From Mesorhizobium sp. NZP2298 (GTDB taxonomy: Bacteria; Pseudomonadota; Alphaproteobacteria; Rhizobiales; Rhizobiaceae), in assembly GCF_013170825.1 (NCBI RefSeq), contig NZ_CP033365.1:1488001-1552000 (forward strand): 64,000 nucleotides of DNA. The letters run 5' to 3'. The notes below the pieces were generated by a model, which worked only from the letters and a program-made list of their open reading frames with translations, had not been told where the DNA came from and searched no databases. The position numbers were made by a program, and so were the translations under genes. How positions within the stretch are numbered: the stretch's first letter is position 1; every line of letters starts with the position of its first letter. Below, in pieces: positions 1 to 64,000 of the stretch.

Positions 1-151
1 GACATCGCTCGTTGGTTGAGCATGATCTCTGGGCAAACCGGCTGCCGTTTGTCCGAGAAGACCGGCTTCCAATTTTCGGATCATCCTCCAGCGCCGAGAG
101 GGAGATAAGGATGGACAGGCTCCATCCCAAGCCCGGGCCTGCCGCAAACAA

Positions 152-175
152 AACCCGGGCGCATTGGCCCGGGTT
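152..175 (-). terminator. Rho-independent terminator of the aldolase gene
   Basis: A perfect 9-bp stem (152-160 with 167-175) closes a 6-nt loop. Read on the minus strand it is followed by TTTTGTTTG. It lies 24 bases past the aldolase stop codon, so it should end that transcript. Positions 1-151 show no supported gene. Confidence 0.8.
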
Positions 176-198
176 CGAAAAAGACGAGAGAACCGTCT

Positions 199-1227
199 TC
201 AGGCGGCCTGTTCGAGGCTCGCCTTCCATTTTCCGAGCGCCGCCAGATAGTTCATATGAGCGCGATGGGTGAAGGCGGCCTGACCGGCGGCGACGTTCGA
301 TGCCTTCCCGCTCCAGGCCTTCTGCGGGGCGGCCTGCAGCGCGCGGCCGTAGGAGAAGGTCAGCTTCCACGGATGCGGACCGATGGCGTTGATGGCGTTG
401 AGGTTGGCGGTCGCCTCCTCGTCCTCCTGGCCGCCGGAAAGGAAGGCGATGCCCGGGACCGCCGCCGGCACCGTCTCGCGGAACAGTTTTATGGTCATCT
501 CGGCGACCTTTTCGGGACTGTCCACCGTGCCCGACTTCTTGCCCGACAGCACCATGTTGGGCTTCAGGATCGTGCCTTCGAGCACGACGCGCGCCGCGTA
601 GAGCTCGTCATAGAGCTTAAGCAAAGTCATCTTGCTGATCTCGTAGCACGTGTCGATCGAATGGGCGCCGTCCATCAGCACTTCCGGCTCGACGATCGGC
701 ACGATGCCGGCTTCCTGGCAAAGGGCGGCGTAGCGGGCCAGTGCATGGGTATTGGCGCCGATGGAGGTCGCGGACGGCACGCCCTTGGCGGTGTCGATGT
801 CGATCACCGCGCGCCATTTGGCGAAACGGGCGCCAAGCCTGTAGTAGTCGGCAAGGCGTTCACGCAGGCCGTCGAGGCCCTCGGTGATGGTGTCGCCGGG
901 GAAGCCGGCCAGAGGCTTGGCGCCGGCATCGACCTTGATGCCGGGGATGGCGCCTGCCGCCTTGATTATGTCGACCAGCGGCGTGCCGTCGGCGGCCTTC
1001 TGGTGGATCGTCTCGTCATAGAGGATGACGCCGGAAATATACTTGGCCATCGCGTCCTTGGCGCGGAACATCATCTCGCGATAGTCGCGGCGGCTGTCGG
1101 CGGTCGATTCGACGCCAATGACATCGAAGCGCTTCTTGATCGTGCCGGAACTTTCATCGGCGGCCAGCAGGCCCTTCCCGTTGGCCACGATCGCGGCGGC
1201 AATGTCTTCGAGACGTTCGCTCATCAT
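199..1227 (-). CDS. fbaB: Class I fructose-bisphosphate aldolase
   Basis: This enzyme cleaves fructose-1,6-bisphosphate into dihydroxyacetone phosphate and glyceraldehyde-3-phosphate, or runs in reverse for gluconeogenesis, in the cytoplasm. The 342 residues match the length of class I (Schiff-base) aldolases. The motif GTILKPNMV carries the likely Schiff-base Lys222, and LLAADESSGTI near residue 20 is the typical N-terminal signature. Two adjacent Met codons open the frame, so the start could be one codon later. It is the last of a minus-strand series of sugar-phosphate genes (tkt, gap, pgk, fba), separated from pgk by 282 bases that hold a dispersed repeat, and has its own terminator. The symbol fbaB is by analogy with other rhizobia. 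Confidence 0.95.
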   Translation of the reverse strand: MMSERLEDIAAAIVANGKGLLAADESSGTIKKRFDVIGVESTADSRRDYREMMFRAKDAMAKYISGVILYDETIHQKAADGTPLVDIIKAAGAIPGIKVDAGAKPLAGFPGDTITEGLDGLRERLADYYRLGARFAKWRAVIDIDTAKGVPSATSIGANTHALARYAALCQEAGIVPIVEPEVLMDGAHSIDTCYEISKMTLLKLYDELYAARVVLEGTILKPNMVLSGKKSGTVDSPEKVAEMTIKLFRETVPAAVPGIAFLSGGQEDEEATANLNAINAIGPHPWKLTFSYGRALQAAPQKAWSGKASNVAAGQAAFTHRAHMNYLAALGKWKASLEQAA

Positions 1228-1377
1228 GCTTCTCCTGAACCGGTTGATCTGCGCCTAGCAGAACACTACCGCCAAAGGAATGACGCCGGAAAGCTCGAAT
1301 CGATTGAAAGTCTCAGGCGCCCTCGTTTGCTCCCGGTGAGTTGATCAGGCCGTTTGTTTTGGCCGCATTTCTGCAAC

Positions 1378-1397
1378 GCCAGGCATTTCTGCCTGGC
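1378..1397. repeat. Perfect 8-bp inverted repeat with 4-nt loop
   Basis: GCCAGGCA (1378-1385) pairs perfectly with TGCCTGGC (1390-1397). No T-run follows on either strand, so it is not an evident terminator. It sits in the pgk-aldolase gap, next to the dispersed repeat at 1411-1512. Confidence 0.6.
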
Positions 1398-1410
1398 TGC
1401 GAAATGCCAT

Positions 1411-1512
1411 TGCGCGGTTCATCGTTTTGCGAAAACGCCGAAACACTCAATCTCTCTGCCTTGACGCAACTCCGGACGGAAAGCCGTTGCACGCTTTTCC
1501 TGGAATTGTTTA
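1411..1512 (+). repeat. Dispersed intergenic hairpin repeat, copy A
   Basis: About 100 bases align along their length with 29635-29735, and the distal half also with 46190-46256 (inverted) and 58440-58520. The core CGTTTT-GCG-AAAACG forms a hairpin; copy B has CGTTTC/GAAACG, a compensatory change. The element abuts and covers the pgk stop codon (1510-1512). Confidence 0.75.
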
Positions 1513-2706
1513 CCGCTTCAGCACGTCGACGCCGGGCAGGGGCTTGCCTTCCATCCATTCCAGGAAGGCGCCGCCGGCGGTCGAGACATAGGTGAAATCG
1601 TCGGCGACACCGGCGTGGTTGAGCGCCGCCACCGTATCGCCGCCACCGGCAACGGAGACCAGCTTGCCGGCCTTGGTGCGCGCCGCCGCGTGCTGGGCGG
1701 CAGCCACCGTGGCGTGGTCGAACGGCGCGATCTCGAAGGCGCCGAGCGGGCCGTTCCAGACCAGCGTCGCGGCACGGTCGATCCACTCGCCGATCGTCGT
1801 CACGGTCTTGGCGCCGACATCGAGGATCATGCCGTCGGCCGGCACCTCCGATATGGCAACGGTCTCGCAGGCCGCACCCGCCTTGAACTCCTTGGCGACG
1901 ACGCCGTCGACGGGCAGGATGATGGCGCAGCCGGCCTCGGCCGCCTCGATCATGATCTGCTTGGCGGTCGAGGCCAAGTCATGCTCGCACAGCGACTTGC
2001 CGACATCGGTGCCGCGCGCGGCAAGGAAAGTGTTGGCCATGCCGCCGCCGATGACCAGGGCGTCGACCTTCTTCACCAGGTTCATCAACAGGTCGATCTT
2101 GGTCGAGACCTTGGCGCCACCGACAATGGCGACGACCGGACGGACCGGGTTGCCCAGGCCCTTCTCCAGCGCTTCGAGCTCGGCCTGCATGGTGCGGCCG
2201 GCAAAGGAAGGCAACAGACGCGCCAGCCCCTCGGTCGAGGCGTGGGCACGGTGCGCCGCCGAAAAGGCGTCATTGACGAAGATGTCGCCATTGGCGGCGA
2301 GCCTTTCGGTGAAGGCCGGGTCGTTCTTCTCCTCGGCCTTGTAGAAGCGGGTGTTTTCAAGCAGCAGCACGTCGCCCTTGTTCATGGCGGCGACAGCACT
2401 TCCCGCCGTGTCGCCGATGCAATCCGAGGCGAAGCCAACGGGACGGCCGAGCACCTCGGCCGTCGCTTTCGCGATCGGCTCGAGCGAGAATTCGGCCGAT
2501 GGGCCATCCTTGGGGCGGCCGAAATGGGCGAGCAGGATGACCTTGGCGCCCTTGCCCGACAGTTCGGCGATGGTCGGCGCGATGCGTTCGATGCGGGTGG
2601 CGTCAGTGACCTTGCCGTCGGCGACGGGAACGTTGAGGTCGACGCGCACCAGCACGCGCTTGCCGCTGATGTTGCCGATGTCGTCCAGTGTCTTGAAGGC
2701 AGCCAT
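1510..2706 (-). CDS. pgk: Phosphoglycerate kinase
   Basis: It transfers phosphate from 1,3-bisphosphoglycerate to ADP, giving ATP and 3-phosphoglycerate in glycolysis, and is cytoplasmic. The 398 residues match the family. Visible signatures are RVDLNVP near the N terminus, the nucleotide-binding VGGAKVSTK in the middle and GGGDTVAA near the C terminus. The frame stays open upstream to 2811, but conserved PGK sequence begins at [10 protein letters not shown], which places the ATG at 2704-2706. The stop codon lies inside dispersed repeat copy A. Downstream comes the aldolase in the same orientation. Confidence 0.97.
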
Positions 2707-2862
2707 GCCGGTCCCTTTCCTCGGAAAATCGCCGGGACCATACCTCGCATCAATGATGATGCAAGGCTTTGGCCGCGGTGCGGTGCGAAATTTTGAGCCG
2801 GGCGGGGACATAGTCCGTGAAGATCGCCCATGCGGAAGGGGTGAGGCAAACGATCGCCCTTG

Positions 2863-4743
2863 TCAGCTTCCGGTCGTTGCCTTTTCAACCGGCGGCTCGG
2901 GGGCGTCTTCCGGCTCTGCCAGCGCCTGCGTCTCGATCGGCTTGCGCCAGTTACGGACAAAGGCACTCAGACGGTCGCCCATCTCGCCGGCGCTGAGGAA
3001 CACCGGCACCCGGGCCACCGGTGCGGTCGGCTCGAAGGAAAGACCGAGGCCCGTGATCCTGCCCTTGTCGTCGACGTCCCTGACGATCAGTTCGATCGAG
3101 CCGATGAGCACGCGGTCGGCATATTCGGCGTGGCCGCCGAGCCGCGCCGTGACCAGCGCGCCGACGGTCTGCTTCTGCTCCGCCTCGGTCAGGCCCGGCG
3201 CGTAGGCGGCCTCCAACTCGGCGGCGGAGCGCGCCGGATCGACGGCGAAGGCGCCGAAGAAATCGGCATCCTCGGGGTCGACCACCGCGCGGCTGGCAAA
3301 CAGCTTGTCGAGCAGGCGCGGATAGCGGTCCGGCACGAAGATGTAGACCTGGTCGCCGGCGGCGAGCCGGCCCATGTCCTGGAAGCGCATCGATCGTCCG
3401 TCGCGAAGCACCAGCGAGGGCCGTGCCCAGCGCGGAATGCGCTCGCCGCGCGCCACCGGGCTGCCGTGCGCCACGCGATAGGCGAGAAGCTCATGATGGG
3501 CGGAGCCGGGAAGTTCAAGTTCGACCTTGTCGAGCGGGCCGAGGCGCGCCGGCACGATGAGACCAAGGCGGCGCGCCAGCGGGCCGACGGTCCAGCCCTG
3601 GATGACCAGCGACACGAGCACGATGATGAAGGCGGTATTGAAGATGACACGGCCATTCTCCAGCCCGCCGAGCAGCGGGGTGATGGCGAGCAGGATGGAG
3701 ACCGCGCCGCGCAGACCGACCCAGGAGACGAAGGCGACTTCGGGGCGCGGCAGGCGGAACGGGATCAGGCAGAGCCAGACCGCGATCGGCCGGGCGATGA
3801 ACATCAGGAACAGGCCAAGCGCAATCGCCGGCACCATGATCGCCGGAAACTGCGAGGGCGTCGCGAACAGGCCGAGGATCAGGAACATGATGATCTGCGC
3901 CAACCACGACATGCCGTCCTGGAAGCGCTTCAGGATGGTGACGGCGCGAATGTCGGAATTGCCGGCAATGAGGCCGGCGAGATAGACCGCCAGAAAACCC
4001 GAACCGCCGATCGCGCCGGCGGCGGCGAAGACCATCAGCGACAGGGTCAGCACGAAGATCGGCAGCAGGCCATGGTCGAGGTTGAGCCGGTCGACGAGGC
4101 GTACGATGGCGAGGCCGCCGAGCACGCCGACAATGGCGCCGAGGCCCATATTGAGGATGAAGCCGAGGATCAGGTTGGTGACCAGGACATTGGTCTCGGG
4201 GTTGGCGTGGGCGGCGATGATCTCGACCAGCGTGATGGTCAGGAAGATGGCGATCGGGTCGTTGGTGCCGGATTCCACCTCGAGCGTCGAGCGCACGCGT
4301 TCGCGCAGATTGATTTCGCCGGCGCGCAGCAGGAAGAACACCGCGGCTGCATCGGTGGAAGCGACGGCCGCACCGAGCAGGAAAGATTCGAGCCAGGTCA
4401 GGTCGAGCAGGTAGTGGGCGGCGGCGCCGAACAGGCCGGTGGTGATAAGCACGCCGAAGGTCGCCAGCGACAGGGCCGGCCCCGCCGCCTGCCGCAGCGC
4501 GTTGAGCGGCGTGCCGAAGCCGGAATCGAACAGGATGACAGCCAGCGCCAGTGAGCCGGCAAAATAGGCAATACGGGCATTGTCGAATTCGATGCCGAGG
4601 CCGTCGGTTCCGGTGGCGAGGCCGATGCAGAGAAACAGAAGCAGCAGGGGGGCGCCGAAGCGGAAGGCGATCAGGCTCGAAAACGCGGCGGCGACAACGA
4701 GCGCCGTGCCGACCAGCGTGACGAGATAGATCGCATGCTCCAT
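2863..4743 (-). CDS. K+/H+ antiporter, CPA1 family (CvrA/NhaP2-like)
   Basis: An inner-membrane cation/proton exchanger, probably exporting K+ for volume or pH control. About the first 390 residues are a dense series of hydrophobic segments with the CPA1-type sequence GAAVASTDAAAVFF, where the Asp residue is expected to bind the cation. A hydrophilic tail of roughly 230 residues follows, consistent with a TrkA-C-like segment (LVLRDGRSMRFQDMGRL) and a terminal acidic domain. The length of 626 fits CvrA-type antiporters. It sits between gap and pgk in the same direction without an obvious functional link to them. The exact ion cannot be read from sequence. Confidence 0.88.
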   Translation of the reverse strand: MEHAIYLVTLVGTALVVAAAFSSLIAFRFGAPLLLLFLCIGLATGTDGLGIEFDNARIAYFAGSLALAVILFDSGFGTPLNALRQAAGPALSLATFGVLITTGLFGAAAHYLLDLTWLESFLLGAAVASTDAAAVFFLLRAGEINLRERVRSTLEVESGTNDPIAIFLTITLVEIIAAHANPETNVLVTNLILGFILNMGLGAIVGVLGGLAIVRLVDRLNLDHGLLPIFVLTLSLMVFAAAGAIGGSGFLAVYLAGLIAGNSDIRAVTILKRFQDGMSWLAQIIMFLILGLFATPSQFPAIMVPAIALGLFLMFIARPIAVWLCLIPFRLPRPEVAFVSWVGLRGAVSILLAITPLLGGLENGRVIFNTAFIIVLVSLVIQGWTVGPLARRLGLIVPARLGPLDKVELELPGSAHHELLAYRVAHGSPVARGERIPRWARPSLVLRDGRSMRFQDMGRLAAGDQVYIFVPDRYPRLLDKLFASRAVVDPEDADFFGAFAVDPARSAAELEAAYAPGLTEAEQKQTVGALVTARLGGHAEYADRVLIGSIELIVRDVDDKGRITGLGLSFEPTAPVARVPVFLSAGEMGDRLSAFVRNWRKPIETQALAEPEDAPEPPVEKATTGS

Positions 4744-4887
4744 CCGTGATTTGCCCCTCGAATTCCTCTTTGTATCGATTTACGGGAGAGTGGGGCGAAG
4801 GGATGGCCAGTGCAAGGCGGGAGGGTGGTTTTTTGGCCGAAGCCGATGATTTTCGGGCGGTCAGGCGTTGCTGCTCCGGCAAACGAA

Positions 4888-4913
4888 AAACGCCCGGACA
4901 AAGCCGGGCGTTT
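4888..4913 (-). terminator. Rho-independent terminator of gap
   Basis: A 10-bp perfect stem (4888-4897 with 4904-4913) closes a 6-nt loop. On the minus strand it is followed by TTTTTCG. It lies 27 bases past the gap stop codon. Confidence 0.85.
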
Positions 4914-4939
4914 GAAGCTGCGAGACTGCAAGCCTGTGA

Positions 4940-5950
4940 TCAGGCGATGGTCTTGCCGAAGGCGACGGCGGTATCGCCCATGCGGTTGGAGAAACCCCAC
5001 TCATTGTCGTACCACGACAGCACCGAAACGAAGTTTCCGTCCATCACCTTGGTCTGGTCGAGCGCCATGATCGAGGACCGCGGATCGTGGTTGAAGTCGA
5101 TCGACACGTTCGGGTGATGAGTGACGCCGAGAATGCCCTTCAACTTGCCATTGGAAGCGGCGATGACCGCGTCGTTTATTTCCTGGACCGTGGTCGGGCG
5201 CTTGGCGATGAACTTGAAGTCGACGACCGAGACGTTCGGGGTCGGCACGCGGATCGAGATGCCGTCGAGCTTGCCCTTGAGATCGGGCAGCACGAGGCCG
5301 ATCGCCTTGGCGGCACCGGTCGAGGTCGGGATCTGCGACAGGGCCGCGGCGCGGGCGCGATAGAGATCCTTATGCATGGTGTCCAGCGTCGGCTGGTCGC
5401 CCGTGTAGGAGTGGATCGTCGTCATCATGCCCTTTTCGATGCCGACCGTCTCGTGCAGCACGGCGGCCAGCGGCGCGAGGCAGTTGGTGGTGCAGGAGGC
5501 GTTCGAGATGACGATGTGGTCCTTGGTCAGCTTGTCGTGGTTGATGCCATAGACGACGGTGAGGTCGGCGCCTTCGGCAGGGGCCGATACCAGCACGCGC
5601 TTGGCGCCGGCGGTCAGGTGCGCGGCGGCCTTGTCGCGGGCGGTGAAGATGCCGGTGCATTCGAGCGCGATGTCGACGCCGAGTTCCTTCCACGGCAACT
5701 GCGTCGGGTCCTTGATGGCGGTGACCTTGAATTTTTCCTTGCCGACCGTGATCTGGTCGCCGGACACCGACACTTCATGCGGGAAGCGGCCGTGCACGCT
5801 GTCGTAGCGCAGCAGGTGCGCGTTGGTCTCGACCGGGCCGAGGTCGTTGACGGCGACGACGTCGATGTCCTTGCGGCCGGATTCGTGGATGGCGCGCAGG
5901 ATGTTGCGGCCGATGCGGCCGAATCCGTTGATGGCAACTCTGACGGTCAT
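4940..5950 (-). CDS. gap: Type I glyceraldehyde-3-phosphate dehydrogenase
   Basis: It oxidises glyceraldehyde-3-phosphate with NAD+ and phosphate to 1,3-bisphosphoglycerate, the substrate of the nearby pgk. [10 protein letters not shown] opens the Rossmann fold and [12 protein letters not shown] carries the catalytic Cys153. The length of 336 is standard. A start at 5950 leaves a GGGAGAG-like ribosome site just upstream on the minus strand. It has its own terminator and lies 211 bases from transketolase. The cofactor (NAD versus NADP) is inferred from the family. Confidence 0.97.
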
Positions 5951-6064
5951 TTTTCTCTCCCTGGGAGCTGGAGGGCAGACGATGGGTCCGCAGCTTCATA
6001 GCGGCGCAAGCGGAAAGAATCTAGCCGCAGCGACGCGGATTTAAATCGATTAGGTTGGGCCAGG

Positions 6065-6103
6065 CCGGCGAAATCGCTTTGCGTGACTTCGCCGGGGCAT
6101 TTT
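6065..6103 (+). terminator. Terminator-like hairpin pointing along the plus strand between gap and tkt
   Basis: CCGGCGAA (6065-6072) pairs with TTCGCCGG (6088-6095), and GGCATTTTTG follows on the plus strand. Both neighbouring genes are on the minus strand, so no annotated transcript explains this orientation. It may end an unannotated antisense or small RNA, or be fortuitous. Confidence 0.35.
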
Positions 6104-6161
6104 TGTTTCGTGCATGTCTTTACTCCAAAACCGCAATACGGCTTGGGCACATGCACAGGCC

Positions 6162-8153
6162 TTACTTGGCGTGCAGGCGTGCTTCCGCCGCCTTGGCCGC
6201 CGCTTCGGCGGTGATGCCGAAATGCGGGTAGAGCTGCTCGATCGTGCCCGAGGCGCCGAAGCCGGTCATGCCGACGAAGATACCGTCCGAGCCGATGAGA
6301 TGATCCCAGCCTTGGCGGATGCCGGCCTCGATCGCCATCTTGATCGGCGCATTGCCGATTGTCTTCTTGCGATAGTCGTCGCTCTGCTTGTCGAACAGCT
6401 CGAAGCAAGGCACCGAGACGACGCGCGTCGGGTGGCCGTGCTTCTCAAGCAAGTCACGGGCGCCAAGAGCGATCTCGACCTCGGAGCCGGTGGCGAAGAT
6501 GGTCACCGCCGCCTCGCCGCTGGCCGCGGCCAGTTCATAGGCGCCCTGGCTGCTCAGGTTCTTGGCGGAGTGCTCGGTGCGCACCGTCGGCAGGTTCTGA
6601 CGGGTCAGCGCCAGGGTCGACGGGGTCTTTTCGGATTCGAGCGCGATCTGCCAGCATTCGGCGGTTTCCACCGCATCGGCCGGACGGAAGACATTGTGGT
6701 TGGGGATGGCGCGCAGGGCCGCCAGGTGCTCGACCGGCTGATGGGTCGGGCCGTCTTCGCCGAGCCCAATGGAATCATGGGTCATGACGAAGATCGAGCG
6801 GATGCCCATCAGTGAGGAAAGCCGCATCGACGGGCGGGCATAGTCGGAGAAGCACATGAAGGTGCCGCCATAGGCGATGAGGCCGCCATGCAGCGTCAGG
6901 CCGTTGATCGCGGCCGCCATGCCATGCTCGCGGATGCCGTAGTGGACATACCGCTGACCATAGTCGTCGGGCGTGATGTTCTTGGTCTGGCTGGTCTTGG
7001 TGTTGTTGGAGCCGGTCAGGTCGGCGGAGCCGCCGATGGTTTCCGGCACGGCGCCGTTGATGACTTCCAGCGCCATCTCGGACGATTTGCGGGTGGCGAC
7101 CTTCGGCTTGTCGGCCGAGAGCTTCTTCTTGTACTCGGCAATGACGGCGTCGAAGTTGGACGGCAGCTTGCCGGCAAGACGGCGCTCGAACTCGGCCTTC
7201 AGCTTCGGCTCGGCCTTGGCGAGGCGGCCTTCCCAGTCGGTACGAGGCTCGGCGCCGGCCTTGCCGGCTGCGCGCCAAGCCTCGAGGATTTCGGCTGGAA
7301 TCTCGAAAGGCGGCGACTCCCAGTTGAAGAATTTGCGCGCGCCGGCGATCTCGTCGGCGCCGAGCGGCGAGCCGTGCGCCTTGTTGGTGCCGGCCTTGGT
7401 TGGAGCGCCGAAGCCGATGGTCGTCTTGCAGGCGATCATCGTCGGCTTGTCGGAATGGCGGGCGGCCTCGATGGCGTAGGCGATCGCTTCCGGATCGGTG
7501 CCGTCGATATGGCTGGCATTCCAGCCGGAAGCCTGGAAGCGGGCGGCCTGGTCGGTGTTGTCGGCGAGCGAAACCGGACCGTCGATCGAGATGTTGTTGT
7601 TGTCCCAGAAGACGATCAGCTTGTTGAGCTTCAGATGCCCGGCAAGCGCGATGGCTTCCTGGGAAACACCTTCCATCAGGCAGCCGTCGCCGGCCAGCAC
7701 ATAGGTGTAGTGGTCGACGAGGTCGTTGCCGAAGGCGGCGTTCATGATGCGCTCGCCAAGCGCGAAGCCGACCGAATTGGCCAGTCCCTGGCCGAGCGGG
7801 CCGGTCGTCGTCTCGATGCCGGTGGCATGACCGTATTCGGGATGGCCGGCGGTCTTGGAGCCCAACTGGCGGAAATGCTTGATCTGGTCGATCGTCATGT
7901 CCTCGTAGCCGGTCAGGTAGAGCAGCGAATAGAGCAGCATCGAACCATGGCCGGCCGACAGGATGAAGCGGTCGCGGTCGGCCCAGTGCGGGGCCTTGGG
8001 ATCGTATTTCAGGAAGCGGGTGAACAGCACCGTGGCGATGTCGGCGCAGCCCATGGGCAGGCCGGGATGGCCGGAATTCGCCTTCTCGACAGCGTCCATG
8101 GAGAGAAAACGGATCGCATTGGCCATCCGGTCATGTTGTTCACGCGACGTCAT
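6162..8153 (-). CDS. tkt: Transketolase
   Basis: A thiamine-diphosphate enzyme that moves two-carbon ketol units between sugar phosphates in the pentose phosphate pathway (and in the Calvin cycle where present). [15 protein letters not shown] and the thiamine-diphosphate motif from [12 protein letters not shown] to DNNNISIDG are clear in the N-terminal half; the pyrimidine-binding and C-terminal domains follow. The 663 residues match the family. The frame runs open to 8213, but conserved sequence starts at [10 protein letters not shown], giving ATG at 8151-8153. It is the first gene of the minus-strand tkt, gap, antiporter, pgk, fba series. Confidence 0.97.
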
Positions 8154-8414
8154 GGTTCCTCCAGGGTGGGGGTTTGGGGGCTTGGGAGAGCCCTTGAAAA
8201 GGGTGCGCGACACATAGCAGGCGCGGGCTTTTAGTCAACAAATCGGGCGCACATTTGCCAGTCTTGTGATGCCGGCGGCGGGCCTACATTAGCGTTAGCG
8301 GGGGACAGTCGCGAGAGCTTTGTTGACGTTGCCTTCACCCGGTGCCTAATGTTTCCGAGATAACGCGTTCTGAACGCGAACGATTCGGTGATGGGCAGGG
8401 CACAGGACGAAGCC

Positions 8415-8687
8415 ATGACCGGGGAAAGCACGCTCAAGGAAGTAATCGCCAGGCTGGGCAAGGCCATCGAAGGGCTGGAGAACGCCGTCGCGGCCAAGCT
8501 GGAGCACGAGCGCGACTATTCGGAAGCCGAGGCCGAAGTGCAGCGGATGAATGCCGACCGCTCACGGCTGGCGCAGGAACTCGACAATTCCGAAGCGCGC
8601 GCCGAACGTCTGGAAGACGCCAACAAGGAAGTCTCGCGACGGCTGGTGACCGCCATGGAAACCATCCGCGCCGTGTTGGACAGATAG
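8415..8687 (+). CDS. DUF4164 family coiled-coil protein
   Basis: About 90 residues, almost entirely charged and helical, with heptad-like spacing expected of a coiled coil. No catalytic motif is seen. Small proteins of this type (DUF4164) lie between transketolase and zapA in rhizobia, and the gene ends 10 bases before zapA, so the two are probably co-transcribed. A link to cell division is inferred only from that neighbour. The start is taken at ATG 8415 (MTGESTLKEV); ATG codons at 8388 and 8391 are in frame but less likely. Confidence 0.8.
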   Translation: MTGESTLKEVIARLGKAIEGLENAVAAKLEHERDYSEAEAEVQRMNADRSRLAQELDNSEARAERLEDANKEVSRRLVTAMETIRAVLDR

Positions 8688-8697
8688 GAGCTGGCCC

Positions 8698-9063
8698 ATG
8701 GCACAGGTCACGGTTTCAATCGACGGCAAGCAGTATCGCATGGCCTGCGACGAGGGCCAGGAAGAGCATCTGATCGACCTTGCCGAGCGCTTCGACCGCT
8801 ATGTCTCACACCTGAAGGACTCGTTCGGCGAGATCGGCGACCAGCGGCTGACGGTCATGGCCGGCATCATGGTGATGGACGAACTGTCGGAGCTGCAGAA
8901 ACGCGTCAAGGGCATGGAAAGCGAAGTGCTGACCTTGCGCAAGACGCGCGACGAGGCGTTGACCAAGGCCGACAAGAGCGACAGCGTGCTGACCAACGCG
9001 CTCGGCGCGCTGGCGCAGCGCATGGAAGATCTGACGGCGACGCTGGCGATCAACAAGGCCTGA
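8698..9063 (+). CDS. zapA: Cell division protein ZapA
   Basis: ZapA binds FtsZ and bundles its protofilaments at the division site. The 121 residues show the typical ZapA layout: an N-terminal globular part beginning AQVTVSIDGKQYRM, with YVSHLKDSFGEIGDQRLTV, followed by a long coiled coil. It follows the DUF4164 gene by 10 bases, with an AGGAG-like site at the junction. In many bacteria the 6S RNA gene follows zapA; I could not recognise one in the 220 bases downstream. Confidence 0.92.
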   Translation: MAQVTVSIDGKQYRMACDEGQEEHLIDLAERFDRYVSHLKDSFGEIGDQRLTVMAGIMVMDELSELQKRVKGMESEVLTLRKTRDEALTKADKSDSVLTNALGALAQRMEDLTATLAINKA

Positions 9064-9283
9064 GTTGCCGAGGCCTTGCGCGTGCAACCGGAAGGCTCTT
9101 GCGCCGATGCCGTCGGCAGCATGAAAATGCTCATTCCGCCGCCGACAAGAGTTTCATATTATCTTGCGGTCACGATTTTTGCGCTAAGATGCGGCTGTGC
9201 CGGTGGGCGGGCGCTTGGTGGCGGCACGGTTTGCCGCCCGTCGCGCTGACCGGGGACCAGATCAGTTACAGGGGAAATGTGCC

Positions 9284-9943
9284 ATGAGCCTTCGTATCAA
9301 CGACATCGCGCCGGACTTCACCGCAGAGACCACGCAAGGAGAGATCAAGTTCCATGACTGGATCGGCGACGGCTGGGCGATCCTGTTCAGCCATCCGAAG
9401 AACTTCACACCGGTCTGCACGACCGAGCTTGGCACGATGGCGGGACTGGAAGGCGAGTTCAAGAAGCGCAACGTCAAGATCATCGGCATCTCCGTCGATC
9501 CGGTTGCGAGCCACGACAAGTGGCAGGCCGACATCAAGACGGCGACCGGCCATTCGGTGAACTATCCGCTGATCGGCGACAAGGACCTCAAGGTCGCCAA
9601 GCTTTACGACATGCTTCCCGCCGGTGCCGGCGAAACCTCGGAGGGTCGCACGCCCGCCGACAACGCCACGGTGCGCTCGGTCTATGTCATCGGACCGGAC
9701 AAGAAGATCAAGCTGGTGCTGACCTATCCGATGACCACCGGCCGCAACTTCGACGAGATCCTGCGCGCGGTCGATTCCATGCAGCTCACCGCCAAGCATC
9801 AGGTGGCGACGCCGGCCAACTGGAAGCAGGGCGAGGATGTTATCATCACCGCCGCCGTTTCCAACGAGGATGCAATCAAGCGTTTTGGCGCCTTCGAGAC
9901 CATCCTGCCCTATCTGAGGAAGACCAAGCAGCCATCCGCCTGA
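9284..9943 (+). CDS. 1-Cys peroxiredoxin (Prx6 subfamily)
   Basis: A thiol peroxidase that reduces hydrogen peroxide or organic peroxides. The peroxidatic Cys45 lies in FTPVCTTELG, preceded by HPKNF as in the Prx6 group. The length of 219 and the long C-terminal part (GRNFDEILR onward) also fit Prx6 rather than AhpC. The frame is open from 9197, but the conserved start MSLRINDIAPDF sits at 9284 behind an AGGGG site. It is followed 142 bases later by a metallo-hydrolase of the persulfide dioxygenase type, which may be a functional thiol/sulfur pairing. Confidence 0.92.
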   Translation: MSLRINDIAPDFTAETTQGEIKFHDWIGDGWAILFSHPKNFTPVCTTELGTMAGLEGEFKKRNVKIIGISVDPVASHDKWQADIKTATGHSVNYPLIGDKDLKVAKLYDMLPAGAGETSEGRTPADNATVRSVYVIGPDKKIKLVLTYPMTTGRNFDEILRAVDSMQLTAKHQVATPANWKQGEDVIITAAVSNEDAIKRFGAFETILPYLRKTKQPSA

Positions 9944-10085
9944 ATCAGGCGCCGGAACGGTTTTTGTCTTTTCCGCCCCTGCGGGCCAAGTCATGCTTGA
10001 CTGGCCTTCTTGGGTGGACAACCATGCTCTGGTTGGGTTTCGGCGGAGAAAATTGTTCCTGCCGGCTGAGGTTGGAGAGCTCGGT

Positions 10086-10958
10086 TTGGACGTGGCTTTG
10101 GCAAGACCTGAGGTCAAGGGCTTTTATGACAAGCCGACCGGGGCCATCCAGTATGTCGTCACCGATCCGGCGACGAAGCGGTGCGCCATTATCGATCCGA
10201 TCCTCGACTTCGATGAGAAATCCGGCACGACGGGTACGAAGAGCGCCGATGCGCTGCTCGATTTCGTTGGAGAAAGCGGGCTGGAGCTCGAGTGGATCCT
10301 CGACACCCACCCGCATGCCGACCATTTCTCGGCGGCACACTACCTCAAACAGAAGACCGGAGCGCCGATGGCGATCGGCGACAGGATCGTCGACGTCCAG
10401 AACCTGTGGAAGGTGATCTACAACTGGCCGGATTTCCCCGCCGATGGCTCGCAATGGGACAGGCTGTTCGCAGAAGGCCAAACCTTTCGGGTCGGGACCA
10501 TGCCGGTCAAGGTGCTGTTCTCGCCGGGGCACACGCTGGCCTCGATCACCTACGTGATCGGCGATGCCGCATTCATTCACGATACGCTGTTCATGCCCGA
10601 CAGCGGCACGGCGCGTGCTGATTTTCCCGGCGGCAGTGCCGCGCGGCTGTGGCGCTCGATCCAGGGCATACTGGCGTTGCCCGACGAGACGCGCGTCTTT
10701 GTCGGGCATGATTATCAGGCCGGTGGCCGCGAGCCGTTGTGGGAAAGCACGGTGGCCGCGCAGAGGGCGACCAACATCCATCTCGTTGCAGCGCGCAACG
10801 AGGCCGAGTTCGTCGCCTTGCGCGAGGGACGCGACCGGACATTGCCGATGCCGCGGCTGATCCTGCATGCGCTGCAGGTCAACATGAATGGCGGACGGCT
10901 GCCGGAACAGGAAGCCAATGGCCGGCGGTATCTGAAGTTTCCGCTGGACTCACTTTAA
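10086..10958 (+). CDS. MBL-fold hydrolase, persulfide dioxygenase / Blh-like
   Basis: A metallo-beta-lactamase fold enzyme of about 290 residues. The metal motif THPHADHF, then SPGHTLASI and GHDYQ, give the full metal-ligand set. DTLFMPDSGTARADFPGG resembles the ETHE1/Blh branch, which oxidises persulfides to sulfite, so sulfide detoxification is the best guess. The frame is open from 9993, but conserved sequence begins near RPEVKGFYD. A GGAGAG at 10074-10079 fits a TTG start at 10086 (6-nt spacing); GTG at 10092 is the alternative. No BigR-type regulator is adjacent. The enzyme class is fairly sure, the substrate is not. Confidence 0.82.
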   Translation: MDVALARPEVKGFYDKPTGAIQYVVTDPATKRCAIIDPILDFDEKSGTTGTKSADALLDFVGESGLELEWILDTHPHADHFSAAHYLKQKTGAPMAIGDRIVDVQNLWKVIYNWPDFPADGSQWDRLFAEGQTFRVGTMPVKVLFSPGHTLASITYVIGDAAFIHDTLFMPDSGTARADFPGGSAARLWRSIQGILALPDETRVFVGHDYQAGGREPLWESTVAAQRATNIHLVAARNEAEFVALREGRDRTLPMPRLILHALQVNMNGGRLPEQEANGRRYLKFPLDSL

Positions 10959-10987
10959 GGCAATCGCCGCTCTCGGCCGCGCGTACG

Positions 10988-11023
10988 AAAAAGGCGGCGC
11001 CAGTTTCCCGGCGCCGCCTTTTG
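10988..11023. terminator. Bidirectional terminator between the MBL gene and rpoH
   Basis: A perfect 9-bp stem (10993-11001 with 11010-11018) with an 8-nt loop is flanked by AAAAA on the left and TTTTGTT on the right. It can serve both converging genes. Confidence 0.9.
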
Positions 11024-11043
11024 TTCATTACCGAACCCGGGCT

Positions 11044-11955
11044 TTAAGCCGCCGGCTGGGCCTCGATGGTGCGCAGGGCCTGGGTCTGGCGCTTGGCGGC
11101 GGCCTTGACAGCATCCTGCACCTTCTCGAAGGCGCGCACCTCGATCTGGCGCACGCGCTCGCGGCTGATGTCGAACTCGGCCGACAGCTCTTCCAGTGTC
11201 AGCGGCTCTTCGGCGAGGCGACGGGCCTCGAAGATACGCCGCTCGCGCTCGTTGAGCACGGCAAGAGCGCCCGACAGCATGCCGCGCCGGTTTTCCAGCT
11301 CGTCCTGCTCGATCAGCATCTCTTCCTGGCTTTCGTGGTCGTCGACCAGCCAGTCCTGCCATTCGCCGGATTCGCCTTCCGTCGCCCGGATCGGCGCGTT
11401 GAGCGACGCGTCGCCCGACAGGCGGCGGTTCATCGACACCACTTCGGCTTCGGAAACGTTGAGCCGTGTGGCGATCTCGGCGATCTGGTCGGGCTTGAGG
11501 TCGCCGTCGTCCAGCGCCTGAATCTTGCCCTTCACCTTGCGCAGGTTGAAGAACAGACGCTTCTGGTTGGCGGTCGTGCCCATCTTGACCAGGCTCCACG
11601 AGCGCAGGATGTATTCCTGGATCGAGGCCTTGATCCACCACATGGCGTAGGTCGCGAGGCGGAAGCCGCGCTCGGGTTCGAATTTCTTGACGGCCTGCAT
11701 CAGGCCGACATTGCCTTCCGAGATCACTTCGCCGATCGGCAGGCCGTAGCCGCGATAGCCCATGGCGATCTTGGCGACGAGCCTCAAATGGCTGGTGACG
11801 AGCTTGTGCGCAGCGGAAGTGTCTTCATGCTCGGCATAACGCTTGGCGAGCATGTACTCTTCCTGCGGCTGAAGCATGGGAAAGCGGCGGATTTCTTCCA
11901 GATAGCGGCTGAGGCCGCCTTCGCCGGAAACGATACTGGGTAGTGACTGGGCCAT
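11044..11955 (-). CDS. rpoH: RNA polymerase sigma-32 factor
   Basis: The heat-shock sigma factor directs RNA polymerase to chaperone and protease genes. The RpoH box is visible as NQKRLFFNLRKVK, following the region 2 sequence with YAMWWIKASIQEYIL, and a region 4 helix-turn-helix near the C terminus (ISRERVRQIEVRAFEKV). The length of 303 is typical of alphaproteobacterial RpoH. Rhizobia often have two or more paralogues and this window shows only one. No EcfG-type promoter is seen upstream. The gene is followed by a shared terminator and lies next to the rluD-like gene, as in other rhizobia. Confidence 0.95.
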   Translation of the reverse strand: MAQSLPSIVSGEGGLSRYLEEIRRFPMLQPQEEYMLAKRYAEHEDTSAAHKLVTSHLRLVAKIAMGYRGYGLPIGEVISEGNVGLMQAVKKFEPERGFRLATYAMWWIKASIQEYILRSWSLVKMGTTANQKRLFFNLRKVKGKIQALDDGDLKPDQIAEIATRLNVSEAEVVSMNRRLSGDASLNAPIRATEGESGEWQDWLVDDHESQEEMLIEQDELENRRGMLSGALAVLNERERRIFEARRLAEEPLTLEELSAEFDISRERVRQIEVRAFEKVQDAVKAAAKRQTQALRTIEAQPAA

Positions 11956-12166
11956 GATAGCGCCCCCTCTCTATTGGAGTGATGCCCCCGAAACGCGGCG
12001 GGCATGTGACGCGAACACCAAAAGGCTCGCTCGCGACATCAGATCTTATACAGGAACAAAACCAGAAAAGACAGACATTTGTTCAACACGAAACAGTGTG
12101 TCACGTTGAAGTGAACAATGCCGGTCAGGTTTTTGATGGCTGGTTTCGAGCTCGTTGATGGCAGGT

Positions 12167-13222
12167 TCAGAGATTACGGAAGCCGCCGACGAGTTCCTCC
12201 ATGTCCCCCGGTATCGGCGCCTCGAACCTCATCGGTAGATGGGTATCCGGATGGCGAAATGCAAGGAGCCAGGCATGCAAAGCTTGCCGGGAAAATGCCT
12301 TGACCTGACTTTTCAGGGGCTCCGGCAGCCGATTGGCCTTGGTTCGGAAGGCCTGGCCGTAGTCGGGGTCGCCGATCACCGGGTGGCCGATATGGGCCAT
12401 GTGGACGCGGATCTGGTGGGTGCGGCCCGTTTCCAGCCGGCATTCGACCAGGCTGGCGCTTGCAAATGCCTGTTGGTTCTCGCCAAAACGCTCCTGAACG
12501 GCGAAATGGGTGACGGCATGGCGGGCGTCGTCGCGGCTTTCCGGCACCACGGCGCGGCGCACCCGGTCGGCGGCGCGGCCAAGCGGCGCATCGACCGTTC
12601 CGGTCGGCCTTTGCGGGATGCCCCAGACCAGGGCCAGGTAGGCGCGTTCGAGATCGCCGGTCCGGCCATGGTCGGCGAAGGCTTCGGACAGGGCCTTGTG
12701 GGCGCGGTCGGTCTTGGCCACCACCATGACGCCGCTGGTCTCCTTGTCGAGACGATGGACGATGCCTGGCCGGCGCACCCCACCAATACCGGAAAGGCTG
12801 TCGCCGCAATGATGGATCAGCGCATTGACCAGCGTGCCGGTCCAGTTGCCGGCGCCGGGATGCACGACCAGCCCCGCCGGCTTGTTGATGACGATCACCG
12901 CGTCGTCTTCATAGAGTACGTCGAGGACGATGTCCTCGCCCTGTGGCGTGGCCGGCTCCGGCTCCGGCATCGCGACCGATACATGTTCGCCTGGTGTCAT
13001 CTTGCGCTTGGTCTCGTCGACCGGCTTGCCGTCGACCTTGACCGCGCCTTGCCGGATCAGCATCTGCACGCGGCTGCGCGACATATCAGGGCCAAGGCTG
13101 GCCGCCAGCCATTGGTCGAGCCGCTGGCCGGCCGCATCCTCGCCCGCTATCAGCACGGCGCGTGCCGCCTCCGTCAATTGGTCCCCTATCAATTCGGGGG
13201 CCTCTTCGTTATGAGCGCTCAT
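12167..13222 (-). CDS. RluA/RluD-family 23S rRNA pseudouridine synthase
   Basis: It converts uridines to pseudouridine in RNA; RluD homologues act on helix 69 of 23S rRNA. An N-terminal S4 RNA-binding domain (RLDQWLAASLGP ... VKVDGKPVDE) is followed by the catalytic domain with the signature GIVHRLDKETSG, whose Asp is catalytic, and RTHQIRVHMAHIGHP near the C terminus. The 351 residues fit RluD. The frame is open to 14089 by chance because of GC content; the true start is ATG 13220-13222 (MSAHNEEAPE). Its start is only 27 bases from that of the divergent membrane protein at 13250. Confidence 0.92.
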   Translation of the reverse strand: MSAHNEEAPELIGDQLTEAARAVLIAGEDAAGQRLDQWLAASLGPDMSRSRVQMLIRQGAVKVDGKPVDETKRKMTPGEHVSVAMPEPEPATPQGEDIVLDVLYEDDAVIVINKPAGLVVHPGAGNWTGTLVNALIHHCGDSLSGIGGVRRPGIVHRLDKETSGVMVVAKTDRAHKALSEAFADHGRTGDLERAYLALVWGIPQRPTGTVDAPLGRAADRVRRAVVPESRDDARHAVTHFAVQERFGENQQAFASASLVECRLETGRTHQIRVHMAHIGHPVIGDPDYGQAFRTKANRLPEPLKSQVKAFSRQALHAWLLAFRHPDTHLPMRFEAPIPGDMEELVGGFRNL

Positions 13223-13249
13223 CGAAAAACCGTTCCGGAATGTTTTGCC

Positions 13250-13633
13250 ATGGCCCGGCCCGCTGCCGAAGAAGATCAGGAAAAGCCGCTCGATCCCGAG
13301 GTCGAAAAGATGCGTGGCAAGCTCGTCCGCTTCATGGCCATCAATCTCGGCCTGCTGTTGCTGGCCCTTATGGTGGTGATCGCGGCGATTGTCTACAAAG
13401 CCCGCAAAGCATCTCCCGAGAACCCGCCATCGGCCGGCGATATCCAGGTGCCCGCCGGCGAGCCGTTGAGCGGCGACATCGTGCTGCCGGTCGGCGCCAA
13501 GGTGGTCAGCCAGTCGCTGTCGGGCAATCGCATCTCGATCGATGCCGAACTTCCCGACGGCGGCCGCACGATCTTCGTCTATGACATCGGCGAGCGCCGC
13601 CTGATCGGCCGTTTTGCTGTTCGCAACAAATGA
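13250..13633 (+). CDS. Single-pass membrane protein of unknown function (DUF6476-like)
   Basis: A 127-residue protein with one strong transmembrane helix (roughly residues 30-50, FMAINLGLLLLALMVVIAAI) and a C-terminal soluble domain ending FVYDIGERRLIGRF. Topology suggests a periplasmic C-terminal domain. I recall similar proteins next to rluD in rhizobia, placed in DUF6476, but this is not certain. An in-frame ATG at 13211 is also possible but would overlap the start of the divergent rluD-like gene. Its stop overlaps the next start by 4 bases (ATGA), so it is translationally coupled to the VOC protein. Confidence 0.75.
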   Translation: MARPAAEEDQEKPLDPEVEKMRGKLVRFMAINLGLLLLALMVVIAAIVYKARKASPENPPSAGDIQVPAGEPLSGDIVLPVGAKVVSQSLSGNRISIDAELPDGGRTIFVYDIGERRLIGRFAVRNK

Positions 13634-14070
13634 CAGGCCGCAACAACGAACAGGCCCAAGGCATGAAGGGTTTTGCCGACCATCGCCGTGTCGCGACCGT
13701 GGCACTGGTCGTCGCCAATTATGACGAGGCGATCGCCTGGTATGTCGGGCGGCTGGGCTTCCTGTTGCTCGAGGATGTCGATCTCGGCGGCGGCAAACGC
13801 TGGGTGACGGTGGCGCCGGCCAACGGGCAAGGCGCCAGGCTGCTGCTGGCCGAGGCGTCCGACGAGGCGCAAAGGCAAAGCATGGGCAACCAGACCGGCG
13901 GCCGGGTTTTCCTGTTCCTCGAAACCGATGATTTTGCAGGTGACCATGCGGCGATGCTGGAAAAGGGAGTCGAATTCCGCGAGGCGCCGCGTTTCGAACC
14001 CTATGGCACGGTTGCTGTTTTCGCCGATCTCCACGGCAATCTCTGGGACCTGATCGAGCCGAAACGGTAA
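13630..14070 (+). CDS. VOC superfamily (glyoxalase-fold) protein
   Basis: A single vicinal-oxygen-chelate domain of 146 residues. The start of the fold is clear (VATVALVVANYDEAIAWYVGRLGF) and the C-terminal strand carries the usual acidic metal ligand region (FADLHGNLWDLIEP). These folds include glyoxalases, dioxygenases and resistance proteins; nothing selects one. It overlaps the upstream membrane-protein gene by ATGA, so the two form an operon divergent from the rluD-like gene. Confidence 0.85.
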   Translation: MTGRNNEQAQGMKGFADHRRVATVALVVANYDEAIAWYVGRLGFLLLEDVDLGGGKRWVTVAPANGQGARLLLAEASDEAQRQSMGNQTGGRVFLFLETDDFAGDHAAMLEKGVEFREAPRFEPYGTVAVFADLHGNLWDLIEPKR

Positions 14071-14160
14071 GGCGCGGGCGGCTTTTCATTCGATCTGGTA
14101 AAGCCGCCGAACGCCAGTTGCTTTTTCCCGGCCGTCAGCCTATATCGCCGGTTCTTGAGC

Positions 14161-14235
14161 GCGCCCATCGTCTAGCGGTCAGGACACCGCCCTCTCACGG
14201 CGGGAACAGGGGTTCGATTCCCCTTGGGCGTACCA
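14161..14235 (+). tRNA. tRNA-Glu (anticodon CTC)
   Basis: A full cloverleaf can be folded: acceptor stem GCGCCCA (14161-14167) with TGGGCGT ending at 14231, anticodon stem CCGCC/GGCGG around the loop CTCTCAC, anticodon CTC at 14194-14196, a T arm with GGTTCGATTCC, and an encoded CCA at 14233-14235. The D-arm and overall sequence match bacterial tRNA-Glu. The first acceptor pair is G-U. Confidence 0.95.
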
Positions 14236-14448
14236 AGCTTCCCTCTCTGGCTAGATTGGCCATTTTTGCCGCTCGGCTTACCCTGAGCATGCGCCTGGCC
14301 GCACTCTGGCTGTCGATGGCCTCAAGCCGCTCACCTTGCGCGAAGAAGGCACAGGGATGATGATGACGGCCGCAAGGCTTCCTCGTTCGTATGGATTGAA
14401 GGGGGAACCTGCACCGACCTCCAGGGCTGCCAACCAGATGTTGCCTCC

Positions 14449-14844
14449 ATGATCGACCCTTCCAACCGCCAGGGCGGCCATCCCGACGACGCCATCGAGC
14501 CGGCTTTTCAGGCAATCGAGGCAGGCAGGGTTCCCCTGCCCGGCGGCTACCGACAAGGTGTGATCTCCGCGATCACCGTATTGCTCGGATTTTCGCTTCT
14601 CTTCCTGCGGTACTGGAATTTCGAAGCTGATGGCGGATGGACGATTGCCTCGATCCTGGCGACGGTCCTTCTCGCACTGGCCATCGTTCTGCAACTCGTC
14701 GCACTGTGGCGTTCGCTGCTCCCGCGCGACGACGACGAGCCGGTCTATCGGGTCACGCTGCGCTGGTTCCTCGCCTCCATCATCGCTCTCCTTGCGGGCG
14801 TGCTGCTGGCCGGGCTGACCGCCTCGCACGTCTTCAATCTTTGA
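14449..14844 (+). CDS. Small membrane protein of unknown function
   Basis: A 131-residue protein with a soluble N-terminal stretch of about 35 residues and three predicted membrane helices (near residues 37-55, 65-88 and 105-125). The two longer helices are Leu/Ala rich. No family is recognised. It stands alone downstream of tRNA-Glu, with no close neighbour on the same strand, and base composition matches its surroundings. It is probably a real gene because hydrophobic segments are cleanly spaced by charged loops. Confidence 0.65.
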   Translation: MIDPSNRQGGHPDDAIEPAFQAIEAGRVPLPGGYRQGVISAITVLLGFSLLFLRYWNFEADGGWTIASILATVLLALAIVLQLVALWRSLLPRDDDEPVYRVTLRWFLASIIALLAGVLLAGLTASHVFNL

Positions 14845-15302
14845 TCGAGGCGATTCCGGCTGCGCCACTATCCGCGCCCGCGCCCCGAGATCGTCCTGAT
14901 TGCCTGCATGGGAAGGCCCGCCGACCGGGAGTCAGGCGGGCCTTGGAGTAGTCGCAAAGGGACTGGCTTCGGACTGCTCGGTGATCCGTAGGATCACGTT
15001 CAATATGGCCCTCAGGATGAGTTGGCGCATCGGCCGAATGGATGAAAGAGGCAGCCCTATCCACGTTTCGTGGCGATCCAGCTCTGAGAATAGAGAGGGC
15101 TCGGACGACGCTCGGGCACGCATCCGCGCGGATCGCGTCTGGCCAGGGGATTGGCGAAATTTCCGAGAGCCCGGAGGCTTAAAGCCTTCGATCCACCCAA
15201 TTTAAGTCAGGCTGCGGCGCTTGAAAGCGCAGCGATCTCTGTTACTTGCGGTGCCGGGGTAGCATCCGCGGCAGTGCGGATTTTTGGGTCGGTAGAGTTG
15301 GA
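14845..15302. other. 458-base gap without a supported gene
   Basis: Several frames are open (for example 14900-15205 on the plus strand), but their products are Arg/Pro-rich without recognisable structure or a good ribosome site. I see no tRNA, strong hairpin or repeat here. A decayed gene is possible but not supported. Confidence 0.5.
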
Positions 15303-15500
15303 ATGGCGTCACTGAAGATGATTTGCCCGCGTTGTCATGGCGGCGGCAAGGTTTTCGATTGCTCCAGATGGAGTGCCTCGAAAGGGCACTGCTGCCCACA
15401 AGGGACACATCAGACCAGTTGCCCGGGGAAGACCCTCACTTGCACAGAGTGTGGCGGCGTGGGGATGCTTGCGGAAGCCGAACTCAGGGCCGTCGCCTAG
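15303..15500 (+). CDS. 65-residue protein with paired DnaJ-type zinc motifs
   Basis: The product has CPRCHGGG near the N terminus and CTECGGVG near the C terminus, both exact fits to CxxCxGxG, the zinc-binding repeat of DnaJ. Between them are further Cys residues (DCSRW, HCCPQ, SCPG). It lacks J domain and client-binding domains, so it looks like an isolated zinc-finger module. Such modules occur in small redox or chaperone accessory proteins. The start is set at ATG 15303 (MASLKMICPRC); an upstream in-frame ATG at 15246 is less likely. No operon partner is evident. Confidence 0.65.
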   Translation: MASLKMICPRCHGGGKVFDCSRWSASKGHCCPQGTHQTSCPGKTLTCTECGGVGMLAEAELRAVA

Positions 15501-15757
15501 TCATTGCTTCGGCCGGCACGCGATGCGGACGGCTTTCGCGTCGCGATCGTGCCGCCATCCCTTGAAGATCCCGCAGGCTTTTGCGGCCAAGAGCGGTCTC
15601 GCCCTTCGTGCAATGATAGGACGTGCCGCTTCTGGCGCGGCGTCGCCGATTGCATTAGCATCACGTCATGGATTTCGAGGCACGGCTGAAGCGCCGCGCG
15701 GAATGCCGGGTGCCAGGCAGATCCTGACGGGCAATCGATGCCGCGGGGAGAAGGCCA

Positions 15758-16339
15758 ATGCAGAAACTGCAATCGCAGGGCGTCCACCACATCACGCTGG
15801 TCGGCGCAGGGCGCCAGACCTCGATCGATTTCTGGGAAGGCGTGCTCGGCATGCCGTTCATCTTCGAGCAGCCCAACCTCGACAAGGCCAGCGAAAGCCA
15901 TCTCTATTTCGATCCAGGCGACGGCCGGCTCATCACCGTCTTCACCGATGAGAGCCGCACACCGGTCAAGCGGCGCACGCCGACCGATACGGGCTGCGTG
16001 CATCATATCGCTTTCGCGGTGTCGCGCGTCACCTTCCTGCAGGCGGTCGCCAGGCTCGACGAGCGTGGCATCAAGCACAGCGGCGTCAAGGATCGCGGGT
16101 TCATGGATTCGATCTACTTCGAGGATCCGCTCGGCCTGCTGATCGAACTCGCCTCCTACCGCTTCGAGCCGCCGGCGGGTTTCACCCATGCCGACGTGCT
16201 GATGCAGGCACACAGGCTGCGCGTCGCGCGCGGCGACTACAACATCGCCGAGGTGCATCTTGCCGATGCGATCCAGGCGCTTGTCGAAAGCTCCCGCGCG
16301 ACCTTGTCGGACGACCGGGCGCCGAAGAATCCATACTGA
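15758..16339 (+). CDS. VOC-family ring-cleaving dioxygenase-like protein
   Basis: A 193-residue glyoxalase-fold protein. It begins GVHHITLVGAGRQTSIDFWEG and has a second half-domain GCVHHIAFAVSRVTF, so two beta-alpha-beta units with candidate His ligands (HHI in both halves) and an acidic ligand (PLGLLIELA). It resembles the ring-cleaving dioxygenase/glyoxalase group but is shorter than the enzyme at 50655. A GGGGAGAAGG site precedes the ATG. The GST gene follows after 28 bases in the same direction, suggesting an operon for handling an electrophile. The substrate is unknown. Confidence 0.85.
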   Translation: MQKLQSQGVHHITLVGAGRQTSIDFWEGVLGMPFIFEQPNLDKASESHLYFDPGDGRLITVFTDESRTPVKRRTPTDTGCVHHIAFAVSRVTFLQAVARLDERGIKHSGVKDRGFMDSIYFEDPLGLLIELASYRFEPPAGFTHADVLMQAHRLRVARGDYNIAEVHLADAIQALVESSRATLSDDRAPKNPY

Positions 16340-16367
16340 CGGCCAACGAAACAGAGGGAGGACAACA

Positions 16368-17264
16368 ATGGTAAAGACAGTGACCAAGAGCGTGAAGAAA
16401 CCGGGTGCCAAGGTAAAGCCGAAAGCAGCCGCCAAGCCTGCCGCAAAAACAGTCGCGAAGCCGGCGGTGAAGGCAGCAAAGGCCGCGCCGAAGGCGGCCG
16501 CGAAAGCCTCGGCAAAACCGGCAGCCAAAAAGCCGGCGCCGAAGACCGCCAAGGCCAAGGCAGCGAAAAAGCCGGCGCTGAAGCTCAGCATGCTGAAGCC
16601 GAGCGTCAACAACATGACGGTGCGGGTGTTTGCCCGCGCTGCAGGGTTCGATGCCGCCGAGACGGACGCCTGGGGTCACACGCGCTCGTCCGAATACATG
16701 GCGCGCAATCCGGCGCATCTGACGCCGATGATCGAGGACAAGGGGCTGCCCAGAGGCGTGCTTTGGGAAAGCTGCGCCATCATGCAGTATCTGGCGAACA
16801 AGTACGGGCTGGAGAAATTCTATCCCAAGGCGCCGGCCAGGCGGGCGATGGTCGATAGCGCCATGTTCTACCTGATTGGCACACTCTACCCCTATGTGGC
16901 GCGCGCCACATACCCGGCGCTGGGGTTCCCGCAATATGCCGGCGAGGTCGGCCACAGCGATGCCCATCCCGACAAGAAGTCCGAGGCGCAGAAGGCCGCG
17001 ATGGCAGCGATCGCCGAGCCGCTGGAGGTTTTCCATAGCTTCTTCAGGGATGGCAAGCCGTTCATCGGCGGCCAGAACCCGTCGATCGCTGACATCCGGC
17101 TGGCGGCGACGCTCGAGTTCCTGGCGGTCATCGACTACGCGCTGCCGCCATGGGCGACCGAATATATGGCGGCAATCGAGAAGAAGCTTGGCAAGGCCTA
17201 CACCGAGCCGGCCGGCGACGTGCGTGGCTACATCGCCTATGTGAGATCGCAGGCGAAGGCCTGA
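16368..17264 (+). CDS. Glutathione S-transferase with a histone-H1-like Lys/Ala/Pro tail
   Basis: Residues 1-72 are an almost pure Lys/Ala/Pro tail rich in KPAAK-like units, like histone H1 or the AlgP/Hc1 proteins, and very basic. From about residue 75 a GST-like thioredoxin fold follows (VFARAAGFDAAETDAW ... VLWESCAIMQYLANKYG) and then an all-helical GST C-terminal domain with PFIGGQNPSIADIRLAA. The total of 298 residues is about 75 more than an ordinary GST. AGGGAGGA lies at correct spacing before ATG 16368, so the tail is translated. It is co-oriented with the VOC gene 28 bases upstream. Conjugation or lyase substrate is unknown; the tail may bind nucleic acid or polyanion. Confidence 0.85.
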   Translation: MVKTVTKSVKKPGAKVKPKAAAKPAAKTVAKPAVKAAKAAPKAAAKASAKPAAKKPAPKTAKAKAAKKPALKLSMLKPSVNNMTVRVFARAAGFDAAETDAWGHTRSSEYMARNPAHLTPMIEDKGLPRGVLWESCAIMQYLANKYGLEKFYPKAPARRAMVDSAMFYLIGTLYPYVARATYPALGFPQYAGEVGHSDAHPDKKSEAQKAAMAAIAEPLEVFHSFFRDGKPFIGGQNPSIADIRLAATLEFLAVIDYALPPWATEYMAAIEKKLGKAYTEPAGDVRGYIAYVRSQAKA

Positions 17265-17352
17265 CGTTAAGGATTCGTTAACCAAAGCCCTATCTACTGT
17301 CAGGAATTCGCCGCGCGACCACGGATGTACTGGCGCAATATCGGTGAAAGGA

Positions 17353-17378
17353 AAGGTCGGCTCCGTGCCGGCCTTTTT
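17353..17378 (+). terminator. Rho-independent terminator downstream of the GST gene
   Basis: A 9-bp stem with one G-U pair (17353-17361 with 17367-17375) closes a 5-nt loop and runs into a TTTTT tract. It lies 88 bases past the GST stop codon. Confidence 0.75.
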
Positions 17379-17540
17379 GCTTTTCCGAGCCCCCTGCCGG
17401 GACATCGCGCGACGGTGACCAGGCAAACCCGGAGCATCAACTTTTTGCGTCGGGATATTGTCATCGTCGACGTTGGGTCTAACATCCCTTCCGGCGAATC
17501 CGGCCTGGAATGCCGGCCTGGAGTGAGATGAGGGTTTGCG

Positions 17541-17912
17541 ATGAAATGCGTGGCGGCAATGCTGATGATCGCCGGTGGAATGCTTGCCGGGACGCTTCTC
17601 CCATCGCGGGCCGCGACGCTCAATACAATGGATGATGTCGGGGCCGCGATCCAAGCGTGCTGGACGCCGCCTGCGGATGCAGGAAATTCCACCGTCACTT
17701 TGAGTTTCAGCTTCAAGCGCGACGGCTCGCTCATCGGTCCGCCGCGGCCGACCGCCGCCAAGGTCGCCGGCGATGACAAGGCGCGGAAGGCGTTCATCGA
17801 CGCGGCCATTGCCGCCGTCAGGAATTGCACGCCCCTGACTTTTTCACCGGCCTTGGCGCAGGGCATTGGCGGCAACGTCTTCACGCTGCAACTGACTTCC
17901 CCGAAGCAATAG
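17541..17912 (+). CDS. Secreted protein with TonB C-terminal-like fold
   Basis: A 123-residue protein with a signal peptide (cleavage probably after SRA near residue 24). The mature part has AIQACWTPP, VTLSFSFKRDGSLIGPP and AAIAAVRNCTPL, the pattern of the periplasmic TonB/TolA C-terminal domain found alone in many rhizobial secreted proteins. Two Cys residues could form a disulfide. The start MKCVAAM has a GAGATGAGGG region upstream. It is monocistronic. A role in envelope transport or sensing is inference. Confidence 0.75.
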   Translation: MKCVAAMLMIAGGMLAGTLLPSRAATLNTMDDVGAAIQACWTPPADAGNSTVTLSFSFKRDGSLIGPPRPTAAKVAGDDKARKAFIDAAIAAVRNCTPLTFSPALAQGIGGNVFTLQLTSPKQ

Positions 17913-18051
17913 CAGTCCGCGCCGGCCCTTCAGCGGGAAGTGGCGGCACGTGGATTTCGTAACCTCGCGACTGGGCGAGGAAATGCTTCCAAATGGCGGA
18001 TTGACCGTCAGGGCTTTCCAACCCGCCAGACCGGTTCTTCAAACCAACGGC

Positions 18052-18267
18052 TCAATGGCTTAGGCGCCGTACCTCGGCATGCCGGGCCAGGTCCGGTGTT
18101 TCGAAGACATAATCGCTCCAGGCCGATTCCGGAATTTGTCCGGCCAGGTAGCATTCCAACAGCAGATTTTGCTCGGGATTGAGCGGTCGTGGCGCGCGCT
18201 CGTGATCCAGCCCGAGGGAATGAAAAAGGTTCCTTGTCAGTTCCGATACCGTGAAGTGGATCGACAT
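18052..18267 (-). CDS. Small hypothetical protein (71 residues)
   Basis: The product starts MSIHFTVSELTRN and is acidic with Leu-rich helices; no family is recognised. The frame extends to 18321, but AAGGGAG lies 8 bases before the internal ATG at 18265-18267, which decides the start. Upstream, GAAAC-N16-CGTT (18313-18289 on the minus strand) differs by one base from the EcfG consensus, so weak stress control is possible. Confidence 0.6.
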   Translation of the reverse strand: MSIHFTVSELTRNLFHSLGLDHERAPRPLNPEQNLLLECYLAGQIPESAWSDYVFETPDLARHAEVRRLSH

Positions 18268-18591
18268 CTGTGTTCTCCCTTGTCCATAAACGCCGCGGTC
18301 AGGCAAAGGTTTCAGCGTCATGCACCCGGTAACGCCGGATTGATCGTTCGCCAGAGGCCATGGCCTGTCAACGTCGACAGCACCGGTCTGGTCGCACTTG
18401 TTTTCCGGTTCGTCTCAATCTTGAAATAAAAATGTAATACCGAATTTACAGGAGTCCTTCTATTGCACTAGATAAAAGTCTGTCTAGATCGGAAAATCTT
18501 AAGTATTAGGTATAGCTCATTTAGTCGAAGATTACCCAAGTAGAAATAACGCCTTCCCCACGTCGTCAGCAACAGGGACAGTGTCGTCGCG
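18268..18591. other. 324-base gap with an unusually AT-rich segment
   Basis: Positions about 18420-18540 are clearly richer in A and T than anything else nearby (runs such as AAATAAAAATGTAATA and TTAAGTATTAGGTATAG). I find no gene. The gap holds the possible promoter of the small minus-strand gene and presumably that of the DUF2865 gene at 18592. Confidence 0.5.
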
Positions 18592-19506
18592 ATGATCCGT
18601 TTCTGGCTTCCCATGATGGTCGCGCTGCTGACGGTGGCTGCCTTTGCATTCGGCACGACGTCTTCCTATGCGGATAGTTGCAGCGCGATCAGAAGCCAGT
18701 TGCTTTCTGGCGGCCGCGGCGGGGGCGTGAGCCCCGAACTGGCGCAATTGCGCCGCCAGCTTGCGGCAGTCCAGGGCCTGGAGAGGCAGCGCAGGTGTAC
18801 GGCGCAAAGTGCCACGGGCGGCTTCTTCAACGCCTGCGCCGACCTTGCCAGAAACCGGGCGGAGGTGCAGCGCCAGATGGCGGCCGCGTCCAATTCCGGC
18901 CGGGACATTTCGGGCCTGCAGGCGCGCCTCGCGGCGCTCGGCTGCACATCCGGGGCAAAGGAGCAGCGTTCGGCACCGAAGACCCAAGCCGCAACGGGTG
19001 GAGCAACGTATACCGGCAATACGATGCTGTTTTGCGTGCGCCTGTCGGATGGATATTTCTTCCCGGCGCCAAAGTCGCAATTCGCCGGCAGCGGCGATCT
19101 CAAGCAAACGGCCGATCAGTGCCGTTATATCTGCGATGATCCGGCCGTCGATCTCTACACGTTGAGCGATGCCAGTCTGGAAACCGAAAAGATGATCGCG
19201 CTAGATACGCGCAAACCCTACACCGAACTGCCATCGGCTTTCCGCTACCGAGACGATGCAAATTTCAAGGCCTGCGACGTCAAACGTTATTATTCGCGTG
19301 TTGCCGAACTCAGGGCAAGGACCGTGACGCCGACAGACATGTCCAACGCCATCATTCCCCTGCCTCAGCCGAAGCCGGACCTCGGCAGTGTCGCGGCAAT
19401 CCCGCAATCCGGCACCGAAGCCCCGGGTGTTGCCCAGCTGCAGTCGATCGAGGCCGGCAAGCGGACGGTGCGTGTGGTCGGCCCGGCCTTTTTTCCGGCG
19501 GAATAA
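18592..19506 (+). CDS. Secreted DUF2865 protein
   Basis: A 304-residue exported protein with a signal peptide (cleavage near SYADS, residue 28). A Gln/Ala-rich helical part (residues about 40-125, with paired Cys) is followed by the conserved DUF2865 region FCVRLSDGYFFPAP...CRYICDDPAVDLYTL, and a Pro-rich C terminus. Six Cys residues suggest disulfides in the periplasm. The family is common in rhizobia and has no defined function that I know of. It follows an AT-rich non-coding stretch and stands alone. Confidence 0.85.
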   Translation: MIRFWLPMMVALLTVAAFAFGTTSSYADSCSAIRSQLLSGGRGGGVSPELAQLRRQLAAVQGLERQRRCTAQSATGGFFNACADLARNRAEVQRQMAAASNSGRDISGLQARLAALGCTSGAKEQRSAPKTQAATGGATYTGNTMLFCVRLSDGYFFPAPKSQFAGSGDLKQTADQCRYICDDPAVDLYTLSDASLETEKMIALDTRKPYTELPSAFRYRDDANFKACDVKRYYSRVAELRARTVTPTDMSNAIIPLPQPKPDLGSVAAIPQSGTEAPGVAQLQSIEAGKRTVRVVGPAFFPAE

Positions 19507-19575
19507 ACCACTTCTTTCTTCCCATTCGGCGGATACGACTTGCAGCGAGCCGCCGGCGCGGCGGCAAGGTCAGCT

Positions 19576-19600
19576 GGAACAGAGGGGCGCTCACGGCGTT
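19576..19600 (+). promoter_or_regulatory. EcfG-type promoter (GGAAC-N16-CGTT)
   Basis: GGAAC at 19576-19580 and CGTT at 19597-19600 are separated by exactly 16 bases. The next start codon is 29 bases downstream of CGTT. It is identical in layout to eight sites in the general stress island 20 kb away. Confidence 0.8.
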
Positions 19601-19628
19601 GTGATCGACATCAGCCAGGAGAAACGCC

Positions 19629-19865
19629 ATGGCCACGTTCCGGGAAATGCGGGTGCAGGAAATCGTCGAGGACGAATCCCTGTCCACCGAACAAAAGATC
19701 GCCGAGTTGCGTGAGATCGAATCCGAGGCACGTGGGCTGCAACGGGCGGCATCGGAGAGCTCGATGGGTGATGATGACGGTTGGCAGGACGATTTGCGCC
19801 AGGTTCGGTTCGCGCTCGACAAGCTTGGTGCAAAGGAGCCGAAGAAAGGCGCGGCATCACTGTAG
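19629..19865 (+). CDS. Small acidic protein, predicted stress-regulated
   Basis: 78 residues, highly charged and helical, starting MATFREMRVQEIVEDES. There is no membrane segment or known motif. The ATG has AGGAGAAACGCC just before it. An exact EcfG promoter (19576-19600) lies immediately upstream, so it is probably made under general stress. Function unknown. Confidence 0.75.
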   Translation: MATFREMRVQEIVEDESLSTEQKIAELREIESEARGLQRAASESSMGDDDGWQDDLRQVRFALDKLGAKEPKKGAASL

Positions 19866-19900
19866 AGCCTGCTCGCGACTTCGGTTTGTACTTCCAGGGC

Positions 19901-20263
19901 TCAGTCGCAGACCATGCGGACTCGCTGGCCTGGCGCGCTCACGTTCCTGCACGCCAGTTGTTTTTTCGGCTCCGAGGACGCGGGTGACGGCGGTGAAAGC
20001 CTCGTCTGGTGTCGTCTCTGTACGGCAGGTTTCGAAATCCTGCGTTCGGAAAATTGTTCGGGCGGCTGTGGTGGCACCGGAAAGGCACCATTGTCGACTT
20101 GCGGCGCGTAATCGACATTCGGGGGCGGCCGTTCCCAGAAGCGCCTGGCGTCGAGCGGCCGCGGGATGATGACCGTGCCGTCATAGCTGCGCGAACAGCC
20201 ACTGCCGAAAAGCAGTGTCACGCCCAGCAAGAAAGGCCCTATCCGTCCGTACATTAGCAACAC
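19901..20263 (-). CDS. Putative lipoprotein
   Basis: A 120-residue protein with a short hydrophobic N terminus ending in the lipobox LLFGSGC (Cys about residue 23), so it should be lipidated and attached to a membrane. The mature part is Pro/Arg-rich with little predicted fold, ending VRMVCD. The start could be the fourth residue (MYGRIG). No family is recognised. It converges on the 78-residue gene and diverges from the large kinase. Confidence 0.65.
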   Translation of the reverse strand: MLLMYGRIGPFLLGVTLLFGSGCSRSYDGTVIIPRPLDARRFWERPPPNVDYAPQVDNGAFPVPPQPPEQFSERRISKPAVQRRHQTRLSPPSPASSEPKKQLACRNVSAPGQRVRMVCD

Positions 20264-20437
20264 CCCTGCATGGACTTATAACGCAGCCTTGGTCCGCCCG
20301 ACAACCGGGCGGAATAACGCAGACCGAGCGTGCCGGTCGCGCCGTTAAGGTTAGCGGATCGTTAATGCTTCTCGGGCACATTCCGCCGACGAACCGCGGA
20401 GGGAGGGTTCGACCTTGATTTTCGGGGTGGGGACAGC

Positions 20438-23400
20438 ATGGCGGAAGCGGACGAAGCAATCGGTGCGCGCGGCAGGCGTGGGTCCGGCAAGGCGGTGCAT
20501 CGTGGTGACGCGCCAGCATGCGCGGACATGGATTCGGCCGACGCGCTTCGCCAGCTGGTCGAGGCAGGCTCGGACTGGATCTGGGAGACCGACGCCGAAC
20601 TGCGCTTCTCCTGGCTTTCACCCACCTATCAGGCGGCCACCGGCATCGATCCGGCTGATGTGCTCGGCCGGTTCCGCTTCGATTTCCTGACCCAGGTCCT
20701 GAAAGGCAAGCGCAGCGCGGCGGCGCATCTGGAGGATCTGGAGGCGCACCGGCCTTTCCGCGACTTCGTCTATGAACTGAAGGGAGGTCGCGCCGGCTGT
20801 CGCTGGGTGCTGACTTCAGGCTTCCCACGGTTCGACAGCGAAGGAAAATTTGCCGGCTATCGCGGCATAGGCCGCAATGTCACCGCACTGGCCAGCGCGT
20901 TCGAAGACATCGCGTTCGAAGACATGGAGCCAAGGCAGGAACCGCCAATCGGCGGCGACACCGCCGGGCATCTTGCCGATCTCGAGCGGACGATGGATGC
21001 CATGCGCATGGGGATCGTGCTTCTCGACGCGAAGCTCGACACGCTGATTATCAACAAGGCCTATCGTGACATCTCCAAGATGTCGGAAGGCGATGTGGCC
21101 GTCGGCGCACCCTTCAGCCTGCTGATGGAGATCAATCGGCGCAACGGCATTTATGGTGATATCGCCCAGCCGGAATGGGAGCGCTATCTCGCCAGCCGGC
21201 TGGATGAGATCCGAGCCGGCAGCGTCTCGGCTCGCCAGTTCCGCCATGCCGACGGCAAGACGATGCTGTTCTCCATCACAGCCTTGTCGGGTGGCAAGCG
21301 ACTGCTGACCTATTACGACGTCACCGAGCTGAAGCTGCGCGACGCCGAGCTCGCCGATGCGCTGGAAAAGGCGCGGCTCGCGGAGGCGGTAATCAACGCC
21401 GTCGAGGATCCGATTTTCGTCAAGGACGATCATCTCCGGTTCGTCTTCGTCAATGAGGCATTCGCGAAACTGTTCGGCCAGACACCGCAAGCCATGCTTG
21501 GCAGACCCGGTGGCGATTTCCTCGGGCCGACCCAGGTCGCGCTCTTCGAACGCAGTGAACGGGAAGTCCTGTCGACGGGACAAATCTATGAAGTCGAAGA
21601 GAATTTCGACGATGAAGGCGCCGCTCGTTCGCGCATTGTCAGGAAAAACCGCGTCCGCATGCCAAGCGGCCGCGACTATGTCGCCGGCTTCCTCTTCGAC
21701 ATTTCCGATATGAAACGGCGCGAGACCGAGGCGCAGGATGCGCGCAAGCATCTCGCCAGCGTGCTGGAATCGCTGCCGGCCGGTGTGATCATCTACGATC
21801 GCGATGACAAGTTCGTCTTCGCCAACCGCAAGCTGCAGGATACGCTGCCGGCGTTGAAACCTTTCTGGCAGCCCGGCCGGAGTTTCCGCGAGGCGTTGGA
21901 ATTCGGCCGCTCAGTCGGCTATTTCCGCTCGAGCGGCGATAGCGGGATCGACGGGCTTTACGAATCCGAACCCGAACGTTGGCTCGACAGCATATTGGAG
22001 CGCTACCGGCTGCCAAATTCTTCCTACGAGCGCCTCAATGCCGATGGACGCTGGTATCAGGTCTACGACATGCGCGCCGATGACGGCACGTTCATCGGTG
22101 TGCGCGTCGACATCACCGATATCAAGAGCCGCGAAGCCGCCCTGCGCGATTCCATGCGCCAGATCGACCTGTTCCGGCACGTCATGGATGAGTTGCCGGT
22201 GGCCGCCTTCATCAAGGCGCAGGACCTGAGCATCGAATTCGTCAACAAGGCCTGGTGCGCGATCACGGGCCTCGCCAAGGAAGACGTCATCGGCCGGACC
22301 GACCGCCAGCTGTTCGGCGCCGCGGAAGCGGAAGCCTACAGCCATGACGACACCGATGTCGTGGCGACCGGCGCCGTGCGCGAGGTCGAGGAGCCCGTCA
22401 CCCATCGCGACGGCACGGTGCGGCAATTGATGACGCGCAAGAGCCGCCTTGTGGCGACCGACGGATCGGTGCATCTGGTCGGCTCCAGCACCGACATCAC
22501 CGACGTCAAGGCGCGCGAGCGGGCTCTGGAAGAGAGCATGCGCGAGAACGAGGTGTTCCGCAGCCTGATCGACAATGTGCCGGTGTCGATCTACGCCAAG
22601 CGCTCCGACCTCAGGCAGTTCTATGTCAACAAGGGCTGGTGCGACCTTACCGGCTTCAGCAAGCAAGAGGCGATCGGCAAGACCGATGTCGAGATCTTCG
22701 GCCCGGATGGCGAGGCCTTCGTCGCCGGCGATCTGGCCGTGCTGCGCACCGGCGAAACCCAGGAGATCGAGGAGAGCGTGACGCTTCCCGATGGCAGCGT
22801 GCGCCACCAGTTTGCGCGCAAGGGCGCGATGATCGCGTCGGACGGTTCGCTCTACCTCATCGGATCGACCACCGATATCACGGAGCTGAAGATGCGCGAG
22901 GCGGAGCTCAGCGAGGCGCGCCAGCGCGCCGTGCTCGCCGACCGCGCAAAGTCGGAATTCCTCGCCAATATGAGCCATGAAATCCGCACGCCAATGAACG
23001 GTGTGCTGGGCATGGCGGAACTCTTGGCCAAGTCCAATCTCGATCCGAAGCAGAAGACGTTCACCGACATCATCGTCAAGTCGGGCAACGCGCTCTTGAC
23101 CATCATCAACGACATCCTGGACTTCTCCAAGATCGATGCCGGCCAGATGGTGCTCGATCCGGCGCCCTTCAACCTTGCCGAGGCGATCGAGGATGTGGCG
23201 ACGCTGGTGTCGACGCGTGCCAAGGAAAAGGACCTCGAGCTTATCGTGCGCGTCGAGCCAAGGCTCGAAAACCTGTTCATCGGCGACGTCGGCCGCATCA
23301 GGCAGATCGTCACCAACCTGCTCGGCAACGCGGTGAAATTCACCGATGAAGGCCATGTGCTGGTCGACGTGACCGGCGAGAGGGTCCCGACCGGAACCAA

Positions 23401-24601
23401 GCTGACGATTTCGGTCACCGACACCGGGATCGGCATCCCCGAGGAAAAACTGAAGCTGGTGTTCGAAAAATTCAGCCAAGTCGACACCTCTTCGACACGG
23501 CGGCACGAGGGCACCGGGCTTGGCCTTGCCATCACCTCGCGGCTGGTCGAACTGATGGGCGGCGAGATCGGCGTCGAGAGCGCCGAGGGCAAGGGCTCGA
23601 CCTTCTGGTTCACCGTGACGCTGCCCAGTGCCGGGCAGCAGAACGGGCAGCGCATCATGCCGGTGGACGTGACAGGCGCACGGGTGCTGATCGTTGACGA
23701 CAATGCCGTCAACCGGGCCATCCTGACCGAGCAGATGACCTCGTGGACGTTCGATTCCTGCGCCGCCGAAAGCGGCGCCGAGGGCCTCAAGGTGCTGATC
23801 GCGGCCGCCGCCTACGGCGTGCCCGTGGATTGCGTCGTGCTCGACTACCAGATGCCTGGGATGAGCGGCGCAGAAATGGCGCGCATCGTGCGCAACACCG
23901 AAGGTCTCGCCGACACGCCGATCATCATGCTGACCTCGGTCGACCAGTCGCTCGCCAACACCAGCTACCGCGATCTCGGCATCGACGCCCAGTTGATCAA
24001 GCCGGCGCGTTCCTCGGTGCTCCTGGAGACGTTGGTCGCGACCATACAGCGCCATCGCCATGCCACGGATGGCCACGCCGCCCAGCCGCTCGCAGGCGAG
24101 GGGCCTGGCGCTTCTCCGCCGCTGGCATTGTCCGAACAACGCGCGCAATTGCAGCCGCCACCGGTTCGCCCCAGGCTGCCTGCCACCGCTGGTGGCGGAG
24201 ACAGGCTGGACATCCTCGTGGCCGAGGACAATGAGGTGAACCAGATGGTCTTCACCCAGATCCTTGGCGAAACCGGCTATGGTTTCGAGATCGTCGGCAA
24301 TGGCCGCAAGGCGCTCGACGCCTTCGGCAAGCTCAATCCGTGCATGATCCTGATGGATGTCTCTATGCCGGAGATGAGCGGGCTCGAGGCGACCGCCGCG
24401 ATCCGCCGGCTGGAGCAGGAAACCGACACGCATGTGCCGATCGTCGGCGTCACCGCGCATGCGCTCAAAGGCGATCGCGAGCGGTGCCTGGAGGCGGGGA
24501 TGGACGACTACCTGCCCAAGCCGATCAGCCCCAGGGCCCTGCTGGAGAAGGTCGAGCGCTGGATCGGCACCGGCCGCCAGGTCCAGCGCAACGCGGGATA
24601 G
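20438..24601 (+). CDS. Multi-PAS hybrid histidine kinase with two receiver domains
   Basis: A 1387-residue soluble sensor kinase; I see no membrane helix. About six PAS-like units run from residue 35 to 825 (starts near 38, 182, 316, 440, 576 and 704). Then come HisKA with SHEIRTPMNG (His847), an HATPase domain from about 948 (DTGIGIPEEKL, GTGLGLAI) and two receivers with phospho-acceptor Asp1136 (LDYQMPGMSG) and Asp1307 (MDVSMPEMSG). The fifth and sixth PAS units are close in sequence to each other, suggesting internal duplication. No histidine phosphotransfer domain is present, so the output needs a separate HPt. It lies directly upstream of the Pho box and pst operon where rhizobia often place phoR, but it is not a PhoR. 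Ligand and output unknown. Confidence 0.9.
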   Translation: MAEADEAIGARGRRGSGKAVHRGDAPACADMDSADALRQLVEAGSDWIWETDAELRFSWLSPTYQAATGIDPADVLGRFRFDFLTQVLKGKRSAAAHLEDLEAHRPFRDFVYELKGGRAGCRWVLTSGFPRFDSEGKFAGYRGIGRNVTALASAFEDIAFEDMEPRQEPPIGGDTAGHLADLERTMDAMRMGIVLLDAKLDTLIINKAYRDISKMSEGDVAVGAPFSLLMEINRRNGIYGDIAQPEWERYLASRLDEIRAGSVSARQFRHADGKTMLFSITALSGGKRLLTYYDVTELKLRDAELADALEKARLAEAVINAVEDPIFVKDDHLRFVFVNEAFAKLFGQTPQAMLGRPGGDFLGPTQVALFERSEREVLSTGQIYEVEENFDDEGAARSRIVRKNRVRMPSGRDYVAGFLFDISDMKRRETEAQDARKHLASVLESLPAGVIIYDRDDKFVFANRKLQDTLPALKPFWQPGRSFREALEFGRSVGYFRSSGDSGIDGLYESEPERWLDSILERYRLPNSSYERLNADGRWYQVYDMRADDGTFIGVRVDITDIKSREAALRDSMRQIDLFRHVMDELPVAAFIKAQDLSIEFVNKAWCAITGLAKEDVIGRTDRQLFGAAEAEAYSHDDTDVVATGAVREVEEPVTHRDGTVRQLMTRKSRLVATDGSVHLVGSSTDITDVKARERALEESMRENEVFRSLIDNVPVSIYAKRSDLRQFYVNKGWCDLTGFSKQEAIGKTDVEIFGPDGEAFVAGDLAVLRTGETQEIEESVTLPDGSVRHQFARKGAMIASDGSLYLIGSTTDITELKMREAELSEARQRAVLADRAKSEFLANMSHEIRTPMNGVLGMAELLAKSNLDPKQKTFTDIIVKSGNALLTIINDILDFSKIDAGQMVLDPAPFNLAEAIEDVATLVSTRAKEKDLELIVRVEPRLENLFIGDVGRIRQIVTNLLGNAVKFTDEGHVLVDVTGERVPTGTKLTISVTDTGIGIPEEKLKLVFEKFSQVDTSSTRRHEGTGLGLAITSRLVELMGGEIGVESAEGKGSTFWFTVTLPSAGQQNGQRIMPVDVTGARVLIVDDNAVNRAILTEQMTSWTFDSCAAESGAEGLKVLIAAAAYGVPVDCVVLDYQMPGMSGAEMARIVRNTEGLADTPIIMLTSVDQSLANTSYRDLGIDAQLIKPARSSVLLETLVATIQRHRHATDGHAAQPLAGEGPGASPPLALSEQRAQLQPPPVRPRLPATAGGGDRLDILVAEDNEVNQMVFTQILGETGYGFEIVGNGRKALDAFGKLNPCMILMDVSMPEMSGLEATAAIRRLEQETDTHVPIVGVTAHALKGDRERCLEAGMDDYLPKPISPRALLEKVERWIGTGRQVQRNAG

Positions 24602-25132
24602 CACCGCGTTGCCTGTCCCGGGGGTGCCAGAGGCAAGCCAAGGGAATCAATCGCGGATTTGCCGCTACGCCTGCGTGCAATGACTATGGCGCGATCGCAC
24701 CATATCTAAGGTGGCGCCCAGCCGAGACAATAGCAAAATCGAATTCCGCCCTTGCAGTTACGGGCGGGAGCAGCGACCGCCGGCAAAGAAGCAGCGTCAA
24801 CCTACCCCAACGGACCTGTTTTTGGCGATGGCCCGGCCACGACACGCTCTGGCCTTGAGCAACGCGCTCCCGTCCGGATTTTCTTCCCCCGAGAAAGCCC
24901 CGTCGAATCCGGCGGCGGCTCCGGCTGGCGGATGGCCCAAGTCACTGATTCCGAGAGCAAACTCGGATCAGGTCGCGACCGCCCGATGCCACCGCCCTTG
25001 CCAGTGCCCGTGACGCGTTACCGGGCTGACACGAAACTGTCATGCGACTGTTATAATCGAAGGCTATTGGCCTCAGCGGGCGCCGGTTACGAATGGCGCC
25101 GAGAGACCATCTTCCGAACAGGAGCAGGCCAC
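24602..25132. other. 531-base gap upstream of pstS
   Basis: The frame of pstS stays open to 24752 but without family similarity, so I do not count it as coding. The only clear elements are the triple Pho box and -10 hexamer near 25026-25057. I see nothing definable in 24602-25020. Confidence 0.6.
25026..25054 (+). promoter_or_regulatory. Pho box with three 7-mers, plus TATAAT at 25052-25057
   Basis: CTGACAC (25026-25032), CTGTCAT (25037-25043) and CTGTTAT (25048-25054) recur every 11 bases with 4-base spacers, which is the PhoB-binding repeat of rhizobia. A perfect TATAAT overlaps the last repeat, as expected where PhoB replaces the -35 contact. The pstS start codon is about 75 bases downstream. 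Confidence 0.92.
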
Positions 25133-26188
25133 ATGAGACATTTCATCCGCTCGGCGGCCGTTGCGATTGCAATGGCTACGGCGTCTACCTTCACCCTTTC
25201 CGCGGCAATGGCAGCTGACCTTTCCGGCGCCGGCTCGACATTCATCTACCCGGTGTTCGCCAAGTGGGCCGACACCTACAAGAAGGACACCGGCATCGGC
25301 CTCAACTACCAGTCGATCGGTTCGGGCGGCGGCATCAAGCAGGTCATCGCCAAGACCGTGACCTTCGGCGCCACGGACAAGCCGATGTCCGACGCCGACC
25401 TGGAAAAGAACGGCCTCGTGCAGTTCCCGATGGTGATGGGCGGCATCGTGCCGATCGTCAACCTCACCGGCGTCAAGCCGGGCGAACTCGTGCTCGACGG
25501 CAAGACGCTGGCCCAGATCTATCTCGGCGCCATCACCACCTGGGACGACGCCGCGATCAAGGCGCTGAACCCCACCCTCACCCTGCCGTCTACCGCGATC
25601 GCCGTCGTGCATCGTTCGGACGGTTCGGGCACCACCTTCAACTTCACCGACTACCTGGTGAAGCTCTCGCCCGACTGGAAGGACAAGGTCGGTTCCGACA
25701 CCGCCGTCGAATGGCCGACGGGCGTTGGCGCCAAGGGCAGCGAAGGCGTTGCCAACACCGTCAAGCAGACCGACGGCGGCATCGGCTACGTCGAATACGC
25801 CTATGCGTCGCAGAACAACCTGTCCTATTCCAAAATGCTGAATGCTGCCGGCAAGGTCGTCGAGCCGTCGCTCGAATCCTTCGGTGCGGCAGCTTCGAAT
25901 GCCGATTGGAAGGGTGCCAAGAACTTCAACGTCATCATCACCAACGAGCCGGGCGACACCACCTGGCCGATCGCGGCTTCCACCTGGGTTCTGATCCACA
26001 AGGCTCCGGACGACGCAGCCGCAACCGGCGACGCCCTGAAGTTCTTTGCCTGGGCCTACAAGGACGGCAAGGAAACCGCCAAGGCGCTCGACTATGTCTC
26101 GATCCCCGACAGCGTCGTCGACCTGATCAAGGCTTCGTGGAAGGCCGACATCCAGGCCGGCGGCAAGCCCGTCTACGCCGGCGAGTAA
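25133..26188 (+). CDS. pstS: Phosphate ABC transporter substrate-binding protein
   Basis: The periplasmic phosphate-binding subunit of the high-affinity PstSCAB importer. Residues 1-27 are a signal peptide ([10 protein letters not shown] ... SAAMA). The mature protein has [29 protein letters not shown] and the later [15 protein letters not shown], all phosphate-binding elements of PstS. The 351 residues fit. ATG 25133 has AGGAGCAGG upstream; the open frame further upstream is non-coding. It is first in pstSCAB-phoU-phoB and is controlled by the Pho box. A stable hairpin after its stop probably lowers expression of the downstream genes relative to pstS. Confidence 0.97.
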
Positions 26189-26195
26189 CATCTTC

Positions 26196-26225
26196 CAAAG
26201 GAGCGCCGCGACCGTGGCGCTCCTT
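26196..26225 (+). terminator. pstS-pstC intercistronic hairpin
   Basis: An 11-bp perfect stem (26196-26206 with 26215-26225) has an 8-nt loop and a short CCCTT tail. It is likely a partial terminator or 3-prime stabiliser rather than the operon end. A GTG at 26214 lies inside it, which argues against that codon as the pstC start. Confidence 0.7.
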
Positions 26226-26255
26226 TCCCTTCAACCTGAAAGAGCCGAGCTTGAC

Positions 26256-27239
26256 ATGAGCGCTGTCCAGGAAGCCTTGCCAGCCGTCAGAGGTTCCCGC
26301 GATGCCATCGTTCGACGGTTCGCGCTGACCGACTCAATCTTCCACGCGACAACCCGCGCCGCCGCGATATTGGTGCTGGTCCTGCTTGGCGGGGTCGCGA
26401 TCTCGCTGTTTGCCGGTTCCTGGCAAGCCCTGTCGACTTTCGGCTTTTCCTTCCTGACCAGCGAAAGCTGGAACCCGGTGACGGAGAAGTTCGGTGCTCT
26501 GGCCCCGATCTACGGCACCATCATCACCTCGGCGATCGCCATCCTGATCGCCGTGCCGCTCGGCATCGGCATCGCCATCTTCCTCACCGAGCTCTGCCCG
26601 CGCCCGCTTCGGCGCCCCATCGGCATGGCGGTGGAATTGCTGGCCGGCATCCCTTCGATCATCTACGGTATCTGGGGCCTGTTCGTGCTGGCACCGTTCC
26701 TGCAGACGGCCGTGCAGCCTTTCATCATCAGCGTGTTCCACGGTATTCCGGGCCTCAACAGCCTGTTCGCCGGCCCCCCTTATGGCATCGGCCTGCTGAC
26801 CTCGGCGATGATCCTGGCCATCATGATCCTGCCTTTCATCACCTCGATCACCAAGGACGTGTTCGATACGGTGCCGTCTGTGCTGAAGGAATCGGCCTAT
26901 GGGATCGGCTGCACGACCTGGGAGGTCACGCGCCGGGTCGTCATTCCCTACACGCGCATCGGCATCATGGGCGGCGTCATGCTGGCTCTCGGCCGCGCGC
27001 TTGGTGAAACAATGGCGGTGACCTTCGTCATCGGCAACGCCCACCGCATCAGCACTTCGCTGTTCGCGCCGGCAACGACCATCTCGGCGACCATCGCCAA
27101 CGAATTCACCGAAGCCGTCGGCGATCTCTACACCTCCTCGCTGGTCGCGCTCGGCCTGATCCTGTTCGTTATCACCTTCCTGATCCTTGCCATCGCACGC
27201 TATATGCTGATGCGCATCGATGCCCGCACGGGAGCCTGA
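26256..27239 (+). CDS. pstC: Phosphate ABC transporter permease PstC
   Basis: One of the two membrane subunits of the Pst importer. Six membrane helices are readable, starting near residue 35 (AAAILVLVLLGGVAISLF), with the cytoplasmic permease loop ESAYGIGCTTWEVTRRVVIPYTR...GRALGETMAVTFVIG contacting PstB. The length of 327 is normal for PstC. The start is placed at ATG 26256 (MSAVQEALPA) because the upstream extension lies in the intercistronic hairpin. The gene ends 3 bases before pstA. Confidence 0.95.
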   Translation: MSAVQEALPAVRGSRDAIVRRFALTDSIFHATTRAAAILVLVLLGGVAISLFAGSWQALSTFGFSFLTSESWNPVTEKFGALAPIYGTIITSAIAILIAVPLGIGIAIFLTELCPRPLRRPIGMAVELLAGIPSIIYGIWGLFVLAPFLQTAVQPFIISVFHGIPGLNSLFAGPPYGIGLLTSAMILAIMILPFITSITKDVFDTVPSVLKESAYGIGCTTWEVTRRVVIPYTRIGIMGGVMLALGRALGETMAVTFVIGNAHRISTSLFAPATTISATIANEFTEAVGDLYTSSLVALGLILFVITFLILAIARYMLMRIDARTGA

Positions 27240-27242
27240 CCG

Positions 27243-28094
27243 ATGTCGATAGCCGCATCGCTTCACCACAGCCGCAAGCGCAAGAATGGCGTGATGATGA
27301 CGCTGTGCGTCGTCGCCGCCGGCATCGGCTTGGCCTGGCTGGCGCTCATCCTCGGCGCTCTGCTCTACAAGGGCCTCGCGGGCGTCAATCTTTCGGTCTT
27401 CACGGAAATGACGCCGCCACCCGGCGACGCCGGCGGCCTGCTCAATGCCATCTACGGCAGCGTGGTGATGACGGTCATCGCCGTTATTGTCGGCACGCCG
27501 ATCGGCGTGCTGGCGGGCACTTATATGGCCGAGTACGGCCGCTTCTCGAAGCTCACTACCGTGGTGCGCTTCATCAACGACATCCTTCTGTCGGCGCCAT
27601 CGATCATCATCGGCCTGTTCGTCTATGAGCTGATGGTGCGGCCGATGGGGCATTTCTCGGCGATCGCCGGTGCCGTCGCGCTGGCCATCCTGGTCATCCC
27701 GGTCGTCGTGCGCACCACCGAGGACATGCTCAATCTGGTGCCGAACGCGTTGCGCGAAGCCGGCACCGCGATCGGCGCGCCGCGCTGGGTGGTCATCCGT
27801 TCGGTTGCCTATCGCGCGGCACTTTCGGGCATCGTCACCGGCATATTGCTGGCTATCGCCCGCATCTCCGGCGAGACCGCACCCCTTCTTTTCACGGCGC
27901 TGAACAACCAGTTCTGGTCCAGCAATCTCAACGCTCCGATGGCCAGCCTGCCAGTCACCATCTTCCAGTTCGCTCTCAGTCCCTACGAGGAATGGCAGCA
28001 ACTGGCCTGGACCGGCGCACTCATAATCACATTGACGGTTCTCGCGCTCAGCATCTTCGCGCGCAGCCTGACCGGACGCAGAGAGGACAAATGA
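27243..28094 (+). CDS. pstA: Phosphate ABC transporter permease PstA
   Basis: The second membrane subunit of the Pst importer, 283 residues with six membrane helices. The cytoplasmic loop [26 protein letters not shown]...[15 protein letters not shown] is the ABC permease coupling helix region. It follows pstC by 3 bases and overlaps pstB by four (ATGA at 28091-28094), so translation of the three is coupled. Confidence 0.95.
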
Positions 28095-28894
28095 GCCAGA
28101 TGTTGTCTCCAGACATGACGATCGCCGCCGAGGCGGCGGCCAAGGCCAAGATCGAGGTCAAGAACCTCAACTTCTACTACGGCCAATCGAAGGCGCTGAA
28201 GGATATCACGCTGTCGCTGCCTGAGCGCAGCGTCACCGCCTTCATCGGCCCTTCCGGCTGCGGAAAGTCGACGCTGCTGCGCGTCTTCAACCGCATCTAC
28301 GAGCTCTACCCCAAGCAGACCGCCGAGGGCCAGGTGCTGCTCGACGGCCAGAACATTCTCGACCGCTCGCAGGACCTCAACCTGCTGCGCACCAAGATCG
28401 GCATGGTGTTCCAGAAGCCGACGCCCTTCCCGATGTCGATCTACGAGAACATCGCCTTCGGCGTCAGGCTCTATGAGAAGATCAGCAAGGCCGAGATGGA
28501 CGGTCGTGTCGAGCAGGCGCTGAAGCGCGCCGCTTTGTGGACCGAGGTCAAGGACAAGCTCAATGCCAGCGGCCTCAGCCTGTCGGGCGGCCAGCAGCAG
28601 CGGCTGTGCATCGCCCGCACGGTGGCGGTGAAGCCGGAGGTCATCCTGCTCGATGAGCCGGCCTCCGCGCTCGATCCGCTGTCGACCGCCAAGATCGAGG
28701 AACTGATCGACGAGCTGCAGGCCGACTACACGATCGTCATCGTCACCCACAACATGCAGCAGGCGGCGCGCGTCTCGAAGCAGACCGCCTTCATGTATCT
28801 GGGCGAACTGGTCGAGTTCGACCGCACCGAGAAGATCTTCACGTCGCCTCGCGAGAAGCGCACGCAAGACTACATCACCGGCCGCTTCGGCTGA
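28091..28894 (+). CDS. pstB: Phosphate ABC transporter ATP-binding protein
   Basis: The ATPase of the Pst importer. The Walker A motif GPSGCGKST, the ABC signature LSGGQQQRL and Walker [14 protein letters not shown] are all intact, and the switch His follows in [13 protein letters not shown]. The 267 residues are standard. It starts within the pstA stop codon and phoU follows after 26 bases. Confidence 0.97.
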
Positions 28895-28920
28895 TCGCAC
28901 GCATTACGAGGACCAGGATC

Positions 28921-29628
28921 ATGGCCGAACACACAGTCGCAGCCTTCGACGAGGATCTCGGACAGATCAGCAGGCTGATCAGCGACATGGGCGATCTCGC
29001 CGGCTCGATGGTCGGCGGCGCCACCAAGGCGCTGCTGAATTCCGACAACGCGCTGGCACAGCGCGTGGTCTCCGACGACGCCATCATGGATGCGCGCCAG
29101 CGCGAACTCGACGATCGCGCCATCACGCTGATCGCCAAGCGCCAGCCGATGGCAGACGATCTGCGCCATGTCGTCGGGTCGATCCGCATGGCTGGCGACC
29201 TCGAACGCATTGGCGACCTTGCCAAGAACATCGCCAAGCGCGTCGGCACCGTCGGTCTCACCGCAACGCCGCGCGACCTGTCGCATTCCATCGACGCCAT
29301 GGCGCAGCTGGTGCTGATCCAGGTGCAGGGCGTGATCGAGGAGTATGCGGCGCGCGATGCCGCCGCGCTTGCGAAGCTGCGCGCCGACGACGAACGCATC
29401 GACGTCAAATACACCTCGGTGTTCCGCGAGCTGCTGACCTACATGATGGAGGATCCGCGCAACATCACCGCTTGCACGCATCTGTTGTTCTGCGCCAAGA
29501 ATCTCGAACGCATCGGCGACCATGTGACCAACATCGCCGAGAACGCGTACTATGTCCTGACCGGCACGCAACTGCCCGCCAACCGCCCCAAACAGGACGA
29601 GACGGCGATGTCGGCGCCGGCGGCTTGA
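28921..29628 (+). CDS. phoU: Phosphate signalling protein PhoU
   Basis: A cytoplasmic all-helical regulator that links Pst transport to the PhoR/PhoB system and keeps phosphate uptake in check. Two PhoU repeats are visible, with metal-site motifs RIAGDLERIGD-like (RMAGDLERIGDLAKNIAKR) and NLERIGDHVTNIAE. The length of 235 is typical. It lies between pstB and phoB; dispersed repeat copy B separates it from phoB. Confidence 0.96.
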   Translation: MAEHTVAAFDEDLGQISRLISDMGDLAGSMVGGATKALLNSDNALAQRVVSDDAIMDARQRELDDRAITLIAKRQPMADDLRHVVGSIRMAGDLERIGDLAKNIAKRVGTVGLTATPRDLSHSIDAMAQLVLIQVQGVIEEYAARDAAALAKLRADDERIDVKYTSVFRELLTYMMEDPRNITACTHLLFCAKNLERIGDHVTNIAENAYYVLTGTQLPANRPKQDETAMSAPAA

Positions 29629-29634
29629 GCGTTG

Positions 29635-29735
29635 GAGCGGTTCATCGTTTCGCGGAAACGCCGAACCGCTCTATCTCTTTGTTTCACGCAATTCAGGATG
29701 GAAAACCGTTACATATTTTTCCCGGGATTGCTTTA
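29635..29735 (+). repeat. Dispersed intergenic hairpin repeat, copy B
   Basis: The best-preserved copy. GAGCGGTTC (29635-29643) pairs with GAACCGCTC (29663-29671), and inside it CGTTTC (29646-29651) pairs with GAAACG (29655-29660) around GCG. The rest aligns with copies A, C and D. It separates phoU from phoB and may affect read-through. Confidence 0.85.
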
Positions 29736-29749
29736 GAGGTGACCAGTCA

Positions 29750-30439
29750 ATGATCGCACCACGCATCATGGTGGTGGAGGACGAGGAGCCGCTCGGCGTG
29801 CTCCTCCGCTACAATCTGGAATCGGAAGGCTATCAGGTCGAGGTGGTAACCCGCGGCGATGAAGCCGAAATCCGGCTGCAGGAAAACGTGCCCGATCTTC
29901 TGGTGCTCGACTGGATGGTGCCGGCGGTGTCCGGTATCGAACTCTGTCGCCGGCTAAGAATGCGGCCCGAGACCGAACGGCTGCCGATCATCATGCTGAC
30001 GGCGCGCGGCGAGGAGAGCGACCGCGTGCGTGGCCTTTCGACCGGTGCCGACGATTATCTGGTCAAGCCGTTCTCGACGCCGGAATTCATGGCGCGCGTC
30101 AAGGCGCTGCTGCGCCGCGCCAAGCCCGAAGTGCTGTCCAGCGTGCTCAAGGTCGGCGACATCGTGCTCGACCGTGAATCGCATCGGGTCTACCGCAAGA
30201 AGAGCGAGATCCGGCTCGGGCCGACCGAATTCCGCCTTCTGGAATTCATGATGCGCCATCCCGGCCGCGTGTTCTCGCGCAGCCAGTTGCTCGACAATGT
30301 CTGGGGTGAGACGATTTATATCGACGAACGCACCGTGGACGTGCATGTCGGCCGCCTGCGCAAGGCGGTCAACAATGGCCGCATGCCCGACGTCATCCGC
30401 ACCATCCGTGGGGCAGGCTACGCGATCCGCGAGGATTAA
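29750..30439 (+). CDS. phoB: Phosphate regulon response regulator PhoB
   Basis: An OmpR-type transcription factor that binds Pho boxes when phosphorylated under phosphate starvation. The receiver has the phospho-acceptor Asp54 in LVLDWMVP and the conserved Lys in DDYLVKPFS. The winged-helix DNA-binding domain (LGPTEFRLLEFMM ... TVDVHVGRLRKAV) occupies the C-terminal 100 residues. The length of 229 is typical. The partner kinase PhoR is not encoded in this window. Confidence 0.96.
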   Translation: MIAPRIMVVEDEEPLGVLLRYNLESEGYQVEVVTRGDEAEIRLQENVPDLLVLDWMVPAVSGIELCRRLRMRPETERLPIIMLTARGEESDRVRGLSTGADDYLVKPFSTPEFMARVKALLRRAKPEVLSSVLKVGDIVLDRESHRVYRKKSEIRLGPTEFRLLEFMMRHPGRVFSRSQLLDNVWGETIYIDERTVDVHVGRLRKAVNNGRMPDVIRTIRGAGYAIRED

Positions 30440-30447
30440 AGGAGCGC

Positions 30448-30590
30448 TCAGCCGGCGCGAGTGCGAAAGATAATAACGGCAAACATCAATACGCCCGCGA
30501 AAACCAGCAAAGATGATGCCGCGACAACGGAAGTCCACGCGGCGACTTTCCACTGTCTCCTGCGTCGGCGTCGCTCCGATCACACGGCAT
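30448..30590 (-). pseudogene. Possible remnant of a small membrane protein
   Basis: On the minus strand, a frame ending at 30448 reads VAAWTSVVAASSLLVF and then GVLMFAVIIFRTRAG before its stop, a clean transmembrane helix. It has no start codon ahead of the helix. A different frame just upstream offers ATG CCG TGT GAT with a short acidic peptide; one missing base in an AAA run would join them. It could be a decayed gene or chance. Confidence 0.25.
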
Positions 30591-30707
30591 GGATGTCGCG
30601 ATTGCCGAAGCCGTCAATGGTTTGGGACGCTCAGTCAAGCGGTTGAGACGCGCAGTCACGGCGCCCGGCCGTGCCTTTCCGGAAGTCCAGGGCGTTCCGC
30701 GCGGGTT

Positions 30708-31952
30708 TCAGGCAACGCTCTTTCCAGCACTCCCTCTTGCCTGCGCGCCCGGCGCGAAGATCTCCTGATCGACGAAGGTCAGTGCGCGCATGGCGCAGCC
30801 CTCGCGGATCAGGGGGAGTTCGTTCGGTTCGGTGTCGAACGAAATCGATTTCGAGTGCTGGCCGCCGGCGGTCTGAGCAATCGCCTCGCGCAATGCCGGC
30901 TCGATCAGGTCGAAGGCGGCGGCGCTGACGCCGACCATGGCCACGGGTGCGGGATCGATCAGCGCGAACAGGCTGCCGAGGCCATAACCCAGTGCTTCGC
31001 CGGCCTTGCGATAGGCTTCGCGCTCGGGCCCGGCCCGTTCCCGTGCCGTCGTCGCCAGTGCCCGCATCTGCGTGTCGCTGACGTCGGCGACCGGTTCGGT
31101 GTCCTCGCCAAGCTGCCTGGCATTGCGCCAGATGGCGTAGTTGCCGGCATAGGCCTCGACGCAGCCGCGCCGCCCGCAGCGGCAGAGTGCGCCGCCTGGC
31201 CGATGGATCATGTGGCCGAACTCGCCACCCGACGAATGGGTGCCGGTGAACAGCTCGCCCTTCAGCACCAGGCCCATGCCGATGCCGTGCGACAAAAGGA
31301 TGGCGATGAAGTCGTCGCGGTAGCGTTCGGGGTCGCGCCAGCGCAGCGCCACCGCCATCATGTTGCAGTCGTTCTCCATGGTGGCCGGGATGCCGAACTC
31401 GGCTTCCAGTATGTCGGCGAAGGCGATGTCGGTCTGCGGTGTGATCGGCGACCACAGCATGGCCCTGGCCTTGGTGTCGGTTATGCCCTGGATCGCCAGT
31501 GCGATACGGGCGACACTGCGCACGTCGATATCGGGATCCTCGAGGCGGCGCCGTACAATGGCGACGCATTCACCGATCAGCGCCTCGCGCGACATGGTCA
31601 GCGTGTCCAGCCGGCGCTGTTCCTCTGATATCACCTGGCCGGCATAGTCGATGACGGCGACGGACAGGAAATTCAGCGACAGCACGACGGTCATGATGGC
31701 CGCGGCCTCCGGGTTGAGGCCGAGGCCGACCTGTGGCCTGCCGCGTTTGAGCGTACCGGCCTCGCTCGGCTTGCCCTCGGCCAGGATGCCTTCGCCGATC
31801 AGGTCGGAAGAGATCGCCGATATGGTCGAATGGCTGAGGCCGGTGGTCGCGGCGATCTCGGTGCGCGAGGGTTGGCCGGCCCGGCGCACGGCCGCAATCA
31901 CCATGGCGCGGTTGCGCCGGCGCAGATCGTCGTGGCGGATTCCGACCGACAT
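30708..31952 (-). CDS. ROK-family transcriptional repressor, probable regulator of the xyl operon
   Basis: An N-terminal winged helix-turn-helix ([17 protein letters not shown], residues about 30-50) is followed by a ROK sugar-kinase-like domain with the zinc signature [12 protein letters not shown] and [10 protein letters not shown]. At about 414 residues it has the XylR/NagC-type architecture. It faces xylF across 271 bases, the usual layout for a repressor of the divergent transporter. GGAGG followed by a second ATG favours a start at 31952 (MSVGIRHDD); the ATG at 31964 touches the Shine-Dalgarno. Two inverted-repeat operator candidates flank the xylF promoter. The inducer is probably xylose or a related sugar. 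Confidence 0.88.
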
Positions 31953-32062
31953 ACTTTCCCACATCCTCCCGGTCGCCGCGGTTCTTCCTGCCCCTCGAAC
32001 ACTGCCGGCAACTGGGGCAAATACTGGCAGAAGCGGCCGGTGCTGTCATTTATTTATTGCGG

Positions 32063-32075
32063 GGCTCGAAAAAAA
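32063..32075 (+). promoter_or_regulatory. Upstream operator half-site for the ROK regulator
   Basis: GGCTCGAAAAAAA here repeats the sequence at 32148-32159 exactly over 12 bases, about 85 bases upstream. The spacing is close to eight helical turns, which would put both on one DNA face. Confidence 0.45.
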
Positions 32076-32109
32076 GTCCGCGACACCTCAAGATCCATCA
32101 GAATCGATG

Positions 32110-32138
32110 TTGACAGCGTTCCGACGATGGATCAGTAT
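32110..32138 (+). promoter_or_regulatory. Candidate xylF promoter
   Basis: TTGACA at 32110-32115 and CAGTAT at 32133-32138 are separated by 17 bases. The xylF start codon is 86 bases downstream. The -35 is perfect, the -10 is weak, as expected of a regulated promoter. Confidence 0.45.
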
Positions 32139-32145
32139 TTTTTTT

Positions 32146-32168
32146 GAGGCTCGAAAAAATAGAGCCTC
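32146..32168. promoter_or_regulatory. Candidate ROK operator (perfect 7-bp inverted repeat)
   Basis: GAGGCTC (32146-32152) and GAGCCTC (32162-32168) flank the AT-rich centre GAAAAAATA. It lies at the expected transcription start of xylF, so binding should block initiation. ROK repressors are known to use palindromes with AT-rich centres. Confidence 0.55.
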
Positions 32169-32223
32169 TGTGCCGGCCTTTGGGTCAGTTTGGTCGCGCC
32201 ATACGCGGCGCAGGGAGGATATC

Positions 32224-33264
32224 ATGAAGAGATTCACGGCCGCCATCCTGGCGGGTGTCGCCATGTCGCTGACGCTTGCGTCGGTCGCGCAGGCGAAGGA
32301 CAAGGTTATCGGCGTTTCGTGGTCGAACTTCCAGGAAGAGCGCTGGAAGACCGACGAGGCCGCCATGAAGAAGGCGATCGAGGCCGCCGGCGACAAGTAC
32401 ATTTCCGCCGATGCGCAGTCCAATCCCGGCAAGCAGCTTACCGATGTCGAGAGCCTGATCTCGCAGGGCGCCAATTCGCTGATCATCCTGGCGCAGGATG
32501 CTTCGGCGATCGGCCCGGCGGTGCAGAAGGCACTGGACGAAGGCATTCCGGTCGTCGGCTATGACCGCCTGATCGAGAACAAGGACGTCTTCTACCTGAC
32601 CTTCGACAACAAGGAAGTCGGCCGCTTGCAGGCCAGCGCAGTGTTCAAGGTCAAGCCGGAAGGCAACTATGTCTTCATCAAGGGCTCGGGTGCCGATCCG
32701 AACGCCGATTTCCTGTTCTCGGGCTCGATGGAAGTGCTCAAGGCGGCCATCGACAGCGGCAAGATCAAGAATGTCGGCGAGGCCTATACGGACGGCTGGC
32801 TGCCCGCCAACGCCCAGAAGAACATGGAACAGTTCCTGACCGCCAACGACAACAAGGTCGATGCCGTGGTCGCCGCCAATGACGGCACCGCAGGCGGTGT
32901 CGTCGCGGCGCTGACGGCGCAAGGCCTTGCCGGCACCGTGCCGGTGTCGGGCCAGGACGGCGATCATGCCGCGCTGAACCGCATCGCGCTCGGCACCCAG
33001 ACGGTGTCGGTGTGGAAGGACGCGCGCGAGCTCGGCAAGAATGCCGCCGAGATCGCCTCGCAGCTGGCTGACGGCAAGAAGATGACCGACATCGCCGGCG
33101 TGAAGGATTTCACGACCCCCGGCGGCAACACCGTCAAGTCGCTGTTCCTGACCCCTGTCGCCATCACCAAGGACAATCTCAATCTCGTCATCGATGCCGG
33201 CTGGATCAAGAAGGATGAAGTCTGCGCGGGCGTCGCCGCCGGTAGCGTCGCGGCCTGCAACTAG
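32224..33264 (+). CDS. xylF: D-xylose-type ABC transporter substrate-binding protein
   Basis: The periplasmic sugar-binding subunit. The signal peptide covers residues 1-23 (ending ASVAQA). Mature sequence [39 protein letters not shown] and GYDRLI match the XylF branch of the sugar-binding proteins. The length of 346 fits. The start at ATG 32224 has GGGAGGATATC upstream. It heads xylF-xylH-xylG; a terminator-like hairpin follows its stop, favouring excess binding protein. Xylose is inferred from similarity. Confidence 0.92.
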
Positions 33265-33290
33265 AACGGCGCAGCACTGTTCGTCATCGA

Positions 33291-33318
33291 CGCCGCGGCC
33301 CAAAAGCCGCGGCGTTTT
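33291..33318 (+). terminator. Attenuating terminator between xylF and xylH
   Basis: A perfect 9-bp GC stem (33291-33299 with 33306-33314) closes a 6-nt loop and is followed by TTTT. Because xylH and xylG continue downstream in the same direction it is probably leaky. Confidence 0.8.
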
Positions 33319-33407
33319 CTCAAAAAGATTTGTGTTTCCGCATCAGGCGGATAGCTTCTAGGCTGCGTTCCGGCTCCGCGCCGGATGGCCGGCCGGTGGG
33401 AGGAATC

Positions 33408-34760
33408 ATGACCGACACGACGTCCAACCCGCAGGCCGACACCGCGCGCGCGTCGGAGCTTGGCGCGGTCGCCCGGTTCCTGAAGGCAACCGAGATCGAC
33501 ACCCGCATGCTCGGCATGATCGGTGCCCTGTTGCTGATCTGGGTCGGGCTGCACGTGATTTCGAGTCTGCGTCTGGGCGTCAATCCCCTCGATTTCGACA
33601 GCCGCACCTTTCTCACTCCGCGCAATCTGTGGAACCTGTCGGTGCAGACTTCCGCTGTCGCGATCATGGCCTGCGGCATGGTGCTGGTCATCGTCATGCG
33701 CAATATCGACCTGTCCGTCGGCTCTGCCGAGGGTCTGATCGGCATGGTCATGGGCTTTGCCCAGGTGCATTTCCTGGTCCGGTTCGTCGGGCTTGAACTC
33801 GGCAATCCTTGGATCTGGGTTCTGGCACTGGTCATCGGGCTGGCGCTCGGGCTGCTGATCGGCGCTTTCCAGGGCTTCATCATCGCCTATCTCGAAGTGC
33901 CGGCCTTCATCGTCACGCTGGGCGGCCTGCTGGTCTGGCGCGGTGCCGCCTGGTGGGTCACCAGCGGCCAGACCGTGGCACCGCTCGACGCCACGTTCCA
34001 GCTGATGGGCGGCGGCCCGGCCGGATCGATCGGTGCCACCTGGAGCTGGATCGTCGGCATCGTCGCCTGCCTCGCCGTCGTGTTTGCACTGTTCAATGGG
34101 CGGGTGCAGCGCAAGCGCTTCCGCTTCCCGTTGCGCCCGGTCTGGGCCGAGACGCTGCTTGGCACCGTCACCTGCGCCGTCATCATGGGCGCGGTGTGGC
34201 TGGCCAATTCCTATCCCTGGCCCATCGGCATCGTGAACAGATACGCCGCCGCCAACAACATCACCGTGCCCGAGGGTGGCCTGTTCATCGCCCACGGCAT
34301 TGCCATCCCGGTGCTGATGGCGATCGCCGTCGGGCTGATCATGACCTTCATCACCAACCGCACCCGTTTCGGCCGCTATGTCTTTGCCATCGGCGGCAAT
34401 CCGGAGGCCGCCAACCTGGCGGGCATCAATACACGCTGGATCACCATGAAGGTGTTCATGATCATGGGCGTGCTGGCCACGATCGCCGCCGCGATCTCGT
34501 CTGCCCGGCAGAACTCGTCGACCAACGTGCTTGGCACATTGGACGAGCTGCTTGTCATCGCCGCCGCCGTCATCGGCGGCACGTCGCTGGCCGGCGGCTC
34601 CGGAACGATCATCGGCGCCATGCTCGGAGCACTGCTGATGCAGTCGCTGCAGTCCGGCATGGTGTTGCTTGGCGTCGACTCGCCGTTGCAGAGCATCGTC
34701 GTCGGCGCCGTGCTGGTCATCGCCGTGTGGCTCGACACCGTCTATCGCAAACGGGTTTAG
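33408..34760 (+). CDS. xylH: Xylose-type ABC transporter permease
   Basis: The membrane subunit of the sugar importer, 450 residues with around ten or more hydrophobic helices, longer than RbsC-type permeases and matching XylH. The EAA-like loop region is [27 protein letters not shown], followed by [25 protein letters not shown]. The start is ATG 33408 after GGGAGGAATC. xylG follows 13 bases after the stop. A terminator between xylF and this gene suggests lower expression than xylF. Confidence 0.9.
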
Positions 34761-34773
34761 GGGGAGAAAGATC

Positions 34774-35577
<804 letters not shown>

Positions 35578-35727
35578 GGGCTTTCGGCGGGGTGCATTGG
35601 CTCTCCCGCACGTCCCCGTTGCCGCTCACGTGATGTGCCAGTGATCGCGATGGGTTGGCCTTGCCATTGTGTTGGCCCGGCGACTTGACCATAAAGGTCC
35701 GGTATTGCTCATGGGCCGCATCATCCG

Positions 35728-37368
35728 TTGAAAAAGCTTTTTCCGATTGTCGCGTTCATCGCCGTTGCGCTGATCAGCATGACCATGGCGGGGTTCGCCT
35801 ATTTCGCGACGCAGGAAGCCGCCCGCATCAAGTTCGAGGCGGCGGCCGATGACGCACTCAACCGGATCGAGAGCCGTATCGATCTGCATTTGTCGCTGCT
35901 GCGGTCGACGCAGGCCCTGTTCGACGCCCGCAATGGCGACATCTCCCAGAACGAGTTCAAGGCGTTCTTCAACGCGCTGGATGTCGACACCAATTTCGCC
36001 GGCCTGCGCGGCATCGGCTTCCTCGGGCTGGTCAAGACGGGCGATGAGGCGGCGGTCGAACGCGACATCCTGCACGATTTTGGCACCAGCCATCCGGTCT
36101 ATCCGGAGACGACGCAGCCATGGCGCGCGCCCATCATGCTCTTCGAGCCGATGGACCCGTCCAACCAGGCCAGCATCGGCTACGATATGTTCAGCGAACC
36201 AGTGCGGCGCGCGGCGATCGAGAAGGCGATGGCCGATGACCAGCAGCACGCGAGCGGGCTGCTGCAACTGGGCCAAGGTACGGGCGCCACGCAGACCTTC
36301 ACCGGCTTCCTGGTCTTCGTCCGGCTTAACGTCGAAACAGCGCCCGAGGTCATCAACGCATCGCGATCCTCGACCGCGGGCTTTCTCTACGCGGCCTTCC
36401 GCGCCCGCGACCTGTTCCAGATCGCGCTCAGCCGTGCGCCGCTATTGCCGGTCAACACGGAAATCTATGACGGCGCGGTGAACAGCGACGACCTTCTGTT
36501 CCAGTCGGAGACGCCGCCGGTTTCGTCCTTTGGCGATCGGCTGCTGGTCACCCGCAAGATCACGGTGGCCGGCCGGCCGTGGACGGTATTGTTCAGGCCA
36601 ACCAGCGCCTTCTCGCAGCCGTCGTCGCGCGCCATCCCTGTGATGCTTGGGCTGTTCGGGCTGCTGGCGGCGGGCGCCATCGCGCTGGTGGCGCGCTATC
36701 AGGAGCGTGCCTATGAGGCGGCGTCGCGCTTGCACGAGACAACCGAGAAGAGCCTGCTCGAAAAAGACCTGATGCTGCAGGAGATGAAGCATCGCATCAA
36801 GAATTCGATCACCAGGGTGCTGGCGATCGCGCGGCAGACAGCTTCGCGAGCCACCGACGTCAATGAGTTTTCGGCCTCGTTCTCGGCCAGGTTGCAGGCG
36901 ATGGCCGCTTCCCAGGACATGCTGACGCGCTCGCGCTGGCAGAAGGCCGATCTCGCCGATCTCCTGCGCATCGAACTTGGCCAGGTATTCGGCAAGGACC
37001 TGCCGGAGGGGTTGTTGACCGGTCCCGAGGTGCTGCTCGACGAGACCACGACGCAGGCGCTTGGCCTCACCTTCCATGAACTGGCGACCAATGCGCTGAA
37101 ATATGGCGAAGCCGGCAATTCCGCCAATGCGCACCGAAGTGACTGGGCGCTCAAAGTGGACTGGTCGCTGGAAGGGCGGGGGCGCGAGCGGACGCTGGCT
37201 CTGAACTGGCGAGAAGCCGGGAAGAAAAAGGTCGAGGCGCCGGTCGAGACCGGATTCGGTACCAAGCTGATCGACCTCAATGTCACGCGCGAGTTGCGCG
37301 GCACGATCAAGCGCGATTTTCAGGCCGATGGTTTGAAGGTGGAAATAAGAATTCCGCTCACGGGCTGA
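35728..37368 (+). CDS. CHASE-domain sensor histidine kinase (HisKA_2/HWE type)
   Basis: A membrane sensor of 546 residues: an N-terminal helix (about 5-27), a periplasmic CHASE domain (about 30-290; SLLRSTQALFDARNG, GLRGIGFLGLV), a second helix (about 305-325) and a cytoplasmic HisKA_2-type kinase with His355 in EMKHRIKNS and an N-box LTFHELATNALKYG. The only start fitting the hydrophobic N terminus is TTG at 35728. Kinases of this type commonly feed PhyR, whose gene lies 3 kb downstream, so it is a candidate input to the stress response. CHASE domains bind small ligands such as cytokinin-like compounds in other proteins; the ligand here is unknown. Confidence 0.87.
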   Translation: MKKLFPIVAFIAVALISMTMAGFAYFATQEAARIKFEAAADDALNRIESRIDLHLSLLRSTQALFDARNGDISQNEFKAFFNALDVDTNFAGLRGIGFLGLVKTGDEAAVERDILHDFGTSHPVYPETTQPWRAPIMLFEPMDPSNQASIGYDMFSEPVRRAAIEKAMADDQQHASGLLQLGQGTGATQTFTGFLVFVRLNVETAPEVINASRSSTAGFLYAAFRARDLFQIALSRAPLLPVNTEIYDGAVNSDDLLFQSETPPVSSFGDRLLVTRKITVAGRPWTVLFRPTSAFSQPSSRAIPVMLGLFGLLAAGAIALVARYQERAYEAASRLHETTEKSLLEKDLMLQEMKHRIKNSITRVLAIARQTASRATDVNEFSASFSARLQAMAASQDMLTRSRWQKADLADLLRIELGQVFGKDLPEGLLTGPEVLLDETTTQALGLTFHELATNALKYGEAGNSANAHRSDWALKVDWSLEGRGRERTLALNWREAGKKKVEAPVETGFGTKLIDLNVTRELRGTIKRDFQADGLKVEIRIPLTG

Positions 37369-37467
37369 TGGCCAGTGACCGCGCCGATAGCGATGGAATG
37401 CCCATACGTGCAAAATCCGGAGGCTGGCATGGCCGGCCTCCGGATCGAAGTTTCGACTATCGCCGAA

Positions 37468-37713
37468 TTAGTTGCAGCGGGCCGTGTAAATCCGGCCGTG
37501 ACGGTCGCGATACTGGCAATAGCCGTTGCGCAGGTTGCGAACCAGCAAGCCCGATCCGGCACCGACAGCCGCCCCGATCAGGGCACCCTTGCCGCCGCCC
37601 ACCAGACCGCCAATGCCAGCACCAATCAAGGTGCCGCCAGCCACGTCCTTCTCGGTCGAGGTGCAGCCGCTGAGAGCGGCAACCGCAACCATCGCAATAA
37701 TCATCTTCCGCAT
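37468..37713 (-). CDS. Glycine-zipper lipoprotein
   Basis: 81 residues. The signal ends in the lipobox ALSGC, so the mature protein is a lipoprotein. A glycine-zipper segment follows (GGTLIGAGIGGLVGGGKGALIGAAVGAGSG) as in outer-membrane lipoproteins of the YMGG/SlyB type, then a short C-terminal basic tail with CQYRDRHGRIYTARC. The start is at MRKMIIAMV (ATG 37711-37713), with TGAGGAGTGA upstream on the minus strand. It probably helps envelope integrity. A 26-bp tandem duplication lies just upstream. Confidence 0.8.
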   Translation of the reverse strand: MRKMIIAMVAVAALSGCTSTEKDVAGGTLIGAGIGGLVGGGKGALIGAAVGAGSGLLVRNLRNGYCQYRDRHGRIYTARCN

Positions 37714-37741
37714 TGAGTCACTCCTCACTTGTGTCCACACT

Positions 37742-37793
37742 TTAGTTGGCTCCAGCAGCCATTTAGCTTAGTTGGGTCCAGCAGCCATTTAGC
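37742..37793. repeat. 26-bp tandem duplication
   Basis: Units 37742-37767 and 37768-37793 are identical except for C37750 versus G37776. They lie upstream of the glycine-zipper lipoprotein, within about 30-80 bases of its start codon. Confidence 0.9.
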
Positions 37794-37821
37794 ACGAACT
37801 GACGGCCTTTGCTGCTCGAAT

Positions 37822-38148
37822 TTATTGTTGGCTAAGATAGTCTTTTTCTGGGCGCGCCGCCGCCGATGCCATCACCACATTGGAAATCGCCAATGATGCA
37901 TTGAGGCTGCCGTCGGGGCGCACATTCCAGACTATTTGATCGTAGTCATCCTCAAGCGCGGGATCGACCGCGAGGCATTTGGCGACAACATGCTGCGCCT
38001 GCCCTTGCACGTCGCCCATCGCGAATGGCCGTTCAGCGGTGCATTCGTCGGCGGTCGCGAAAACACTGACGGGCACCTGCAATTCGTGGCAATCGGCCAT
38101 TGAGTTCGAACAGCCGATGACCAGCAACAACGCGGCTATGTGTTCCAT
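37822..38148 (-). CDS. Small secreted hypothetical protein
   Basis: 108 residues with a signal peptide or lipobox-like start (MEHIAALLLVIGCSNSMADC). The mature part has three more Cys and ends in a short conserved-looking region LNASLAISNVVMASAAARPEKDYL. No family is recognised. GAGAGGAC before ATG 38146-38148 decides the start; the longer open frame upstream is non-coding. A possible EcfG promoter with a 17-base spacer lies just upstream. Confidence 0.65.
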   Translation of the reverse strand: MEHIAALLLVIGCSNSMADCHELQVPVSVFATADECTAERPFAMGDVQGQAQHVVAKCLAVDPALEDDYDQIVWNVRPDGSLNASLAISNVVMASAAARPEKDYLSQQ

Positions 38149-38172
38149 GACGAGATGTCCTCTCGCCGCAAC

Positions 38173-38198
38173 AACGGCGCACATCGTCAAAAAGTTCC
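38173..38198 (-). promoter_or_regulatory. Possible EcfG promoter, 17-base spacer
   Basis: On the minus strand GGAAC (38198-38194) and CGTT (38176-38173) are 17 bases apart; the usual spacing in this window is 16. It points at the start codon 25 bases further on (38148). Confidence 0.5.
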
Positions 38199-38348
38199 TG
38201 TCATGCCACAAGGACAAGCAAATAATGACGGTGTGAAGAACTGAGTTTCCGCACGGCCAGAGGCTGCCAGCGACAAGCCGGCCTGGGACCTGGGCAAAGT
38301 TAGCGGCTTCCAGCCGAGAGCGCCGGGGAGGGCGAGCAGGACTTCGGG

Positions 38349-38525
38349 TCAGGTCAACTGGAACAGAGCGGCCAGGAGTATTATCGCGGCCAGCGTCAGG
38401 CCGATCCCTTTCATCAAGCCGTGACGTGCATGAGGGCGTGTTTCCGCGGCAGCTTCGGCATCCAGAAATTCGCCCATCGAAATACGGGCGGCCTGTTCCA
38501 ATCTGTTGATGTCGGCAACCGTCAA
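38349..38525 (-). CDS. 58-residue tail-anchored membrane protein, TTG start
   Basis: Reading from TTG at 38523-38525 gives MTVADINRLEQAARISMGEF, then an acidic segment and a single C-terminal helix ILLAALF-type before the stop at 38349. GGGGAGG lies 6-7 bases before the TTG, a very strong ribosome site. A positively charged stretch (RPHARHGLMKG) precedes the helix, as in tail-anchored inner-membrane proteins. It is too short and has no ATG, so ordinary gene calling may miss it. A degenerate EcfG promoter (GGAAC-N16-CATT, 38588-38564) is upstream. Function unknown. Confidence 0.65.
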   Translation of the reverse strand: MTVADINRLEQAARISMGEFLDAEAAAETRPHARHGLMKGIGLTLAAIILLAALFQLT

Positions 38526-38662
38526 AACAATCCTCCCCTACCGTCTGAAGTCCTGCTGCCAACAATGTCCGAAGGCTGGACAGGTTCCGGCGGTGTCTGG
38601 GTAAAAAACCATCCGCTTTTATGGTGAACGGCTGGTTAAGGTCGTTGCTTGCCGCGAGCCGC

Positions 38663-39697
38663 TCACTGCGCCTCGAAATTGCTGTGTGGGACGACGAGGC
38701 GGTATTCGAGGCGGCCATCCGTGATGTCGAGGGTCGCGGTTCCGCTCAGGGATGTCGGCACCACCCGCTCCAGCGCGACGCTGCCGAAGCGCTTCTCCGT
38801 CCCCCGACCGCCATTGACTCCGATGGCTTCGGCCCATGTCAGCGAGAGTGTAACCTCACCGGTCGCGGCGGTGTTGAGATCGGCGGTTACCTCTACAAAT
38901 CCATCCGGCCGGGACAGAGCGCCGTAGCTGACCGAGTTTACGGCGAGCTCATGCATGGCCAGGCCGATATGAAGCGCGGCGTTGGGATTGAGGTAGGGGT
39001 TAGCACCCCGGAAGCGAAGGCTGTGCGGTGTGTTCGTCCCATAGCGGCCAACCTGGCTCGTCACCAGTTCATGAAGCGCCGCACCGCGCCAGTTCGAGGA
39101 CGTAACGAGATCCTGTGAGGAGGCCAGGGACTGCAGCCGGCCGCGAAAGCGCGTCAGGAAGTCGCCGATGCCATCTGAATAGCGGCCGGTCTGGCTCGCG
39201 ATGCTCTGGATGATCGCCAGGAGATTCTTCGAGCGGTGGCTGACCTCGCGCAGCAGCGTTGTCAGTGTCTGTTCGCGCCGCTTCTGCTCGGTCGTCTCGA
39301 CCATGGTGGTGACGACACCCTGCACGTCACCGGCGTCGCCCCGATCGGCATCGACCCAAACCTGAAACCAGCGGACGCCATTCTCGACCGGAACACTGAT
39401 TTCAAGGCGCTCCGGATTGCCGGTCGCAACCACATCGCGCTTGGCGGCGCTGATCCGGTCGGCCTGCGCCGTCGGCAGGATGCCGTTGCCGTCGGAATTG
39501 TCCGAAGCCCAGGGCGCACGCATGTTGCGAGCCCACACGGTCTTCATGTCGCGATCCTGATAGAGGACGGAAATGCCTGCATTGTGCAGTGCGTGGAGAA
39601 GGGCACGGCCAAGCTGCATGCCACTTTCAGCCGGATGCAAGGCGATGACTTCATCGCTCCGTGCGCCTTCCGTTTTATCTGCAGTCCTGGAGCGCAT
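38663..39697 (-). CDS. PAS-HWE histidine kinase
   Basis: A soluble kinase of 344 residues. A divergent PAS domain (about 30-140; VLYQDRDMKTVWARN) is followed by the HWE-type H-box REVSHRSKNLLAIIQSIA with His154 and the N-box GLAMHELAVNSVSYGALS. No membrane helix is seen. An exact EcfG promoter lies directly upstream (39727-39751), so the kinase is itself predicted to be stress-induced. Its likely partner is PhyR, 1 kb away, or the orphan receiver at 42081. It is co-oriented with the DUF1328 gene but has its own promoter. Confidence 0.88.
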   Translation of the reverse strand: MRSRTADKTEGARSDEVIALHPAESGMQLGRALLHALHNAGISVLYQDRDMKTVWARNMRAPWASDNSDGNGILPTAQADRISAAKRDVVATGNPERLEISVPVENGVRWFQVWVDADRGDAGDVQGVVTTMVETTEQKRREQTLTTLLREVSHRSKNLLAIIQSIASQTGRYSDGIGDFLTRFRGRLQSLASSQDLVTSSNWRGAALHELVTSQVGRYGTNTPHSLRFRGANPYLNPNAALHIGLAMHELAVNSVSYGALSRPDGFVEVTADLNTAATGEVTLSLTWAEAIGVNGGRGTEKRFGSVALERVVPTSLSGTATLDITDGRLEYRLVVPHSNFEAQ

Positions 39698-39726
39698 CGG
39701 TCTATCTGTCCACCCAACTCAGGCTG

Positions 39727-39751
39727 AACGGCTCACTGTCGAATGGGTTCC
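39727..39751 (-). promoter_or_regulatory. EcfG promoter of the PAS-HWE kinase
   Basis: On the minus strand GGAAC (39751-39747), 16 bases, CGTT (39730-39727). The kinase start codon is 30 bases beyond. Confidence 0.85.
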
Positions 39752-39790
39752 AAAATGAAATGTCCCGAGAACCTGCCCCTCTAAAGCGGT

Positions 39791-39829
39791 CCGCCGGACG
39801 GTGTCCCTTGGAGGGATACCGCCCGGCGG
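39791..39829 (-). terminator. Long imperfect hairpin downstream of the DUF1328 gene
   Basis: Arms 39791-39808 and 39812-39829 pair over 16 of 18 positions plus one G-U, around TGG. On the minus strand the T-run after it is weak (CGCTTTAG). It lies about 60 bases past the DUF1328 stop and may end or stabilise that RNA. Confidence 0.5.
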
Positions 39830-39888
39830 TGGCTGGAAACCGTTTGAGGGGTGCGGCTTCCAGTGTTCGCTCGGAGAAGCGCTCGCCC

Positions 39889-40053
39889 TCACGCCCGTTT
39901 GAACAGGCCGGCCAGAAGCGAAATGACCAGGAAGGCGAGAAAGATGAAGAACAATATCTGCGCTATACCGGCGGACGTGCCGGCGATGCCGCCGAAACCA
40001 AGCGCGCCGGCAATGATTGCCACGACGAGAAATACAAGCGCCCAGTAAAGCAT
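39889..40053 (-). CDS. DUF1328 small membrane protein
   Basis: 54 residues beginning [20 protein letters not shown] and ending LLAGLFKRA, with two membrane helices around [12 protein letters not shown]. This is the YtjA/DUF1328 family, often stress-induced in Proteobacteria. GGAGATG lies just before the ATG at 40051-40053 on the minus strand. An exact EcfG promoter (40084-40108) precedes it, which fits the family's stress association. Its molecular role is unknown. Confidence 0.9.
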
Positions 40054-40083
40054 GGTTCATCTCCTTCCGAATGGTGCAGGGAA

Positions 40084-40108
40084 AACGTGGGTGGATGCGG
40101 TTTGTTCC
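40084..40108 (-). promoter_or_regulatory. EcfG promoter of the DUF1328 gene
   Basis: On the minus strand GGAAC (40108-40104), 16 bases, CGTT (40087-40084). The DUF1328 start is 31 bases beyond. Confidence 0.85.
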
Positions 40109-40190
40109 ACCATTTGCCGAAAAAGACGATGCTTGCAAACCGTTAGAGGCGGAACCGATAGCGAAATTCAGGAATGACGGTCTCGGCTGC

Positions 40191-40225
40191 CAAAAGGCCG
40201 CCCGACGCATCGCGTCGGACGGCCT
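40191..40225 (-). terminator. Terminator of phyR
   Basis: AGGCCG (40195-40200) with CGGCCT (40220-40225) and CCGACGC (40202-40208) with GCGTCGG (40212-40218) make a 13-pair stem with one mismatch; TTTTG follows on the minus strand. It lies 37 bases past the phyR stop. Confidence 0.85.
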
Positions 40226-40261
40226 CTGATTCTGGAATATTCGTGCTGGAAAACAGCGAAC

Positions 40262-41056
40262 CTATGCGGCGGCCTTTGCCTGGCGGTCGAAGAACAGCGC
40301 CTGGCTGATCAGTGCCTTGACCATATCGGGATTGAACGGCTTGGTCACCAGGAAGGCCGGTTCGGGGCGCTCGCCGGTCAAGAGCCGCTCGGGGAAGGCG
40401 GTGATGAAGATAACCGGCACCGAGGTTGACGACAGGATCTCGTTGACCGCCTCGATGCCCGAACTGCCGTCGGCGAGCTGGATGTCGGCCAGCACCATCT
40501 TCGGCCGCGTCTTGCCGAACATCGTCACCGCCTCGGCATGCGTGCGCGCCGTTCCAACGACACGATGACCGAGGCTCTCGACCATCTCCTCTATGTCCAT
40601 GGCAATCAGCGGTTCGTCCTCGATGATGAGCACGTCGGTCGCCACCTGGCGGGAAATCTCATTGCTTGCCTGGGCAAGCAGTTCGGAGAATTGCTGGTCG
40701 CCGACATCGAGAATCTCGGCCGCCTCGTCCTCGCTGAAGCCTTCGACGGCAACCAGCAGGAAAGCCTGGCGGGGCAGCGGCGCGATCGCATTGAGATTGG
40801 CGGCGGCGCGCTGCTCCCACGCCGATTGCGCCTGTTCCTGCGGCACGCGGATGGCGACGGAAGTGAACAGCTTGGCGAAAACCTTGTACAGAGCGATGCG
40901 GTCGCTCGATGCCTCGGGGAAGATGTCGATGTCGGCGATGATGGCCTCAAGCATCGCAGCGACCAGCGCGTCGCCGCTCTCTTGCGATCCCGAGACAGCG
41001 CGCGAGAAGCGGCGCAGGAACGGCAGATGCGGTGCGATGGTGGCGGATAAACTCAT
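40262..41056 (-). CDS. phyR: General stress response anti-anti-sigma regulator PhyR
   Basis: PhyR controls the alphaproteobacterial general stress response by partner switching: when phosphorylated, its sigma-like domain binds NepR and frees EcfG. Residues 1-130 are the EcfG-like sigma domain (LPRQAFLLVAVEGFSEDEAAEIL resembles sigma region 4) and 140-264 the receiver, with acidic pocket IEDEP and phospho-acceptor Asp191 in MVLADIQLAD and the conserved Lys in VTKPFNP. It is divergent from nepR-ecfG, and two EcfG promoters lie back to back between them, giving positive feedback. Confidence 0.97.
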   Translation of the reverse strand: MSLSATIAPHLPFLRRFSRAVSGSQESGDALVAAMLEAIIADIDIFPEASSDRIALYKVFAKLFTSVAIRVPQEQAQSAWEQRAAANLNAIAPLPRQAFLLVAVEGFSEDEAAEILDVGDQQFSELLAQASNEISRQVATDVLIIEDEPLIAMDIEEMVESLGHRVVGTARTHAEAVTMFGKTRPKMVLADIQLADGSSGIEAVNEILSSTSVPVIFITAFPERLLTGERPEPAFLVTKPFNPDMVKALISQALFFDRQAKAAA

Positions 41057-41130
41057 GGTAAAACGTCTCCCTCAGAATGACGTGATTGCCTGGATTTGCA
41101 GGTCAAGCTGATTGCAAGCCCCGCTAATAC

Positions 41131-41155
41131 AACGCGGGTTTTGTGAAAAAGTTCC
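41131..41155 (-). promoter_or_regulatory. EcfG promoter of phyR
   Basis: On the minus strand GGAAC (41155-41151), 16 bases, CGTT (41134-41131). It is 9 bases away from the divergent nepR promoter. The phyR start is 75 bases beyond. Confidence 0.9.
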
Positions 41156-41164
41156 GGCCGATAT

Positions 41165-41189
41165 GGAACGAATAGGCGGGAACGGCGTT
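41165..41189 (+). promoter_or_regulatory. EcfG promoter of nepR-ecfG
   Basis: GGAAC (41165-41169), 16 bases, CGTT (41186-41189). The nepR start is 91 bases downstream. Confidence 0.9.
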
Positions 41190-41279
41190 TGGTGTCGGGA
41201 TGGGCAACCAGACGAGGGTGCCGCTCGCCTTGTATTGAGTTGAGTATGAGCGGCCTAACGCTGGGAATATAAGGGCGAA

Positions 41280-41483
41280 ATGAAGGATATGACGAAAGAT
41301 ATTGTGGCTGGCGCCGAGGACAGGCGCCGGAACGGTGTCGGCGACCCTCTGGGGCCGAACTCCGAGATCGGACGCAAACTCAAGCAATATTATGACGAGC
41401 TGGTCTCGGATGATGTGCCGGATCGCTTTGCCCAGTTGCTTAGCCAGCTGGAACAGACCGAACCCGCACAGAAGAAGGACTGA
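41280..41483 (+). CDS. nepR: Anti-sigma factor NepR
   Basis: A 67-residue anti-sigma factor that holds EcfG inactive until PhyR~P binds it. The conserved helix region IGRKLKQYYDELVSDDVPDRFAQLLSQLE fits the NepR signature. AAGGGCGAA before ATG 41280 supports the start. The stop is 3 bases before ecfG, so the two are coupled; it faces phyR across paired EcfG promoters. Confidence 0.95.
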   Translation: MKDMTKDIVAGAEDRRRNGVGDPLGPNSEIGRKLKQYYDELVSDDVPDRFAQLLSQLEQTEPAQKKD

Positions 41484-41486
41484 GGC

Positions 41487-42038
41487 ATGGCCGCGGTCTC
41501 CCAAGGCTTCAAGACCGATCTGCTTGGGGCAATCCCGAGCTTGCGGGCCTTTGCCGTGTCGCTGACTCAGAATGCCGACAAGGCTGACGACCTTGTCCAG
41601 GAAACGCTGGTCAAGGCCTGGGACAAGCATGAGAGCTTCCAGCCCGGCACGAATCTCAAGGCATGGCTTTTCACGATCCTGCGCAATGAATTCTACTCGC
41701 AGATGCGCAAACGCGGCCGCGAGGTTCAGGACAGCGACGGCATCATGACAGCCAGGCTCGCGGTGCATCCCGCCCAGCACGGCCAACTCGACCTCAAGGA
41801 TTTTCGTGGCGCTCTCGAGCAATTGCCGGAAGACCAGCGCGAGGCCATCATCCTCATCGGTGCATCGGGCTTCTCCTATGAGGAGGCCGCCGAAATCTGC
41901 GGTTGCGCGGTCGGAACGATCAAGAGCCGCGTCAGCAGGGCCCGCACGCGCCTGCAGGAAATCCTGAAGATTTCCGGCGAGGACGAATATGGTCCCGATG
42001 CGATCTCGGCTCAGGTCACGGGGACCGCGGCGCATTGA
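41487..42038 (+). CDS. ecfG: General stress sigma factor EcfG
   Basis: An extracytoplasmic-function sigma factor of the ECF15 (EcfG) group, 183 residues. Region 2 reads NADKADDLVQETLVKAWDKHESFQPGTNLKAWLFTILRN and region 4 LPEDQREAIILIGASGFSYEEAAEICGCAVGTIKSRVSRARTRL. It recognises GGAAC-N16/17-CGTT promoters, several of which are in this window, including its own. Activity is controlled by the adjacent NepR and PhyR. Confidence 0.97.
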   Translation: MAAVSQGFKTDLLGAIPSLRAFAVSLTQNADKADDLVQETLVKAWDKHESFQPGTNLKAWLFTILRNEFYSQMRKRGREVQDSDGIMTARLAVHPAQHGQLDLKDFRGALEQLPEDQREAIILIGASGFSYEEAAEICGCAVGTIKSRVSRARTRLQEILKISGEDEYGPDAISAQVTGTAAH

Positions 42039-42080
42039 CGTAAGGTTCCGCGAGCGGATTCGAACGCAGCTGTATCGATC

Positions 42081-42461
42081 TCACCCCGCAGAGCCGCGTC
42101 CGTAGGCCCGCGCCACCGCTTCGACGAGATCCTCGCCTGAATAGGGTTTGGTGACCAGCCTCACCCCCGGGAAGGACGCCTTGATCTCGTCCGCATCCGA
42201 ATAACCGGAGGCAAACACGAAAGGGACGCCTGTTTCCCGCAAGCCGGCGGCGAATTCGAGCGTCGACGTGCCGCCCAGCATCAGATCGACAATGGCCGCG
42301 TCAAACTGCATCGCGACCTTTCCGCCGTCGACCTCGGCCAGGTCTCGGGCTATCACCACCTCCCGCGCACCGTGGTCGCGGCAAAGCTGCTCGACATCCA
42401 TGGCGATGAGGAATTCGTCCTCCAGGACAAGAATCCGCAATCCGTCAAGCAATGTGGGCAT
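42081..42461 (-). CDS. Single-domain response regulator
   Basis: A stand-alone receiver of about 126 residues: acidic pocket LEDEFL, phospho-acceptor Asp59 in AAIVDLMLGG and the conserved Lys in LVTKPYSGE. It has no output domain. Stand-alone receivers of this sort act in PhyR circuits as phosphate sinks or relays. The start is uncertain: ATG 42461 (MPTLLDGLRI) begins the domain cleanly with AAGGAG 12 bases upstream; ATG 42533 and TTG 42542 would add a low-complexity extension that overlaps the EcfG promoter of the next gene. Confidence 0.85.
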   Translation of the reverse strand: MPTLLDGLRILVLEDEFLIAMDVEQLCRDHGAREVVIARDLAEVDGGKVAMQFDAAIVDLMLGGTSTLEFAAGLRETGVPFVFASGYSDADEIKASFPGVRLVTKPYSGEDLVEAVARAYGRGSAG

Positions 42462-42545
42462 CACAGGTGAAGGCTCCTTGAAACGCCGGGAGTCATGATC
42501 GCAATTGGGTGTGTTGTCATTTAAAAAAGACATGCCTTTCAACCC

Positions 42546-42570
42546 GGAACTCCGGTTCCGGCAAAACGTT
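42546..42570 (+). promoter_or_regulatory. EcfG promoter of the Crp/Fnr gene
   Basis: GGAAC (42546-42550), 16 bases, CGTT (42567-42570). The regulator start is 44 bases downstream. Confidence 0.85.
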
Positions 42571-42613
42571 TAAGGATACCTGCTGACCGGCAGGCTTTCG
42601 AAGAGGGGTCGAA

Positions 42614-43375
42614 ATGCCAGGGCAGAACGGGCGTGCTTCATCGAGCCGACAATATCCTTGCGAGAAATGTCCTCTACGGCCATTGCCGGTTTTCCGCGAG
42701 TTCGAAAATCAGGAACTGGCCTTCATCAGCAAGTTCAAGAAGGGCGAACTCGCGGTCGACAAGGGCGCCACGGTGCTCGTGGAGGGGAGCCATAGCGCCC
42801 ATCTCTACACCGTACTGTCCGGCTGGGCGTTCCGCTACAAGCTATTGCCGGACGGCAGACGACAGATCCTCAACTATCTCATGCCCGGCGATCTCATCGG
42901 CCTGCAAGGCAGCGTCATGGGCGAGATGCAGCATTCCGTCGAGGCCTTGTCGCCGATGCTGCTTTGCGTTTTTGAACGCGACAATCTGCACGAACTCTAC
43001 CGCAACCATCCGGGCCTCGGCTACGACATCACCTGGATCGCGTCGCGCGAAGAACGCATGCTGGACGAGAACCTGCTCAGCGTCGGCCGCCGCAGCGCGA
43101 TCGAGCGCGCCGCTTATCTGATTGCCTTCATAGCCAGCCGCGCCAAGGTCGTCGGGCTGAACGGCAAGCAATCCATCCAGATTCCGATCACGCAGCAGCA
43201 CATCGCCGATACGCTTGGCCTGTCGCTGGTTCACACCAACAAGACGATCCGCAAACTGATGGACCGCAAGCTGATCTTTTGGCGGGATGGCGGTTGCGAG
43301 GTGGTCGACACTGAAGGGCTCAAGCAACTCGCCGGCTGGGAAGGGTTGGGCGAGGGGCGTCGCCCACTGATCTGA
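42614..43375 (+). CDS. Crp/Fnr-family transcriptional regulator
   Basis: 253 residues: an N-terminal cyclic-nucleotide-binding fold (about 40-150; LYTVLSGWAFRYKLLPDGRRQILNYLMPGDLIGLQ) and a C-terminal winged helix (IPITQQHIADTLGLSLVHTNKTIRKL). The N terminus has CEKCPLRP, a CxxC reminiscent of Fnr-type cluster ligands, but the rest of an Fnr cluster set is not evident. Under an exact EcfG promoter, it is likely a second-tier regulator in the stress cascade. Effector unknown. Confidence 0.88.
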   Translation: MPGQNGRASSSRQYPCEKCPLRPLPVFREFENQELAFISKFKKGELAVDKGATVLVEGSHSAHLYTVLSGWAFRYKLLPDGRRQILNYLMPGDLIGLQGSVMGEMQHSVEALSPMLLCVFERDNLHELYRNHPGLGYDITWIASREERMLDENLLSVGRRSAIERAAYLIAFIASRAKVVGLNGKQSIQIPITQQHIADTLGLSLVHTNKTIRKLMDRKLIFWRDGGCEVVDTEGLKQLAGWEGLGEGRRPLI

Positions 43376-43448
43376 CGACGCGCGCCTCTCGTCATGGTTT
43401 GGTGACTGGTGCGTACGCGCGCGTTTTCGGCTAGTTTAGCCCGATGCC

Positions 43449-43473
43449 GGAACCTTGAGACGCAAGGCGCGTT
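43449..43473 (+). promoter_or_regulatory. EcfG promoter of the DUF883 gene
   Basis: GGAAC (43449-43453), 16 bases, CGTT (43470-43473). The start codon is 31 bases downstream. Confidence 0.85.
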
Positions 43474-43503
43474 TGAAATCGAGCAATCACAAGGAGTTAA
43501 GCA

Positions 43504-43830
43504 ATGGCAACCGCCGCAGGAAAGACCGCCAACGAAGCGCGGACGAATTCGGACCTCGAAGCCGACATCAAGCAGCTGAAGGCTGATATCGACAAGCTTA
43601 CCAAGCAGTTGGCCAAGACCGGCGAACACGGCTATGGCACGGCGCGCCGTGCAGCTGCCGAGGGCGTCGAGCAGTTGCGTGCCCAAGGGGAAGCGGCCTT
43701 CGACAGCCTGCGCGGCAATGCCAGGGATATCGAAGCACAGATGGTGGCGAGCGTGCGCGAAAAGCCGGTGACGTCGCTGGCGATCGCAGCGGGCGTCGGC
43801 TTCCTCTTCGCGCTGCTCGCGCGTCGCTAG
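43504..43830 (+). CDS. DUF883 (ElaB/YqjD-type) tail-anchored protein
   Basis: 108 residues: a long amphipathic coiled coil (ADIKQLKADIDKLTKQLAKTG) and a single C-terminal helix preceded by VREKPVTSLAIAAGVGFLFALLARR. ElaB/YqjD-type proteins are stress-induced in enterobacteria, sit in the inner membrane and bind ribosomes. An AAGGAG site precedes ATG 43504. The EcfG promoter at 43449 predicts stress induction. The next gene starts 12 bases after its stop, like the yqjD-yqjE pair. Confidence 0.9.
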   Translation: MATAAGKTANEARTNSDLEADIKQLKADIDKLTKQLAKTGEHGYGTARRAAAEGVEQLRAQGEAAFDSLRGNARDIEAQMVASVREKPVTSLAIAAGVGFLFALLARR

Positions 43831-43841
43831 ATCCGCCCCAG

Positions 43842-44300
43842 ATGGGACTGCTGGCATCCCTGCTTTCGGGTTTCGCCTCGGGTGAGACCGTGGCCGCCAT
43901 ACGCCGCGCGCGCACGGCGGCCATCATCTATGCGCTTGCCGCGTTGGCAGCTTTGTGCGGTCTCGGCTTTCTGGTTGGGGCAGCCTATATCTGGGCCGCG
44001 GCCCGCTATGGATCGTTCGCGGCGGCGCTTGGCTTCGGTATCGGCTTCCTGGTGGTCGCCGGCCTCGTTCTTCTCGTCCATCGCTTGATGTCTGGCGCCC
44101 GTGCTCGCCGCGAGGCTCGGCGGCGCAACGCCGATATGAAGGCGATCGGCATCACGGCCGCACTTGCCGTGCTGCCGGCCTTGCTCAAGGGAAAGGGCGG
44201 CCTCGGCATTATTCTGGGTCCGGCCGTGGCACTCGCCGCCTATGCCATATACCGCGAGAATACGAAGCCCGACGATCCGGATGCAGGGCACGGGACATGA
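43842..44300 (+). CDS. Holin-superfamily-like membrane protein (YqjE-type)
   Basis: 152 residues with two clear N-terminal helices (about 22-48 and 55-82) and a hydrophobic C-terminal segment (GITAALAVLPALLKGKGGLGIILGPAVALAAYAIY). The arrangement directly after a DUF883 gene resembles yqjD-yqjE. Arg-rich linker RARREARRRNADMK separates the helix pairs. It shares the EcfG promoter of the upstream gene. Function unknown, probably envelope stress. Confidence 0.75.
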   Translation: MGLLASLLSGFASGETVAAIRRARTAAIIYALAALAALCGLGFLVGAAYIWAAARYGSFAAALGFGIGFLVVAGLVLLVHRLMSGARARREARRRNADMKAIGITAALAVLPALLKGKGGLGIILGPAVALAAYAIYRENTKPDDPDAGHGT

Positions 44301-44330
44301 CGCCGCCGCTCCTGCCCTGGATCAGATCCG

Positions 44331-45863
44331 TCACTTGGACAGATCTTCCAGCGGCATCGATATTTCGGCGAAGACGCCCTCGGGCCGGAATTCATGGGTG
44401 ACTTCGCTTGAAATGACCTTGGCCAGGCTGCGGCGGATGAGAATCGAGCCGAAGCCATGGCGCTGCGGCGGGGCGACTTCAGGGCCGCCGCTTTCGCGCC
44501 AGGTCAGCACCAGGCGCCGGTCGCCCTTCCTGCCTTGTGTCTTCCAGTCGAGATCAACCTTGCCCGATGCAACCGACAGGGATCCATATTGCAGCGCATT
44601 GCTGGCCAGTTCGTGCAGGATGAGCCCGAGGCCGACGGCCTGATCGGGTGACAGCAAAAGGTCGGCGCCGGAGATGGTGATACGCGGCTGGTCGTCGGTG
44701 TCAAAGGGCCTGATCTCGATCTGGACGAGTTCGCGGATGCCGATGCCGCGCCACTCGCGGTCGGACAAGAGATTGTGGGCGATGCCCAATGCCTGAAGCC
44801 GGGCGCTGAACGCCTCGAGGAATTCACTCGGCTGGCGGGCATGGCGAACGGTCTGCGTCGCCAGCGCCTGGACGGTCGCCAGCGTGTTCTTGACGCGGTG
44901 GTTGAGTTCGCGCAGCAGGAGCCGCTGCCGCTCTTCGCCGAGCTTGCGTTCGGAAATGTCGTAGTTGACGCCGAAGATCAGCGTCGGCTTGCCGTCGCCG
45001 TCGCGCTCGATGACGCTGCCGCGCGTGGCCACCCAGCGCGGCGGATGAAAGTCTTTCACCCGGTATTCGCCGAAATAATCGTCGCTGCCGGTCAAGGCGT
45101 CTCGAAAGCGGGTTTCGGTCTGATAGACGTCGCGCGGATCGATGGCGGTCAGGATGTCACGTGCCCGCAGCCGGGTCGAACGCGGCAGGTTGAACAATTC
45201 CGACAATCGGACATCGCATTCGATGATGTCCGTGCGGACATCCCATGCCCAGCTGGCCAGCGATGCAGCGTCGAGCGCGATGGCACGCCGCTTCTCCTCG
45301 CGCGCAAGTGCTGCCTCGGCGATGGCGCCGCTGCGGGTCGCATCCTTCAAGGTAAACAGGCTGGCGGCAAGGCCTGCCAGCGTCTTCAACTGGTCGAGCT
45401 TGGCCTGTGACGGAAAGGCATGTGGCTTGCGGTCGAGCACACACAGCGTGCCGATCCTGGCGCCTGCCACGAGCATCGGCGCGCCGGCGTAGAAACGCAA
45501 ATGGTGCCTGCCGGTGACCAGCGGATTGGCCTTGAAGCGCGGATCTGTCGCCGCGTCGGTCACCACCATGGGATCGTCGCCGGCGGCGATGGCGTGGGCA
45601 CAGAAGGAGATGTCGGTCGAGGTTTCGGTCTCGTCGAGACCAAAGCAGGACTTGAACCATTGCCGATCGACATCGACGAGCGTCACCAGGGCGACAGGCA
45701 CCTGCATCACGGATGCGGCAAGGCCGGTGATGCGGTCGAAATCCGGGTCGGCCGCCGTATCCAGCATCTCCAGCCCGTGCAGCACGGCCAGCCGGTCTTC
45801 GTCCTCTATCGAGCGCGCGACCTCGGCCGGCAGGCTCGACCCTATTTCCGCCTTGCTATTCAC
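44331..45863 (-). CDS. GAF-PAS-HWE histidine kinase
   Basis: A soluble kinase of 510 residues. An N-terminal GAF domain (about 25-165; DRQWFKSCFGLDETET, FYAGAPMLVAGARIGTLCVLD) is followed by a PAS domain (about 190-310) and an HWE kinase with H-box LRELNHRVKNTLATVQALA (His322) and N-box GLILHELASNALQYGSLS. The start is GTG 45863 (MNSKAEIGSS); the frame upstream is non-coding. GAF-PAS-HWE proteins include light or redox sensors, but no chromophore Cys is evident. It is likely another PhyR input. No EcfG site faces this gene. Confidence 0.88.
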   Translation of the reverse strand: MNSKAEIGSSLPAEVARSIEDEDRLAVLHGLEMLDTAADPDFDRITGLAASVMQVPVALVTLVDVDRQWFKSCFGLDETETSTDISFCAHAIAAGDDPMVVTDAATDPRFKANPLVTGRHHLRFYAGAPMLVAGARIGTLCVLDRKPHAFPSQAKLDQLKTLAGLAASLFTLKDATRSGAIAEAALAREEKRRAIALDAASLASWAWDVRTDIIECDVRLSELFNLPRSTRLRARDILTAIDPRDVYQTETRFRDALTGSDDYFGEYRVKDFHPPRWVATRGSVIERDGDGKPTLIFGVNYDISERKLGEERQRLLLRELNHRVKNTLATVQALATQTVRHARQPSEFLEAFSARLQALGIAHNLLSDREWRGIGIRELVQIEIRPFDTDDQPRITISGADLLLSPDQAVGLGLILHELASNALQYGSLSVASGKVDLDWKTQGRKGDRRLVLTWRESGGPEVAPPQRHGFGSILIRRSLAKVISSEVTHEFRPEGVFAEISMPLEDLSK

Positions 45864-45935
45864 CCCAATCCCCAATGCCCATGCCGGTATTCGCCGACTT
45901 GCCAACCAACCGGCCCGCCACGGGCTCGCTTTCCC

Positions 45936-45960
45936 GGAACCATCCTAGCAGGGAACCGTT
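45936..45960 (+). promoter_or_regulatory. EcfG promoter of the 57-residue membrane protein
   Basis: GGAAC (45936-45940), 16 bases, CGTT (45957-45960). The start codon at 46018 is 58 bases downstream. Confidence 0.85.
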
Positions 45961-46017
45961 ACCCGACCATGTTTTGCCGAGTGCGCCAACAAGCGCAGAA
46001 CGTAACAAGGATCGGCC

Positions 46018-46191
46018 ATGACCAAGATCATTCCCGAAGACAAGGCGCGACAGGGCCGATGGGGCTGGCACGGCCTGCGCATCCTGATCGCCGCGCTGCT
46101 CCTGGCTATCGCTGCCTGGGGCATCGCCGAAATCTATGGTGAGGTGGCCAAGACACCGGCGACGGAGCAGGGAAGTGCGCCGAGCGGATAG
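46018..46191 (+). CDS. 57-residue single-pass membrane protein, predicted stress-induced
   Basis: The frame reads MTKIIPEDKARQGRWGWHG, then one membrane helix (LRILIAALLLAIAAWGIAEI) and a short acidic/Pro tail ending APSG. The ribosome site is AAGGATCGGCC just before the ATG. Nothing else lies in the interval, and an exact EcfG promoter is 58 bases upstream. The stop is at the edge of dispersed repeat copy C. No family is recognised. Confidence 0.75.
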   Translation: MTKIIPEDKARQGRWGWHGLRILIAALLLAIAAWGIAEIYGEVAKTPATEQGSAPSG

Positions 46192-46256
46192 CGCAATTCC
46201 AGGAAAAGCTTGAAGCGGCTTTCCGTCCGGAATGGCGTCGGAACAATGCTCTGGAT
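46190..46256 (-). repeat. Dispersed intergenic repeat, copy C (partial, inverted)
   Basis: Its reverse complement contains TTCCGGACGGAAAGCCG and CTTTTCCTGGAATTGCGC, matching the distal half of copies A and B. The hairpin half is absent. Confidence 0.7.
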
Positions 46257-46283
46257 TCACGGCCGTCATGGTTCGGGATAGCA

Positions 46284-47204
46284 TCAGGCGGCCTTTGCCT
46301 CGGCGATGCTGGCGGGCACCAGGACGTTCAACGCACGAGGCTTGATCTCGATGGTCGTTTCACGATCGAGCCGGACGAGTTCGCCATCCATGACGGCGCG
46401 GAACCTCCTGCTGCCGGAATGGATTTTCAGGACAGTGCGGTCGGACTGATGGATTTCCACATGTTCATTGTCCCGCCATTTGCCGCGCGCCACGTTGAAG
46501 AAGAACTTCACCAGTTCGGCGCGCTGCTGCGCCACGGTGACATAGATGCCGAGCACGCCGCCCGAAGGGTTGTCCGCATAGGGGAGGTGGCCCTCGCCGA
46601 ACAGGTTGTTGGTGACGCCGATGCCTGTTATGCGCGCCGTCATCTCGGCGTCGCCGATGGCGAGCGTCACGTTCATCGCAGGCGGATTCTTGATCGTCGC
46701 CCATGCCGCCTTGGCCGAAGCTCCGATCTTGCCCAGGCGCGACCCAAATTCCATGCCTTGGCGCAGTTGAACCATCTTGGCATGCATGCCGATCGAGAAC
46801 TGATGGACGAAGGGTTGGCCATTGGCCGTGGCCATGTCGACCGCGATGATCTCGCCGTCGGCGAAGGAGTCCAGCGCGGCATTTAGCGACTGCGGAATGC
46901 CGAGACCGCGTGCGAACAGGTTCATGGTGCCGGCCGGCAATATGGCCAGCGCCTTCTTCTTGCCCATCAGCCTGGCGGCCGCGGCTGAAATGGTTCCGTC
47001 GCCGCCACCGGCGAGCACGACATCGATGGTGCGGCGCGAGGCGGCGCTGTCGAGGGCTTCCACAACGTCCTTGCCGGCAACGACATCGATGCTGAGAGAA
47101 TGGCCTGCCGTCTCCAGCGTCTGGCGCATCTTGTCGGAAAGGGCGGCGAGGTCGGTGGTGCGCAAGGTGCCGCCGTCCCGGTTCAGCACCGCCGCAAATT
47201 TCAT
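46284..47204 (-). CDS. Diacylglycerol/sphingosine kinase-like lipid kinase
   Basis: 306 residues of the DAGK catalytic family: GGDGTISAAAARL is the nucleotide-binding motif and LPAGTMNLFARGLGIP follows it; the C-terminal beta-rich domain ends with EIKPRALNVLVP. These enzymes phosphorylate lipids or lipid-like substrates in the cytoplasm or at the membrane. The exact lipid is unknown (diacylglycerol, or YegS-like phosphatidylglycerol). No EcfG site is seen upstream. It is divergent from the PRC-barrel gene. Confidence 0.88.
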   Translation of the reverse strand: MKFAAVLNRDGGTLRTTDLAALSDKMRQTLETAGHSLSIDVVAGKDVVEALDSAASRRTIDVVLAGGGDGTISAAAARLMGKKKALAILPAGTMNLFARGLGIPQSLNAALDSFADGEIIAVDMATANGQPFVHQFSIGMHAKMVQLRQGMEFGSRLGKIGASAKAAWATIKNPPAMNVTLAIGDAEMTARITGIGVTNNLFGEGHLPYADNPSGGVLGIYVTVAQQRAELVKFFFNVARGKWRDNEHVEIHQSDRTVLKIHSGSRRFRAVMDGELVRLDRETTIEIKPRALNVLVPASIAEAKAA

Positions 47205-47356
47205 GCCCCGCTCCGTTTGTCAGTCAAAACGTGCCGGGGCGAAGCCCAGCCGCAGGCTGCAACGTGGCGGTCCGGGAAAGGTTCCATTGGAGCGGTGCAA
47301 TTCTGCGCATGTTCTCAAGCCGCCGCGCAACCGCTCGAATCCTGGCCAATTTTGTC

Positions 47357-47381
47357 GGAACAACAGCATGGTCACGACGTT
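47357..47381 (+). promoter_or_regulatory. EcfG promoter of the PRC-barrel gene
   Basis: GGAAC (47357-47361), 16 bases, CGTT (47378-47381). The start codon is 91 bases downstream. Confidence 0.85.
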
Positions 47382-47471
47382 GTGAACCCGTGGAGATGCC
47401 ACGCCCGATCTTCCCAGCGACGGTTCAATCGGGCGCGGCGTGCACGAAATGACGCACGAGGAGAGACTAAC

Positions 47472-48788
47472 ATGATCCGCACCCTTTTAGCCACGACCGC
47501 ACTCGCAACGCTGATCGCGACCGGTGCCTTCGCACAGAGCGCGACGACCCCGGCTCCAGCGGACGCACCTGCCGTTCAGGAGCCGGCCGCAGTTGCACCG
47601 GTGCCGCGCGCCGAAGGCAGCATCGTCACCAACATCATCGGCGAATCCGTCTATAACGGCACGGGCGACGATGCCGAGAACATCGGCAAGGTCAGCGATG
47701 TCGTCTTCGACAAGGATGGCATGGCGAAATCCGTCGTCATCGGCGTCGGCGGCTTTCTGGGCGTAGGCGCGAAAAATGTCGCCTTCGACTACGACAAGCT
47801 GCAGTGGGCCGAGAAGAATGGCGACCGCTGGCTGGTTGCCCAGACAACCAAGGAAGAACTGACGGCGCATCCGGAGTTCGACAGCAAGCCCTATGGACCC
47901 GCACCAGCGCCAGCCGCTTCCACGGATGCGACAGCTCCCGCAGCGCCCGCCACGACCGATACCGCGCAGAAACCTGTCGACATGAATGCTACCCCGGCCG
48001 AGCCGGTGAAGCGCGCCGACGGCAACCTTGCCACCAATATCATTGGTGAGACCGTCTACAACGGTACCGGTGACGACGCGCAGAATATCGGCAGCGTCAA
48101 CGACATCGTGCTTTCCAAGGAAGGCAAGGCCGAATCCCTGGTTATCGGCGTGGGTGGGTTTCTTGGTCTAGGCGCCAAGAATGTCACCTATGATTTCGGC
48201 AAGGCACAGTGGGCCGAGAAGAATGGCGACCGCTGGCTGGTGGCGCAGACGACAAAGGAAGAGCTGCAGGCGCAGCCGGATTTCAACCGCAAGGCTTATG
48301 ATCCGGCGCCGGCGACGACCGCTTCCAATGAACCCTCGACGACTGCACCGGCCGCGACCACGGCTTCCGCCGCCGCTCCGGCGGACAAGACAGCCGAGGC
48401 TCCGGCCGCGACGGCTCCCGACCAGACGCAGACGGCTGCCATCGACAAGTCCACGCTGACCGCGATGCCGGTCGGCGAGATCAGGGCCGACGACCTCAAG
48501 GGCACCACGGTCTACGGCGCCAATGATGCCAAGGTCGGCGAGATCGGCGATGTCGTGCTGACGCCGGACAACAAAACCGATGCCGTGATCGTCGACGTCG
48601 GCGGCTTCCTCGGCATCGGCGGGAAGGAGGTCGCGGTTGGCCTGGATAATCTCAAATTCATGACCGACAAGGACGGCAAGAAGTATCTCTATACGACCTT
48701 CACCAAGGAACAGCTGCAGGCGCAGACTGCCTATGACAAGGGCAGCTATGCCGAGAAGCGCGACCAGCAGCGGATGATTGTGAGGTAG
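47472..48788 (+). CDS. Secreted protein with three PRC-barrel domains
   Basis: 438 residues. A signal peptide (to about residue 22, GAFAQ) is followed by three PRC-barrel units, each with IGDV/VNDIV-like and VDVGGFLGIG signatures (VIGVGGFLGVGAKNVAFD, VIGVGGFLGLGAKNVTYD, IVDVGGFLGIGGKEVAVG). The first two are near-identical over about 90 residues, showing recent duplication; Ala/Pro/Thr-rich linkers separate them. PRC-barrels occur in RNA processing and photosynthetic reaction centres; exported ones in rhizobia are envelope proteins of unknown role. The EcfG promoter predicts stress induction. The stop codon lies in an 8-bp tandem repeat. Confidence 0.9.
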   Translation: MIRTLLATTALATLIATGAFAQSATTPAPADAPAVQEPAAVAPVPRAEGSIVTNIIGESVYNGTGDDAENIGKVSDVVFDKDGMAKSVVIGVGGFLGVGAKNVAFDYDKLQWAEKNGDRWLVAQTTKEELTAHPEFDSKPYGPAPAPAASTDATAPAAPATTDTAQKPVDMNATPAEPVKRADGNLATNIIGETVYNGTGDDAQNIGSVNDIVLSKEGKAESLVIGVGGFLGLGAKNVTYDFGKAQWAEKNGDRWLVAQTTKEELQAQPDFNRKAYDPAPATTASNEPSTTAPAATTASAAAPADKTAEAPAATAPDQTQTAAIDKSTLTAMPVGEIRADDLKGTTVYGANDAKVGEIGDVVLTPDNKTDAVIVDVGGFLGIGGKEVAVGLDNLKFMTDKDGKKYLYTTFTKEQLQAQTAYDKGSYAEKRDQQRMIVR

Positions 48789-48822
48789 GGCAGTAGGGCA
48801 GTAGGGCAGTAGGGCAGTAGGG
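48785..48822. repeat. 8-bp tandem repeat (GTAGGGCA)
   Basis: Four full units at 48785-48816 and a partial fifth (GTAGGG) to 48822. The first unit includes the stop codon of the PRC-barrel gene (48786-48788), so slippage would leave the protein unchanged but alter the 3-prime end. Confidence 0.9.
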
Positions 48823-48864
48823 TCGGCGTCGGTGCCGGTGGCCCAAACATATCGCCTTGCTGTC

Positions 48865-50451
48865 CTATTCCCTTGTTGCCTTGCTCACATGGCCAACCAC
48901 GCCATTTTCCGTCAATTCCGCCAGCGCCAGTGACTGGTCGAGATGCTCGGCCCGCCAGGCGAGAAGCCGCTCGGCGAATTCCAGGCGAGTGGACAGATGT
49001 GCGGGGCTGGTGGCGAGGTTGGTCAGTTCGCCCGGGTCCGCCTCGATATTGAAAAGCAACGGCGGCAGGCCGCCGCCAAAATGCACGTATTTGAATTTCT
49101 TGGTCCGGATGACCGCCAGGTTGCACTGGCGTGAGCCAATGCCGAAATGCGCTTCAGCCTCGCCGCCCGCTATCGAGCGGAAGTCGAATTCCCAGTGCGC
49201 GGCATCGCGCCAGCTAGCCGGGGTTCCGCCGCTCAGGAATGGTTTCAGCGAACATCCGTCGAGATGCGGTTTGGGCGGCTCGCCAAGCAGGTCCACAAGC
49301 GTGGGCAAGATGTCCACCGCTTCGGTGAAGCGATCGATGCTGGTGCCGGCAGCCTTGCGATGTCGCGGGTCGCGAATGATCAGCGGAATGTGGTAGCTGC
49401 CGTCGAAATAGCCGCCCTTGCCCAGCATGAAATGATCGCCCATCATTTCGGCGTGGTCCGAGGTGAGAATGATGATGGTATCGTCCCAGGCGCCTGAAAC
49501 CTTGACTGCCTGCCAGATGCGGCCAAGCTGTGCGTCGACCTCCGAAATCATGCCGTAGTAAATCGCCCGGATGCGGCGGAAATCGTCCTCGCTCCAGTCG
49601 TGCACCCTGCCTGTCGTGCCGGGACGGAACTTAGCGCGTTTCTGGCGGCCAAGATCATAGGCGAGATAGGGATGGCTCTGCGCTTCAGCCCGCCAACTCT
49701 CCGCGCGGTGAAACGCCGGGCCATCGGCCGGATCATATAGCGTGTTGTAGGGCTCCGGGACGATGAAGGGTGGATGCGGGCTGATGAAGGAGAGATGCGC
49801 GAACCAGGGCGTGGCCTGCTCCTGCTCGCCGAGCCAGCGGATGAACTCGCCAGCAAGGAAAGCCGTCGGCGTATGGTCTTTGGAATAGATTGGCGGCGTC
49901 TCGGTCACCGCGTCGGCGTCGCCTTCCTCGTCCACGGGACGATGGATGTCGGGAGATCCGGCGCTGGCATCGATGCCACGCAGCTTCAGCCAGGACAGCC
50001 ATTGCTTCTGGTCCTCGGGCAACAGTTGCCGCACCGTGAATCCAGGCAGGACGCCTTCATAGCTTTTCAGCCTTGGATCGCCTGAAGCCAGCAAGCGAGG
50101 ATCGAGCGACACGTCGGTGTAACCGAACAGGGTCGGATCGTAGCCGAGGCCGCGCGCGTGCAGTGCGATGTTGCCGTGGCGGGCGTCAAGTGGCGAGCCG
50201 TTGCGGCAGACCCGGTTGTTCATCTGGTAGAGGCCGGTGTAAAGGCAGGCACGGGCGGGCGAACAGGGCGCCGCGCCGCCATAGTGACGCTTGAACAATA
50301 CGCCCTCGGCGGCCAGCGCATCTGCGTTCGGCGTCTTGACCACGGCGTGGCCGGCGGCCGACAGGCAATCACCGCGCCACTGGTCGCAAGTGATCAGGAG
50401 AACGTTGGGGCGCCTGGCTTTTCCTGTCACTCGCGATACCTTTCGCTGCAT
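48865..50451 (-). CDS. Sulfatase-family hydrolase, phosphonate monoester hydrolase-like
   Basis: 528 residues of the alkaline phosphatase/sulfatase superfamily. The formylglycine signature CSPAR carries the nucleophile precursor Cys63; TCDQWRGD supplies a metal Asp, and LTSDHAEMMGDH the C-terminal metal ligands. The sequence from GLYQMNNR through PLDARHGNIALHARGLGYDPTLFGYTD closely resembles rhizobial phosphonate monoester hydrolase, which is promiscuous toward phosphonate and phosphate mono- and diesters and sulfates. It needs a formylglycine-generating enzyme, not encoded here. No signal peptide is seen, so cytoplasmic. The physiological substrate is unknown. Confidence 0.85.
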   Translation of the reverse strand: MQRKVSRVTGKARRPNVLLITCDQWRGDCLSAAGHAVVKTPNADALAAEGVLFKRHYGGAAPCSPARACLYTGLYQMNNRVCRNGSPLDARHGNIALHARGLGYDPTLFGYTDVSLDPRLLASGDPRLKSYEGVLPGFTVRQLLPEDQKQWLSWLKLRGIDASAGSPDIHRPVDEEGDADAVTETPPIYSKDHTPTAFLAGEFIRWLGEQEQATPWFAHLSFISPHPPFIVPEPYNTLYDPADGPAFHRAESWRAEAQSHPYLAYDLGRQKRAKFRPGTTGRVHDWSEDDFRRIRAIYYGMISEVDAQLGRIWQAVKVSGAWDDTIIILTSDHAEMMGDHFMLGKGGYFDGSYHIPLIIRDPRHRKAAGTSIDRFTEAVDILPTLVDLLGEPPKPHLDGCSLKPFLSGGTPASWRDAAHWEFDFRSIAGGEAEAHFGIGSRQCNLAVIRTKKFKYVHFGGGLPPLLFNIEADPGELTNLATSPAHLSTRLEFAERLLAWRAEHLDQSLALAELTENGVVGHVSKATRE

Positions 50452-50654
50452 GTTCGACGCCGCTCATGGAAACGATTTCCGGCAACGGCGCAAGGCCGCT
50501 TCCGTTGCCTAATTGGTGAACAAATCTCTTTTGATTGTTCACTTTTACAGCACAGTCCATTCTGCGTTTGCCGCCTTTGCCGCAAGTGGTGGTGTCCTCA
50601 TATTGGCGTGGACAGCGGCGAGGGCCGCACAAACACAAGGGAAGGAGCAAGACA

Positions 50655-51587
50655 ATGCTCGACCAGATCAAGGGCCTCCATCACGTCACCTCCATGGCTG
50701 GGGATGCGCGCCGGAACAATGATTTCTTCACCCACAAGCTCGGCCTGCGCCGGGTCAAGAAGACAGTCAATTTCGATGCGCCCGACGTCTACCACCTCTA
50801 TTATGGAGACGAGGTCGGCACGCCCGGTTCGGTGATGACCTATTTTCCGTTTCCCAACATCGGCAAGGGCCGCCGCGGCGTCGGCGAAGTCGGCACCACG
50901 GTCTACTCCGTGCCGCAAGGCACGCTCGCCTATTGGGAAAAGCGCTTCGCCGACGAAGGCGTGGCGGATGTCTCCCGCGAGGAGAGCTTTGGTGAGAAAC
51001 GGCTCAGATTTGCGGGTCCCGACGGAGACGGTTTCGCGCTCGTCGAGGCCAAGGCAGACAGCCGTGCGCCTTGGGTGAAGGGCGGTGTTCCGGCCGACGA
51101 AGCGATCCGTGGCTTCCACTCGGTTGCGCTTCGGCTGAAGGATGGCGGCGCCACCGAAGAGCTCTTGAAGTTCATGGGCTACGAGGAGATCGAGAAATCA
51201 GGCAATGTCAGGCGGCTGGCCGTGAAGAACGGCAATGGCGCCGATGTCGTCGATATCGAATCGCTGCCGACCGCGGCCTTCGCCGATCTCGGCGCCGGCT
51301 CCGTCCACCATGTCGCCTTCGCCGTCGAGAACCGCGCCAAGCAGCTCGAAGTGCGCAAGGCGTTGATGGATACGGGTTATGGGGTGACACCGGTGATCGA
51401 TCGCGATTACTTCTGGGCGATCTATTTCCGCACGCCGGGTGGCGTGTTGTTCGAAGTCGCCACCAACGAGCCCGGTTTCGACCGCGACGAGGACACCGCG
51501 CATCTGGGCGAAGCGCTGAAGCTGCCGACGCAGCATCACCATCTGCGGCCCTATCTCGAGCAGCATCTGCAGAAGCTGGAAGGCTGA
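50655..51587 (+). CDS. Ring-cleaving dioxygenase (MhqA/MhqO-type VOC enzyme)
   Basis: 310 residues with two VOC domains: GLHHVTSMAGDARRNNDFF begins the first, GFHSVALRLKDGG and VHHVAFAVENRAKQ mark the second, each with candidate His/Glu ligands. This is the type of enzyme annotated as ring-cleaving dioxygenase and linked in other bacteria to quinone and hydroquinone detoxification (MhqO). AAGGAGCAAGAC precedes ATG 50655. The next gene, a carboxylesterase-like hydrolase of the MhqD type, starts 4 bases after the stop, and a GNAT gene follows, forming a three-gene operon. Confidence 0.9.
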   Translation: MLDQIKGLHHVTSMAGDARRNNDFFTHKLGLRRVKKTVNFDAPDVYHLYYGDEVGTPGSVMTYFPFPNIGKGRRGVGEVGTTVYSVPQGTLAYWEKRFADEGVADVSREESFGEKRLRFAGPDGDGFALVEAKADSRAPWVKGGVPADEAIRGFHSVALRLKDGGATEELLKFMGYEEIEKSGNVRRLAVKNGNGADVVDIESLPTAAFADLGAGSVHHVAFAVENRAKQLEVRKALMDTGYGVTPVIDRDYFWAIYFRTPGGVLFEVATNEPGFDRDEDTAHLGEALKLPTQHHHLRPYLEQHLQKLEG

Positions 51588-51591
51588 GATC

Positions 51592-52212
51592 ATGAGCAAG
51601 GACGCTTACATCCACAAGGTGCTGCCCGGTTCGGCGGGCGGTCCCATGCTTTTCGTCTTCCACGGCACTGGCGGCGACGAGAGCCAGCTTCTGTCGCCGG
51701 GGCGCGATCTCGTGCCCCAGGCCACCATCATCTCGCCGCGCGGCGATGTGTCGGAACACGGCGCGGCGCGCTTCTTCCGCCGCACCGGTGAGGGCGTCTA
51801 CGACATGGACGACCTGGCGCGGGGGACGAGCAAGATGGCTGAATTCGTCAAGGCGCATGTCGAGGCGGCCAAGCCGTCGGCGGTGCTGGGCCTCGGCTAT
51901 TCCAACGGCGCCAACATACTGGCGTCGGTGGTGTTCGCCGAGCCAAGTCTGTTCGACGCCACGGTGCTGATGCATCCGCTGATCCCGTTCGAACCAAAGG
52001 TGGAGGGCAGCCTCGCCGGCCGACACATCCTGCTGACCGCCGGCAAGCGCGATCCGATCTGCCCGCCGAACCTGACGACGCGGCTCGAAGCCTATTTGCG
52101 TGCCGACGGTGCCGATGTCACAGTGGAGTGGCACGAAGGCGGGCACGAGGTGCGGCCAAATGAAATCGAAGCGGCGCGGCGGCTCTTTGCCGGTGTCGCG
52201 CAAGGAGTCTAG
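51592..52212 (+). CDS. Alpha/beta hydrolase, phospholipase/carboxylesterase type (MhqD-like)
   Basis: 206 residues of the LPL/carboxylesterase 2 family: the oxyanion region FVFHGTGGDES, the nucleophile elbow GLGYSNGANI (Ser), the acid in TAGKRDPICPP and the His in WHEGGHEV complete the triad. MhqD-type enzymes pair with MhqO in quinone detoxification in Bacillus; the same pairing here supports a detoxification role. It is cytoplasmic, sits 4 bases after the dioxygenase gene and 2 bases before the GNAT gene. Confidence 0.88.
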   Translation: MSKDAYIHKVLPGSAGGPMLFVFHGTGGDESQLLSPGRDLVPQATIISPRGDVSEHGAARFFRRTGEGVYDMDDLARGTSKMAEFVKAHVEAAKPSAVLGLGYSNGANILASVVFAEPSLFDATVLMHPLIPFEPKVEGSLAGRHILLTAGKRDPICPPNLTTRLEAYLRADGADVTVEWHEGGHEVRPNEIEAARRLFAGVAQGV

Positions 52213-52214
52213 AA

Positions 52215-52514
52215 ATGCCCGACCAACTGCCTGAGATCGAACTGGAAGACCGCGGCTCCAAGGGCCGCTATGTCCTGCGCGGCCCCGGTGGCGCCGAGGC
52301 CGAGATGACCTTCACCAAGATTGGCGAGCACCAGATCATCATCGACCATACCGAAGTGCCGGACGCGTTTCGCGGCCAGGGTGCCGGACTTCGGCTGGTC
52401 ACCCGCGCCGTCGAGGATGCGCGCGCGGCGGGCAAGAAGATCATTCCGCTTTGCCCGTTCGCCAACGCCCAGTTCCGCCGCCATCCGGAATGGGCCGACG
52501 TGCTGAAGCAGTAG
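52215..52514 (+). CDS. GNAT-family N-acetyltransferase (YjdJ-type)
   Basis: A 99-residue minimal acetyltransferase-like domain. The acetyl-CoA loop is recognisable as VPDAFRGQGAGLRLVTRAVEDARAAGKKIIPLCPFA, and it ends with HPEWADVL. This short COG2388 form lacks the N-terminal GNAT strands. It starts 3 bases after the hydrolase stop, ending the three-gene operon. Substrate unknown. Confidence 0.85.
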   Translation: MPDQLPEIELEDRGSKGRYVLRGPGGAEAEMTFTKIGEHQIIIDHTEVPDAFRGQGAGLRLVTRAVEDARAAGKKIIPLCPFANAQFRRHPEWADVLKQ

Positions 52515-52660
52515 GGAGCGCGGCACTTCGTTCACAGGCGGCAGCGGGGGGATAAAGGGGCAACTCCCGCTGCCGGTCGGCTTTGTCATTTGCCGCGACC
52601 GGATATCTTGCCTAGATATGATATCTCGCCGTGCCGACAAACGAACTGAATGATCCCCTG

Positions 52661-53719
52661 ATGACCGAAACAGACCTCGTCCCCGTCTTCGACGGCCACA
52701 ACGATACGTTGCTGCGCCTTTATCAGTCCAAGGACGCGGACGTCGAAAAGCTGTTCATCGAGGGGAAATCGGGCGGTCATATCGACCTGCCGCGCGCGAA
52801 AGCCGGCGGCTTTGCCGGCGGCATGTTCGCGATTTTCCCGCCGCCGGTCGAGAAGGCCAGGCGAAGTGCCGTGCCATTGGCGCCCAGCGACAGCGAGCCG
52901 CTGCCGCCGGAGGTGCCGCGCGCCGATGCGCTCAATTCGACGATTGCGATGGCTTCGATCCTGTTCCGGCTGGAAAGGGCCGGGGCGCTTGCCGTCTGCC
53001 GCAGTGCCGGCGACGTGCGCAACGCCATGGCGCAAGGCACGGTTGCCGCAGTCTTTCACATCGAGGGCGTCGAGGCGATCGATCCCGAACTCACCATGCT
53101 CGATGTGCTGCATGCCGCCGGCCTGCGTTCGCTCGGCATCGTCTGGAGCCGTCCAAATGCCTTTGGCCACGGCGTACCGTTCCGCTTTCCGTCCTCGCCG
53201 GACACGGGTCCGGGTCTGACCGATGCCGGCAAGGCGCTGGTCAAGGCCTGCAACGAGCTGAAGATCATGATCGATCTTTCGCATCTCAACGAAAAAGGCT
53301 TTCGCGATGTCGCCGGGCTCAGCGATGCGCCGCTGGTCGCCACGCACTCCAACGTGCATGCGATATGCGGCCACTCGCGCAATCTGACCGACTGGCAGCT
53401 CGGCGCGATCCGCGAGTCAGGCGGCATGGTCGGGCTGAACTTCGCCACCGGGTTCCTGCGCGAGGACGGCCGCATGAATGCCGATACCAGCCTCGACATC
53501 ATGGTGCGCCATGTCGATTCCCTGCTGCAGGCGCTGGGCGAGGATGGCGTGGGCCTCGGCTCGGATTTCGACGGTGCCATGGTCCCGGCGGTCATCGGCG
53601 ACGTCGCCGGCCTGCCGAAGTTGATCGATGCGCTGGCAGCGCGCGGTTTCGGCCGCGCCTTGATCGAAAAGATCGCCTATCGCAACTGGCTAAGCATGCT
53701 CGAAAGAACGATAGGTTAG
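52661..53719 (+). CDS. Membrane-dipeptidase-family dipeptidase
   Basis: A zinc hydrolase of the renal dipeptidase family (M19), 352 residues. Metal-binding DGHNDTLL (His, Asp), FHIEGVEAID (Glu), DLSHLNEKG and THSNVHAICGHSRN (His) are all intact. No signal peptide, so the enzyme is cytoplasmic. Bacterial members act on dipeptides, some with D-residues, or on dehydropeptides. GTG 52631 would add 10 residues; ATG 52661 (MTETDLVPVFDGH) is preferred, with no strong ribosome site for either. Its stop overlaps the converging 87-residue gene by 4 bases. Confidence 0.9.
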   Translation: MTETDLVPVFDGHNDTLLRLYQSKDADVEKLFIEGKSGGHIDLPRAKAGGFAGGMFAIFPPPVEKARRSAVPLAPSDSEPLPPEVPRADALNSTIAMASILFRLERAGALAVCRSAGDVRNAMAQGTVAAVFHIEGVEAIDPELTMLDVLHAAGLRSLGIVWSRPNAFGHGVPFRFPSSPDTGPGLTDAGKALVKACNELKIMIDLSHLNEKGFRDVAGLSDAPLVATHSNVHAICGHSRNLTDWQLGAIRESGGMVGLNFATGFLREDGRMNADTSLDIMVRHVDSLLQALGEDGVGLGSDFDGAMVPAVIGDVAGLPKLIDALAARGFGRALIEKIAYRNWLSMLERTIG

Positions 53720-53979
53720 AATTCGAAGCCCATGCGCTTCAGCCAGTCCCTGCCGACGCCGCGATCGCGGATGATCGGCAGTGGATCTTCGGAATCAAGC
53801 CGCGCGCAGATGCGGTAGACCTCGAGTGTCTCGGCGCTCATTTCGTCGCGCTTGTAGAAGAACATGGCAGCGGCATAGCGCGTGCGGCCGGACCATTTTT
53901 CACCGAGCGGCGTGTTGACCAGGTCCCACTGCTCGGCGGCTTCCCCATCTTCTTGCTGCTTGTCCGCTTCGTCGGCCAT
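53716..53979 (-). CDS. Small conserved protein ending the flavoenzyme operon
   Basis: 87 residues, acidic at the N terminus, then WDLVNTPLGEKWSGRTRYAAAMFFYKRDEMSAETLEVYRIC and a C-terminal RDWLKRMGFEF. No family is recognised and no membrane helix is present. It starts 2 bases after the stop of the GcvT-like gene and so is translationally linked to the flavoenzyme/GcvT operon; a role as a small subunit is possible but not shown. Confidence 0.7.
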   Translation of the reverse strand: MADEADKQQEDGEAAEQWDLVNTPLGEKWSGRTRYAAAMFFYKRDEMSAETLEVYRICARLDSEDPLPIIRDRGVGRDWLKRMGFEF

Positions 53980-53981
53980 GG

Positions 53982-55241
53982 TCAGAAATCCGCCGGCGGA
54001 TTGGCGGTGCGGCGGTCGAGTTTTATGAAGGGCCGTGCCACCACCTTGGCCCGCTTCATCAGCTTCTGATATTGCAGCTCGCGCATGGCGTAGATCTCGA
54101 CCCAGAGGTCGTCCACCATGGTATCACCATAGGGCCGCGCCAGCGAGGCGATGGCGATGTTGCGCTTGGCCATCGGCGACCACATGGCGGCGCTGACCAG
54201 GCCAACCTCCTGGCTTTTCTTGTGGTAGACGATGGCGTGTTCGGCGGGGATGTTGCCTTCGATCTCCAGCCCGACCAGCACATGGCGCAGCCTGCGTTTG
54301 GCGCGCGCTTCGAGGATGGCGCGGCGGCCGTTGAAGTGGCCTTTCTCCGGATCGATCATGAAGCCGAGCCCGATCTCGTCGGGCATGCGCAGGCGATCGG
54401 CGCGGATGGCATGTTCGGCGGTGGTGAAGTCGGCATTGGCAACGATCAGCCCGGCCTCGAGCCGCGCGCGATTCAGCGCCGTGTAGCCGATGGCACGGAT
54501 GCCGCGCAGTTCGCCCGCTTTCATCAGCCGGTCCCACAGGCTCAGCGCCTTGTCGGAGGTCACGAACAACTCGTAGCCGAGATCGCCGGTGAAGCCGGTG
54601 CGCGAGATGGTGACGGTGCCGCCGTCATGGGCGAATTCGGCGAGGTCGAAGATCTTCAGTCTCTCGACACCGGTGAAGCCGGCATCGCGCAGCACGGCGA
54701 AGGAAGTTGGCCCCTGCAGGGCGAGCCCGGCGACGCCCTCGGTTTCTTCCTCGACGGTGACGTCGAATCCAATGGCGCTGTCCAGCAACCAGGGCAGATG
54801 CCGCTCCTGCGAACACAGGCGAAAGCGCGTCGGCGACAGGCGAAACAGCGTGCCGTCGTCGAGCACAAAGCCTTCGTCGTCACACCAGGCGGTATAGTGG
54901 ACACGGCCAGGTCTCAGCTTGGTCACGTCGCGCAAGGTCACTCGGTCGAGGAAGGCCTCGGCATCCGGTCCTTCGATCCGGTATTTGGTCATCGGCGAGA
55001 TGTCGAACAGCGCCGCCTGGCTGCGGATGGCGAAATATTCCAGCTCCTCGTCCCACAGCGAATGTGGCGCGCGGTAGCCCGCCCAGTTATACCAGTCCTG
55101 AGTCCTGGCCAGCGTATCGAGGCGCGGCTGGAACGGGGTGCCGAGGCGCAGCGTGCGGAAATGGCCTTGCGCGGCGATGCGCGCGGAAACAGCCGCACTG
55201 GCGGTCTTTGCAACGGGCTTCTTCCTGGTTGCCTGGGCCAT
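53982..55241 (-). CDS. GcvT-family aminomethyltransferase-like protein
   Basis: 419 residues. The GcvT fold is shown by the central RTGFTGDLGYELFV signature and by LQGPTSFAVL; the C-terminal beta-barrel includes EVGLVSAAMWSPMAKRNIAIASL. Members transfer or oxidise methyl groups with tetrahydrofolate (glycine cleavage T protein, dimethylglycine/sarcosine oxidase domains, DMSP demethylase). Residues 1-25 form a basic Ala-rich extension before the domain. It sits 3 bases downstream of a flavoenzyme gene, matching a demethylase partner that accepts a one-carbon unit. Substrate unknown. Confidence 0.87.
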   Translation of the reverse strand: MAQATRKKPVAKTASAAVSARIAAQGHFRTLRLGTPFQPRLDTLARTQDWYNWAGYRAPHSLWDEELEYFAIRSQAALFDISPMTKYRIEGPDAEAFLDRVTLRDVTKLRPGRVHYTAWCDDEGFVLDDGTLFRLSPTRFRLCSQERHLPWLLDSAIGFDVTVEEETEGVAGLALQGPTSFAVLRDAGFTGVERLKIFDLAEFAHDGGTVTISRTGFTGDLGYELFVTSDKALSLWDRLMKAGELRGIRAIGYTALNRARLEAGLIVANADFTTAEHAIRADRLRMPDEIGLGFMIDPEKGHFNGRRAILEARAKRRLRHVLVGLEIEGNIPAEHAIVYHKKSQEVGLVSAAMWSPMAKRNIAIASLARPYGDTMVDDLWVEIYAMRELQYQKLMKRAKVVARPFIKLDRRTANPPADF

Positions 55242-55244
55242 GAC

Positions 55245-56825
55245 CTACCTCTTCATCGCGATGATACGCCGCGCGGCGTTGAGCCCGGGTGCACCGGAGA
55301 CACCGCCACCGGGATGCGAGCCGGCACCGGCCAGGAACAATCCTTCAAGCGGCGTGTCGTAGCCGGACCAACCCGAGACGGGACGCGAGATCAGCATCTG
55401 GTCGGCCTGCAATTCGCCGTGGTGCCAATGGCCTCCCGGCATGCGGTAACGCGTGTCGATATCGGCCGGCGTCAGCAACTCGGCATGGACAACGCTCTTG
55501 CCGATGCCCGGCGCGTAAGCCTCGAGCTGAGCCATGACTGCCTTGAGGAATTTCGGCTTGCCGGTTTCCCAGCCTTCCTTCAGTGCGTAGGGGGCGTATT
55601 GCACCACAGCCGACAGCACACAGGCTCCATCAGGCGCGAGCGACGGATCGGCGAGGCTGGGCAGGGTGATCTCCATCACCGGCTCGGCTGAGAACTCGCC
55701 ATATTTGGATGGATTGAAGGCGCGTTCGACATGATCGGGCGAAGGCGCGATGACCAGCCTGCCCTTGTGGCCGGCGGCATCGACGCCGGCGAATTGCGGC
55801 GGCCGATCGAGCGCCAGATTGAGTTTCGCCGCGTCGCCCTTCATCCGAATGTTCTTCACCTTGCGCACGAAGCCCGTGTCGAGCTCGCGCGGCCCGACAA
55901 GATCGAGGAAGGTTGTCGCTGGATTGATGGCGGAGATGACCGTCCTGGCGCGCAGCTCCTCGCCGGTGTCGAGCGTGACGCCTATGGCGCGGCCTTTCTC
56001 GACGATGATCTTTCCAACGGAAGCCGATGTCCGGACGGTGACGCCGGCCATCTCCGCCGCGGCGCGGATGGCGGCGACAACGGCGCCCATACCGCCTTGC
56101 GGCAGCATCTGTGCACCGGATGCACCGCCGGTCTCACCCGCCAGTCGATAGTAGAGGCCGAGCAGCGAGGTTGGCGAGCGCGGGCCGAGATGGCTGCCAA
56201 GCGTCGCATCGAAGGCGAGCAGGCCTTTCAGCCTGTCGTCCTTGAGCTGTTCGTCGAGCAGGTCGGCGACGTTCATGAGCAGCACGCGCAGGAAGTCGCG
56301 CATGTCTTCCTTGCCGAGCTTTTTCAGCGCCAGCGCGGTCTGGCCGAGTGACGCGGTATCGAGCAGCGACATGCCGGCGAGATCGGGCGCGCGGCGGGAG
56401 AGGAAGGGTTTCAGGATGCCGGCATAGCGCAACAGCTGCGCACGCAGTTCCTTCCAGGCGGTCTGCTCGGAGGAACTGGCGCCGGTCAGCACCTCGCCAT
56501 AGGCACCATGCAGCATCAGCGCTGGACCGTCCCTGGACAGCGCGATCGAAGGCAGGAAGTCCGTGCGGGCAAATTGCAGTCCCTGCTTCTCCAGCTCCAG
56601 CGTCCTCACCACGTCGGGGTGCAGACGGTTCAGCACATGGGCGATCGATGAGACGCGAAAGCCCGGCGCGAGTTCCTCGGTGCGCGCGGCGCCGCCGGTT
56701 TCGCTGCCCGCTTCCAGCAGGAGCACCTTGCGGCCGGCCTTGCCAAGCGTCGCCGCGGCGACGAGACCGTTGTGGCCGCCGCCGATGACAAGCACATCCC
56801 ATCTTGGTGCATCAAATGACGTCAT
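55245..56825 (-). CDS. FAD-dependent oxidoreductase, CrtI/PYROXD2-like (second of pair)
   Basis: 526 residues. The FAD-binding N terminus is DVLVIGGGHNGLVAAATLGKAG followed by VLLLEAGSETGGAA; the C terminus has GLFLAGAGSHPGGGVSGAPGLNAARRI, the FAD-binding end of the family. It is related to phytoene desaturase (CrtI) but lacks carotenoid neighbours. The human relative PYROXD2 is genetically linked to methylated amine levels. Its start overlaps the upstream flavoenzyme gene by 14 bases, so the two are coupled. It is clearly paralogous to that gene, but diverged. Confidence 0.87.
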   Translation of the reverse strand: MTSFDAPRWDVLVIGGGHNGLVAAATLGKAGRKVLLLEAGSETGGAARTEELAPGFRVSSIAHVLNRLHPDVVRTLELEKQGLQFARTDFLPSIALSRDGPALMLHGAYGEVLTGASSSEQTAWKELRAQLLRYAGILKPFLSRRAPDLAGMSLLDTASLGQTALALKKLGKEDMRDFLRVLLMNVADLLDEQLKDDRLKGLLAFDATLGSHLGPRSPTSLLGLYYRLAGETGGASGAQMLPQGGMGAVVAAIRAAAEMAGVTVRTSASVGKIIVEKGRAIGVTLDTGEELRARTVISAINPATTFLDLVGPRELDTGFVRKVKNIRMKGDAAKLNLALDRPPQFAGVDAAGHKGRLVIAPSPDHVERAFNPSKYGEFSAEPVMEITLPSLADPSLAPDGACVLSAVVQYAPYALKEGWETGKPKFLKAVMAQLEAYAPGIGKSVVHAELLTPADIDTRYRMPGGHWHHGELQADQMLISRPVSGWSGYDTPLEGLFLAGAGSHPGGGVSGAPGLNAARRIIAMKR

Positions 56826-58431
56826 GGGCCGGGCTCATATGCGAGGTGGATTTGGCGAGATCGCGCAGGATTTCGGCAGCGGCATTGCGGCCGGGCGCGC
56901 CCATGACGCCGCCGCCCGGATGGGTGGAGGAGCCGCACATATAGAGACCGCCGACCGGCGAGCGGTATTGCGCGTAGCCCGGCACCGGGCGATTGAACAG
57001 AAGCTGGTCGAAGGTCAGTTCGCCCTGGAAAATGTTGCCTTCGGTGAGGCCGACCTCGGCTTCGATCTCGCGCGGCGTGCGCACCTCCATGTGGATGATG
57101 CGGTCGCGGAAGCCTGGCGAATACTCTGATATCTGCGCAATCACGCTCTCGGCGAAGCCGTCGCGATCGGCATCGGTCCATTCGCGGCCGTTCACCTTGG
57201 GCGGCGCGTATTGCACGAAGCAGCTCATGAAATGCTTGCCCGGCGGCGCCATGGTCGGGTCGAGCGTCGTCGGGATCACCATGTCGAGGAAAGGATCGGC
57301 CGACCAGCGCCCGGCCTTCCAGTCGTCATAGGCGCGCTCCATGCGTTCCATCGAATCGGTGAAATGCATGTCGCCGCGATAGACCGGCGAATCCTTCGGC
57401 AGCGCCGGGAATTCCGGCAGCGAATCGAGCGCGATGTTGACCTTGCCGGAGGAGCCGCGGATCTTGAAGTTCCTGACCCGGCGCAGGAAAATGTCGGGCA
57501 GTTCCTTTTCCTCGACCAGCTTCAGGAAGGTGCGCTTCACATCGGCATTGGAGACGACGAGCTTGCCGTAGATCTCCTCGCCGCCAGCCAGCACCACGCC
57601 CTTGGCTTTGCCGCGTTGGACCAGCACATGGTCGACCTCGGCGCCGGTGCGGATGGTGCCGCCCGAGGCCTTGAACGACGCGGCCAGCGCCTTGGTGACC
57701 GCGCCCATGCCGCCGCGCGCATAGCCCCAGGCGCCGACCGAGCCGTCGACCTCGCCCATATAGTGATGCAAGAGCACGTAGGCTGTGCCGGGCGACATCG
57801 GCCCGAGCGCGGTGCCGATGATGCCGGACAGAGCGAAGTTGGCCTTGATGACATCGGTCTCGAAATACTCGTCGAGGAATTCCGAGATCGACATGGTCCA
57901 GAAGCGTAGCGTCAGCGCCATTTCTTCCGCCGACAGGCCGGCAAACTTCCTGCCGAGATAGAGCAACTCGCCGAGGTCGCGCGGCTTGAGGCTGGTCGGG
58001 TCGGGCGCGGTGCGCATCAAGAGCGGCTGAATGAAACGGCACTGCCGCGTCACGTCGCGGGCGTAGCGGTCATAGGCTTCGGCGTCTCGCTTCGAGAAGC
58101 GGGCGAATTCGCGCCGGTGCGCATCATGGTCGCGGTAGTTGGCGAGGTAGTCGCCGTCGCGGGTGAATACCGCGCCGCCCTCATAGGAGATGACCTGCAG
58201 GCCGAAGCGCGGCAGTTCGAGGTCACGCATGATTTCGGGACGGAACAGCGAGCAGACATAGGAGCAGTTGGAATAGAGGAAACCGGGTGTCAGCTCGCGG
58301 CTGGTGGCGGCACCGCCGACCCAGTCGTTCTTCTCCACCACCAGCACGTCGAGCCCGGCGCGCTGCAGATAGCAGGCGTTGACCAGGCCGTTGTGTCCGC
58401 CGCCGATAACGATCGCGTCCCAAGCTTTCAT
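56812..58431 (-). CDS. FAD-dependent oxidoreductase, CrtI/PYROXD2-like (first of pair)
   Basis: 539 residues with AIVIGGGHNGLVNACYLQRAG and VVEKNDWVGGAATSREL at the N terminus and GLYMCGSSTHPGGGVMGAPGRNAAAEIL at the C terminus. It heads the four-gene minus-strand operon (this gene, its paralogue, the GcvT-like gene, the 87-residue gene). The two flavoenzymes may form a heteromer or act on successive steps. The promoter must lie in the 274-base interval to the methyltransferase, which holds dispersed repeat copy D and a candidate TetR operator. Confidence 0.87.
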   Translation of the reverse strand: MKAWDAIVIGGGHNGLVNACYLQRAGLDVLVVEKNDWVGGAATSRELTPGFLYSNCSYVCSLFRPEIMRDLELPRFGLQVISYEGGAVFTRDGDYLANYRDHDAHRREFARFSKRDAEAYDRYARDVTRQCRFIQPLLMRTAPDPTSLKPRDLGELLYLGRKFAGLSAEEMALTLRFWTMSISEFLDEYFETDVIKANFALSGIIGTALGPMSPGTAYVLLHHYMGEVDGSVGAWGYARGGMGAVTKALAASFKASGGTIRTGAEVDHVLVQRGKAKGVVLAGGEEIYGKLVVSNADVKRTFLKLVEEKELPDIFLRRVRNFKIRGSSGKVNIALDSLPEFPALPKDSPVYRGDMHFTDSMERMERAYDDWKAGRWSADPFLDMVIPTTLDPTMAPPGKHFMSCFVQYAPPKVNGREWTDADRDGFAESVIAQISEYSPGFRDRIIHMEVRTPREIEAEVGLTEGNIFQGELTFDQLLFNRPVPGYAQYRSPVGGLYMCGSSTHPGGGVMGAPGRNAAAEILRDLAKSTSHMSPAHDVI

Positions 58432-58439
58432 TGTGGCCA

Positions 58440-58520
58440 GTCTCTTTGTTTCTGCGCAATTCCCAAGGCGTGCGCTGTGCGGTTTCCCGGGAAAACGCTC
58501 ATACTTTTCCTGGAAATGCC
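58440..58520 (+). repeat. Dispersed intergenic repeat, copy D (divergent)
   Basis: TCTCTTTGTTTC, GCGCAATTCC and ACTTTTCCTGGAAATGC match successive parts of copies A and B; the segment between differs. The 5-prime hairpin is not preserved. Confidence 0.6.
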
Positions 58521-58606
58521 CAGTGCGACCCGCTGTTCATTTTTGCGTGATCTTTTCCCGAATATGCGGAATTTGGCATGGCATCGGCCATTCTGTCCAG
58601 CCATTC

Positions 58607-58620
58607 TGAATGAATGTTCA
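58607..58620. promoter_or_regulatory. Candidate operator for the BetI-like regulator
   Basis: TGAATGAATGTTCA has inverted TGAA/TTCA arms and lies in the divergent promoter region, 86 bases before the methyltransferase start. BetI-type operators carry similar TTGAA/TTCAA arms. Support is by position and symmetry only. Confidence 0.3.
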
Positions 58621-58705
58621 ACAAATGATGTTGCGTTTTCTCGGGCATGCGCTAGGCTTTGCCGGCGTTCGAACTGGGCAATCATCGATTGGGGATCGAG
58701 GGCTG

Positions 58706-59500
58706 ATGATCGAAACGGCAGATGCCGAGCCGGAGTATGACGACACCGCGATCCGCTTCCTCGAGGCGCTGTGGGGCGAGGGATATCTGTCGCCGGGCGG
58801 TCCCGATGAGGTCGACCGGGTGGTCGAAGGGCTTTCGCTCAAGGGCAAGACGGTCCTCGATATCGGCTGCGGCTCCGGCGGCATCACCTTGCATCTGGTC
58901 GAGCGCCACGGCGCCGCCCATGCCACCGGCTTCGATGTCGAACAGCCGGTGATCGAAGCGGCCAGACAGCGAGCCGCGACGCGTGGCTTCGCAAATCGCG
59001 CCAGCTTTGTTCAATCGCCTCCTGGACCGCTGCCTTTTGCCGATCGCTCCTTCGATGTCGTCTTCTCCAAGGATGCGCTGCTGCACGTGCCTGACAAGGA
59101 CGCGTTGTTCGCCGAGATTTTTCGCGTGCTGAAGCCGGGCGGCATCTTTGCGGCTTCCAATTGGATGATCGGGCATGACGGCGAACCCTCGCCCGAGATG
59201 AAGGCCTATGTCGCGGCCGAAGGTCTGTCCTTCGCCATGGCTTCCCCGGCGCGCTACGCGCGGGCGATGCGCAAGGCGGGCTTTACCGATGTCACCGTCA
59301 GGGACCGCAACCCCTGGTACCGCGAGGTCGCGCGCGGGGAACTCGCACGGCTCAAGGGACCGCTCTACGCCCGAGCCGCGGCCGCGGTCGGCGCGGCCTA
59401 TGTCGACAAGAACATCAGGACCTGGGAGGCAATGCAGAAGGTGCTTGACAGTGGCGAGCACCGCCCCACTCATCTGCGCGGTTGGAAGCCGGTTGGGTAG
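58706..59500 (+). CDS. Class I SAM-dependent methyltransferase
   Basis: 264 residues. The SAM-binding motif is [16 protein letters not shown] with acidic residue FDVEQP; later motifs are [30 protein letters not shown]. The sequence resembles methyltransferases of the phosphoethanolamine/sarcosine-N-methyltransferase branch by eye, so an amine is the likely methyl acceptor. The frame is open from 58610 but GAGGG before ATG 58706 ([13 protein letters not shown]) sets the start. It opens the plus-strand series and is followed 6 bases later by the regulator. Confidence 0.83.
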
Positions 59501-59506
59501 CCGGCA

Positions 59507-60193
59507 ATGCTGGAGACCGTCACATCCATGAAGACTTCCGAGGCCAGGGACGTTCTCGCCGAAACGACGCGAAAGAGCGACGCCGAAAAGCGCGGCCGCA
59601 AGGCTTCGAAGGAGGTCCGTCAATTGCAGCTGATCGAGGCAACGATCGATTCGCTGGCCAGGCGCGGCTACGCCGAGACGACGATGGCCGATGTCGCCGA
59701 TGGCGCCGGCCTCTCGCGTGGCATCGTCAACTTCCATTTCGAGAGCAAGGAAAAGCTGCTGATCGCGACGCTGCAGCATATGTATGACGAGTACTCTGCG
59801 CATTGGCGCGCCGCGCTGCAGAAGGCAGGCGACGATCCGGCACGGCAGCTGCAGCAACTGGTGTGGGCCGACTTCGATCGCTCGATTTGCAACAAGCGCA
59901 AGCTCGCCGCCTGGCTGGCCTTTTGGGGCGAGGCCAAGTCGCGGCCCACCTATCAGGCGCTGAGCAGTTCGCGCGATAATTATTACCAGCAGGTCTTCAT
60001 CGATCTCTGCACGGCGCTCAAGCAGAGCGGGGCGTATGCCTATGAGCCCCAGGTGATGGCGCTGGCGCTGTCGGCCATGCTGGAAGGGCTGTGGCTGCGG
60101 CTGATGATGGGCACCGAGGACACAACGCGCGAAACAGCCTTGCAGGCGGCCAATGCTTTTTTGGCCGCTGCCTTCCCGAAGCATTACGGTTAG
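59507..60193 (+). CDS. TetR-family regulator, BetI-like
   Basis: 228 residues. The N-terminal helix-turn-helix is TTMADVADGAGLSRGIVNFHFESKEKLL, and the C-terminal domain carries NKRKLAAWLAFWGEAKSRP, a pattern typical of BetI, the choline-responsive repressor. Choline pathway genes (betA, betB) are not present here, so it probably responds to a related quaternary or methylated amine. It starts 6 bases after the methyltransferase. ATG 59507 or ATG 59528 (MKTSEARD) could be the start. Confidence 0.85.
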   Translation: MLETVTSMKTSEARDVLAETTRKSDAEKRGRKASKEVRQLQLIEATIDSLARRGYAETTMADVADGAGLSRGIVNFHFESKEKLLIATLQHMYDEYSAHWRAALQKAGDDPARQLQQLVWADFDRSICNKRKLAAWLAFWGEAKSRPTYQALSSSRDNYYQQVFIDLCTALKQSGAYAYEPQVMALALSAMLEGLWLRLMMGTEDTTRETALQAANAFLAAAFPKHYG

Positions 60194-60241
60194 CAACAGC
60201 CGGCCGCCAAGACCGGCAAGACCAAAAGAGGATGGAACAGC

Positions 60242-61324
60242 ATGAAGAAACTTAGCCGACGCCTGACATTGACATTGGCGCTGGGCGGCGCGCTTGCGGC
60301 TTCGGCGGCAGCGTTCGCCGTCGCCGCGGACAAGGACCTGATCGTGTTCGACTGGTCCGGTTACGAGGACCCGAGCTTCCACCCGAAATATGTCGAGAAG
60401 AACGGCGATTCGCCGACCTTCGCCTTCTTCGGCGACGAGGACGAGGCTTTCGAGAAGGTCCGTTCCGGCTTCAAGGCCGATCTCGGTCACCCCTGCTCGC
60501 AGAGCGTGACGAAGTGGCGCGAAGCCGGGCTGCTGCAACCGCTCGATACCTCGAAGATCACGGGCTGGAAAGACCTCAATCCCGGCATCATGGCGATGAA
60601 AAACCTCGCCACGACCGACGATGGCAAGGCGTGGTTCATGCCCTGGGACTGGGGCAACACGCAGCTCACCTACAATTCCTCCAAGATCGACGCCAAGGAC
60701 GTGCAGTCGCTGAAGGCATTCGCCGATCCGAAGTTCAAGGGCCGGGTGTCGATCGGCGACAATGTCGACGACGCCTATGCGCTGGCGAGCCTTGCCATCG
60801 GCCTGCGGGACTGGACCAAGATGACGGACGACCAGTTCAAGCAGGCGTCCGACTTCCTGCGCCAGGTGCACAAGAACGTCCGTTCCTACTGGACCGACAC
60901 CACCGATATCGTCCAGTTGCTGTCGGGCGGTGAGGTCGACCTCGCCTGGGCCTGGAACGATGCGACCGTGCAGTCCGTCAAGGCAGGCGTGCCGATCAAG
61001 TCCGTAAAGGACACCAACGAAGGCATCTCGACCTGGGTTTGCGGCTACGTGCTGTTCAAGGACGCGCCCGGCAATATCGACAAGGCCTATGATTACCTGA
61101 ATGCCGTCAACGATCCGGAGACCGCCAAGGTGCTGGTCAAGGACTGGGGCTACGGCCAGGCCAATGCCAAGGGCATGGCCGGCGTCGACCAGGCGATCCT
61201 GAAGGAAAAGGGCTATGATGACGTGCAGAAATTCGTCGACAAGACGCTGTTCCAGTCGCCGCTGCCGTCCGATCTCAAGCTGAAGATGATCGCTGAATTC
61301 GAGAAGATCAAAGCCGGGTACTGA
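60242..61324 (+). CDS. PotD-like extracellular solute-binding protein (copy 1)
   Basis: 360 residues of the polyamine-type binding protein family. A signal peptide ends near AAFAVAA (residue 25-30). The mature protein begins KDLIVFDWSGYEDPSFHPKY and contains FAFFGDEDEAFEKVRSGFKADLGHPCSQSV, typical of PotD-like proteins. AAGAGGATGGAAC precedes the ATG. It is nearly identical in layout to the next gene, pointing to tandem duplication. Differences in the ligand region (AWNDATVQSVKAGVPIKSV here) suggest different substrate ranges. Permeases are not seen in the window. Confidence 0.9.
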   Translation: MKKLSRRLTLTLALGGALAASAAAFAVAADKDLIVFDWSGYEDPSFHPKYVEKNGDSPTFAFFGDEDEAFEKVRSGFKADLGHPCSQSVTKWREAGLLQPLDTSKITGWKDLNPGIMAMKNLATTDDGKAWFMPWDWGNTQLTYNSSKIDAKDVQSLKAFADPKFKGRVSIGDNVDDAYALASLAIGLRDWTKMTDDQFKQASDFLRQVHKNVRSYWTDTTDIVQLLSGGEVDLAWAWNDATVQSVKAGVPIKSVKDTNEGISTWVCGYVLFKDAPGNIDKAYDYLNAVNDPETAKVLVKDWGYGQANAKGMAGVDQAILKEKGYDDVQKFVDKTLFQSPLPSDLKLKMIAEFEKIKAGY

Positions 61325-61434
61325 TCTCGTTCCACGGTCCGTCCGCTGCCGCCTCGGTGCAGCGGACGACCCTCGCCAAAGCAGATGATTTCTCCTAACC
61401 TCGCGGCAGCTTTTTCGCCAAGGGGGAGTTTCAC

Positions 61435-62511
61435 ATGACGCCAATGCTACGCCGCCTTGCACTTGCCGCCGCCTGCATGATCGGCGCCGGCGGGGTCTAT
61501 GCCTGGGCGGAAGGCGGCGGCGATCTCGTGGTGTTCGACTGGTCCGGCTACGAGGACCCGCTGCTGCATCCGGCCTACACCGCCAAACACGGCGCCGAGC
61601 CTACCTTCGCCTTCTTTGGCGACGAGGATGAAGCCTTCGAGAAGATGCGGGCAGGCTTCAAGGCCGATATCGCGCATCCCTGTTCGCAAAGCGTGGCGAA
61701 GTGGCGCGATGCGGGGCTGTTGCAGCCGCTCGATACCTCCCGGATTGCCGGCTGGAAGGACCTCAATCCCGGCATCATGGCGATGAAGAACCTCGCCACC
61801 ACCGAGGACGGCAAGGCCTGGTTCATGCCGTTCGACTGGGGCAATACGGCATTGCTCTACCGCACAGACAATGTGACGGCCGAGCAGGCGCAGTCGCTGC
61901 GGATCCTGGCCGACCCGAAATTCAAGGGCCGCGTCACCATCGGCGACAATGTCGACGACGCTTACGCGCTGGCGAGCCTGGTGATCGGCCTCAAGGACTG
62001 GACCAAGATGACCGACGCGCAATTCAAGGAGGCATCCGATTTCCTGCGCCAGGTGCACAAGAACATCCGTCTCTACTGGACCGACTCGAGCGATATCGAC
62101 CAGGCCTTTTCCGGCAATGAGGTCGACCTCGCCTGGGGCTGGGGCCAGACACTGATCGCCATGAACGGGCAAGGCGTTCCCGTCGCCATGAACCGCGATA
62201 CCAAGGAAGGCATGTCGACCTGGGTGTGCGGCTACGTGCTGATGAAGGACGCGCCGGGCAAGCTCGACCAGGCCTATGATTTCCTGAATGCGGTCAACGC
62301 GCCCGATATTTCGAAATACATGGTCACGACATTCGGCTACGGCCATGGCAACAGCGCCGGCATGGCCGCGATCGACCACAAGGTGCTGGCCGAGCGCGGC
62401 TTCGACGACATCGACAAGTTCCTCGACAAGACGCTGTTCCAGCAGCCGGTCGCGCCTGATCTGAAGAAGCGCATGGTCGACGAATTCGAGAAGATCAAGG
62501 CGGGCTATTGA
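61435..62511 (+). CDS. PotD-like extracellular solute-binding protein (copy 2)
   Basis: 358 residues, paralogue of the previous gene across almost its whole length (for example DNVDDAYALASLVIGLKDWTKMTD). Signal peptide to about residue 24 (VYAWAEG). The ligand region reads GWGQTLIAMNGQGVPVAMNR instead of the sequence in copy 1. The stop overlaps the TTG start of the flavoenzyme by 4 bases. GGGGGAG precedes the ATG. Together the two binding proteins probably feed one ABC transporter whose ATPase begins at the right edge of the window. Confidence 0.9.
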   Translation: MTPMLRRLALAAACMIGAGGVYAWAEGGGDLVVFDWSGYEDPLLHPAYTAKHGAEPTFAFFGDEDEAFEKMRAGFKADIAHPCSQSVAKWRDAGLLQPLDTSRIAGWKDLNPGIMAMKNLATTEDGKAWFMPFDWGNTALLYRTDNVTAEQAQSLRILADPKFKGRVTIGDNVDDAYALASLVIGLKDWTKMTDAQFKEASDFLRQVHKNIRLYWTDSSDIDQAFSGNEVDLAWGWGQTLIAMNGQGVPVAMNRDTKEGMSTWVCGYVLMKDAPGKLDQAYDFLNAVNAPDISKYMVTTFGYGHGNSAGMAAIDHKVLAERGFDDIDKFLDKTLFQQPVAPDLKKRMVDEFEKIKAGY

Positions 62512-63791
62512 CGAGCGAACTGGAAAGAACCGACGTCGTTGTCGTCGGTGCCGGCTTCACCGGCCTGTCGGCTGCGCTTGAGTTGAAGCAGGCCGGCATA
62601 GGCTTCCTGCTGCTCGAAGCGCGCGACCGTGCCGGTGGACGGGTCGAGGCGGTCCGCAACGGACTTGGCGAGCGCATCGACAGCGGCGGCCAGTTCCTGT
62701 GCGAGGACATGCCGGAAGTGATGGCGCTCGCGAAGGCACGCGGCAAGACATTCGTCACCACCTATGTCGAGGGCGATTTCATCACCCATCCGTCGATGCC
62801 GGCCAAGGAGGCCAAGCAGACCTATCATGGTGCGATGGCGATCCGCGAGCGCATGAACGGCATCGAGCCGGGCGATCCTTCGATAGAAGGCATGAGTGTC
62901 GCGACCTGGCTGGAACGCCAGCGTGATCCCACCGATGCCAAGACGGCCTTCCGCTCGATGATCGAAGGCCTGTGGTGCCTGCCGATGGACAAGGTGCCGC
63001 TCTGGTACCTGATCGACAATGACCGGCGCATCACCAACGAAGTGCCCGAACTGCAGTATTCCCTGCGCGAGACCATGCAGTCGCTGGCCGAGGATCTTTC
63101 TGGCGATCTCGGCGACCGGGTGCGGCTGAACGAACCGGTCACGCGCATCGAGCATGGGCCGCAAGGCGTTCGTGTCGTCACGGGCAATGGCTCGATCGAA
63201 GCGCGACACGTGCTGGTCGCGTTCCCGCCGGCGAGGTCCGCGAAGCTCGATTTCGCACCACCCTTGCCGACGAGACTCGCGACGGCGCTTGGCGTCTGGG
63301 AAAGCGGCGCGGTGATCAAGATCCTGGTGCGCTATCCCAAACCATTCTGGCGCGAGCAGGGTTTGAGCGGCATGGTGATGTGGCGCGACCTGCCCGGGCT
63401 GTTCGCCTGCGATGCCAGCAAGGATGCGGAGCATGCCGCGCTCGTCGTCTTCATCGGCGGACCTCTCGCGCTGCGCTGGCGGGGGCTGAGCGAAACGGCA
63501 CTTCGTGCGGAAGTGACGGCACGATTGCAGGAAGCGCTCGGTCCGGATGCCGGCGACATCCTTGATTTCAGTTCGCGCGATTGGATACACGATCGCTGGA
63601 GTGGCGGCGCCTATAGCGACCTCATCGTCGACGTGATGGCCAGGGATGCCGAGCGGACGATTCTTGCGGGTGCGCCGCCGGTGCATTTCGCCGCTTCGGA
63701 ACTGTCGCCGTCATTCCCCGGCTATGTCGAAGGCGGGATCGTCGCCGGGCGCCTCGCGGCCGGAAAGATAATCGCCGAGCTTGTTGGCTGA
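62508..63791 (+). CDS. FAD-dependent amine oxidase-like enzyme
   Basis: 427 residues of the flavin monoamine oxidase family: VVVVGAGFTGLSAALELKQAG and LLLEARDRAGGRVEAVRNG bind FAD, and the C-terminal GYVEGGIVAGRLAAGKIIAEL is the matching end. It starts with TTG 62508, overlapping the upstream stop (ATTGA). Translational coupling to the binding proteins suggests it oxidises the imported amine. The substrate (putrescine-like, methylated amine) is not evident. Confidence 0.87.
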   Translation: MTSELERTDVVVVGAGFTGLSAALELKQAGIGFLLLEARDRAGGRVEAVRNGLGERIDSGGQFLCEDMPEVMALAKARGKTFVTTYVEGDFITHPSMPAKEAKQTYHGAMAIRERMNGIEPGDPSIEGMSVATWLERQRDPTDAKTAFRSMIEGLWCLPMDKVPLWYLIDNDRRITNEVPELQYSLRETMQSLAEDLSGDLGDRVRLNEPVTRIEHGPQGVRVVTGNGSIEARHVLVAFPPARSAKLDFAPPLPTRLATALGVWESGAVIKILVRYPKPFWREQGLSGMVMWRDLPGLFACDASKDAEHAALVVFIGGPLALRWRGLSETALRAEVTARLQEALGPDAGDILDFSSRDWIHDRWSGGAYSDLIVDVMARDAERTILAGAPPVHFAASELSPSFPGYVEGGIVAGRLAAGKIIAELVG

Positions 63792-63823
63792 GCATGATCC
63801 TTTCCGCTCTTGGGGATGATACT

Positions 63824-64000
63824 TCAATCCCCCATCGCCACCAGCGCTTCCGGATCGTAGGCGAGACGGATCGGGGTGCCGACGGGAATGTCGTCGGCAC
63901 CGAAATCGTTGGTCTCGGTCACCGATAGCGGCTTTTCCAGTCCGGGTATCTCGACGATCAGATGGGTGATCTCGCCGAAATAGTGGCGTTCGACCACCTT
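63824..64000 (-). CDS. C-terminal end of a PotA-type ABC ATPase (partial)
   Basis: The last 58 codons are in the window: KVVERHYFGEITHLIVEIPG begins the visible TOBE-type beta segment and it ends LVAMGD. This is the C-terminal TOBE_2 domain of spermidine/putrescine-type ATP-binding proteins. The rest lies to the right. It converges on the amine oxidase gene and is the likely energiser for the two PotD-like binding proteins. Confidence 0.8.
   Translation of the reverse strand, partial: KVVERHYFGEITHLIVEIPGLEKPLSVTETNDFGADDIPVGTPIRLAYDPEALVAMGD

Follow-up and report, generated by a model that had tools for sequence, protein, structure and literature searches.

The motif read by EcfG-type sigma factors, their autoregulation and the divergent layout of their genes are already established in the sections of the literature cited here (PMC3892343, PMC6599016, PMC8103513, PMC4814048, PMC3616915, PMC7083833), so that the system treated below is a known one. 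GGAAC-N16-CGTT is the EcfG motif derived experimentally in Rhizobium etli (PMC3892343) and Sphingopyxis granuli (PMC7083833). In R. etli, whose EcfG1/PhyR/NepR system uses this motif, ecfG1 is autoregulated and phyR is EcfG-dependent; unlike in our genome, where one canonical EcfG was found, there is a second, non-canonical EcfG2, and the cited sections of that report describe no cluster of ten promoters around phyR (PMC3892343). The EcfG1/EcfG2 system of S. granuli TFA is similar in carrying GGAAC-N16-CGTT before nepR2-ecfG1 and in its direct targets (the HWE kinase adjoining phyR2, phyR, and csbD), whereas it differs in having two ecfG, two phyR and two nepR genes, with nepR2-ecfG1 divergent from ecfG2 and not from phyR (PMC7083833). 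For RpoE2 of Sinorhizobium meliloti, 76 dependent genes with a mapped start and the motif are given, and rsiA1 and rsiB1 are RpoE2-dependent with mapped starts, which places regulators within the regulon as in our case (PMC3616915). The consensus of the Methylobacterium extorquens general stress response (GSR), GAAC-N16,17-C/GGTT, is likewise similar; the usual arrangement is said there to be ecfG-nepR divergent from phyR, each side carrying an EcfG promoter, yet M. extorquens itself has six ecfG genes, none of them at the phyR locus (PMC4814048).

Here we analysed a window of 64,000 nucleotides from the genome (a single contig of 7.34 Mb) of a Mesorhizobium close to M. huakuii, a bacterium of soil and root nodules; its EcfG matches that of M. 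huakuii NBRC 15243 with 100% identity across residues 1-183. No title on EcfG in Mesorhizobium was found in our literature searches. We are highly confident that the window holds the GSR core locus of a Mesorhizobium and, around it, a cluster of promoters that EcfG targets directly. The EcfG regulon around phyR-nepR-ecfG that the earlier note had proposed is supported by the conservation of sites before orthologues, by the published motif and by the single canonical EcfG/NepR/PhyR set. The locus is thus a well-supported example of a known system, its unusual detail being the back-to-back placing of two of the sites.

Layout of the locus and its predicted promoters

The features of the locus, in a region of 63% GC around the sites, are as follows:

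37822..38148 (-): 108-codon ORF, predicted EcfG target (coding score)
38173..38198 (-): predicted EcfG promoter, GGAAC-N17-CGTT, 24 bp before the 108-codon ORF
38663..39697 (-): HWE histidine kinase (HWE1), predicted target (PF07536, 81 bits)
39727..39751 (-): predicted EcfG promoter of HWE1, exact pattern
39889..40053 (-): DUF1328 small membrane protein, predicted target (PF07043)
40084..40108 (-): predicted EcfG promoter of DUF1328, exact pattern
40262..41056 (-): phyR, anti-anti-sigma response regulator (PF22029, PF22233 and PF00072 over cut-offs)
41131..41155 (-): predicted EcfG promoter of phyR, exact pattern, T-tract after GGAAC
41156..41164 (no strand): 9-bp gap between the divergent -35 boxes of phyR and nepR-ecfG, read from the sequence
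41165..41189 (+): predicted EcfG promoter of nepR-ecfG, exact pattern
41280..41483 (+): nepR, anti-sigma factor (PF18557, 59.7 bits, cut-off 25.7)
41487..42038 (+): ecfG, general stress ECF sigma factor, downstream of nepR (NF009199, 356.6 bits, cut-off 219)
42546..42570 (+): predicted EcfG promoter of the Crp/Fnr regulator, exact pattern
42614..43375 (+): Crp/Fnr-type regulator, predicted target (PF00027, PF13545)
43449..43473 (+): predicted EcfG promoter of the DUF883 operon, exact pattern
43504..43830 (+): DUF883-type protein, predicted target (PF19029/PF05957 just below cut-off)
43842..44300 (+): 152-aa ORF, beginning 11 bp after the DUF883 gene
45936..45960 (+): predicted EcfG promoter of the 57-aa ORF, exact pattern
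46018..46191 (+): 57-aa ORF, predicted target, with a hydrophobic stretch (our impression)
46284..47204 (-): DAGK/YegS-type lipid kinase, predicted target (PF00781, 77.5 bits; PF19279)
47261..47285 (-): predicted EcfG promoter of the lipid kinase, ninth exact site, 56 bp before the ORF
47357..47381 (+): predicted EcfG promoter of the PRC-barrel gene, exact pattern
47472..48788 (+): triple PRC-barrel protein, predicted target (PF05239, three stretches)

PhyR combines a sigma-like N-terminal with a receiver C-terminal domain, scores 388 bits with NF006623 (cut-off 240) and matches PDB 4g97 (E 2.4e-118) as well as 5uxw, and EcfG matches PDB 5uxx (E 9.1e-74). Against the narrower NCBIfam NepR equivalog, the locus NepR scores 27.1, below the cut-off of 100. 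phyR lies divergent from nepR-ecfG, with an EcfG-type promoter on each side. Three kinases with PF07536 (HWE) are found near phyR (35728-37368, 38663-39697 and 44331-45905). The gene names given earlier agree with Pfam, except that DUF883 remains under the cut-offs and that the "holin-like" 152-aa ORF, which probably shares an operon with DUF883, has no Pfam or NCBIfam match; as for the "PAS-HWE kinase", its HWE part (PF07536) stands, and a PAS domain was not found in this first HWE kinase at E 0.001. The 57-aa ORF likewise has no Pfam or NCBIfam match, and the 108-codon ORF, whose start to our eye resembles a signal peptide, has none in NCBIfam.

GGAAC-N16-CGTT has ten exact matches in the whole window, compared with a mean of 0.60 and a maximum of 4 in 100 shuffled windows. 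All eight sites named in the earlier note are present; the interval 39727-47381 holds nine, the one at 47261-47285 on the minus strand having been overlooked. The other exact N16 site (19576-19600, plus strand) stands 28 bp before a 78-aa ORF. By varying the spacer we found the further N17 site at 38173-38198 (-), which is the tenth predicted EcfG promoter at the locus. According to our own reading of the sequence, 24-90 bp separate the end of CGTT from the start codon, taking ATG 39697 for HWE1 and ATG 42614 for Crp; a simple gene caller chose later starts for these two, which puts their sites 107 and 112 bp away. One match per 262 kb per strand, the chance rate assumed before, underestimates what this genome shows: with 105 matches in 7.34 Mb, each strand has about one per 140 kb. 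At this observed genome rate, about 0.11 sites would be expected per 7.7 kb (our arithmetic). The clustering of the sites is not due to chance.

Conservation of the sites and the sigma factor reading them

We collected the loci of the best 80 of at least 565 confirmed relatives (1.59 Mb in total), which range from Mesorhizobium to Phyllobacterium, Devosia and Brucella. That the spacer is always 16 bases long, as had been stated, follows from the pattern searched; spacer 17 occurs as well, at the locus and in the relatives. Across the 80 loci (best 80 of at least 565), N16 gave 483 and N17 101 matches, as against 5-47 for each of the sixteen other spacers within 8-25 and 11-62 for the reversed pattern. 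At one and the same promoter the two lengths are exchanged: among relatives with a site, spacers 16 and 17 occur 22 and 20 times before the 108-codon ORF (n=42), 30 and 12 times before the lipid kinase, and 27 and 8 times before Crp (n=35).

For each target we took the best tblastn match in these 80 loci, at any identity, and counted strict N16/N17 sites between 300 bp upstream of the start and 60 bp downstream of it. In this sample (best 80 of at least 565), the site is kept before DUF1328 in 71/73 relatives, DUF883 in 70/77, PhyR in 65/80, NepR in 56/73, the 108-codon ORF in 43/47, the lipid kinase in 42/55, PRC in 39/57, HWE1 in 37/71 (within 300 bp, but only 29 within 220 bp), Crp in 35/57 and the 57-aa ORF in 35/48. 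Neighbouring genes of the same 80 loci gave 0/80 (single-domain response regulator), 0/75 (152-aa ORF), 0/40 (sulfatase), 6/73 (CHASE-HWE kinase) and 12/73 (GAF-HWE kinase), where the CHASE-HWE and GAF-HWE matches with a site are of low identity and come from distant loci. Single site-to-start distances of HWE1 and Crp run from 11 to 100.

A stricter count was made in 31 core Mesorhizobium loci, in a stretch reaching from 150 bp upstream of the start to 60 bp into the gene, with rows below 50% identity or too close to a locus end removed beforehand. The ten targets together have a site in 284/299 rows: 31/31 each for DUF1328, PhyR, NepR, DUF883 and the lipid kinase, 30/30 for PRC, 29/30 for the 57-aa ORF, 24/28 for the 108-codon ORF, 22/25 for Crp and, as the lowest, 24/31 for HWE1. 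Five neighbouring non-targets lack it altogether (0/31, 0/24, 0/31, 0/30 and 0/30; in sum 0/146).

These counts bear on the question if some of the ten sites, above all those of HWE1 and Crp, are relics or facultative, so that the active set would be smaller. We consider this unlikely, though it deserves some weight: these two are kept in only 37/71 and 35/57 of the relatives overall (best 80 of at least 565) and in 24/31 and 22/25 core loci; on the other hand, their median distance to the start codon is 29 (HWE1) and 42 (Crp), and the boxes are exact in most core loci.

We also counted strict, intergenic sites upstream of genes in about 20 kb around phyR. The window has ten, the 80 relatives (best 80 of at least 565) a mean of 6.3, and the control GGAAC-N22-25-GTT 0.43; 20 order-level genomes have 0-8 and 20 class-level genomes 0-6 (five of the latter with shorter stretches of 6.3-18.9 kb), so that density grades off with distance; the strict CGTT consensus may undercount sites in distant taxa. 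Such clustering characterises this clade and is not general. The idea of a dense promoter island unique to this genome was softened in view of the average of 6.3 sites in relatives (best 80 of at least 565).

As to the sigma factor, the genome appears, as far as our searches show, to encode a single canonical EcfG/NepR/PhyR set. NepR has one match in the genome, the locus nepR itself, and PhyR a single match at E values of 1e-40 or below; a less strict search brought nine, and three further ones among those listed span the receiver alone. EcfG has twelve weaker ECF matches, of which the closest three (35-38% identity) are each followed by an ORF of 257-263 codons and not by NepR; to us these ORFs look like membrane anti-sigma factors. 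Judged by the neighbours of these three, a second reader of the EcfG2 type is not supported. Promoters of the GGAA type may also be read by other ECF factors. It is nonetheless improbable that another ECF sigma factor encoded in the genome, in place of EcfG, reads some or all of the sites: these twelve ECF-like matches exist and one of the close paralogues has GGAAT-N17-CGTT upstream, but the three closest, which are those of the twelve that we read, adjoin 257-263-codon ORFs in place of NepR, the site motif is the published EcfG motif, and two of the sites stand before phyR and nepR-ecfG themselves. The one canonical EcfG is the economical reader of the sites.

That EcfG binds these sites, and that expression of the genes behind them depends on it, is our prediction from sequence. 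By the mechanism known from the literature, an HWE kinase would phosphorylate PhyR under stress, phosphorylated PhyR would take NepR off EcfG, and EcfG-RNA polymerase would then fire at GGAAC-N16/17-CGTT. The predicted targets of EcfG are its own operon, phyR, one HWE kinase and the Crp/Fnr regulator, as well as six effector units (DUF1328, the DUF883 operon, the 57-aa ORF, the lipid kinase, the PRC-barrel gene and the 108-codon ORF).

Genome-wide distribution of the pattern

The whole-genome scan suggested in the earlier note was run, and the count by itself fails to separate a regulon from background, whereas position does. Pattern and reversed control gave 105 and 147 matches for N16, 31 and 73 for N17, and 39 and 166 for N18; enrichment by count was thus dropped, the N16 pattern being rarer than its reversed control. 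Since the raw count is below this control, part of the matches across the genome are background. We trained a simple gene caller on the window together with the loci of 29 relatives and asked which sites are intergenic and at most 120 bp upstream of a start. Of the 105 N16 sites 100 were examined, and this holds for 53 of them and for 8 of 29 N17 sites (of 31), as compared with 1/30 for N18 (of 39) and 14/600 random positions; 35 of the 100 N16 sites lie inside genes.

The resulting list has 61 candidate sites, and ten of them fall within 9.2 kb, that is, 0.13% of the genome (our arithmetic). Pfam, run at E 0.001 on 49 of the 51 candidates outside the locus, matched 32 of the 49. Among these candidates are CsbD (twice), Usp, DJ-1/PfpI, KaiC, HU, GT20, BA14K (twice), DUF3008, DUF3309, DUF982 (twice), an outer-membrane beta-barrel, MgtC and a baeRF12/Host_attach protein. 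Others, such as the DNA polymerase beta clamp, which is probably background, a TetR regulator and an MFS transporter, have no evident link to stress. One gene, which we take from its sequence to be Lon-like, has its site 222 bp upstream, outside the 120-bp limit, and was excluded. csbD is a reported EcfG target in S. granuli (PMC7083833), and the S. melonis table, in the part cited here, also has a PRC-barrel protein, a cAMP-binding regulator and a "protein required for attachment to host cells" (PMC6599016).

The notion that the matches are a product of chance or of base composition in a 63% GC region can draw on the pattern being genome-wide no commoner than its reversed control, but is refuted by the conservation of the sites in relatives, with 0/146 before neighbours, N16/N17 far above other spacer lengths and none of 100 shuffles reaching 10 (the largest had 4), and we regard it as extremely improbable.

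Spacing of the phyR and nepR-ecfG promoters

In the window, the -35 boxes of the divergent phyR and nepR-ecfG promoters are separated by 9 bp. Among 50 named relatives with both strict sites (from the best 80 of at least 565), the gap is 7-10 bp in 45; the remaining five have gaps of 19, 22 and 87 bp and two overlapping orders. As an internal control, the divergent lipid kinase/PRC pair shows gaps from 25 to 120. The two sides also differ in sequence: TTTT occurs within 6 nt after GGAAC in 60/65 phyR promoters and in 3/54 nepR promoters of the relatives (best 80 of at least 565). No description of the phyR/nepR -35 spacing was found in literature titles and the starts of abstracts.

We extended the comparison to 220 phyR upstream regions from class and order samples, the last 60 of which were hand-picked among the matches listed, spread over genera, and took as a pair the relaxed boxes with the smallest gap, up to 150 bp. 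A divergent pair is present in 105 and absent from 115, with a NepR or EcfG match on the divergent side in 101 of the 105. The gap is 6-10 bp in 82 pairs (40 of these being Mesorhizobium, 32 core and 8 same-genus), 11-21 bp in one (19 bp) and at least 22 bp in 22. Outside the genus (class and order samples, n=40), 20 pairs have 6-9 bp, none 10-21 bp and 20 have 22-103 bp. The strict compact pattern (gap 0-30) occurs in 73/199 genomes of the family, compared with one for the reversed control, and in 27/387 genomes of the class, compared with seven, where a position at phyR is established for a minority of the matches.

A PhyR tree was built by a quick method from 51 rows, which comprise 39 of the 40 pairs and 12 named rows (49 of the rows being labelled); of its 48 inner branches, 21 are open. 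On this tree at least seven changes between the compact and wide states are needed, four of them forced by starred branches, as compared with 15.3 in shuffles; the state is thus also strongly inherited, and the 40 pairs cannot be taken as independent. For the wide -35/-35 gaps, helical phasing (Rayleigh p ~0.04 at 10.5 bp, 19 gaps) is unsupported because the 10.5-bp period is not singled out by its strength and the rows are not independent.

Taken together, we tentatively propose an exclusive double promoter with a T-tract bias, for which compact and spaced arrangements would be alternatives in Alphaproteobacteria; as a joint reading this is possible rather than probable. The footprint of RNA polymerase is the basis of the exclusive-occupancy reading. 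With -35 boxes 6-10 bp apart, two EcfG holoenzymes could probably not sit side by side, so that each binding event would pick either PhyR, the activator, or NepR-EcfG, the inhibitor plus the sigma factor, and the T-tract on the phyR side may bias the choice between the two promoters. Alphaproteobacteria would then have either the compact exclusive form or a spaced form (at least 22 bp) and avoid the range between; exclusive occupancy would account for the close spacing, but not for the avoidance of 10-21 bp.

For Mesorhizobium, the analysis yields a testable, conservation-backed list of direct EcfG targets, along with the 61 genome-wide candidates. Should the two promoters indeed fire exclusively, their fixed spacing would set the ratio of PhyR to NepR at the level of the DNA, and this ratio would be a control point of the stress switch.

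Divergent promoters and spacer conservation

The predicted EcfG -35 boxes of phyR and nepR-ecfG are divergently arranged with a fixed gap of 6-10 bp (window 41131-41189), gaps of 11-21 bp being nearly absent, and the T-tract of this promoter pair is located on the phyR side. At the promoters of the HWE kinase HWE1, the 57-aa ORF and the triple PRC-barrel protein, the letters between the boxes seem unusually conserved in the four relatives' rows inspected, perhaps reflecting a second, overlapping signal.

Sites and sigma factors beyond the core locus

One exact EcfG-type site lies apart in the window:

19576-19600 (+), upstream of a 78-aa ORF at a distance of 28 bp

A Pfam search with this ORF gave no match. 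Elsewhere in the genome, locus L161 (3021701-3022027) carries two exact sites 300 bp apart, one preceding a CsbD-like gene and the other without a called start. Three further ECF sigma factors (L112, L113 and L114) share 35-38% identity with EcfG, each with a putative membrane anti-sigma gene next downstream; GGAAT-N17-CGTT was found upstream of one of them.

Neighbouring genes without a strict site

37468-37713 (-), YMGG-type glycine-zipper lipoprotein, adjoining the 108-codon target
38349-38525 (-), small ORF downstream of HWE1
42081-42461 (-), single-domain response regulator, flanked by ecfG and crp
35728-37368 (+), CHASE-HWE kinase near phyR
44331-45905 (-), GAF-PAS-HWE kinase near phyR

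The lipoprotein gene lacks a strict EcfG site. Among the best 80 of at least 565 relatives, the small ORF was matched in 30, with no EcfG site at these copies, and a strict site preceded the response regulator in none (0/80; 300 bp before to 60 bp inside the start of the best tblastn match). This regulator is related to SdrG (PDB 5ieb, E 5e-8), 2lpm being the closer match (E 2e-12). Both kinases, likewise without an EcfG site, are candidate sources of sensory input.
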